Assembly (NCBI GenBank): GCA_938003745.1
Contig: CALKXS010000065.1
Coordinates: 1-39,730 of the forward strand
Length of the DNA stretch: 39,730 nucleotides
DNA from: an uncultured Algibacter sp.
Lineage (GTDB): Bacteria > Bacteroidota > Bacteroidia > Flavobacteriales > Flavobacteriaceae
Reading direction: 5' to 3'
The position numbers were made by a program, and so were the translations under genes. Shown one piece after another: positions 1-39,730 of the stretch (the stretch's first letter is position 1; each line of letters begins with the position of its first letter). Under the pieces are notes generated by a model, which saw nothing but the letters and a program-made list of their open reading frames with translations, ran no database searches and was not told where the DNA came from.

Positions 1-327
1 CTTAAATCGCTAACCTTGTGATCTGAGCTAACAAAATCAATAATGGTTTGCTTAAATTCTTTTGTGAAATTACCTTTTGTAATGGTTCCTAAGGTAAATA
101 ATGTGGCTTAGTAAATACTACCATAAAATTAGACATTCCAAACCTTCTGATACGTCGTATAAAATTGACTAATCCCTTTTAGAACAGCGTACAAAATTAA
201 TTTTTACTACTGCACGGCGAATAGCCAATCAAAACCATAGAATAACCCTAAACCCAGATAATGTACTGTTAAATAATTAAACAGTGCATATTATATTTTT
301 ATCTTTATAGAATTAAATTTTAAAATA

Positions 328-1335
328 ATGAAAAAAATAATAATCCTTTTCATATTTGCAGTTTTCGCAACCTCATGTAGTTCTTCTTTAAGCAATAAAA
401 ACAAACAAGTTTCGGCTATTGAATACGCAAATTCTATTACAAAAGAAGAACTTAAAGAAGCGCTTTATATATATGCTTCTGATGATTATGAAGGCAGAAA
501 AACTAGTGAAGCTGGTCAAAAAAAAGCTATTGAATTTATAAAGCAATATTATGTAGCCAATAATGTCCCTTCTCCTATTGCTGAAGGTGATTATTTTCAA
601 GAAATTCCTAAAGCTTATTTTAACGGTAGAGCCAACGGCGATTCTGAAAACGTATTGGCATATATTAAAGGTTCTGAAAAACCAGATGAAATTGTTATTA
701 TTTCGGCACATTTAGATCACATTGGTATTTCTGGAAATGGAGAAATAAATAATGGTGCAGATGATAATGGTTCTGGTACAGTTGCTATTTTAGAAATAGC
801 AGAAGCTTTTAAACTAGCTGTAGATAAAGGTCATGGTCCCAAACGCTCTATCTTATTTTTACATGTTACTGGTGAAGAAATTGGCTTATGCGGATCTAAA
901 TATTATGCATATGAAGACCCGGTTTTTCTTCTAGAAAATACGATAGCCAATTTAAATATAGACATGATTGGTCGTGTTGATGATAAACATAAAGACCATC
1001 GTAATTACCTATATTTAATAGGGTCTGATAAATTAAGTAAGGAATTACATAGGGTTTCAAAAGCTGTTAATGATAAGTATTTTAACATGACGTTTGACTA
1101 TACTTTTAATAAAGAAAATGATCCTAATCGTTTTTATTATAGATCTGATCATTACAACTTTGCTAAAAATAATGTACCAGTTATATTTTACTTTAATGGA
1201 ACACATGAAGATTATCATAAACATACAGATACTCCAGATAAAATTCAATATGATTTACTAGAAACTAGGGCTCGTTTAATATTTCATACAGCATGGGAAT
1301 TAGCTAATAGAGATGAACGTGTGAAGGTGGATTAG
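328..1335 (+). CDS. M28 family metallopeptidase, lipoprotein (secreted Zn aminopeptidase-like)
   Basis: ORF of 335 aa; lipobox-like N-terminus (FATSCSSS); HLDHIG...NGADDNGSGT and VTGEEIGLCGS motifs typical of M28 peptidases. Confidence 0.9.
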   Translation: MKKIIILFIFAVFATSCSSSLSNKNKQVSAIEYANSITKEELKEALYIYASDDYEGRKTSEAGQKKAIEFIKQYYVANNVPSPIAEGDYFQEIPKAYFNGRANGDSENVLAYIKGSEKPDEIVIISAHLDHIGISGNGEINNGADDNGSGTVAILEIAEAFKLAVDKGHGPKRSILFLHVTGEEIGLCGSKYYAYEDPVFLLENTIANLNIDMIGRVDDKHKDHRNYLYLIGSDKLSKELHRVSKAVNDKYFNMTFDYTFNKENDPNRFYYRSDHYNFAKNNVPVIFYFNGTHEDYHKHTDTPDKIQYDLLETRARLIFHTAWELANRDERVKVD

Positions 1336-1369
1336 TTTTATCTATAAAGTTTATTCCTTTGATTAAAAA

Positions 1370-1660
1370 TATTTAAATGAATTCAATCTGAATTATCTCA
1401 TTAAACTTTTCGGAAGTTAGAAGAAGAAGTCTCAAATTATAGAACCGGATTACTTACAGGTACCTTAATTGGAAACTAGATGACAATGCTTTTACGCTTA
1501 TTGAAATTATAAGACATGTTATTGCAAGCGAACACCTTTTTCATAAAATAATTGAAAACATAGATGATTTAGGGAATTATCAATCACCTTAGAAAGAATT
1601 AAAGTATTCTAATTTGAAAAATGAACTAGATATGATAAGCAATCTAAAAGAATCAGATTT
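1370..1660 (+). pseudogene. DinB-like (DinB/YfiT superfamily) gene remnant
   Basis: Frame-shifting translation gives LEEEVSNYRTGYLQVP.NWKLDDNAFTLIEIIRHVIASEHLFHKIIENI; the W-(S/T)L-E-I-I-x-H-V-x-x-(S/D)-E pattern resembles DinB-family proteins; no intact ORF. Confidence 0.35.
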
Positions 1661-1679
1661 AGAAAACATAAGAATTACC

Positions 1680-2440
1680 AGAAAGGAGCTATAACAGCCA
1701 TGGTCAAAGAAACCAAAGCAGATGCTGTTATTACTATACTCCATAAGATTCCTTTAAAGCAAAGAAAAAAAGCTAAGTAGGTAACCCTTAAACATGGCGA
1801 GCAATATCTTACTCATCGTTAAGAAATCATTCCAAAATGCCACATTAGTTATAGATAAATTCCATGTTCAAAAACTAGCCCTATACGCATTACAAGAAAT
1901 CAGAATCAAATATAGATGAGAAGGGAGCTCTCCATACTGAGAATGATGCTATAGAAAACGCTAGAAACAAAGCATTGAAATACATTTCTGAACTATTAGG
2001 AAATGGAGACACCCTAAAACAATTGTTAGCCCGTAATCGATATTTACGATATAAATCAAACACAAAGAGCTAAAATACTTTTTGAATACTATCCAGATTT
2101 TGAAAAGCATATAAACTCTGTCAGAACCTATCTTGTATATTCAACAATACAAAAGACAAAACTTCGTCATTAATACAATTAGTAAAATGGGATGAAAAAA
2201 TAAGACTGGCTAAATTTAAAAGCTTCAATAGCATCTCTAGAACTATGTCAATCCATTAAAAAATATTCTAAACTACTTTAACAACAGAAGTATTAATGCA
2301 TCAGTTAAGCTTTCAATACCAAAATAAAAGCTTTTAGAACACAATTTAGAGGAGTGAGAAACGTAGAATTCTTCCTATTTAGACTTGCAACTATTTTGCT
2401 TAATTCTAAAATTCCAAAATTTTTGGACTTGCCCCGATAT
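1680..2440 (+). pseudogene. ISL3-family (ISAon1-like) transposase remnant
   Basis: Fragments in shifting frames: TKADAVITILHKIPLKQRKKAK.VTLKH, KKSFQNATLVIDKFHVQKLALYALQEIRIKYR, NDAIENARNKALKYI, KAFRTQFRGVRNVEFFLFRLATI; multiple stops and frameshifts. Confidence 0.8.
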
Positions 2441-2470
2441 AATACCAGTACCACTAGTTTTAATCCTCAA

Positions 2471-2505
2471 AAAAATCCTTTCAATAAATTGAAAGGATTT
2501 TACTT
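2471..2505 (-). terminator. Hairpin terminator downstream of tRNA-His
   Basis: Perfect 13-bp inverted repeat aaaatcctttcaa-taaa-ttgaaaggatttt immediately 3' of the minus-strand tRNA. Confidence 0.75.
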
Positions 2506-2508
2506 TTG

Positions 2509-2583
2509 GGTGGAAGACCGGATTCGAACCGGCGACCCTCGGTACCACAAACCGATGCTCTAACCAACTGAGCTACAACCACC
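2509..2583 (-). tRNA. tRNA-His (GTG)
   Basis: Reverse complement folds as a cloverleaf: GCTC/GAGC D-stem, TCGGT-TTGTGGT-ACCGA anticodon arm with GTG, GCCGG-TTCGAAT-CCGGT T arm; G-1 faces C73 as expected for tRNA-His. Confidence 0.95.
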
Positions 2584-2706
2584 ATCTAATTTGCATTTTA
2601 TAATGCGTTTGCAAATGTAATTAATTTAATGACTTATACAAAGATTTTTATTAAAATTTTACAGAAGAAATTACATTATTTATCTCTTAATCTTCTAACC
2701 ATTTCA

Positions 2707-2739
2707 TTTACTTATATTTATTGAATAAATATAAGTAAA
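2707..2739. repeat. 33-bp near-pure A/T palindrome (16-bp perfect arms, 1-nt centre)
   Basis: tttacttatatttatt-g-aataaatataagtaaa; located just past the 3' end of bshB1. Confidence 0.8.
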
Positions 2740-2751
2740 ATTTAATTCACC

Positions 2752-3474
2752 TTATTTTAAATCAAATAAACTATCTACAGCTACATAACGTTCTACGGTA
2801 AAACCTTCAGCATACTTAACACCAACCAAGCGTCCTAAATCTCTTGATCTATACATTACACTATCTGTAAAGTTCTTACTAGAAATAGGTGTTTCAGGCT
2901 CTTTACTATCCTTATCATAAAACTGTGTCTTATAAGCCAATACAGATTCTATTTTTGTTTCTATAAACCCTGTAATATCAACAACCAAATCTGGCTCAAT
3001 ATTTTTCCATTGTATATAATGATATACATGTTTTGGTCTCCACGGTTCTTGATTTTCTTTATTATCATCAAGTTTTGTTCCGATTTTAACTAAACCACTT
3101 AAAAAACAAGCGTCGCTAGCTAATTTACTTCCTTTTCCATGATCTATGTGTCTATCGTCAATGGCATTGCAAATAACAATTTCTGGTTTATACTTACGTA
3201 TCATTTTAATAATCTCTAATTGATGTACTTTATCATTTGTAAAAAAGCCATCAGAAAACCTTAAATTCTCACGAATTACCACTCCTAGAATTCTTGCAGC
3301 ACTAGCAGATTCATCATCTCTTGTTTCGGCAGTACCTCTTGTTCCTAGTTCTCCTCTAGTTAAATCTATTATACCTACCTTTTTACCGTTAGCAATTTCT
3401 TTTGCTATAGTACCTCCACAACCTAATTCTACATCATCTGGATGAGCTCCAATAGCTAAAATATCTAATTTCAT
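2752..3474 (-). CDS. bshB1: Bacillithiol biosynthesis deacetylase BshB1
   Basis: PIG-L/LmbE fold: GAHPDDVELGCGGTIAKE...DLTRGELGTRGT...RHIDHGKGSKLA; length 240 aa. Confidence 0.92.
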   Translation of the reverse strand: MKLDILAIGAHPDDVELGCGGTIAKEIANGKKVGIIDLTRGELGTRGTAETRDDESASAARILGVVIRENLRFSDGFFTNDKVHQLEIIKMIRKYKPEIVICNAIDDRHIDHGKGSKLASDACFLSGLVKIGTKLDDNKENQEPWRPKHVYHYIQWKNIEPDLVVDITGFIETKIESVLAYKTQFYDKDSKEPETPISSKNFTDSVMYRSRDLGRLVGVKYAEGFTVERYVAVDSLFDLK

Positions 3475-3781
3475 AATCGTTTTTATATTTTAATGTACAA
3501 CTATTTATAAAAATACTACTTAATCTAACAACCCTTAATTACTACACTGTTTTCATTTGCTTTTTACTTAGTTCAATACCTTCAAACATCCTAATAATTG
3601 AAAAATATACCACTTCATAAAAGCATGATGTTCGTCATATAGATTGACGGGGATACTGACTAATTTTACTTAATAATTAAGAAAGCAAATTTAATCATAA
3701 AGACTAAATAAAAAAAAAGATCGTATGATCTATTTAATGCTAACCATATTAATTATAATAATTGCATTATTTAACTACAAA

Positions 3782-3826
3782 CAAAAAAGTACTGGACACC
3801 AAAATATGGTTTTTGGTACTTTTTTA
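3782..3826 (-). terminator. Hairpin/T-tract overlapping the rlmF 3' end
   Basis: Inverted repeat aaaaagtac ... gtacttttt with inner accaaaa/ttttggt stem. Confidence 0.55.
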
Positions 3827-4735
3827 TTTATAAGTCCAAGCCACAATTCTAGACAACTTATTCCCTTGTCCCATATTAATAACTTTTACGGAAGTAGCTC
3901 CCAACTTTTTTAATGAAGTTTGCATGCCTCTTACTAAATCCTTTTTAGAAACTAATGATGTAAACCATTCACTTTGTTCCTTAAATAATGAACTTTCGTA
4001 TAAATAATTATGTAAAAAAGCTTTTTCACCACCTTTATACCACAACTCATTATGAGTTCCTGAAAAGTTTCTCACAAGCTCCTCCCCTTCTTTTTTAAGT
4101 CCTTTTAATTTTCTAGTAGTCGCATTTATAGCTTCTTCTTCAGATTTATAGAATGGCGGATTACACATCGTTACAGAAAATTGATCATCATCATTTATAA
4201 CACCTTGTAATATTTTAGAAATATCATTTTGATGTCTTAAAGAAATAACTTGAGTCAATTCATTTTTATCTATAATATTTTGAGCAGTTTTTAAAGATGC
4301 CTTATCAATATCTGTCCCTACAAATTTCCAACTATACTCAGCATTTCCAAGTATAGGATATACGCAAGTTGCACCTGTACCAATATCTAAAACTGAAATA
4401 TCTTTACGTGCTTTATTTCCTTTTAAAAGATCAAACAGGTAATGGATATAATCTACCCGTCCAGAAATTGGAGGACATAAATTATCATCTGAGAATTTCC
4501 AATATTTTATATTATAATCCTTAAACAATAACGCTTTATTTAAAGCCTTTACTCCTTTTGGATTTGCAAAATCGATAGTTTTTGTTTCGTATTTATTTAC
4601 AAATACAAATGGTTTTAAATCTGGATAAACGTCGCATAAAATATCTAAATCATAACCTGATTTATGCTTATTACTTGTATGAAAATTTGAATTTGTTTTG
4701 ATAAGATTTATTTTAACGTTTATTAACTCTAGCAA
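3824..4735 (-). CDS. rlmF: 23S rRNA (adenine(1618)-N(6))-methyltransferase RlmF
   Basis: 303 aa; GRVDYIHYLFDLL, DIGTGATCVYPILG SAM motif, MCNPPFYKS catalytic NPPF. Confidence 0.9.
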   Translation of the reverse strand: MLELINVKINLIKTNSNFHTSNKHKSGYDLDILCDVYPDLKPFVFVNKYETKTIDFANPKGVKALNKALLFKDYNIKYWKFSDDNLCPPISGRVDYIHYLFDLLKGNKARKDISVLDIGTGATCVYPILGNAEYSWKFVGTDIDKASLKTAQNIIDKNELTQVISLRHQNDISKILQGVINDDDQFSVTMCNPPFYKSEEEAINATTRKLKGLKKEGEELVRNFSGTHNELWYKGGEKAFLHNYLYESSLFKEQSEWFTSLVSKKDLVRGMQTSLKKLGATSVKVINMGQGNKLSRIVAWTYK

Positions 4736-4846
4736 TGATACTAATTATTACCCATAGTCAATAAATATGTTAATTTAATTTCAAACTACAAAATAGATTT
4801 TTAGGCTATTAGTAGGCATTCATATATATTCGCAAAAAAAACAAAG

Positions 4847-5506
4847 ATGTTAAAAGCTGTTATTTTCGATATGGATGGGGTTATTATAGATAGTGAACCT
4901 TTACACCATAAGGCTTATTATAAAATGTTTGATGACATGAATGTTGATGTCTCTAATAAACTTTACGAATCGCTTACTGGAAAATCAACTTTAAATGTTT
5001 GCAAGCAAGTTTGCGATATTTTTAAACTTGAAGAAGCTCCAGAAACTTTAGTAACCATTAAGCGTAAACACTACGAACATATTTTTGAAAATGATAAAAC
5101 ATTCGATTTAATTGATGGCGTTTTAGATTTAATAAAAGATTATCATAGTAACGGATTAACTCTTATTCTTGCGTCTTCTGCTTCTATGCCTAGTATAGAG
5201 CGTATTTTTAAAAGATTCGATTTAAACCCATATTTTAAAGTAAAATTAAGCGGTGCCGATTTAAAAGCTTCAAAACCACATCCTGAAATTTTTATTAATG
5301 CTGCTGAAGCTTCAGGTTTTAACAAAGATGAATGTATTGTCATTGAAGATTCTACCAACGGTATACAAGCTGCTAATTCTGCTGGAATTTATTCTGTTGG
5401 TTTTGATAGTATTCATTCTAAAAACCAAGATTATTCTACGGCAAATAAAGTTATTACAAATTTTGAAGAGATTAGGTTTAGTAAGGTTCTTTCTGTTTTT
5501 TATTAG
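4847..5506 (+). CDS. HAD-superfamily hydrolase (beta-phosphoglucomutase-like, subfamily IA)
   Basis: FDMDGVIIDSEPLH motif I; ILASSAS motif II; SKPHPEIF and VIEDSTNGIQAANSAG. Confidence 0.92.
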   Translation: MLKAVIFDMDGVIIDSEPLHHKAYYKMFDDMNVDVSNKLYESLTGKSTLNVCKQVCDIFKLEEAPETLVTIKRKHYEHIFENDKTFDLIDGVLDLIKDYHSNGLTLILASSASMPSIERIFKRFDLNPYFKVKLSGADLKASKPHPEIFINAAEASGFNKDECIVIEDSTNGIQAANSAGIYSVGFDSIHSKNQDYSTANKVITNFEEIRFSKVLSVFY

Positions 5507-5520
5507 AACTTCAAACAATA

Positions 5521-6374
5521 CTAAACATCCATACAACCACCTCCAAAAATCTTCTTTTTAAATCCTCTAAATAAAGCAACAGCTCCAATAGTATAAACTT
5601 CTAGAATTTTAAAATAGGTGCAAAGAATCCTGTTTTTGCTAATAGCTTTCCTGCTATAAGTCCGCCTATTCCATAAGCTACAACCTTATCTACATTGGGA
5701 TTAAAATCGGCATAGGTATTACCGTCTGTAAACTCTACACTGTCCAAAATTTTATCTCTATCCTTATTAGAAGTATCAAGAACCGTAATATCCCCTATAG
5801 CATTTAAATAACCTTTACGTCCTAAAACATGAATGTTATAATTAAGTGTATTTACATCATAATCACCAAATTTTAACTCTTTAATCCAATGAGTTTCTTA
5901 TTTTATTTATCGTAATATGGTGGTAAAACCCAACCTACTAAATACATAGCATCATAATATTGTGCTTCTCCTTCTTTATTTGATACTAACGCATCTTCTT
6001 ATATTTCTGCTAATAAATCTTCATCTTCAATAAAACCTTCTTCGGTATATTCAATTTCTGCACAGTACATAAATGCATCATGCATTGGTAACATATCCTC
6101 AGGAAATAGCAAACCAATAGTTTCATCAGGAGGATTTCCCCAAAGATCTGTTAATACATCTTTACTTTGTTCGCTGTTTAAAAAATTTAAACCTTCAGGG
6201 ATATTTAAAGTTACTAAACCATCATTAACCGTCTTGGTATTTAAAAGGTTTATTAAGACTATCTAATGCAAACGCATAGCGTTCTGCTTTTAAAGCTAAC
6301 GAATCTACTTGTTGTTGTTGTGCAAATAAACTAACTGTTAATAAGAAACATAAAGTTGTTAAAACGTTTTTTAT
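5521..6374 (-). pseudogene. DUF2167-domain membrane protein, inactivated
   Basis: Minus-strand translation: (start ATG replaced by ATA)KNVLTTLCFLLTVSLFAQQQQVDSLALKAERYAFALDSLNK ... VTLNIPEGFKFLNSEQSKDVLTDLWGNPPDETIGLLFPEDMLPMHDAF...EI*EDALVS...LVGWVLPPYYDK // WIKELKFGDYDVNTLNYNIHVLGRKGYLNAIGDI ... YADFNPNVDKVVAYGIGGLIAGKLLAKTGFFA // ILEVYTIGAVALFRGFKKKIFGGGCMDV*; an in-frame stop and at least two frameshifts. Confidence 0.85.
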
Positions 6375-6431
6375 AATTTATAAGCTTTGGTTTTACGATG
6401 CTAAAAACACAATCTAAATCTTATTTATAGA

Positions 6432-6581
6432 TTATGAATTTTCGTTCTTTTTTTGAATAATTGCTTTTAATCGTTCTTTTCGTAAAATTGCTTCAGACTT
6501 TTTCCTATTCTTTTTACGATCCATTAACTTAGAATGCTTCGCCTTATTTTTCGTGTTTTTTTCGCTGCCTGCTTTAGCCAT
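6432..6581 (-). CDS. Small basic hypothetical protein (49 aa)
   Basis: Below the ORF-track size cutoff: MAKAGSEKNTKNKAKHSKLMDRKKNRKKSEAILRKERLKAIIQKKNENS; ATG start, TAA stop, strongly biased Lys/Arg composition. Confidence 0.55.
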   Translation of the reverse strand: MAKAGSEKNTKNKAKHSKLMDRKKNRKKSEAILRKERLKAIIQKKNENS

Positions 6582-6715
6582 ATCTTCTATTTAAAAACTC
6601 AAAGATATTAGAACTTTAGTTAAAAAGGATAAAAACTTTTTTATCTGCAAAAACAGATAAATTTAAATATCTGCTAAAAAACGTATATATTTGGTATGAA
6701 TTTATATCAAAACGC

Positions 6716-7320
6716 ATGACAAGTATTATTACAGGCGATATTATCAATTCTAGGAAAAACATACCTGAAAGTTGGATGGCTAAGCTCAAAGAGACTCTTA
6801 ACGCTTTAGGAGAAACTCCAAAAGATTGGGGAATTTTTAGAGGTGATAGCATAGCTTTCAACTAGAGGTATTACCAGAAGATGCTTTAAAGGCTTGTGTC
6901 TTGATAAAATCGACATTAAAACAATTCAAATTACTTGATGTTAGACTAGCAATTGGGTTAGGAGACAAAACATATAAGGCAAAAACAATTACCGAATCTA
7001 ACGGAAGTGCTTTTATAAACTCTGGTGAGTGTTTTGAATCGTTAAAAAAACATACACTTGCTTTAAAATCAAATTTTGAAATCTTTGATGTAACAATAAA
7101 CACCATTATAGGACTAGCTAATTTAACTATGAATAGTTGGTCTATCACATCATCCACCATCATAAATACAGCTTTAAACAAACCTAAATTAAACCAAAAA
7201 CAGTTAGCAGAACTACTTGGGAAATCTCAAAGTAATATTAGTGAAGGTCTTAAACGTGCGGGATATGATGAGATTTTAAAATTATTAAACTACTACAACA
7301 CACAAGTAAAAACTTTATGA
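6716..7320 (+). pseudogene. SatD-family protein, single frameshift
   Basis: MTSIITGDIINSRKNIPESWMAKLKETLNALGETPKDWGIFRGDS // FQLEVLPEDALKACVLIKS...LNQKQLAELLGKSQSNISEGLKRAGYDEI; the frames are joined by a 5-bp tandem duplication (atagc x2, 6846-6855). Confidence 0.8.
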
Positions 7321-8042
7321 TAGTATTATTTATAAAGTTAGTTTTAGTGCATTTTATTGGTGACTTTTTATTACAACCAGAAAAATGGGTACTTCACAAA
7401 CAAACACATAAACACAAATCAAAATATTTATATTACCATATTTTGGTTCATTTTTTAGCGCTAATCATCTTATTACAATTTGATACAAGTTATTGGTTAA
7501 GTGTATTGTTTATAATAGTATCACATTACATCATAGATGTTGCAAAATTACACCTTAACACTAAAATGAATTCTAGAGTTTTATTTGGTTTAGACCAATT
7601 GGCACATATTATAATTATTGCCATAATTGTAAATATTTATGAAGCATACCCACTAGATGTTGACCTCTTTTACAATCCTAAATTTTTATTATTTCTAACA
7701 GGAATAATTGGTGTAACAGCAGCCTCATCTATAATTATGAAAACTATTATCTCTAAATGGTATTTAAAAGAAGACGCAAATGAAGGCTCTTTAGAAAATG
7801 CTGGATCTTGCATTGGTGTGCTTGAGCGTTTATTTGTATTCGCTTTTATAATAACAGGGCACTGGGAAGGTATTGGCTTTTTAATTGCTGCAAAATCTGT
7901 TTTTAGATTTGGAGATTTATCTAAAGCAAAAGACCGAAAACTTACTGAGTATATATTAATAGGAACCTTACTAAGTTTTGGATTAGCTATTTCTTTTGGA
8001 ATAGGTTATAATTTTGTTTTGGAGTTGATTAGTGAGGTTTAA
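7317..8042 (+). CDS. DUF3307 domain-containing membrane protein
   Basis: 241 aa; KLVLVHFIGDFLLQPEKWV...HIIIDVAKLHL-type motifs; overlaps the SatD stop; multiple TM segments. Confidence 0.8.
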   Translation: MIVLFIKLVLVHFIGDFLLQPEKWVLHKQTHKHKSKYLYYHILVHFLALIILLQFDTSYWLSVLFIIVSHYIIDVAKLHLNTKMNSRVLFGLDQLAHIIIIAIIVNIYEAYPLDVDLFYNPKFLLFLTGIIGVTAASSIIMKTIISKWYLKEDANEGSLENAGSCIGVLERLFVFAFIITGHWEGIGFLIAAKSVFRFGDLSKAKDRKLTEYILIGTLLSFGLAISFGIGYNFVLELISEV

Positions 8043-8213
<171 letters not shown>

Positions 8214-8469
8214 ACCAAAGATAAGTCTTTTTAGAAGCTAAAGCGAAATGAACTAAAGTGCATAGTTTTAACTATTTTTGAGACCAATAAAATTGAATGG
8301 CTATTTGGAACTAGTAATCCTTATAAAAAAACGAGTCTTATATCCCCTAGTTATGAACACGTAAAAACTGAAAACAATTCAGAAGAAAAAATCACTGATT
8401 TAACTTTAAAAAATATCATAGAAACCAAAAAGCTGTTTTGGAAAAGAATGTTTGGATAAATGATATAAC

Positions 8470-8511
8470 AAACATATGTGATTCCTGCCTTCGCAGGAAT
8501 CACATATGTTT
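8470..8511. repeat. REP-like 42-bp palindrome (19-bp perfect arms, 4-nt loop)
   Basis: aaacatatgtgattcctgc-cttc-gcaggaatcacatatgttt; overlaps the ccsA stop codon and may act as its terminator. Confidence 0.85.
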
Positions 8512-11500
8512 ACTTCTTATAATGTTTAGCATATCCGCGGTATCCAAAAAAGCCTAAAACAGCAACCATACCACAGGCTATTGCAATAAATTTAACACTT
8601 ATTATTTGATCACCACTAGCGTAAGAATGTAATCCAGCTAAATAAAAATTAACACCAAAATAGGTCATTAAAACACTAGCAAATGCTATAACAGACATTA
8701 AACTATAAAACCAACGTCCGCGAAGTCCAGGAACCAAGCGCATATGTATTACAAAAGCATAAACCATAATACTAATAAGTGCCCAAGTTTCTTTTGGATC
8801 CCATCCCCAGTAGCGTCCCCAGCTTTCATTAGCCCACATACCACCTAAAAAGTTACCAATAGTAAGCATTACTAAACCTACAGTTAAAGCCATTTCACTA
8901 ATAACAACAAGCTCTTTGATATTTAAATCTAATTTAGACTTATTATTTTTATTTGTAAAAGCCATTAAAAATAAAGACACAATACCTAAAATCATTCCCA
9001 AAGCAAATGGGCCATAACTAGCAATAATAATAGAAACATGAATCATTAACCAATAACTATCTAGTACAGGTTGAAGATTAGCAATTGCAGGATCCATCCA
9101 GTTCCAATGCGCAATCATTAAGATCATAAATGTTACAAACGCTGTAGAAGCGATAGTTAAATCACTCTTTCTTCCAAATAACAATCCAAACAACATGGTT
9201 GCCCAAGCTACATATATCATAGACTCATAAGCATCACTCCAAGGTGCATGACCAGAAATATACCAACGCACTATTAAACCTGCTGTATGTAAAAGAAACA
9301 CACCAATAATTATTATTTTAAAAACAGTTATCGATATATTAATTGCTTTACTTTTTTCTTTAAATATTTGAATAATTAAAAGTACAAACAACAATACACC
9401 ACTGTACATATACCATTTGTATAGTTTCTTAAAAATATCATATTTATTATACAATACTTCTGTTTTCACCTTGTCATCACTTAACATAACATTAGCCCCA
9501 TACTTAAACTGTGTTTTCTTAAACGCAGCTAAAAGTTTTGTTGCTTCAGAGAAGTCTCCAGATTGTTTTGATTGATTTAAAGTGTATAAATAGGCTCTAA
9601 ATCCATTTTTAATAAAATTACCATACAGTGAATCTTTAACTTTATGAGATTCGTGTTTATATTCAAAAGATGAAATCCATTTATTACCTTCATCATTAGG
9701 TAAAGGAAACATTTTTAATGATCGACCTTCAATTGTACTAAATAATAACGAAACACGCTCATGCGTTTCTCTTAACTTCTTTTGATATCCATTTGGTACA
9801 GTAACACTAAAAGCATCTTCAAGGTATCGCTGTAATTTATAAGAACCATCTTTATTAAGAAAATCTGTTAAAGGAAATAATTTACCTTCTTTTTTCACAC
9901 CAATTATAGAACGCAAAGAATCTGTTTCCATTGGTCTTAAATAAATAACGGGCACATTATACCAAAGTGTCGGACTTTCTTGAATTGATAAAAACACTTG
10001 GTTAGCATCAAACTCTTCATAAGTATCGCTTTTACTTAATTTACGTAGCATTTCTGATGCATAAGTATTAACGGGCATCATTCTGCCTCCAACATCTTGA
10101 ATTACAAGATGTCCAAACGCATCAGCTTGTTCTTTAGGGGTTATGTTAGCTCTTAAAACAGAATCTATTTGAACTTTAGTTGGAGCAGAATGATCATGAC
10201 CATCACCTTCGTGATGCTCGTGTTTGTTTTGTGCAAACGCACTTAATCCAAAACATAGAAATAGTACCGTAAGCGTCTTCGCTTTTTTAGCCTTTACTTT
10301 CTCTAATTGACGTTTTAAATCTCCAAAACGGGTTCCTTTTGCAAACAAAATAGCCAACATTCCAAAATACAATAAAAAATAACCAATGTAGGTTATTAAT
10401 GATCCCCAATAATCATGATTAACTGAAAGAATAGTTCCTTTTTCATCTGGATCAAAACTAGATTGAAAAAAGCGATATCCACGGTGATCCAAAATATTAT
10501 TCATGAAAATTTTATAATCAAAATCACCTTCTTCTTCATCTATTACAGTTACTTCACTTGAATATGCTGAATTAATATTTGAACCAGGAAACTTATCGGC
10601 TTCAAAATCGTTTAATTTTATGTTAAAAGGAAGTTCTAATACTTTAGACCCGTATTTAAAAGCAAAATCTAATCCGCCTATCTTTATTTGTTTAAAAGCA
10701 CTATTCATACCAGCACCACCTAATAAACCAACAGTTTTAGTTTCTCCACCAGTTGTTACTTTAAGTACAACACCATCTTCATCATTCTTTAAAATTTTTG
10801 ATTTTTGAACAATATCAAAATGACCTTTTACAACGGGTTTTGGCACAACCAATTGCATATTACCAATTACATATCTAGAACGTAATAAAAACGGCTGTAA
10901 ACTATCTTTATATAATTTACTTTGCGCCATGGTTGTCATAGTTAACACATCACCCTCAAAAGGCGATTTTATAGTTATTCCATCACTGTTATATGTTAAG
11001 TTTATAGCGCCTTTTGTAGGCTTGTTTAAGGCAAATAGAATATTATGGATACTTTGCACCTCTCCTGTTTTTAAAAAGTGGTTATGTGGCCCGCTTCCAC
11101 CTGCTTCAACAATTTTCAAGTACTCCTCCCCTGTTTCATCTGGAATAATATCTTCTTCAGCTCCTGCTATAAATTTTTCTAATTTAATAGTAACAGGCTG
11201 CTTGTTGTACTGCGTGTTTATTTCAAAATCGTTATCTAATCGTTTAGAAAAATCAACTTCATTTTGTAATGGCAATCTTTGTGCAACACCATCAATTTCA
11301 TAATCGCCATCAATATAAGTCGTAATAAATGTGTTTCTAGATAAAAATGTGTTTTCGGTAGCACCTTCACGAATAGCCATCATACCTTCAAAACTTGCAT
11401 ATCTTGTAATACCTGCTCCTATTAAAATAAACAGAAAAGCTAAATGCAAAACCAAAGTTGCCCATTTTTCTTTTTTATAAAGTCTAAAACGAAAAATATT

Positions 11501-11701
11501 TCCTGCAAAATTGATTACAAAAAACACCATAATTGCTGTAAACCACCAACTATTATAAATTAAATTTCTAGTGTATGGTGTTGGCGATGTGTCTTGTCCT
11601 GCATCAAGAATTGTACCTGTTGCCATTGCTGTAGCAAAGGCTATAAATAAAATAGCAGTAAGACGTGTTGAAAAAAGAATATTGGCTAATTTTTTTTGCA
11701 T
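8510..11701 (-). CDS. ccsA: Fused ResB/CcsA (CcsBA-type) cytochrome c biogenesis protein
   Basis: 1063 aa, N-terminal ResB-like region, C-terminal WGRYWGWDPKETWALI (WWD haem-handling motif). Confidence 0.92.
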   Translation of the reverse strand: MQKKLANILFSTRLTAILFIAFATAMATGTILDAGQDTSPTPYTRNLIYNSWWFTAIMVFFVINFAGNIFRFRLYKKEKWATLVLHLAFLFILIGAGITRYASFEGMMAIREGATENTFLSRNTFITTYIDGDYEIDGVAQRLPLQNEVDFSKRLDNDFEINTQYNKQPVTIKLEKFIAGAEEDIIPDETGEEYLKIVEAGGSGPHNHFLKTGEVQSIHNILFALNKPTKGAINLTYNSDGITIKSPFEGDVLTMTTMAQSKLYKDSLQPFLLRSRYVIGNMQLVVPKPVVKGHFDIVQKSKILKNDEDGVVLKVTTGGETKTVGLLGGAGMNSAFKQIKIGGLDFAFKYGSKVLELPFNIKLNDFEADKFPGSNINSAYSSEVTVIDEEEGDFDYKIFMNNILDHRGYRFFQSSFDPDEKGTILSVNHDYWGSLITYIGYFLLYFGMLAILFAKGTRFGDLKRQLEKVKAKKAKTLTVLFLCFGLSAFAQNKHEHHEGDGHDHSAPTKVQIDSVLRANITPKEQADAFGHLVIQDVGGRMMPVNTYASEMLRKLSKSDTYEEFDANQVFLSIQESPTLWYNVPVIYLRPMETDSLRSIIGVKKEGKLFPLTDFLNKDGSYKLQRYLEDAFSVTVPNGYQKKLRETHERVSLLFSTIEGRSLKMFPLPNDEGNKWISSFEYKHESHKVKDSLYGNFIKNGFRAYLYTLNQSKQSGDFSEATKLLAAFKKTQFKYGANVMLSDDKVKTEVLYNKYDIFKKLYKWYMYSGVLLFVLLIIQIFKEKSKAINISITVFKIIIIGVFLLHTAGLIVRWYISGHAPWSDAYESMIYVAWATMLFGLLFGRKSDLTIASTAFVTFMILMIAHWNWMDPAIANLQPVLDSYWLMIHVSIIIASYGPFALGMILGIVSLFLMAFTNKNNKSKLDLNIKELVVISEMALTVGLVMLTIGNFLGGMWANESWGRYWGWDPKETWALISIMVYAFVIHMRLVPGLRGRWFYSLMSVIAFASVLMTYFGVNFYLAGLHSYASGDQIISVKFIAIACGMVAVLGFFGYRGYAKHYKK

Positions 11702-11842
11702 GATATGTGCTCCTTTTAAGGTCGTGCAAATTTACGCATTTAAGTTTATTTACGTGTGTTAAAATTGTCTAAAAAGAAAGAGAAAAATACCGAAGACAAA
11801 AGATAATAAACGTTTCTGAAATATTGAATCTAAACAACATAA

Positions 11843-12229
11843 CTACGCCCTTGCTTCAAATATTTTTATATACAAAAATGTACTCATTTTTCGTGCTCTA
11901 TTTTTTGCATTTTCGGCATAATCACCTTCAAAAAGTTCATTTACGGTTTCAAACCATAGGTTTAACCATAACCCAAAATGCTTTTCAGTTATACTATTTT
12001 TATTCACTCTATCAACTTTTGCATGTGCTTCAAGCGGATTTCCTTTATATTTAGTTTTAAGAAATAAACTGGCTTGCCAAAAATCGGTTAAGTTTTCTAT
12101 ATGCGCATCCCAATCTTTAATAACATCATTAAAAAAAGGCCCTAACACAACATCTTTTCTAACTTTTACATAAAATGTAGACACTAATAAATAAATATCT
12201 TCGCGAGTCTTAATATCGGTTTTATCCAT
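11843..12229 (-). CDS. Group III truncated haemoglobin
   Basis: MDKTDIKTREDIYLLVSTFYVKVRKDVVLGPFFNDVI...FWQASLFLKTKYKGNPLEAHAKV; ATG at 12229 preferred over the TTG at 12238 in the ORF track. Confidence 0.88.
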   Translation of the reverse strand: MDKTDIKTREDIYLLVSTFYVKVRKDVVLGPFFNDVIKDWDAHIENLTDFWQASLFLKTKYKGNPLEAHAKVDRVNKNSITEKHFGLWLNLWFETVNELFEGDYAENAKNRARKMSTFLYIKIFEARA

Positions 12230-12288
12230 AGTAAACAAAGATAAGACAATAGGTTTTTATATAGCAGATTATTACCTATTTTTGCCAT

Positions 12289-13050
12289 ATGATTTCAGTA
12301 ACTATCCTTGGTGCTGGCAATGTTGCCACACACTTATACAATGCTTTTAAACAATCTAGTAATACAACTGTAAAACAATGGTTTAATAGAAACATTAATA
12401 CGATTATTGATTATAAAAATGATGTTGATACCATTGACAGTTTAGAACAACTTGAAGATGCAGATATATACATTTTAGCCGTTAGCGACGATGCCATTGC
12501 AAAACTATCACAACAACTTCCTTTTGAAGACCGATTGGTTGTACATACTTCTGGTAGCGTTAGTGTTTATGATATTGACAAAAAACACAGGCGTGGTGTT
12601 CTCTACCCTTTACAGTCTATTAGTAAAGATGCAAAAATAGATTTTGCAGATGTGCCAATTTGTATTGAAACAATTCATAAAAAAAGTTTTCCGCTTTTAA
12701 GGGAACTTATTTTAAGTATTGGTAGTCCTGCGCATAAAATTAATAGCGACCAAAGACGCGTATTACACCTAGCTGCTGTTTTTGTAAACAATTTTACAAA
12801 TCAGCTTTATAGAATTGGTCATGAAATTACAGAGTCTGAAGGTGCAGAATTTGATATGCTAAAGCCTTTAATTCTTGAAACTGCGAAAAAAATTCAAGAC
12901 ATGTCTCCTTATAAAGCACAAACAGGACCAGCAAGACGTTACGATAAGAAAACATTAAAAAAACAAATAAAGAGTTTAGATGACAATAAACATCATCAAG
13001 ACATCTATAAACTACTAACCGCATCTATACAAAAGACACATGGAAGATAA
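12289..13050 (+). CDS. Rossmann-like and DUF2520 domain-containing protein
   Basis: ISVTILGAGNVATHLYNAF; VVHTSGS; GVLYPLQSISK; HLAAVFVNNFTNQLY. Confidence 0.88.
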   Translation: MISVTILGAGNVATHLYNAFKQSSNTTVKQWFNRNINTIIDYKNDVDTIDSLEQLEDADIYILAVSDDAIAKLSQQLPFEDRLVVHTSGSVSVYDIDKKHRRGVLYPLQSISKDAKIDFADVPICIETIHKKSFPLLRELILSIGSPAHKINSDQRRVLHLAAVFVNNFTNQLYRIGHEITESEGAEFDMLKPLILETAKKIQDMSPYKAQTGPARRYDKKTLKKQIKSLDDNKHHQDIYKLLTASIQKTHGR

Positions 13051-13570
13051 AAGCTATAAAGAATATTTAGAACATATTACAACACTTATTTTTGATGTAG
13101 ATGGCGTTTTAACTGATGGAACAATTACCGTTACAACCACTGGCGAAATGCTTAGAACCATGAATATTAAAGATGGTTATGCATTAAAAACAGCAGTAGA
13201 CAAAGGTTTTAATGTTTGTATTATTTCAGGTGGTTCTAATGAAGGTGTACGTTTGCGCTTAAAAGGTTTAGGTATAAAAGATATTTACCTTGGCGCTCAC
13301 AATAAAATAGAACAGCTTGATGATTACTTTAGCAAAAAAGGAATAAAATCTGAAAACGCCCTTTATATGGGTGACGATATTCCAGATTACCCAGTTATGA
13401 AAGGTATTGGTTTACCATGTTGCCCACAAGATGCTGTTCCTGAAATTAAAGCAATCTCTAAGTATATTTCACATAAAAAAGGTGGAAAAGGTGCTGTTAG
13501 AGATGTGATTGAACAAGTCATGAAAGTTCAAGGGAAATGGGCAGGGAATTTTGTAGCTAAATATGATTAA
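13040..13570 (+). CDS. kdsC: 3-deoxy-D-manno-octulosonate 8-phosphate phosphatase (KdsC-type HAD)
   Basis: LIFDVDGVLTDGTI...IKDGYALKTAVDKGFNVCIISGGSNEGVRLRLKGLGI...YMGDDIPDYPVM. Confidence 0.88.
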   Translation: MEDKSYKEYLEHITTLIFDVDGVLTDGTITVTTTGEMLRTMNIKDGYALKTAVDKGFNVCIISGGSNEGVRLRLKGLGIKDIYLGAHNKIEQLDDYFSKKGIKSENALYMGDDIPDYPVMKGIGLPCCPQDAVPEIKAISKYISHKKGGKGAVRDVIEQVMKVQGKWAGNFVAKYD

Positions 13571-13589
13571 TTCGATATAATTTAGTAAA

Positions 13590-14039
13590 ATGACTTTTCT
13601 TCCGATACAATTTTGGACTAAAATTAAATTCAGTAAAAATAATAGCCTGAATAAATCTGATATTCTTGATAAAATCGAAAATTTTCTTTTAGAAGAAAAC
13701 TTTAATTACATCATTAGAAAAGATAAAAAAATAGTATTCCATAAGGCTGATTTATGGACATCTTCAAATCTTAAATCATACTTAGTAAGTGGAACAATTA
13801 AGATAAAAGAAAGAGATAATGAATTTATAATAACTAACGGAAACTGGATGGTGTTTTTGATAGCAATACCATTCATTTTAATCTTCTTTTTAAGCGATTC
13901 AAAATTTTCAACTCTTGACGAGAACGATATTAGAATTCTTAAATATTTCTTTACTATACTGTTTGGAGGGAATTTAATTATTCGCTTTTTCGCACATTTA
14001 TTTTTAAAATTTAAAATAATGGAATTAATAAAATCATGA
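13590..14039 (+). CDS. Hypothetical protein with two predicted TM segments
   Basis: Intact 149-aa ORF; WMVFLIAIPFILIFFL and ILKYFFTILFGGNLIIRFF hydrophobic stretches; no family recognised. Confidence 0.6.
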   Translation: MTFLPIQFWTKIKFSKNNSLNKSDILDKIENFLLEENFNYIIRKDKKIVFHKADLWTSSNLKSYLVSGTIKIKERDNEFIITNGNWMVFLIAIPFILIFFLSDSKFSTLDENDIRILKYFFTILFGGNLIIRFFAHLFLKFKIMELIKS

Positions 14040-14056
14040 TGTTCTCATATTAAAAA

Positions 14057-14593
14057 ATGTCTACTACCAAACAAAAACTAACCATCATATCAGACCTTTT
14101 TGGGAAAACGCATTCCGATTGGATTTCCTTGTATTATAATTATTTATCTTCAAAGTTCGAAATAACATATCTTGACAGTAAAGCTTTAGCTGAAATAAGT
14201 TTAGAATCTGATAATCAAGAAAAAATACATAAAGCATTTATTGAACACGGCATAGAAACCGCAGTAAAGAACCTAATACAGACAAAAACCGAAACTATTA
14301 ACATTCTAGCCTTTAGTATTGGCGGCACAATAGCTTGGAAAGCAATTTTAAACGGGTTAAAAGTGAATCACTTTTGGGCAGTTTCATCAACACGATTAAG
14401 ACATGAAACTGAAAAACTAAAATGTGACACCACTTTGTTCTTCGGAAAAAACGATGCTTATATTCCAAATACAAATTGGTTTAAGACATTACATATTAAA
14501 CATCATATATTTGAAGGTAAAGAACATGCGATGTATTCTGAACCTGAAACCATAGAGCTTGTTTGTACAACCATTTTAAAATCTTTCGATTAA
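14057..14593 (+). CDS. Small alpha/beta-hydrolase-like protein
   Basis: 178 aa; nucleophile elbow NILAFSIGGTIAW; late acid/His FGKNDAYIP...EGKEHAMY. Confidence 0.7.
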   Translation: MSTTKQKLTIISDLFGKTHSDWISLYYNYLSSKFEITYLDSKALAEISLESDNQEKIHKAFIEHGIETAVKNLIQTKTETINILAFSIGGTIAWKAILNGLKVNHFWAVSSTRLRHETEKLKCDTTLFFGKNDAYIPNTNWFKTLHIKHHIFEGKEHAMYSEPETIELVCTTILKSFD

Positions 14594-15504
14594 TGCATAT
14601 TCTAAACCTTATCCGTTGGAAAAACTTATTGATGATTATACTTATACAATACCTCATTAAGTATGCCTTATTAGAGCCCTTTGGAGTTTCAACAGCTTTA
14701 GATGCTTTTGGATTTATCACCCTTACACTATCTACAATATTAATAGCTGCAGCCGGTAACATTATAAATGATATTTACGATGTAGAAACCGATACCATAA
14801 ACAAACCCAACCATATAATTGTTGGTAAACATATAAGCGAAAAAATGGCTTATAACTTGTTTATCATTTTCAATATTTTAGGTGTTGGCCTTGGTTACTA
14901 TGTTTCATATTTAGTTGGCAAAAGTGCCTTTTTTGCTTTATTTGTAATTATTTCGGCACTTCTATATATTTATGCTACCTATCTAAAACGTACACTTTTA
15001 ATTGGAAACATTGTAATTTCTATATTAGTTGCTTTAAGCATCATTATTGTTGGTTTTTTTGATTTATTACCAAATGTTACAGCTCAAAATCAATCGACTC
15101 AATTAACCTTTTTTAAAATTGTAATGGACTATGCTTATTTTGCTTTCATTATAAATTTAATTCGAGAAATCGCAAAAGATATTGAAGACATAGATGGTGA
15201 CCATAAAGTAGGTATGAATACCTTACCTGTTGCCATTGGTAGAGATCGTACAAATAAAATTCTGTTTGCACTATCACTCATCCCACTATTAACAATCATA
15301 TTTTATATCACAAATTCAATTTACAAAAACCAAATCGCGGTTATTTACTTTTTAGTTTTTATTGTTGGTCCTCTTATTTATTTATGTATAAAGATATTCA
15401 ATGCCAAAACAAAAAAAAATTATAGTTATATTAGTAACATTCTAAAATTAATCATGCTTTCTGGAATGCTTTCATTACTTTTATACAAGTACATACTGCT
15501 ATAA
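14593..15504 (+). CDS. UbiA-family prenyltransferase (geranylgeranylglycerol-phosphate geranylgeranyltransferase-like)
   Basis: NIINDIYDVETDTINKPNHIIVGKHIS and REIAKDIEDIDGDHKVGMNTLPVAIGR (NDxxD/DxxxD motifs); ATG at 14593 overlaps the upstream stop, TAATG. Confidence 0.88.
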   Translation: MHILNLIRWKNLLMIILIQYLIKYALLEPFGVSTALDAFGFITLTLSTILIAAAGNIINDIYDVETDTINKPNHIIVGKHISEKMAYNLFIIFNILGVGLGYYVSYLVGKSAFFALFVIISALLYIYATYLKRTLLIGNIVISILVALSIIIVGFFDLLPNVTAQNQSTQLTFFKIVMDYAYFAFIINLIREIAKDIEDIDGDHKVGMNTLPVAIGRDRTNKILFALSLIPLLTIIFYITNSIYKNQIAVIYFLVFIVGPLIYLCIKIFNAKTKKNYSYISNILKLIMLSGMLSLLLYKYILL

Positions 15505-15506
15505 CG

Positions 15507-16100
15507 ATGCTAAACGAAAAACTCAAAAACCACAATTTAATACTTGCTTCTGGTTCACCAAGACGCCAACAATTTTTTAAAGAATTAGAATTAGATTTCG
15601 AAATTCGTTTAAAACCTGTAAAAGAAGAATATCCTCCTAGATTAATTCATTTCGAAATAAGTAATTACCTCGCTCAACTTAAGGCGCTTCCTTTTAAAAC
15701 TGAATTAAAAGACAATGATATTTTGATTACGAGTGACACTATTGTTTGGCATAACAATATTGCCATGGGAAAACCCAAAGATGAGGATGAAGCTTTCCAG
15801 ATGATAAAATCATACAGCGGCACTACACACGAAGTAATTACATCGGTTTGTTTTACAACTAATAGTTATGAAAAAACGCTTCACGCTATAACCAAAGTAA
15901 CCTTCAAGATTTTAACAGACGAAGAAATTTTACACTACATAAAAACGTGTAAACCTTACGACAAAGCTGGTGCTTATGGTATTCAAGAATGGATTGGACA
16001 AATTGGTGTTACCAAAATGGAAGGGTCTTATTTTAATGTTATGGGTTTACCTGTTCATCTTGTTTACAAAACGTTAAATGATATTGTTGACGCTGGTTAG
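15507..16100 (+). CDS. maf: Maf family nucleotide pyrophosphatase
   Basis: NLILASGSPRRQQFFKEL...ITSDTIVW...MGKPKDEDEAFQMIKSYSGTTHEVITSV. Confidence 0.92.
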   Translation: MLNEKLKNHNLILASGSPRRQQFFKELELDFEIRLKPVKEEYPPRLIHFEISNYLAQLKALPFKTELKDNDILITSDTIVWHNNIAMGKPKDEDEAFQMIKSYSGTTHEVITSVCFTTNSYEKTLHAITKVTFKILTDEEILHYIKTCKPYDKAGAYGIQEWIGQIGVTKMEGSYFNVMGLPVHLVYKTLNDIVDAG

Positions 16101-16151
16101 TTTTGTAATTTTATTAAATCAAATTATTGAATCTATCCAAATTTTATTTAA

Positions 16152-16640
16152 ATGAAAGAAAGCTCAATACTAAAAAAGACCTCAAAAACAGTTTCCGATA
16201 GTTCTGAACAAATAATAAATCAACTAAAAAACGGACTTTCAAAAATTGGAGATATTGGTAATAGTGCAAAAAACAAATTTACGAGTTATGTAAAAGAAGT
16301 TTTTGATGTATTACCACTTATTGAAGAGGCAGGTTTTAAAACAAATAGACTTATTGTTGGTATTTCATTACCACCATCTCTATAAATTCATTTTAACCGA
16401 TACAAAGAGTTAGATAAAAAAGACATCGATTTATTATTAGAACAATATTCTGAAAAGAAAATGTTTAAGCTCATCCTAAAAGCTTTATTAATGTCTAATG
16501 AGTTTCAAAGTAAAATATCTTCAGAAAATTTAATTTTTAGTGAAACTTGCATTGAAATTTCAATTCCACCAAAAATTAGTATAAAATATTTAAACAAAGA
16601 CATATCAAATTTAACTAAGATAGAAGCTGAATTTGACTAA
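16152..16640 (+). pseudogene. Conserved hypothetical gene split by one in-frame TAA
   Basis: 163-codon frame MKESSILKKTSKTVSDSSEQ...IVGISLPPSL*IHFNRYKELDKKDIDLLLEQYSEKKMFKLILKALL...FSETCIEISIPPKISIKYLNKDISNLTKIEAEFD*; only one internal stop (16383-16385). Confidence 0.7.
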
Positions 16641-16653
16641 ACAAATATATGGT

Positions 16654-17589
16654 ATGAAAAAAATAATCAAAACGGAACTTACATTCTGGTCTATAATCGG
16701 GGTTTTCGTATTAATAAGTTCATGTCAAAATAAAGTAGAAGATAAGCGTCTTGCTATTAATAATGAACCAATTCATACTATTGAAAAAACAGAAAGTTTA
16801 ACTCCAGAATTTAATAACTATTGGTATAAAGGTGAAGCTGAAATTTCATCTTACCAATTAGAACAAGCGAGATATGGAGAAATAAGACAAGGTAAAGCTG
16901 TATTGATTTATGTTACTGAAGACTTCCTACCCAACAAACAAGTAAAAGCAGATGGTCAATCACCTAAAAACATTCCTGTTTTAAAACTAAATACAACCAA
17001 AAAATTTAATACTGGTGTTTATCCGTATTCCATAATGCAAAGTACCTTTTATCCTGTTTCAAATAACAAACACGCAATAAAGGTAACAAGTTCTATGCAA
17101 GAATGGTGCGGTCATGTTTATAGTCAACTCAACAACCGTAAACAATTTGAAATAGAATCCTATTCTTATTTTGAAAGCGAAGGTGATCAAAGTTTCAAAC
17201 TAGATAAAAATATTTTAGAAAACGAATTATGGACAAAACTTAGAATCAATCCCAAATCATTACCAACAGGAAATATTGAAATTATTCCTTCTTTTGAATA
17301 TTTAAGGTTACATCACAAAACATTAAAACCTTACCAAGCAAAAGCAATCTTAACACCTGACAAATATACTATTACATACCCTGAATTAAACAGAACATTA
17401 AATATTCATTTTAACACAAAATTCCCTTATGATATTTTGAGTTGGGAAGAATCTTTTAAAAGTGGTTTTGGATCTAACGCAAAAGTAATGAATACTAAAG
17501 CTACAAAACTAAAAACGATAAAATCTTCTTATTGGAACAAAAATCACAATAAAGATGAAGTACTAAGAAAAACACTTCAATTAGATTAG
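16654..17589 (+). CDS. Predicted lipoprotein, maf-associated
   Basis: MKKIIKTELTFWSIIGVFVLISSCQNK lipobox; ATG at 16654 gives a proper signal peptide versus the TTG start at 16633. Confidence 0.75.
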   Translation: MKKIIKTELTFWSIIGVFVLISSCQNKVEDKRLAINNEPIHTIEKTESLTPEFNNYWYKGEAEISSYQLEQARYGEIRQGKAVLIYVTEDFLPNKQVKADGQSPKNIPVLKLNTTKKFNTGVYPYSIMQSTFYPVSNNKHAIKVTSSMQEWCGHVYSQLNNRKQFEIESYSYFESEGDQSFKLDKNILENELWTKLRINPKSLPTGNIEIIPSFEYLRLHHKTLKPYQAKAILTPDKYTITYPELNRTLNIHFNTKFPYDILSWEESFKSGFGSNAKVMNTKATKLKTIKSSYWNKNHNKDEVLRKTLQLD

Positions 17590-17628
17590 TTCTTTTTATC
17601 TTTGTTATAGATTTAACAAGAATATTTT

Positions 17629-18150
17629 ATGTCAGATTTTTTTTCTACACACCAAAATGAAATTATAAATTCCTCAATTGTATTTGGTGTTTTTTTCATT
17701 CTAAAATTAATAACACAACTCGTTATTAAAGCTATTGGTAAATCGAAAAAAATCCTTATTGGACGCGCAAAATTAGTTGCACGATATTTTACTATGACTC
17801 TTTTATTTATAGCCTTACTAATAATAGGCTTTATTTTTGGAGTCAAATTAGAAGATATCGTTGTTTTATTTTCATCTGTTTTTGCTATTCTTGGTATTAC
17901 TTTATTTGCTAGTTGGTCTATATTAAGTAACGTAACTTCCGGAATTATTATGTTTTTCTCTTTTCCATATAAAATTGGAGATAAAATTAGAATACACGAT
18001 AAAGATCTTGAAATAGTAGCCATTATTGAGGATATTAAATCCTATCAAGTTCACCTAAGACTAGACAATGGAGATTTAATGACTTACCCAAATAGTATGC
18101 TACTTCAAAAAGCGGTAACACTAGTACAAAAAGACGCCTTTGACAAGTAG
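17629..18150 (+). CDS. Small mechanosensitive channel (MscS) family protein
   Basis: AILGITLFASWSILSNVTSGIIMFFSFPYKIGDKIRI beta-domain transition of MscS. Confidence 0.88.
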   Translation: MSDFFSTHQNEIINSSIVFGVFFILKLITQLVIKAIGKSKKILIGRAKLVARYFTMTLLFIALLIIGFIFGVKLEDIVVLFSSVFAILGITLFASWSILSNVTSGIIMFFSFPYKIGDKIRIHDKDLEIVAIIEDIKSYQVHLRLDNGDLMTYPNSMLLQKAVTLVQKDAFDK

Positions 18151-18248
18151 AATGTTAAAACGTTAAGTAATAAGTTAAAGAAAGATTAAAACGGGTTTCT
18201 CTGCCTGTTTTCTTTTCTATATTTGGTTTTTAGCAAACCAAATACCTT

Positions 18249-20771
18249 ATGCAAAAACAATTACTTGTTGTTATTTTATCGTTATTTATATGCGTTTCTA
18301 GTCAAGCGCAGCAACCAAAAACACCTTCATCTTCCCAAATTTTTGAATCTATTGAAAAGCTTAACTTTTTAGGCTCTGTATTATATGTTGCAGCACATCC
18401 AGATGATGAAAACACCCGATTAATTTCATACATGGCCAACAAGGTAAAGGCACGAACCGCATATTTATCATTAACACGTGGAGATGGCGGTCAAAACCTA
18501 ATAGGCCCAGAAATTAGAGAACTTTTAGGAGTCATTAGAACTCAAGAATTATTAGCCGCTCGTAGAGTTGACGGGGGTGAACAATTATTTTCTAGAGCTA
18601 ATGATTTTGGGTATTCTAAACACCCTGATGAAACTTTAGATATTTGGGATAAAGACGAAGTACTTAGCGATGTCGTTTTAGCAATTAGAAAATTTAAACC
18701 AGACGTTATTATAAATAGATTTGATCATAGAACACCAGGTACTACACATGGTCACCACACAACTTCAGCCATGTTAAGCGTAGAAGCTTTTGATTTAGCA
18801 AACGATAATTCTGCATACCCAGAACAACTAAAAAAAACGTCTTTATGGCAACCCAAACGTGTGTTTTTTAACACCAACAGTTGGTTTTATAAAAGTCAAA
18901 AAGATTTTGATAATGCAGATAAATCTAATATGCTAAGTTTTGATATTGGTGTATACTATCCTTTAAAAGGATTATCAAATAACGAATTAGCTTCTTTAGC
19001 CAGCAGTCAACACTTATGCCAAGGTTTTGGACGTCTATCACAACGGGGTAATCAAAAAGAATATATAGAATTTTTAAAAGGAGATCCCATAACTAATAAC
19101 AAAGATCTTTTTGAAGGCATTGACACCTCATGGAATCGTATGGAAGACGGAAAAGCTATTGGAAATATTTTAAATAATATTGAAGAAAATTTCAATTTTA
19201 AAAACCCTTCTTCTCATATAAATGATTTATTAGAAGCATACAAACTACTTCAAAAAGTAGAAAATAAGCACTGGAAAGTTCAAAAAACTAAAGAATTGAA
19301 AGCCATCATAGAAATGTGTATGGGCTTATATTTAGAAGTTTCAGCAACAACTAATTGGGCAACACAAAATGAAACTATTAAATTAAACATTGAAGTTCTA
19401 AACAGAAGTAATACATCAATTCTACTAGAAAGCATTAATAACACCGATGATTTAAAAATATCCAAAAACTTAGAACTTAAAGACAATAGAAAATTTGCTT
19501 TTAAAGAAGACTTAAAAGTTAACAACAATCAAAAACCTACAACACCTTATTGGCTTGCCGAAAAAGGAACTTTAGGCATGTATAAAGCCGATAAAAATTT
19601 AATTGGATTACCAGAAACTCCAAGAACACTATTTATAGATTTTAACTTGGTAATTAACAAAACACCTATAACCATAACAAAACCTGTAATACAACGCTTT
19701 GCAAAACCAGATAAAGGCGAGTTATATCGTCCGTTTGAGATTATTCCAGAAGTTTCTGCTAAAATTGCTGAAAAAGTAATCATTTTTGAAAACGATAAAC
19801 AACGAGACGTTAATGTTATTGTTAAGGCTGGACGAAACAATTTAGAAGGTTACGCCGAAATTTGCTATCCAAAAGACTGGACTGTATACCCAACTAAGCA
19901 AAAAATAGATATTAAAAATAAAGGAGAAGAGCAAACGCTTGTTTTTACTATAATTCCTCCAAAAAACCAAAATGAAGGCTTTGTAGGTCCAATTATAACT
20001 ATTGGAGATAAAAAATATTCAAAAGAATTAATAGAAATTGAATACGATCATATTCCTTTTCAAACCGTACTACTTCCAAGCGAGACTAAAGTAGTTCGTT
20101 TAGATATTCAAAAACGCGGAGAAAACATTGCTTACATTCAAGGTGCTGGTGATGTTGTTCCTCAAAGTTTACAACAAATAGGTTATAATGTTAGAATTAT
20201 AGCTCCAGATGAAATAAACGCAGAAACCTTAAGTAGGTTTGATGCTGTGGTTGTTGGTGTTAGAGCATACAATACCGTTGATGATTTAAAATTTAAGCAA
20301 CAACAATTATTTGATTTTGTTGCCCAAGGCGGAAACATGATTGTACAATACAATACCAGTTATCGCTTAAAAGTTGATAAAATTGCTCCATATGAATTAA
20401 AGCTTTCTAGAGATCGTGTTACTGATGAGCATGCAGAAGTTAAAATATTAAACGCAGATCATCCTATTTTAAATTTCCCTAATAAAATCACTCAAAATGA
20501 TTTTAAAGATTGGACTCAAGAACGTGGTTTATATTTTCCAAAAACATGGGGAAAAGAATTCACCCCTATTCTATCTATGCATGATAAAAATGAATCTCCA
20601 AAAAAAGGAAGTTTATTAGTCGCAAAACACGGAAAAGGGCATTACATATACACGGGATTAAGCTTCTTTAGAGAATTTCCAGCGGGAGTTTCTGGAGCTT
20701 ATCGCTTATTTGCTAATATGCTATCTATAGGTGAAAATGATATTAAAACAGAAAAACCTATAAAAAATTAA
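18249..20771 (+). CDS. Large secreted PIG-L/LmbE family deacetylase
   Basis: 840 aa with signal peptide; YVAAHPDDENTRLISYMANKVKARTAYLSLTRGDGGQNLIG...FDHRTPGTTHGHHTTSAM. Confidence 0.9.
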   Translation: MQKQLLVVILSLFICVSSQAQQPKTPSSSQIFESIEKLNFLGSVLYVAAHPDDENTRLISYMANKVKARTAYLSLTRGDGGQNLIGPEIRELLGVIRTQELLAARRVDGGEQLFSRANDFGYSKHPDETLDIWDKDEVLSDVVLAIRKFKPDVIINRFDHRTPGTTHGHHTTSAMLSVEAFDLANDNSAYPEQLKKTSLWQPKRVFFNTNSWFYKSQKDFDNADKSNMLSFDIGVYYPLKGLSNNELASLASSQHLCQGFGRLSQRGNQKEYIEFLKGDPITNNKDLFEGIDTSWNRMEDGKAIGNILNNIEENFNFKNPSSHINDLLEAYKLLQKVENKHWKVQKTKELKAIIEMCMGLYLEVSATTNWATQNETIKLNIEVLNRSNTSILLESINNTDDLKISKNLELKDNRKFAFKEDLKVNNNQKPTTPYWLAEKGTLGMYKADKNLIGLPETPRTLFIDFNLVINKTPITITKPVIQRFAKPDKGELYRPFEIIPEVSAKIAEKVIIFENDKQRDVNVIVKAGRNNLEGYAEICYPKDWTVYPTKQKIDIKNKGEEQTLVFTIIPPKNQNEGFVGPIITIGDKKYSKELIEIEYDHIPFQTVLLPSETKVVRLDIQKRGENIAYIQGAGDVVPQSLQQIGYNVRIIAPDEINAETLSRFDAVVVGVRAYNTVDDLKFKQQQLFDFVAQGGNMIVQYNTSYRLKVDKIAPYELKLSRDRVTDEHAEVKILNADHPILNFPNKITQNDFKDWTQERGLYFPKTWGKEFTPILSMHDKNESPKKGSLLVAKHGKGHYIYTGLSFFREFPAGVSGAYRLFANMLSIGENDIKTEKPIKN

Positions 20772-20814
20772 AGGTTCTAAATTCAAACCTTCATCAATCA
20801 AATCAAAAGAACAA

Positions 20815-20934
20815 ATGGAAGAATCTAACCAACCAAATAAAGAAAAATACAAATGGAACGCTATGTACACCATTGTATTAATTACAAATATCATCTATTT
20901 CGTTGCTTTTTATTTTATAACCAAAGCCTTTTAA
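20815..20934 (+). CDS. 39-aa single-TM micropeptide upstream of the symporter
   Basis: Below ORF-track cutoff: MEESNQPNKEKYKWNAMYTIVLITNIIYFVAFYFITKAF; charged N-terminus plus one TM helix; ends 3 nt before the symporter ATG. Confidence 0.75.
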   Translation: MEESNQPNKEKYKWNAMYTIVLITNIIYFVAFYFITKAF

Positions 20935-20937
20935 AAC

Positions 20938-22650
20938 ATGCAAACTTTAGAATGGATAGATTGGACGGTTTTAGCTATAACCCTATTAACTATTGTTGGT
21001 TACGGTACTTGGCAAACACGAGGAAGCAAAAATGTAAAAGATTACCTAAAAGGTGGTAGCAATTCTAAATGGTGGACTATTGGTTTATCTGTTATGGCAA
21101 CACAAGCCAGTGCGATTACTTTTTTATCTACACCAGGACAAGCTTTTAATGACGGCATGGGCTTTGTTCAATTTTATTTTGGTATTCCTATTGCTATGAT
21201 TGTTATATGTATGGTGTTTATTCCACTATATCATCGTTTAAAAGTATATACAGCTTATGAATTTCTAGAAAATAGATTCGATCTTAAAACAAGAACATTA
21301 ACCGCAATACTGTTTTTAATTCAAAGAGGGTTAGCTGCGGGCATTACAATTTTTGCACCAGCTATTATTTTATCCGTTGTACTGGGTTGGGACTTATTGC
21401 TCTTAAATATTTTTATTGGGGTTTTAGTGATTATTTATACCGTTTCTGGAGGTACACGCGCAGTAAACGTTACCCAAAAACATCAAATGGTTGTTATTTT
21501 TATAGGTATGTTAATTGCTTTCTTTTTAATTGTAGATCAGCTACCTCAAGACATCACATTTTCTAACGCACTAGACATTGCTGGAGCAAATGGTAAAATG
21601 GAAATATTAGATTTCTCTTTCGACCTTAATAACCGTTATACATTTTGGAGCGGTATAATTGGTGGAACTTTTTTAATGTTATCCTATTTTGGAACAGATC
21701 AAAGTCAAGTACAACGTTACTTGTCTGGTAAATCAATTAGAGAAATGCAATTAGGTTTAATATTTAACGGAATACTAAAGGTGCCTATGCAATTCTTTAT
21801 TTTGTTTGTTGGGGTTATGGTTTTTATTTTTTACCAATTTAATCAAACTCCTGTTAACTTTAATCCAACTGCTATTGAAGCTGTTTTAAATTCTAAATAT
21901 GTCAAGGAATATAAATCACTACAAAAGCAACAAGAAACACTCTTTATTGAAAAGCAACGATTAATAAAATCGTTTATTGATTCAAACTCACCAGAAACAA
22001 CAGAACAAATAGCGTTATCAAATAATGCAAATGATGCTATAAGAGCTAAGGCTAGAGATTTAATTAACAAAGTAGCAAAAGAGCAAGATATAAAAGTAGA
22101 AAGTAATGATAAAGATTATGTATTTATTCATTTTATACTAAACAACCTACCAAGAGGTTTAATTGGGTTATTATTAGCTGCTATTTTAAGTGCAGCTATG
22201 TCTAGTACAGCGAGTGAATTAAATGCTTTAGGATCAACAACAACAATAGATTTATACAAGCGAAACGCTAGCGAAAAAACTGAAGATGAAATGGTAAAGG
22301 CATCAAGATTGTTCACATTTGCTTGGGGAATTATTGCCATTGGTGTAGCTTGTGTTGCCAATCTTGCAGAAAATCTTATTCAGCTCGTAAATATTATTGG
22401 TTCTATATTCTACGGTAATGTACTAGGTATATTTTTATTGGCCTTTTTCTTTAAACACGTAAAAGGAAATGCTGTGTTTCATGCAGCACTTATAACCCAA
22501 GTTCTTGTCATTGCTCTTTTTCTATTAAATGAGTATGAAATAATAAACCTTCCTTTTTTATGGTTAAACTTTGTAGGTTGTGCTATAGTAATCTTTATCG
22601 CATTAATTCTACAAACATTCCTTAAAAATGACAAAATAATTACAACCTAA
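20938..22650 (+). CDS. Sodium:solute symporter (SSS family)
   Basis: 570 aa; multi-TM; IGLSVMATQASAITFLSTPGQAFNDGMGFVQFYFG; GGTRAVNVTQKHQ; AAMSSTASELNALGSTTTIDLYKR. Confidence 0.92.
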   Translation: MQTLEWIDWTVLAITLLTIVGYGTWQTRGSKNVKDYLKGGSNSKWWTIGLSVMATQASAITFLSTPGQAFNDGMGFVQFYFGIPIAMIVICMVFIPLYHRLKVYTAYEFLENRFDLKTRTLTAILFLIQRGLAAGITIFAPAIILSVVLGWDLLLLNIFIGVLVIIYTVSGGTRAVNVTQKHQMVVIFIGMLIAFFLIVDQLPQDITFSNALDIAGANGKMEILDFSFDLNNRYTFWSGIIGGTFLMLSYFGTDQSQVQRYLSGKSIREMQLGLIFNGILKVPMQFFILFVGVMVFIFYQFNQTPVNFNPTAIEAVLNSKYVKEYKSLQKQQETLFIEKQRLIKSFIDSNSPETTEQIALSNNANDAIRAKARDLINKVAKEQDIKVESNDKDYVFIHFILNNLPRGLIGLLLAAILSAAMSSTASELNALGSTTTIDLYKRNASEKTEDEMVKASRLFTFAWGIIAIGVACVANLAENLIQLVNIIGSIFYGNVLGIFLLAFFFKHVKGNAVFHAALITQVLVIALFLLNEYEIINLPFLWLNFVGCAIVIFIALILQTFLKNDKIITT

Positions 22651-23614
22651 AACTATAAAATAGGGTATTATTAGGCTTGGAAACATAGCTCATAAATTTG
22701 CTCAAGATTTATTAACTATTGATAATACAGAGTTATATGCCGTAGCATCAAGATCTCAAGAAAAGACCAATGATTTTGCATTAAAATACAAAGCAGTCAA
22801 AGGCTATAATAGTTATGAAGCATTATCTAAAGATTCAAATATAGATGCCGTTTATATAGCAACACCACATGCGCTTCATAAAGAAAACACCATATTGTGT
22901 TTAGAAAATGAAATAGCTGTTTTATGTGAAAAACCGTTTGCTATAGATGCAGGAGAAGTCAATGAAATGATTGCTAAAGCGAAAGAAAAAAACATACTTC
23001 TTATGGAAGCGCTTTGGACTTACTTTTTACCTCACTATCAATTTGTTTTAAATACCGTAAAAGATAAAACCTATGGTAAGGTTCTAAAACTAGAAGCTGA
23101 TTTTGGTTTTTACCGTGCTTTTGATAATTCATCAAGATTATTTAATAAAACTCTTGGAGGCGGTAGTCTTTTAGATATTGGTATCTACCCCATTTTCGCA
23201 GCTTTATCTACTTTAGGCATTCCTAATAGTATTAATGCAAAAGCAACTAAATTTAAAAATGGTGTTGACTCTTCATGTTGTATAACTTTCAATTATAAAA
23301 ACGACGTTACCGCTATTTTAAAAAGCACACTACTAGAAGACACTCCAACTCACGCTATATTTCATTGCGAAAAAGGGATAATAAAGATTAATACTCAGTT
23401 TCACGCACCTTCAAACGTTACTATTACATCAAATGGAAAAGAAGAAACTATCAGTTTTCCCAATGACGCCATTGGTTACAAATACGAGACGCTTCATTTT
23501 AACGATTTAATACGTCAAGAAAAAAAAGAAAGTAACATTATGAGTTTTGAATTTAGTAAACAACTTATAAAGACTTTAGATGATGTTAAATCACTTATAA
23601 AACTTCAATATTAA
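22649..23614 (+). pseudogene. Gfo/Idh/MocA family oxidoreductase, 5' end disrupted
   Basis: Frame of ORF 22895-23614 extends upstream: KTIK*GIIRLGNIAHKFAQDLLTIDNTELYAVASRSQEKTNDFALKY...YIATPHALHKENTILCLENEIAVLCEKPFA; in-frame TAG at 22661-22663 and no start codon before the NAD-binding motif. Confidence 0.75.
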
Positions 23615-23618
23615 ATAT

Positions 23619-23655
23619 AAAAAGACGCAACCTACTTATAGATTGCGTTTTTACA
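23619..23655. terminator. Convergent (bidirectional) hairpin terminator
   Basis: aaaaagacgcaa...ttgcgttttta between convergent genes. Confidence 0.7.
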
Positions 23656-23680
23656 TATTTTAAAATAGAAGAAAGTTAAA

Positions 23681-24532
23681 TTACTTAGCTCCCCATTCTT
23701 TTAAAGACTCTTTATTTAATTTAATATGATGAGCATTTTCAGCTTTTTCGGCAGCAGCCAAAGATTTTTTAGCTGCAGCAATTGCTCCTTTTTTATCACC
23801 AGCTTTAGCATGAATTAAAGATTGTTGTCTTAAAACCCAGAAAGGTGTTTTATCTCCAGACATAGCAATAGTTTTACCAATCCATTCTTTAGCTTTTTCA
23901 ATATCCTTACCTTCCTGCAAGTAATAAACAGCAGCCGCATAATAATCATTACCACTTGGTCCATCCAATACTTTTTCAATATTAGCCATTACTGCCTTGT
24001 CAGTTGGTACAGCAAAAGGAACTACAACATAAGATTTCTCCCAGATAATTTCAAGGTTAGCTCTATTATTAGTAATATTATTAACATCTATAGCCAAAGT
24101 TTCAACAACAAACGGCACTTCCATTACTTCTACTTTTACAGTCGCAGCAATTTTCTTTTCATCAATCTTCTTTGGAGTTCCCCAATTATCTGCTTTCTTA
24201 TAAAAAATAACTTCCCATTCTTTAGCAGAAATTAACCTTGTAAAAATAGCATAAGTCCCTTTTTTTAATTTCTGTCCTCCAATAGTAACAGGAGTACTAA
24301 ATTTAATAGTTGTATTCTTATTTGCACCTGTTCTCCATACAGTTCCAAAAGGCTCTAAACCTCCAAATATCTTTCTTCCTTTTACACCCGGTCTAGAATA
24401 TTCAATTGTAACATCTGTTAAACCAACTTGTTGTTGCAATTTAGCTTTGGGACTAGGCTGTGGTGTTTTAATTTGCGCATTTACTGAAAAGCTTAAGGCT
24501 ATAACAGCAAAAATCGATAATACTTTTTTCAT
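23681..24532 (-). CDS. DUF2911 domain-containing secreted protein
   Basis: 283 aa; signal peptide; QPSPKAKLQQQVGLTDVTIEYSRPGVKGRKIFGGLEPFGTVWRTGANKNTTIKFS. Confidence 0.92.
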   Translation of the reverse strand: MKKVLSIFAVIALSFSVNAQIKTPQPSPKAKLQQQVGLTDVTIEYSRPGVKGRKIFGGLEPFGTVWRTGANKNTTIKFSTPVTIGGQKLKKGTYAIFTRLISAKEWEVIFYKKADNWGTPKKIDEKKIAATVKVEVMEVPFVVETLAIDVNNITNNRANLEIIWEKSYVVVPFAVPTDKAVMANIEKVLDGPSGNDYYAAAVYYLQEGKDIEKAKEWIGKTIAMSGDKTPFWVLRQQSLIHAKAGDKKGAIAAAKKSLAAAEKAENAHHIKLNKESLKEWGAK

Positions 24533-24622
24533 TTCTTGATTATTTATTATTAAAAGACTGAGGTATAAACTTAAGTATTACAAAACCCTTTAATGTTAAC
24601 AAAAGCTTAAAATAAGACATTG

Positions 24623-24630
24623 TATATTTG
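24623..24630 (+). promoter_or_regulatory. TAnnTTTG -7 box candidate (TATATTTG) for the aquaporin leader
   Basis: Matches the Bacteroidota -7 consensus; no TTG at the expected -33 position, so only a partial promoter. Confidence 0.4.
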
Positions 24631-24645
24631 CGCAATAGTAATTTG

Positions 24646-24738
24646 GACGTTACCCTAGGGGTTCGGCTTTCGATAGTCACCTTTTTGTCTTGCATATGTG
24701 AAACAATACAAAAAGAGCTTCTACAAATCCCTAACGCA
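24646..24738. repeat. Structured intergenic element in the aquaporin leader
   Basis: gacgttaccct...ctttttgt...acaaaaag...atccctaacgca: outer cgtta/taacg and inner ctttttgt/acaaaaag complementary arms. Confidence 0.5.
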
Positions 24739-24867
24739 TGTAATGAATCGTTTTAAAAATTAGTAAACGACCTCTAAACAAGCTCTCTAGGCGTTCATAA
24801 AGAAAAGGCATTAACATTTCGAAACAAACTTCGGAGCATTAAAATCTCGATTATCGAGTAAAACAAA

Positions 24868-25524
24868 ATGAAACAATACATTTCTGAAACCATAGGTACA
24901 TTTGCTTTAATCTTTTGTGGCTGTGGCGCTATGACTATTAACGAAATAACAAACGGAAGTATTTCTCATGTTGGAGTTGCAACAACTTGGGGCTTAATTG
25001 TAATGGCCATGATATATGCCTTTGGCGAAACATCTGGAGCACATTTTAATCCAGCAGTTACTATCGCCTTTGCCTTTGCAAAAAAGTTTTCATGGAATGA
25101 AGTTCCTAAATATATCTTAGCACAATCTATAGGTGCAATTTTTGCAGCTTTTTTACTATGGTTTTTATTTCCAGAAAGTCAATTCTTAGGCGAAACAACT
25201 CCAGCAGATGGTTTCCCGCCATATAAAGCAGCAATTCTAGAATTTATACTAACTTTCTTCCTTATGGTCGTGGTTATCAATGTATCAACAGGAAGTAAAG
25301 AAATCGGAACTATGGCAGCTATTGCAGTTGGAGGGCTTGTACTTTTAGAAGCCATGTTTGCTGGTCCTATGACCAAAGCATCTATGAACCCAATACGTTC
25401 AATTGCTCCTGCTCTATTCACAGGGAATTTTCAATACTTATGGCTATATATAACTGCCCCAATACTCGGAGCTATTATTGCCGTATCTAGCTGTAAATTA
25501 GTTAAATACAATAATTGTTGTTAA
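24868..25524 (+). CDS. Aquaporin / MIP family channel
   Basis: SGAHFNPAVTIAFAF first NPA box; MTKASMNPIRSIAPAL second box; six-TM profile. Confidence 0.9.
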   Translation: MKQYISETIGTFALIFCGCGAMTINEITNGSISHVGVATTWGLIVMAMIYAFGETSGAHFNPAVTIAFAFAKKFSWNEVPKYILAQSIGAIFAAFLLWFLFPESQFLGETTPADGFPPYKAAILEFILTFFLMVVVINVSTGSKEIGTMAAIAVGGLVLLEAMFAGPMTKASMNPIRSIAPALFTGNFQYLWLYITAPILGAIIAVSSCKLVKYNNCC

Positions 25525-25606
25525 AACAACATTATAAAAAATATTTTGTTTAATTTTTTAAGGTCTTAATTAAACATTTTATATCTTTACCATAAGTTTA
25601 AGTATT

Positions 25607-26263
25607 ATGGCAAAGAAAAAAACAATTACAAAGATAGACATCATATCATTTTTCATGGATTTTGTATTAGAGCACAATGAAAATCCCAAATCCGTTTATG
25701 CATTCTCCAAAACTAATAATTTCGAAGAATCTAAATTTTACGAATACTTTTCTTCTTTTGAAGCTTTAAAAAAAGGAGTTTTCGAAGCTTTCTTTTCTCA
25801 CTCAATAGATCTTCTTGATAAAAACCAAGATTACGCAAACTTTGACAATAGGAATAAATTACTAAGTTTTTATTACACTTTTTTTGAAATATTAACTGCT
25901 AATAGAAGTTATGTTATTTACGCATTAAACCAAAACAAAAAGAACCTAAAAAGTTTAAAAACACTAACCGGCTTAAGACATCATTTTTCTAAGTACATTA
26001 GTAGTTTAAATATAGAAACCCTAGACTTAAAAAATGATAAACTAGGCAAAATAAAAGATAAAACTATTGAAGAAACATCTTGGATTCAATTATTATTAAC
26101 ACTAAATTTTTGGATTAACGATACATCTTCTTCATTCGAAAAAACAGATATTTTTATTGAAAAGTCTATAAATACAAGTTTTGATGTTATGCATGTTGCT
26201 CCTTTAAAAAGCGTCATCGATTTTGGGAAGTTCATGTTTAAAGAAAAATTTCAAAACCATTAA
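25607..26263 (+). CDS. TetR-like transcriptional regulator
   Basis: 218 aa; N-terminal HTH-like region ITKIDIISFFMDFVLEHNENPKSVYAFSKTNNFEESKFYEYFSSFEALKKGVFEAF. Confidence 0.7.
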   Translation: MAKKKTITKIDIISFFMDFVLEHNENPKSVYAFSKTNNFEESKFYEYFSSFEALKKGVFEAFFSHSIDLLDKNQDYANFDNRNKLLSFYYTFFEILTANRSYVIYALNQNKKNLKSLKTLTGLRHHFSKYISSLNIETLDLKNDKLGKIKDKTIEETSWIQLLLTLNFWINDTSSSFEKTDIFIEKSINTSFDVMHVAPLKSVIDFGKFMFKEKFQNH

Positions 26264-26266
26264 CCT

Positions 26267-27577
26267 ATGAAAACAATAGATAATATACCTACATCAAAAA
26301 TACAACGTGCGTCTAAACTTGTTTCTACAGGAGCGAAAATTGGCGTTAATTACCTAAAATATTACGGAGATAAACTCATAACAACAAATGAAGAAGCTAA
26401 AAATCGTTTAAACAAAAATAATGCTACAGATATTTACGACGGTTTAAAACAACTAAAAGGTAGTGCACTTAAAGTAGCGCAAATGCTAAGTATGGAAAAA
26501 AGTATTTTACCACAAGCCTATGTGGAAAAATTTTCATTAGCACAATTTTCTGTTCCACCGTTATCTCCTCCATTGGTTATAAAAACTTTTAAAAAATATT
26601 TTGGAAAAGCACCAAATGAAATATTTGATACTTTTAACTCTACATCTGTAAATGCTGCGAGTATAGGTCAAGTGCATCTGGCCGAAAAAGACGGAAAAAA
26701 ACTAGCCGTAAAAATACAGTATCCGGGAGTTGCTGAAAGTATAACTTCAGATTTAACTATGGTTAAACCTATAGCCATGAGCATGTTTAATATCAAGGGG
26801 AAAGACTCCGATAAATATTTTAAAGAAGTTGAAAATAAACTTATTGAAGAAACCAATTATATTCTGGAAATAAAACAAAGCAAAGATATAGCTAAAAGCT
26901 GCTCTCATATCTCAAACTTAAAGTTTCCTGAGTATTACGAAGAATTCTCTACAGAGCGTATTATTACTATGGACTATATGCTTGGAGAACATCTATCTGA
27001 ATTTACTTCACATAACAAAAACCAAAAAAAGTCTAATACAATAGGGCAAGCCTTATGGGATTTTTACATGTTTCAAATACACCAATTAAAAAGGGTGCAT
27101 GCAGACCCGCATCCAGGCAACTTTTTAGTATCTAAAAATAATGATTTAATAGCTTTAGATTTTGGATGTATTAAAACCATTCCTGAGGCGTTCTATGTTC
27201 CTTACTTTCAATTAGCAAAAAAAGAAAATATAACCAATAAAACGTATTTTACAAATAAACTATACGAGCTTGAAATTCTTAAAGAAGAAGATGACAAAGA
27301 AGAAATAGCCTTTTTTACAGCTATGTTTCATGAAATGCTTAGCTTATTTACACAACCATTTCATAACGAAACCTTTGATTTTTCAAACCCAGAATTCTTT
27401 GGTAAAATAGCAGAGTTAGGTGAACGTTATTCTAAAAGTACCGATTTAAAAAAAATGAATGGCAATCGCGGATCAAAACATTTTATATACATAAACAGAA
27501 CTTTTTTTGGGCTATATAATTTAATGTTCGATTTAAAATCTCAAAACATTAAAATTGATAATTACAAAAACTTATAA
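26267..27577 (+). CDS. AarF/ABC1/UbiB kinase family protein
   Basis: LKGSALKVAQMLSMEKSILPQAYVEKFSLAQFSVPPL; AASIGQVHLAEKDGKKLAVKIQYPG; HADPHPGNFLVSKNNDLIALDFGCIK. Confidence 0.93.
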   Translation: MKTIDNIPTSKIQRASKLVSTGAKIGVNYLKYYGDKLITTNEEAKNRLNKNNATDIYDGLKQLKGSALKVAQMLSMEKSILPQAYVEKFSLAQFSVPPLSPPLVIKTFKKYFGKAPNEIFDTFNSTSVNAASIGQVHLAEKDGKKLAVKIQYPGVAESITSDLTMVKPIAMSMFNIKGKDSDKYFKEVENKLIEETNYILEIKQSKDIAKSCSHISNLKFPEYYEEFSTERIITMDYMLGEHLSEFTSHNKNQKKSNTIGQALWDFYMFQIHQLKRVHADPHPGNFLVSKNNDLIALDFGCIKTIPEAFYVPYFQLAKKENITNKTYFTNKLYELEILKEEDDKEEIAFFTAMFHEMLSLFTQPFHNETFDFSNPEFFGKIAELGERYSKSTDLKKMNGNRGSKHFIYINRTFFGLYNLMFDLKSQNIKIDNYKNL

Positions 27578-28182
27578 TGTAGCATTATACGACAACAGAT
27601 ATTGATAACTTAGATTATTTATACAAAATCAACCTAATTAATAGCTGTTTTGGCTACAACTCGGCTAATATTATTGGGGCAAAATCTAATAACGATATAG
27701 AAAATATAGCCGTATTTAGCTAGGTAACCCACATAAGCCTAAGTCCTGCAATGTTTGTTTTTTTATACATCCAACTACAGTTGTAAGAAATACCTTAAAC
27801 AACATAGTAGAATCTAAATTTTATACTATTAACCATATGCATAAAGCTATTTATTACCGAGGATGCTCATCATACCTCTGCAAAGTACGATGAAAACACA
27901 TATGAGTTTGATGTAATAAATCTAGAATCCCAATATAAAAACAGTTTCTTTGCTCCATTTGTTAAAAATTGCCTCTTACAAATGGCAATGGAATTTGTTG
28001 TAAAATATGAAATTAAAGCAAACGGAACTATTTTAGTTATAGGAAAATTATTAACTTATATATTAATAGGCACCTTATTAATAACGATGGTTTTATTGAC
28101 TTAGCTAAAGAATTAATACTATTGAAGCTATGTAATACCAAACCCAGCATACGTTTAGCCTATAAACATCCAAAATTTTAGA
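27577..28182 (+). pseudogene. Flavin reductase family protein, heavily decayed
   Basis: M*HYTTTDIDNLDYLYKINLINSCFGYNSANIIGAKSNNDIENIAVFS*VTHISLSPAM...TEDAHHTSAKYDENTYEFDVINLESQYKNSFFAPFVKNCLLQMAMEFVVKYEIKANGTILVIGK...DGFIDLAKE; two TAG stops plus frameshifts. Confidence 0.8.
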
Positions 28183-28620
28183 TATTGAAAATTCTAACAA
28201 CAGGTTTTTTACAGGGTATATTAGAAAAATATATATTCCCTTTTTACTAAACACAAACATGATTAGTAATTTCTGTGAGAGATAAATGGCGATCAGATAA
28301 AAATCATGTAGAAAATACAGCTGTAAGATAATTTTTTTATTTAATCTGTATTACAAATGAAGATAATATTTACAATCTAGAAAAAATATTAAACTCTAAA
28401 CAATACACACTAACTGTTTTTAAGGCTGGAATTACTGTTGAATCTAAAAGACCTTCTCTCGAGAGAATAAGAGATTTAGTCGAGAAATCAACTTTTATGA
28501 TAGGCTTATTTAGTGAAACTTATCTAGAGCTTACAATAAAAAAGGTGCTAAAAAGATAGCTACTTTTAGACATCGATGACTCTGAGACCATCTTTATTGA
28601 TATAGTATTTTTTCGTTATA
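28180..28620 (+). other. Probable further gene remnants, family not identified
   Basis: Coding-like fragments without an intact ORF, e.g. NIYNLEKILNSKQYTLTVFKAGITVESKRPSLERIRDLVEKSTFMIGLFSETYLELTIKKVLKR. Confidence 0.3.
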
Positions 28621-28807
28621 CGGTTTTATTTTTAAAGACATAATTAACAAACCTTCCCAAACTTCATAAAGTTTCTTTATAGTAAAATAAGTTAAAAAAT
28701 TTAAAAAAATAGTTCTTAAATTAATAAATATTTATATATTATAAATTTTTACTTAGATTTAGTATTAGTAAAATATAAAATTATAAATTATTTAAACACC
28801 AATTATT

Positions 28808-29032
28808 ATGGATTTAATAGATAGAGCTCTAGAATTTGAGCAAAGAAAAATGAGATCGTTATCTACTAGTGATCGTGTTAAGTTATCTAGAGAAGTAAAA
28901 GCACTTATCTTAGATTTAAACGAAGTGTATAAAGAAAATAAAGACTCAAAAATAATGGATATTATGAAGAGACTAACTGTTATAAAAAAGAAGATTGAAA
29001 AACGATTAAAAGGAGCTCCATTAACTTCTTAA
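28808..29032 (+). CDS. Small helical hypothetical protein (74 aa)
   Basis: MDLIDRALEFEQRKMRSLSTSDRVKLSREVKALILDLNEVYKENKDSKIMDIMKRLTVIKKKIEKRLKGAPLTS; intact ORF between degraded regions. Confidence 0.65.
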   Translation: MDLIDRALEFEQRKMRSLSTSDRVKLSREVKALILDLNEVYKENKDSKIMDIMKRLTVIKKKIEKRLKGAPLTS

Positions 29033-29559
29033 AAGCATAATCCTTATAAAAAATAGCGGAATATACATTATTCATATTTACACACTTATTCTCTATAAAA
29101 TAATAACACCACAGATTTTGTTACATTTCACAATTTAATAAAATCACAACATTTACATAGATTATTTATAAAACATTGGCTTTTGAACAACTCAACATTC
29201 TTTTTTAAAACAATTATCAAATGTATTTAATCTCTTCAAAGAACTAAAATTTAATATTTTGAGTTTAATATCTATCTATAAAGAAAAACATCTTAAAATT
29301 TAAGCTGCAAAACTAAATACCCTGAAGCTATTTATTAAAAACATCTAGTTTATAGTAGTAAGGGTGTTAAAAAAAAGACCAATACGTATGTTTTCTAAAA
29401 ACAATCTTTTTACGTTAAATAAATAACTTACCTTTAATGAACGTAAACTGTATTCATTAGGTTAATAATATGATTATAGAAAAAATATTAATGTTATAAA
29501 TTTATACAACAAATACGACACAATTAGTAATACCTATACTTTAACAGTTGATTATTTAA

Positions 29560-29920
29560 TATGTTATAAAGGCATCTAGATTTTCTGGAAACTCATGATT
29601 TCCATCCCTAGAAAAATAATAAAATTTTATACCCTTTCCGCTATCATCAATTATATTCTCACCATCCTAAACAGCTCTATCAAATTTATTATTGCCGTGC
29701 CATGGTAACAATTAACAATATGTTTAATGTTTATCATTAGATTTTAAATCACATACAACACTATCAATTTCGAAGTTACTATTCCTAATTCTATTAGCTA
29801 CTTTACCTATTATTGTTCCATAATAAGTATTGAGTTATAAACATTATTTCAAATTATCAAAACCTAAAATAGCATCTTCAATATCCCTTTCTTTAAGAGA
29901 AGCAATTAAGGTAGTAATGT
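29560..29920 (-). pseudogene. Aldose 1-epimerase (galactose mutarotase) N-terminal remnant
   Basis: Minus-strand fragments TLIASLKERDIEDAILGFDNLK, YYGTIIGKVANRIRNSNFEID, LPWHGNNKFDRAV*DGENI, FYYFSRDGNHEFPENLDAF correspond in order to conserved mutarotase segments (IxGRxANRI, HGGxxGFDxxxW, DGExGYPGxL). Confidence 0.75.
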
Positions 29921-29961
29921 ACCATTAAAATAAGGCAAAACAAATTCTCTCCTTATATATA

Positions 29962-31269
29962 TTAAATACGCTCTATATGAGCACCAATAGCACGTAAACG
30001 CTCATCGATATTTTCGTAACCTCTATCTATTTGTTTTATATTCATAATTGTAGATGTTCCTTTAGCAGAAAGCGCTGCAATCAATAAAGATACACCTGCA
30101 CGAATATCTGGCGACGTCATTGTTGTTGCCTTTAAAGGCGATTTAAAATCATGACCAATCACTGTAGCTCTGTGTGGGTCACAAAGAATAATTTTAGCCC
30201 CCATATCTATTAGTTTGTCAACAAAAAACAAGCGACTTTCAAACATTTTTTGATGTATTAGAACACTTCCTCTAGCTTGAGTAGCAACAACCAAAATAAT
30301 ACTTAATAAATCTGGAGTAAATCCTGGCCATGGTGCATCAGAAATAGTTAAAATAGAACCATCTATAAAATTTTGAATTTCATACCCTTCTGTATGTGCA
30401 GGAATATGGATATCTCCACCTCTTTTTTCTACAGTAATGCCTAACTTTCTAAAAACATTTGGTATAACACCTAAATCGTTCCAAGATACGTTAGTTATAG
30501 TCAATTCACTTTTTGTCATAGCAGCAAGACCAATCCAACTACCAATTTCAATCATATCTGGTAACATAGTATGATCTGTTCCTACTAAACTATCAACACC
30601 ATCAATAATCAACATGTTAGAACCAACACCACTAATTTTGGCACCCATTCTATTTAACATCTTACATAGCTGTTGTAAATAAGGTTCGCACGCAGCGTTA
30701 TATATTGTGGTTTGCCCTTCTGCCAAAACAGCTGCCATAACAACATTAGCTGTTCCCGTGACAGAAGCTTCTTCAAGAAGCATGTATGCCCCTTTTAACT
30801 TATCGGCCTCTACACCATAAAACTGTTCTTCTCTACTATATTTAAATTTTGCACCTAAGCTTATTAAACCATCAAAATGAGTATCTAATCGACGGCGTCC
30901 AATTTTATCACCGCCTGGTTTAGGAATATACCCTTTACCAAAACGTGCCAATAAAGGTCCAACAATCATGATAGAACCACGTAAGCCACGTCCGTCTACT
31001 TTAAATTCATCAGACTCCAAATATTTTAAATTAACATTGTCTGCTTGAAACGTAAAAGTTGTTCTAGATAGCTTTTCAACTTTAACGCCTAATTTTTTTA
31101 ATAAACTTATAAGCTTATTAACATCTACAATATCAGGAATATTGTTTATGGTTACTAGCTCTGGTGTTAATAGAACAGCGCATAAAATTTGTAAAGCTTC
31201 ATTTTTGGCTCCTTGAGGTTGAATACTTCCTTTTAATTGATGACCTCCTTCAATTTTAAATGTTCCCAT
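29962..31269 (-). CDS. murA: UDP-N-acetylglucosamine 1-carboxyvinyltransferase
   Basis: EPSP-synthase fold; GGHQLKGSIQPQGAKNEALQILCAVLLT; PGGDKIGRRRLDTHFDGL; PDIRAGVSLLIAAL. Confidence 0.95.
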   Translation of the reverse strand: MGTFKIEGGHQLKGSIQPQGAKNEALQILCAVLLTPELVTINNIPDIVDVNKLISLLKKLGVKVEKLSRTTFTFQADNVNLKYLESDEFKVDGRGLRGSIMIVGPLLARFGKGYIPKPGGDKIGRRRLDTHFDGLISLGAKFKYSREEQFYGVEADKLKGAYMLLEEASVTGTANVVMAAVLAEGQTTIYNAACEPYLQQLCKMLNRMGAKISGVGSNMLIIDGVDSLVGTDHTMLPDMIEIGSWIGLAAMTKSELTITNVSWNDLGVIPNVFRKLGITVEKRGGDIHIPAHTEGYEIQNFIDGSILTISDAPWPGFTPDLLSIILVVATQARGSVLIHQKMFESRLFFVDKLIDMGAKIILCDPHRATVIGHDFKSPLKATTMTSPDIRAGVSLLIAALSAKGTSTIMNIKQIDRGYENIDERLRAIGAHIERI

Positions 31270-31277
31270 ATATGCAG

Positions 31278-31934
31278 TTAGTAGCGTTTTCTTTGACGGT
31301 TATTGGCGTTATTTTTCTTGTTATTCGATTTTTTATTATTGCTATTAGAAGTAGACTTATTTTTAGTTCTTAATAAGCTTGTAGAATCTGTTAATTTTTC
31401 TTTTGAATCTCTTAAATCAATTTTACTATTAGATAATTCATATAAGTGATTAAAAATAACTGCATCTTCAACTGTATCTTTATTCCAATTTAAAAAACAC
31501 TTTTTCATATGATTTGCAATCGTATACTTAAGTGCGTCTTTTAACTCTCCTTCATCCCAAGTATAAGCAACATCAATCATCGTTTTAATATTGTTTCCGT
31601 AAAAACGATATTTAGGAAAATTTTGTGGGTATTTTAAAGGTTCAGGTCGTTCTTCTAATAATTCTTTTGTTGGCTTCTCAAAAGGACAGTCTGCATCCAA
31701 TTCAAAGTTAGCCATTATAAAAAGTTGATCCCAAAGTTTATGCTGAAAATCTGGAACATCTCTTAAATGCGGCTGCAGATTTCCCATCACAGAAATTATG
31801 GATTTCGCTAATTTATTGCGTTCCTCTTTTGTTTCTCTTGTTTTTGCATGATTAATCATTTTCTGCATATGGCGACCATACTCAGGTATAATTAAATGTT
31901 CACGCTCTGTATTATATTCTAGATTGTCTATCAA
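31278..31934 (-). CDS. DUF4290 domain-containing protein
   Basis: LEYNTEREHLIIPEYGRHMQKMINHAKTRETKEERNKLAKSIISVMGNLQPHLRDVPDFQHKLWDQL; directly upstream of murA. Confidence 0.9.
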   Translation of the reverse strand: MIDNLEYNTEREHLIIPEYGRHMQKMINHAKTRETKEERNKLAKSIISVMGNLQPHLRDVPDFQHKLWDQLFIMANFELDADCPFEKPTKELLEERPEPLKYPQNFPKYRFYGNNIKTMIDVAYTWDEGELKDALKYTIANHMKKCFLNWNKDTVEDAVIFNHLYELSNSKIDLRDSKEKLTDSTSLLRTKNKSTSNSNNKKSNNKKNNANNRQRKRY

Positions 31935-32000
31935 AATAAATGTGTAGAGTTTATTTATTGCGCACGTAGTAATTATGCTCGTGCAAAATACAAAAAAAAA

Positions 32001-32294
32001 CTAAAGACTTATCACGCCTTCAATTTTTTCTGCCACTTCCTTATACTTTCCAATTACCGCATCTGGAGTTCTCATTAATACACTAATTGAAACGCTAGTA
32101 TATTTACCATTCTTAGATTCATTGGTATTAATAACTGCTCCCATGTTATCAAAAATAGTTTCAATTTTTACAATCTTTTTAGAATCAGATTTAACAATAA
32201 ATTTATATAAATATTCGGATGGCCAACTAGCTGTTTCGTGTAATTGCCCTTTTAACTTTTCGTAAAATTCTTCTGAATTTGGAGGTGTACTCAT
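32001..32294 (-). CDS. DUF493 family protein
   Basis: 97 aa; FYEKLKGQLHETASWPSEYLYKFIVKSDSKKIVKIETIFDNMGAVINTNESKNGKYTSVSISVLM. Confidence 0.85.
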   Translation of the reverse strand: MSTPPNSEEFYEKLKGQLHETASWPSEYLYKFIVKSDSKKIVKIETIFDNMGAVINTNESKNGKYTSVSISVLMRTPDAVIGKYKEVAEKIEGVISL

Positions 32295-32432
32295 ATTTGT
32301 TTTCTATAATAAATGCAAAGATACATTTTCGCTCGCAAATTCAAATACAATACATATCATTTCAGATAATTTTAACTAGCAATTGGTAATCATCATTATA
32401 ATTCCGATTTTTACACTCAAAATCAAATTAGT

Positions 32433-32993
32433 TTGAGTACTACAAAAATTGTAATTACAGGAGGTCCAGGCACTGGAAAAACATCGGTTATTAATGATGT
32501 AAAGAATCGAAAATTTCATTGTTTTGATGAAATCATAAGATCATTAACTCTTGAAGCAAAAAAAGGAGGAGACGCATCTACGCATGTTTCTAACCCTATT
32601 GCTTTTGTAAATGACTCAAAAACATTTAATACTAAACTTTTAAATGGTAGAGTTGATCAATATATTCAAGCAAATAATATAAATGAAGATTTAAGTTTTT
32701 TTGATAGGGGGATTCCAGATGTACTAGCTTACATGGATTTTTTCAATCAAGACTATGACAAGACTTTTATTAACGCTTGTGAAGCACATAAATACAATCA
32801 TGTATTTTTACTTCCCCCATGGAAAGAAATATACAAATTTGACAATGAGCGATTTGAAACCTATGAAGAAGCTGTAAAGATTCATACTGCATTAGAAAAC
32901 ACTTATAAAAACTTTGGATACAATATAGTTAATGTTCCTTTTGACACCGTAGAAAACCGTGTAGACTTCATATTGAATACTTTAGAAATATAA
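32433..32993 (+). CDS. AAA family ATPase (P-loop, nucleotide kinase-like)
   Basis: VITGGPGTGKTSVINDV; FFDRGIPDVLAYMDFF; start codon TTG. Confidence 0.85.
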   Translation: MSTTKIVITGGPGTGKTSVINDVKNRKFHCFDEIIRSLTLEAKKGGDASTHVSNPIAFVNDSKTFNTKLLNGRVDQYIQANNINEDLSFFDRGIPDVLAYMDFFNQDYDKTFINACEAHKYNHVFLLPPWKEIYKFDNERFETYEEAVKIHTALENTYKNFGYNIVNVPFDTVENRVDFILNTLEI

Positions 32994-32995
32994 TT

Positions 32996-34900
32996 ATGGA
33001 ACATCCCATAAATATACTAGAGCGTTATTGGAAATTTACATCATTTAGACCCAACCAAGAAGAAATAATTAATGCCGTATTAAACGGTGAAGACACTTTT
33101 GCATTACTTCCTACTGGAGGAGGGAAATCTATTTGTTTTCAAATACCTGCCTTAGCAAAAAAAGGAATTTGTATAGTTATTTCACCTTTAATTGCCTTAA
33201 TGAAAGATCAAGTACAGGCATTACAAAACAAAGGTATAAAAGCTATGGCTCTAACTAGCGGTATTAGCTATAGTGATTTAGATACATTTTTAGACAACTG
33301 TATTTATGGAAATTATAAATTTTTATATCTATCTCCAGAACGTTTACAACAAGAAATTGTACAAGCGCGAATTGAACAAATGAATGTTAATTTAATTGCT
33401 GTTGATGAAGCGCACTGTATTTCACAATGGGGAAATGATTTTAGACCTGCTTATAGAAACATAAGTATACTTCGTCAATTACATCCAACAGTTCCTTGCT
33501 TAGCCTTGACAGCTTCTGCAAGATCTGAAGCTATTGAAGACATTGTAAAAGAACTTGATTTTATTAAACCTAAAATATTTAAACAATCTTTTTACAGACC
33601 AAATCTAGCTTACATGGTTTTACATGAAGATGATAAGTATTATCGTGTTGAAACCATATTAAAAAAATATACAGCATCATCAATCATTTATGTTAGAAAT
33701 AGAAAGTCTACGCTTGAATTATGCACTTTTTTAAATTCCAAAAACATATCTGCTACATTTTATCATGGTGGCTTATCCAATGCAGAAAAAGATAATAACA
33801 TGGAAGCCTGGATAAACAACCAAAAACAAGTTATGGTTGCCACAAACGCTTTCGGGATGGGTATTGATAAGGCAGATGTTAAAACAGTAATACACCTTAA
33901 CTTACCAGAAAGTATAGAAAGTTATTTTCAAGAAGCTGGTCGTGCGGGGAGAAACGGAGACAAAGCATTCGCTGTTATCATAAAAAACAAAAGTGATGAA
34001 CAGCTGGTTAAAAATCAATTTTTAAGTGTATTGCCAGATGTTAATTTTATAAAACAAGTTTACAGAAAACTATGTAATTATTTTCAAATATCATATGGGG
34101 AAGGTGAAGAAGTTACCAATGATTTTGATTTTAATTCATTCTGTAAAACTTATAATTTCAGTTCAATATTATGCTATAATGCCTTACTTATTTTAGATAG
34201 GAATAGTGTAATTGCACTTACTAAGCAATTTAAAAATAAAGTGTCGCTACAGTTTATAATTAATAATAATGCCCTTTTTAATTATTTAAACACGCACCAA
34301 AATTTAAGTCTAACTGTTAAGTGTTTATTAAGACTTTATGGCGGTATTTTTGATCATGACACAAAAATTAATACACTAAGCGTTGCTAATAAAGCTTCTA
34401 TTACTGAAAATGCTTTAATAAACACCTTGCAACAATTAGAAAAAGATGAAATCATATCATTAAATGCAGGTAAAACTGATGCTCAAATTACATTTATTTT
34501 ACCTCGTGAAGATGATAAAACAATCAACCAAATTTCTAAAGGCATAGAACAACAAAATAAGCTAAAACAAAAACAAGTAAGCGCCATGCTTAGTTATGTT
34601 GAAAACACATCAACATGTAAAAGTATACAACTACTCTCATATTTTGGAGAGAAAGATGTAAAACCTTGCGGAATATGCTCTATATGTACAACCGTAAAAA
34701 AAACTCAAAAGCCTCAAGACCTTGGTTCTATCAAAAATAAAATTATAGAATTATTACAAAATGGAGATTATTCTTCAAGAAACATAACTGCAAATTTAAG
34801 TTGTAATGACGAAGATGTAAAAACAGTTATAAAACTATTACTTGAAAACAACATTATTAGTATTACATCATCAAACACATATAAATTAAGTCATTTATAA
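32996..34900 (+). CDS. recQ: RecQ family ATP-dependent DNA helicase
   Basis: 634 aa; LLPTGGGKSICFQIPAL; VDEAHCISQWGNDFRPAY; FGMGIDKADVKTVIHLNLPESIESYFQEAGRAGRNG; zinc-binding CxxC cluster. Confidence 0.93.
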   Translation: MEHPINILERYWKFTSFRPNQEEIINAVLNGEDTFALLPTGGGKSICFQIPALAKKGICIVISPLIALMKDQVQALQNKGIKAMALTSGISYSDLDTFLDNCIYGNYKFLYLSPERLQQEIVQARIEQMNVNLIAVDEAHCISQWGNDFRPAYRNISILRQLHPTVPCLALTASARSEAIEDIVKELDFIKPKIFKQSFYRPNLAYMVLHEDDKYYRVETILKKYTASSIIYVRNRKSTLELCTFLNSKNISATFYHGGLSNAEKDNNMEAWINNQKQVMVATNAFGMGIDKADVKTVIHLNLPESIESYFQEAGRAGRNGDKAFAVIIKNKSDEQLVKNQFLSVLPDVNFIKQVYRKLCNYFQISYGEGEEVTNDFDFNSFCKTYNFSSILCYNALLILDRNSVIALTKQFKNKVSLQFIINNNALFNYLNTHQNLSLTVKCLLRLYGGIFDHDTKINTLSVANKASITENALINTLQQLEKDEIISLNAGKTDAQITFILPREDDKTINQISKGIEQQNKLKQKQVSAMLSYVENTSTCKSIQLLSYFGEKDVKPCGICSICTTVKKTQKPQDLGSIKNKIIELLQNGDYSSRNITANLSCNDEDVKTVIKLLLENNIISITSSNTYKLSHL

Positions 34901-34932
34901 AACTTAATTAAGACCTATTAAACATCAACAAG

Positions 34933-35880
34933 ATGAGAGATTTAAAAATAGTATTCATGGGGACGCCAGATTTTGCTGTTACCATACTAAAATCATTAGT
35001 AAATAATGACTACAATATTGTAGGCGTTATAACCGCGCCAGATAAACCTGCTGGTCGTGGCAGAAAACTTAATGAAAGTGCTGTAAAAAAATATGCAAAA
35101 GCAGAAGGTTTAAATATTCTTCAACCAACTAATTTAAAAAATGAAGATTTTTTAGATGATTTAAAAGCATTGAATGCTAATCTTCAAATTGTAGTTGCTT
35201 TTAGAATGTTGCCAAAAGTTGTTTGGCAAATGCCAGAATATGGTACATTCAATTTACACGCGTCACTTTTACCAAATTACAGAGGTGCTGCTCCTATAAA
35301 TTGGTCTGTTATTAATGGAGAAGCAAAAACTGGAGTCTCTACATTTTTTATAGATGAAAAAATAGATACTGGAGAAATGATACTTCAAACAGAAATAAAT
35401 ATAGACCCAGAAGAAAATGCTGGAAGTCTTCATGACAAATTAATGAACATAGGCAGTAAACTAGTTTTAAACACTGTAGAGCTTATTAAAAAAGACGAAG
35501 CTAAAACAACTCCGCAAATTGACACTGACGATATAAAAACAGCATACAAACTAAATAGAAATAATTGTAAGATAAATTGGAATGACTCTATAGATAATAT
35601 ATATAATATGATACGCGGTTTAAGTCCTTATCCTGCTGCTTGGTGTACTATTATTAATGGAGAAGACACTTTAGATATAAAAATATATAAAACGCAAAAA
35701 GTAGCAGAGGCGCACTCAATAGACATTGGAAAGATTATTTCTACAAAAAAAGAGCTAAAAATTTCGGTAAAAGAAGGCTACATAAATATATTAGAAATTA
35801 AGCTTCCTGGAAAAAAAGCAATGGATATAAAATCACTTTTAAATGGTTATAATTTTGATACTAATGCCAAAGCTCTCTAA
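34933..35880 (+). CDS. fmt: Methionyl-tRNA formyltransferase
   Basis: IVFMGTPDFAV; ITAPDKPAGRGRKL; NLHASLLPNYRGAAPINWSVINGEAKTGVSTF. Confidence 0.95.
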   Translation: MRDLKIVFMGTPDFAVTILKSLVNNDYNIVGVITAPDKPAGRGRKLNESAVKKYAKAEGLNILQPTNLKNEDFLDDLKALNANLQIVVAFRMLPKVVWQMPEYGTFNLHASLLPNYRGAAPINWSVINGEAKTGVSTFFIDEKIDTGEMILQTEINIDPEENAGSLHDKLMNIGSKLVLNTVELIKKDEAKTTPQIDTDDIKTAYKLNRNNCKINWNDSIDNIYNMIRGLSPYPAAWCTIINGEDTLDIKIYKTQKVAEAHSIDIGKIISTKKELKISVKEGYINILEIKLPGKKAMDIKSLLNGYNFDTNAKAL

Positions 35881-35984
35881 AGCCTTATTCTCACTGATAT
35901 TATAAAAAATCAGATAAAACACACCTTCTTTGTTAACAAACACTTCAAGTTATCAACAATAGCACCTATTTCCCTTGCTATTAC

Positions 35985-36014
35985 TTGCATGGTTGCAATA
36001 TCCGTATAAATTTG
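35985..36014 (+). promoter_or_regulatory. Bacteroidota promoter for HU
   Basis: TTG (35985-35987) - exactly 19 nt - TAAATTTG (36007-36014); predicted start about 7 nt downstream, about 47 nt before the HU ATG. Confidence 0.7.
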
Positions 36015-36067
36015 TAGAGAATTTAACAAAATGTTTAACCAATTTATTAATAATTAAACTTTATATT

Positions 36068-36340
36068 ATGAACAAAACAGATTTAATTGACGCAATGGCA
36101 GAACACTCTGGAATTACTAAAGCAGCAGCAAAAAAAGCTTTAGAATGTGTAATCATTGAAATTGAAGGAGCTTTACAAAAAGGTAACAGGGTTTCTTTAG
36201 TTGGATTTGGTTCTTGGTCAGTTTCTAAAAGAGCTGCAAGAGAAGGAAGAAATCCTCAAACTGGAGCAACAATCAAAATCAAAGCTAAAAACGTTGTTAA
36301 GTTTAAAGCTGGATCTGATTTATCAAGTGCAGTAAACTAA
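36068..36340 (+). CDS. HU family DNA-binding protein
   Basis: 90 aa MNKTDLIDAMAEHSGITKAAAKKALECVIIEIEGALQKGNRVSLVGFGSWSVSKRAAREGRNPQTGATIKI; ATG at 36068 rather than the ORF-track start at 35975, which lies upstream of the promoter. Confidence 0.95.
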   Translation: MNKTDLIDAMAEHSGITKAAAKKALECVIIEIEGALQKGNRVSLVGFGSWSVSKRAAREGRNPQTGATIKIKAKNVVKFKAGSDLSSAVN

Positions 36341-36360
36341 TATTTACTCCATACATATTT

Positions 36361-36396
36361 AAAAAAGGGTCTTTCAAAATGAAAGACCCTTTTTTA
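36361..36396 (+). terminator. Rho-independent terminator after HU
   Basis: aaaaaagggtctttcaaaatgaaagaccctttttt stem-loop with T-tract. Confidence 0.9.
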
Positions 36397-36454
36397 TTAA
36401 TATTATTGTTTTTTTACTAAAAAAATATTAGATTAGTTAAAATTACTTATTAGC

Positions 36455-37015
36455 ATGATAACATCAAAACCAAAAAAAGGTAATTTATTAATAGCCGAAC
36501 CTGCAATTATAGGAGACCTTTCTTTTAATAGATCTATTGTTCTCTTAGCAGATCATACACAAGATGGATCTATTGGTTTTATCCTAAATAAACCACTAGA
36601 GTACAGTATAAATGATTTAATTCCTGAAATTGAAGCTACATTTAAAGTTTATAATGGAGGGCCTGTAGAACAAGATAATTTATATTTCATTCATAAAATA
36701 CCGCACCTCATTCCAAATAGCATAGAAATCTCTTTAGGTATCTTTTGGGGTGGAGATTTTAGTAAGGTTGCAGAATTAATAAAAAATAACACTATTGACC
36801 AAAATGACATTAGATTTTTCTTAGGATATTCTGGATGGGAAACCAATCAATTAGAAACAGAATTGAAAGCAAATTCATGGCTAGTAACAGAAAACATTTA
36901 CGAAAATAATATTATAGAAAAAGATTATGAATTCTTTTGGAAAGAAAAAATGCTAGAATTAGGAGGTGAATATAGTATATGGTCTAACGCCCCCGAAAAT
37001 CCAAGCTACAACTAA
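36455..37015 (+). CDS. YqgE/AlgH family protein
   Basis: KKGNLLIAEPAIIGDLSFNRSIVLLADHTQDGSIGFILNKPLEYSINDL; YNGGPVEQDNLYFIH. Confidence 0.93.
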   Translation: MITSKPKKGNLLIAEPAIIGDLSFNRSIVLLADHTQDGSIGFILNKPLEYSINDLIPEIEATFKVYNGGPVEQDNLYFIHKIPHLIPNSIEISLGIFWGGDFSKVAELIKNNTIDQNDIRFFLGYSGWETNQLETELKANSWLVTENIYENNIIEKDYEFFWKEKMLELGGEYSIWSNAPENPSYN

Positions 37016-37854
37016 CCCAATCTAATTTTTATATTTAGCTTTTGAATTAATAATTTTGCTAATTCAGTTTTAAATAACCTTTTTCTATATTTTAATACTG
37101 GTTGAATACCTACAATAACATTTGTTATAAATATTTCATCTGCCTTTTGAAGTTCAAAAGGAGATATTGAAGACTCTTCTAATTCATAATCTGGCAGTTT
37201 ACTGATAATCTCAACCAACTGTTTACGCATAATACCTTTTAAACAGCCATCATTAATTGGAGGTGTTTTTATAACATTACCTTTTACTAAAAAAATATTA
37301 CCATTTAAAGCCTCTACAACTTGCTTATCTGTATTCAACAAAAAACAATTTTGCAATTTATTCTCTTTTGCATAAATACTACCTAATACATTAATAGACT
37401 TATTATTTGTTTTTAAAGTCGTTAATAAACTAGGTGATAAATAATGATCTTTAAATAAATCTGTTTCACAAAAACCCTTATTTATCTCATAAATCCCTTT
37501 ATTAAGCTCCTTTACTAAAATAACAAAGCTTACATCATTTGTTTCTGGCAAATAAAGACCTCCTTCATTTCTATGAATTATTAATTTAACTCTAGCAGAT
37601 CCATTTAACAAACCATTGGATTCTAAAGTGCTTTCTATTTGACTTTGAAGATACTCCATTGTAAAATTCATTGGAATTTCCATGCGCATAATTCGCATTG
37701 ATGCCATTAATCTAAAATAATGATCTTCCCAAAACAATATCTTGCCTGTAGATATTTTCATTGTTTCAAAAAGTGCATCTCCATAAGCATATCCTCTATT
37801 TGTTATAGATAATAATTTATTATTTTCTAAAATATTTCCATTAAAATTTATCAT
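37012..37854 (-). CDS. Aminotransferase class IV (PabC/IlvE-like)
   Basis: NRGYAYGDALFETMKI; VLGSIYAKENKLQNCFLLNTDKQVVEALNGNIFLV; CLKGIMRKQL. Confidence 0.88.
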   Translation of the reverse strand: MINFNGNILENNKLLSITNRGYAYGDALFETMKISTGKILFWEDHYFRLMASMRIMRMEIPMNFTMEYLQSQIESTLESNGLLNGSARVKLIIHRNEGGLYLPETNDVSFVILVKELNKGIYEINKGFCETDLFKDHYLSPSLLTTLKTNNKSINVLGSIYAKENKLQNCFLLNTDKQVVEALNGNIFLVKGNVIKTPPINDGCLKGIMRKQLVEIISKLPDYELEESSISPFELQKADEIFITNVIVGIQPVLKYRKRLFKTELAKLLIQKLNIKIRLG

Positions 37855-37893
37855 AAAAAAAGCCTTACTCTATTTAATACTTAGAGTAAGGCA
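37855..37893 (-). terminator. Hairpin terminator of the START-like gene
   Basis: gccttactct (37862-37871) / agagtaaggc (37883-37892) followed on the minus strand by a T-tract. Confidence 0.8.
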
Positions 37894-37924
37894 AATATAT
37901 AATATAAATTGCTTTTAGATTGAA

Positions 37925-38314
37925 TTATACCGAACCTAAAACCTGTTTTAAGCTAGAAATCTGATTTTCCCAAAGCATTTTAGATTCATCTATCTCATCA
38001 TCTTCTGCAAAATCTGTAACAATCAACGAAACATCTTTAGTGATTTCATCAACTTGTATTTTTATTTCAAAATAAGATATTGTGTCATCCTCATCCTCTA
38101 ACCATCTATATTTAACACGTTCTCCACTTTTTTTACTTAATAGTTTTGCTTGTTCTTCACTATCATCCCAAATGAAAGTAAACAACTCTCCTCTAGAATT
38201 TACGTTATCTGAAAACCACTCTGATAATCCTGAAGGGGTTGATATATATTGATATAATAACTGAGGGGAGGCTTGTATAGGGAATTCAATTTCAAATTTA
38301 ACTTTGTCGTCCAT
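37925..38314 (-). CDS. START-like (AHSA1/SRPBCC) domain protein
   Basis: MDDKVKFEIEFPIQASPQLLYQYISTPSGLSEWFSDNVN; ATG at 38314 preferred over the longer ORF start. Confidence 0.88.
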   Translation of the reverse strand: MDDKVKFEIEFPIQASPQLLYQYISTPSGLSEWFSDNVNSRGELFTFIWDDSEEQAKLLSKKSGERVKYRWLEDEDDTISYFEIKIQVDEITKDVSLIVTDFAEDDEIDESKMLWENQISSLKQVLGSV

Positions 38315-38400
38315 AAAATATAAATAATTAATGTTGCTCAATATATACATTATATAATAAGTATAACAATAATTTTAATAATATTTTAATCAAGTATTAT

Positions 38401-38430
38401 TTGCAAAGATGAAGAATGTTTATATATTTG
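38401..38430 (+). promoter_or_regulatory. Bacteroidota promoter for tRNA-Met
   Basis: TTG (38401-38403) - exactly 19 nt - TATATTTG (38423-38430), 14 nt before the tRNA. Confidence 0.75.
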
Positions 38431-38444
38431 CAGCCTCAAATTAT

Positions 38445-38518
38445 GGCGAGGTAGCTCAGTTGGTTAGAGCGTCGGATTCATAACCCGGAGGTCGCGGGAT
38501 CGTGCCCCGCTCTCGCTA
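38445..38518 (+). tRNA. tRNA-Met (CAT), elongator-like
   Basis: Cloverleaf GGCGAGG-TA-GCTC-AGTTGGTTA-GAGC ... TTCATAA anticodon loop ... GCGGG-ATCGTGC-CCCGC-TCTCGCT-A. Confidence 0.93.
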
Positions 38519-38525
38519 CATAGAA

Positions 38526-38556
38526 AAACTCAAGGTTTTTATCTTGGGTTTTTTTA
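38526..38556 (+). terminator. Terminator after tRNA-Met
   Basis: aaactcaag ... cttgggttt stem then T-run. Confidence 0.8.
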
Positions 38557-38697
38557 TTGGGTACAACAAATTATTTATTTATTTCTTCAATAATATTATT
38601 TCAAAACTCAACTTATTTATTTACGGAATGATATTCGGGTACAGTGTGATAATATAAAATTTGAATAATTCGTCTTACACCAAAAGTTGTAGAACAA

Positions 38698-39730
38698 TTA
38701 AAAAAGGCTGAACTTTGAATTTAAAAGTTGTGTGTCTTCAGATTCATTATTAGCTATAGCCAATTTATTACTTCCCAAAGTGCTTATCACGCATTTTGAT
38801 TTGACTAAACACGATCTAGTACATGACAAAAACTGAAATATATTATTATCATTTTGATTTTCAGAGTTTAGCAAAACACTAGCCACAAAAGAGAGCCCAT
38901 ATTTAAAGATACTTTTGGCTTTTCTGCCATGTCTTTTGATTGTAATAGGATTGATTTGATGCAAGTATATTCCAATTTTGTAGCACCAAACAAAAGCAAT
39001 CATTACTAGTAAGATCAATTTTTCTATTCTTTCGATATCTTGTAAATGTGTTTTTTCAATATCAAAACCACTAGATGTCATAGCTTTAAAACACATTTCA
39101 ATTTGCCAGCGTTGTTTGTACTCTTCTTGCGCTTTTTCGGGTTTATTGAGCGATACTATAATCAAAAAATCTTGTTTTCCTTTTTTGTTATTGAGTTTAC
39201 AATCTGATAAATAGCAAAGTTGTCCATTGATTTTTACAATCTTATTATAATGTACGAGCTTATTGGTTTTAAATCTAGTAAACAAGTGAGACGCCTTAAT
39301 AACTTTGTCTTTATGAGGAAGAAATACTTTGAAATTATTACGAATCCGAATATAACTACTGATTCAATAACCTGTTTTCCAAAAAGGCAAATAAACCTAT
39401 TGATTAAATCGATGCGCTCCTCACTATTGGAGCTTCCCCTTTTATCAAGCATAATAAATAGCAACGGGAAGGCAACTGCTTTGTAAACAATGCCTAAGAT
39501 AAAAATATTGATATTGGTTTGCCCAAACTTCCAATTGGTTCTATCAATACTCAGTATGAGTTTACCTTGCTTGGGAAGTAGGTTGAAAACAAGACGAGCA
39601 ATAAGGTCTGCATCTAAACTGTAATTAGCAATAAAGCGCTGTATGCGTCTTAAAGAGGATTCACATCTAGATTAGGTATCAAAAGCATTAGCTAGCTTTT
39701 CAAAAGTAACTGTTTGTACTTTGCATAGGG
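38698..39730 (-). mobile_element. IS4-like DDE transposase, defective and running off the window edge
   Basis: Minus-strand fragments TFEKLANAFDT*, RIQRFIANYSLDADLIARLVFNLLPKQGKLILSIDRTNWKFGQTNINIFILGIVYKAVAFPLLFIMLDKRGSSNSEERI, IRIRNNFKVFLPHKD, YKQRWQIEMCFKAMTSSGFDIEKTHLQDIERIEKLILL; frameshift, in-frame stop and a gap between FGKQVIESV and IRIRNNF. Confidence 0.85.

Follow-up and report, generated by a model that had tools for sequence, protein, structure and literature searches.

SSS transporters are usually viewed as single-protein machines, yet SGLT2 requires a one-helix partner. SGLT2 belongs to the same superfamily and needs the single-TM protein MAP17 (PDZK1IP1) for transport, with the MAP17 helix packing on TM13 of the transporter (PMC10803289). 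Several bacterial SSS genes also have small neighbours that are unexplained. In E. coli the pairs YhdT-PanF (DUF997) and YjcH-ActP (DUF485) are each encoded with the small gene just 5′ of the SSS gene and overlapping it. DUF4212 (PF13937) is a small membrane protein encoded directly upstream of SSS genes. The NCBIfam family NF045580 (symport_access, 33 positions) carries the name 'symporter small accessory protein' and is presumably encoded beside SSS genes. Bacterial microproteins that bind or modulate transporters include AcrZ, MgtS, MgtU and SgrT, and the sole SSS entry in the review covering them is the PII-type protein SbtB (PMC10710835).

The peptide described here is encoded immediately upstream of an SSS gene for a sodium-driven nutrient transporter in an uncultured Algibacter sp. 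(contig CALKXS010000065.1; the whole analysed stretch of 39,730 nt is called the window). Judged from sequence comparison, it would form a new family within a known kind, the small accessory proteins of SSS symporters. It shares with DUF4212 the location directly 5′ of the symporter, a charged N-terminus and a WK motif, but the DUF4212 protein is larger (~85 aa, family ~80–100 aa), has two hydrophobic segments or TM helices and accompanies another SSS subfamily. DUF4212 is absent from the Pfam matches of the peptide at E ≤ 10, and hhalign aligns the two at 5% probability (E 0.0075 over 25 columns). A DUF4212 gene in the source genome (L192, G000:C58:6188-6418) overlaps the 5′ end of another SSS gene, so small SSS neighbours of two unrelated kinds are present in a single cell. 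YhdT (80 aa) and YjcH (104 aa) are both larger than the peptide, with an hhalign probability below 1% and no Pfam match of the peptide to DUF997 or DUF485, and DUF997 was not found in the 21 genomes searched (the source genome and relatives).

NF045580 is likewise very short, and the peptide also adjoins an SSS gene. Its model matches none of 27 peptides at E ≤ 10, a search in which the HMMER filters may drop weak matches, and finds nothing at E ≤ 0.001 in the 297 Bacteroidota genomes; it does match the control archaeon Methanosarcina acetivorans. Human MAP17 resembles the peptide as a single-TM protein paired with an SSS/SLC5 transporter. It differs in being eukaryotic and in binding TM13, a helix apparently missing from the symporter studied here; no homology is claimed. 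AcrZ, MgtS, MgtU and SgrT are akin to it in size and topology but serve other transporter classes. Pfam and NCBIfam give only chance-level matches for the peptide (DUF2976, TIGR03745 and others), PHROGs gives none and the PDB none that is meaningful, and searches of the open-access literature found no description of it.

The micropeptide gene and its symporter

The reading frame has 39 codons, from the ATG at 20815 to the TAA at 20932-20934. It begins 43 nt after the stop codon of the PIG-L gene (20771), and 3 nt separate its end from the symporter ATG (20938), so that the length, coordinates and spacings of the initial annotation are all exact (Table 1). Among the 25 ATG ORFs of at least 150 aa in the window, the symporter gene alone is preceded by a small hydrophobic ORF, defined as one of 25–60 aa that ends at the start codon and whose hydropathy over 19 residues peaks at 1.5 or higher.

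Table 1. Coordinates of the micropeptide gene and adjoining features in the window
Feature	Position	Strand	Basis or remark
39-aa single-TM microprotein, predicted N-in/C-out	20815..20934 (including stop codon)	+	ATG ORF, conservation, pN/pS
3-nt spacer AAC, peptide stop to symporter start	20935..20937	+	near enough for translational coupling
SSS (SLC5-type, PF00474) symporter, 570 aa, ~13 TMs, conserved partner gene	20938..22650	+	
PIG-L domain protein, N-terminus resembling a signal peptide; commonly but not always the upstream neighbour	18249..20771	+	

The peptide had been described as having a charged N-terminus and one TM helix, and both features hold. Its hydropathy maximum is 2.0 in a 19-residue window, three K/R residues precede the hydrophobic stretch and one follows it, and residues 16–38 are helical in an AlphaFold2 model, at low confidence. 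Across loci the peptides measure 30–54 aa and have a single hydrophobic segment, with K/R averaging 3.25 on the N side of the helix versus 0.52 on the C side. The excess of K/R on the N side predicts an N-in/C-out topology.

The symporter is a PF00474/TIGR00813 protein; among solved structures its closest relatives are SMVT, NIS, SMCT1, SiaT, vSGLT and SGLT1/2. Hydropathy marks 12 segments, and inspection by eye adds the FWSGIIGGTFLMLSYFG segment as one more, giving ~13 TMs (TM0–TM12) with the N-terminus outside. Because of the positive-inside counts, the symporter N-terminus and the peptide C-terminus would both face the periplasm. Between the segments at 279–297 and 407–425 lies a long charged loop of 109 residues (~298–406; window 21850-22130) containing 15 K/R.

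Distribution and the neighbour that the peptide follows

A symporter search of 40 relatives yielded 27 ortholog loci including the window, at 44–100% identity, and in 27/27 an ATG ORF of 30–43 aa with the same pattern lies directly 5′ of the symporter. In a second set of 80 loci from named Flavobacteriaceae genomes (Algibacter, Flavivirga, Polaribacter, Olleya and others) the reading frame is kept at every locus and starts with ATG in 79 of the 80; in the remaining one, L095, the frame is present with TTG as its sole start. A profile built from the 27 peptides was then run against 297 genomes drawn across Bacteroidota and gave 93 matches in 92 genomes, one each save for one genome with two. 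Gene annotation probably overlooks the peptide in about one third of Bacteroidota genomes (92/297 in this draw). Two profile matches (G304, G200) are weak and at chance level. On the same strand and no more than 97 nt upstream of the orthologous SSS gene lie 87 of the 93 matches, and conservation over these three sets is well in excess of chance. The linkage is that of an operon; at most junctions the genes lie a few nt apart or overlap by 4 nt, with outliers to ~90 nt. At two loci (L143, L144) a second small hydrophobic ORF of 65–66 aa lies just 5′ of the micropeptide gene, overlapping it or nearly so.

Counted from the symporter side (matches at E ≤ 1e-80), 29 of 116 places have no adjoining profile match. 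Inspection by eye reveals a divergent 1-TM ORF in the equivalent position at 20 of these, which leaves 9/116 symporter places with no adjacent copy; the peptide is therefore not strictly essential to every ortholog. Among these nine, one genome has the peptide 108 kb from the symporter. In three related genomes (L150, L152 and L153; G174, G182 and G151) the peptide is absent and the PIG-L gene directly abuts the symporter, and these are natural losses. At L172 and L173 (G138, G076), also among the nine, peptide and symporter are on the same strand but the peptide lies ~15 kb upstream, as if an insertion or rearrangement had separated the two.

The upstream gene encodes a PIG-L protein in 160/187 loci. 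The peptide-symporter pair is retained in the other 27/187, where the upstream gene is different or not recognised; at a few loci with divergent peptides, Pfam identifies WbqC, class-V aminotransferase, short-chain dehydrogenase and SnoaL-like/DUF4440 proteins. No small hydrophobic ORF lies directly upstream of the start of 12 other SSS paralogs in five genomes. Since the pair persists with other upstream genes and the 12 paralogs lack the ORF, the peptide, as far as gene neighbourhood tells, is tied to this SSS subfamily and neither to the deacetylase nor to SSS genes generally.

Selection and the conserved helix face

The initial annotation had named equal evolution of synonymous and nonsynonymous sites as an outcome that would refute it, and the peptide does not show it. 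A counting estimate over 25 independent pairs (non-overlapping closest pairs) gives pN 0.101, pS 0.492 and pN/pS 0.206 for the peptide, by comparison with pN 0.061, pS 0.566 and a ratio of 0.108 for the symporter. As synonymous divergence is close to that of the symporter, the constraint sits on the amino acids of the peptide. The coding sequence is conserved, and the ORF is a real gene under strong selection. The frame is short and below the usual annotation cut-offs, as an untranslated chance ORF would be, but conservation across the phylum, a pN/pS of 0.21 and the conserved residues refute that reading, and its probability is practically negligible.

The same constraint bears on a role in cis, in which the ORF would be a leader delivering ribosomes to the start codon of the symporter or taking the message to the membrane, its product being minor. 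Junctions are very tight and 4-nt overlaps are frequent, as such a leader would have. Against it stand the constraint on amino acids, residue-specific invariants and the helical pattern, together with synonymous sites that diverge nearly as much as those of the symporter (pS 0.49 vs 0.57), and this role is very improbable.

Residues W14, N25, Y28 and F32 are invariant among 80 sequences, and Y18, L22 and Y33 are nearly so. In the wider set of 184 sequences W14, Y18 and F32 are near-invariant, while N25 and Y28 vary by clade. Along the helix, entropy is most strongly periodic at 100 degrees per residue (permutation p 0.007), and the conserved positions 14, 18, 21, 25, 28, 32, 35 and 39 form a 4-3 repeat. 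Together, W14, Y18, V21, N25, Y28, F32, I35 and F39 make up a single helix face that is almost invariant. Such periodic conservation would be expected of a membrane helix with one face packed on a protein partner.

The conserved face does not by itself point to one partner and could also reflect self-association or another partner. The helix might bind the PIG-L protein, which is encoded upstream in most loci, itself or another membrane protein. This is judged improbable, since the peptide persists without PIG-L and almost always with this SSS subfamily, and PIG-L stays beside the SSS gene without the peptide in the three related genomes mentioned above.

Likely role beside the symporter

The peptide is probably a constitutive single-helix accessory subunit of one SSS subfamily. 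It would be a single-pass inner-membrane microprotein, oriented N-in/C-out and translated just before the symporter from a common message, co-transcription being suggested by the spacing. The conserved face of its helix would pack against the symporter, although binding and stoichiometry are inferred, and the peptide may support stability, membrane assembly or full activity of the symporter. An effect on transport is proposed by analogy with MAP17 on SGLT2 and with the neighbours of panF and actP.

A regulatory micropeptide comparable to AcrZ, MgtS, MgtU and SgrT would instead bind the symporter and tune its specificity, inhibit it or control its turnover. The size and topology of the peptide match that class, whose action on transporters is documented (PMC10710835). 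Stress regulators are made separately, whereas this peptide has its gene in cis at essentially all copies of the symporter, placed for co-translation at a fixed ratio. Regulation of this kind is unlikely, though it deserves real weight. A fixed subunit is favoured over a stress-induced regulator because almost all symporter copies have the gene in cis, in a position to be translated just before them.

The AlphaFold2 model was made from a read-through fusion in which the TAA of the peptide was entered as Gly so that the frame continues into the symporter, with 59 rows in the alignment. Its mean pLDDT of 62.8, with ~50 over the peptide, is too low for the helix to be positioned, and a tether of 2 residues would bias its position. 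Mutual information was computed from 184 peptide-symporter pairs with an effective number of 71. The top pairs join N25 and Y28 of the peptide mostly with symporter positions 483–494 and 521 (TM10/TM11) and are confounded by clade. Most co-varying positions change only 6–9 times each on the tree (Y28 of the peptide 21 times), so the co-variation may be phylogenetic. A more specific proposal has a little less than an even chance: the peptide would be an obligatory single-helix subunit of one Bacteroidota SSS subfamily, from an undescribed phylum-wide family. It would be a bacterial counterpart, in function, of MAP17 on SGLT2 and might pack near TM10/TM11.

Of the original proposal of a transporter accessory subunit or regulator, the conserved small partner has strong genomic support, as the peptide follows the SSS gene across Bacteroidota even without the deacetylase, is missing from the 12 paralogs, is under purifying selection and has a conserved face. 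Physical binding is putative, the model being of low confidence and the co-variation clade-confounded, and the peptide may act as an obligatory subunit, a stabiliser or a regulator. A conserved 39-aa partner that is easily deleted and accompanies its symporter throughout a phylum is well suited to studying why certain LeuT-fold transporters require an additional helix. Should the peptide be a subunit, attempts to express these symporters in a heterologous host may fail when it is left out.

The PIG-L neighbour alone hints at a substrate and suggests amino sugars or other de-N-acetylated products. On the other side of the symporter, a gene for a Gfo/Idh/MocA oxidoreductase (window 22628-23614, + strand) overlaps its 3′ end and has two in-frame stops near the N-terminus. 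In the relative L095 the frame is open where the window copy has these stops; the window copy may be broken or reflect an error in the assembly.
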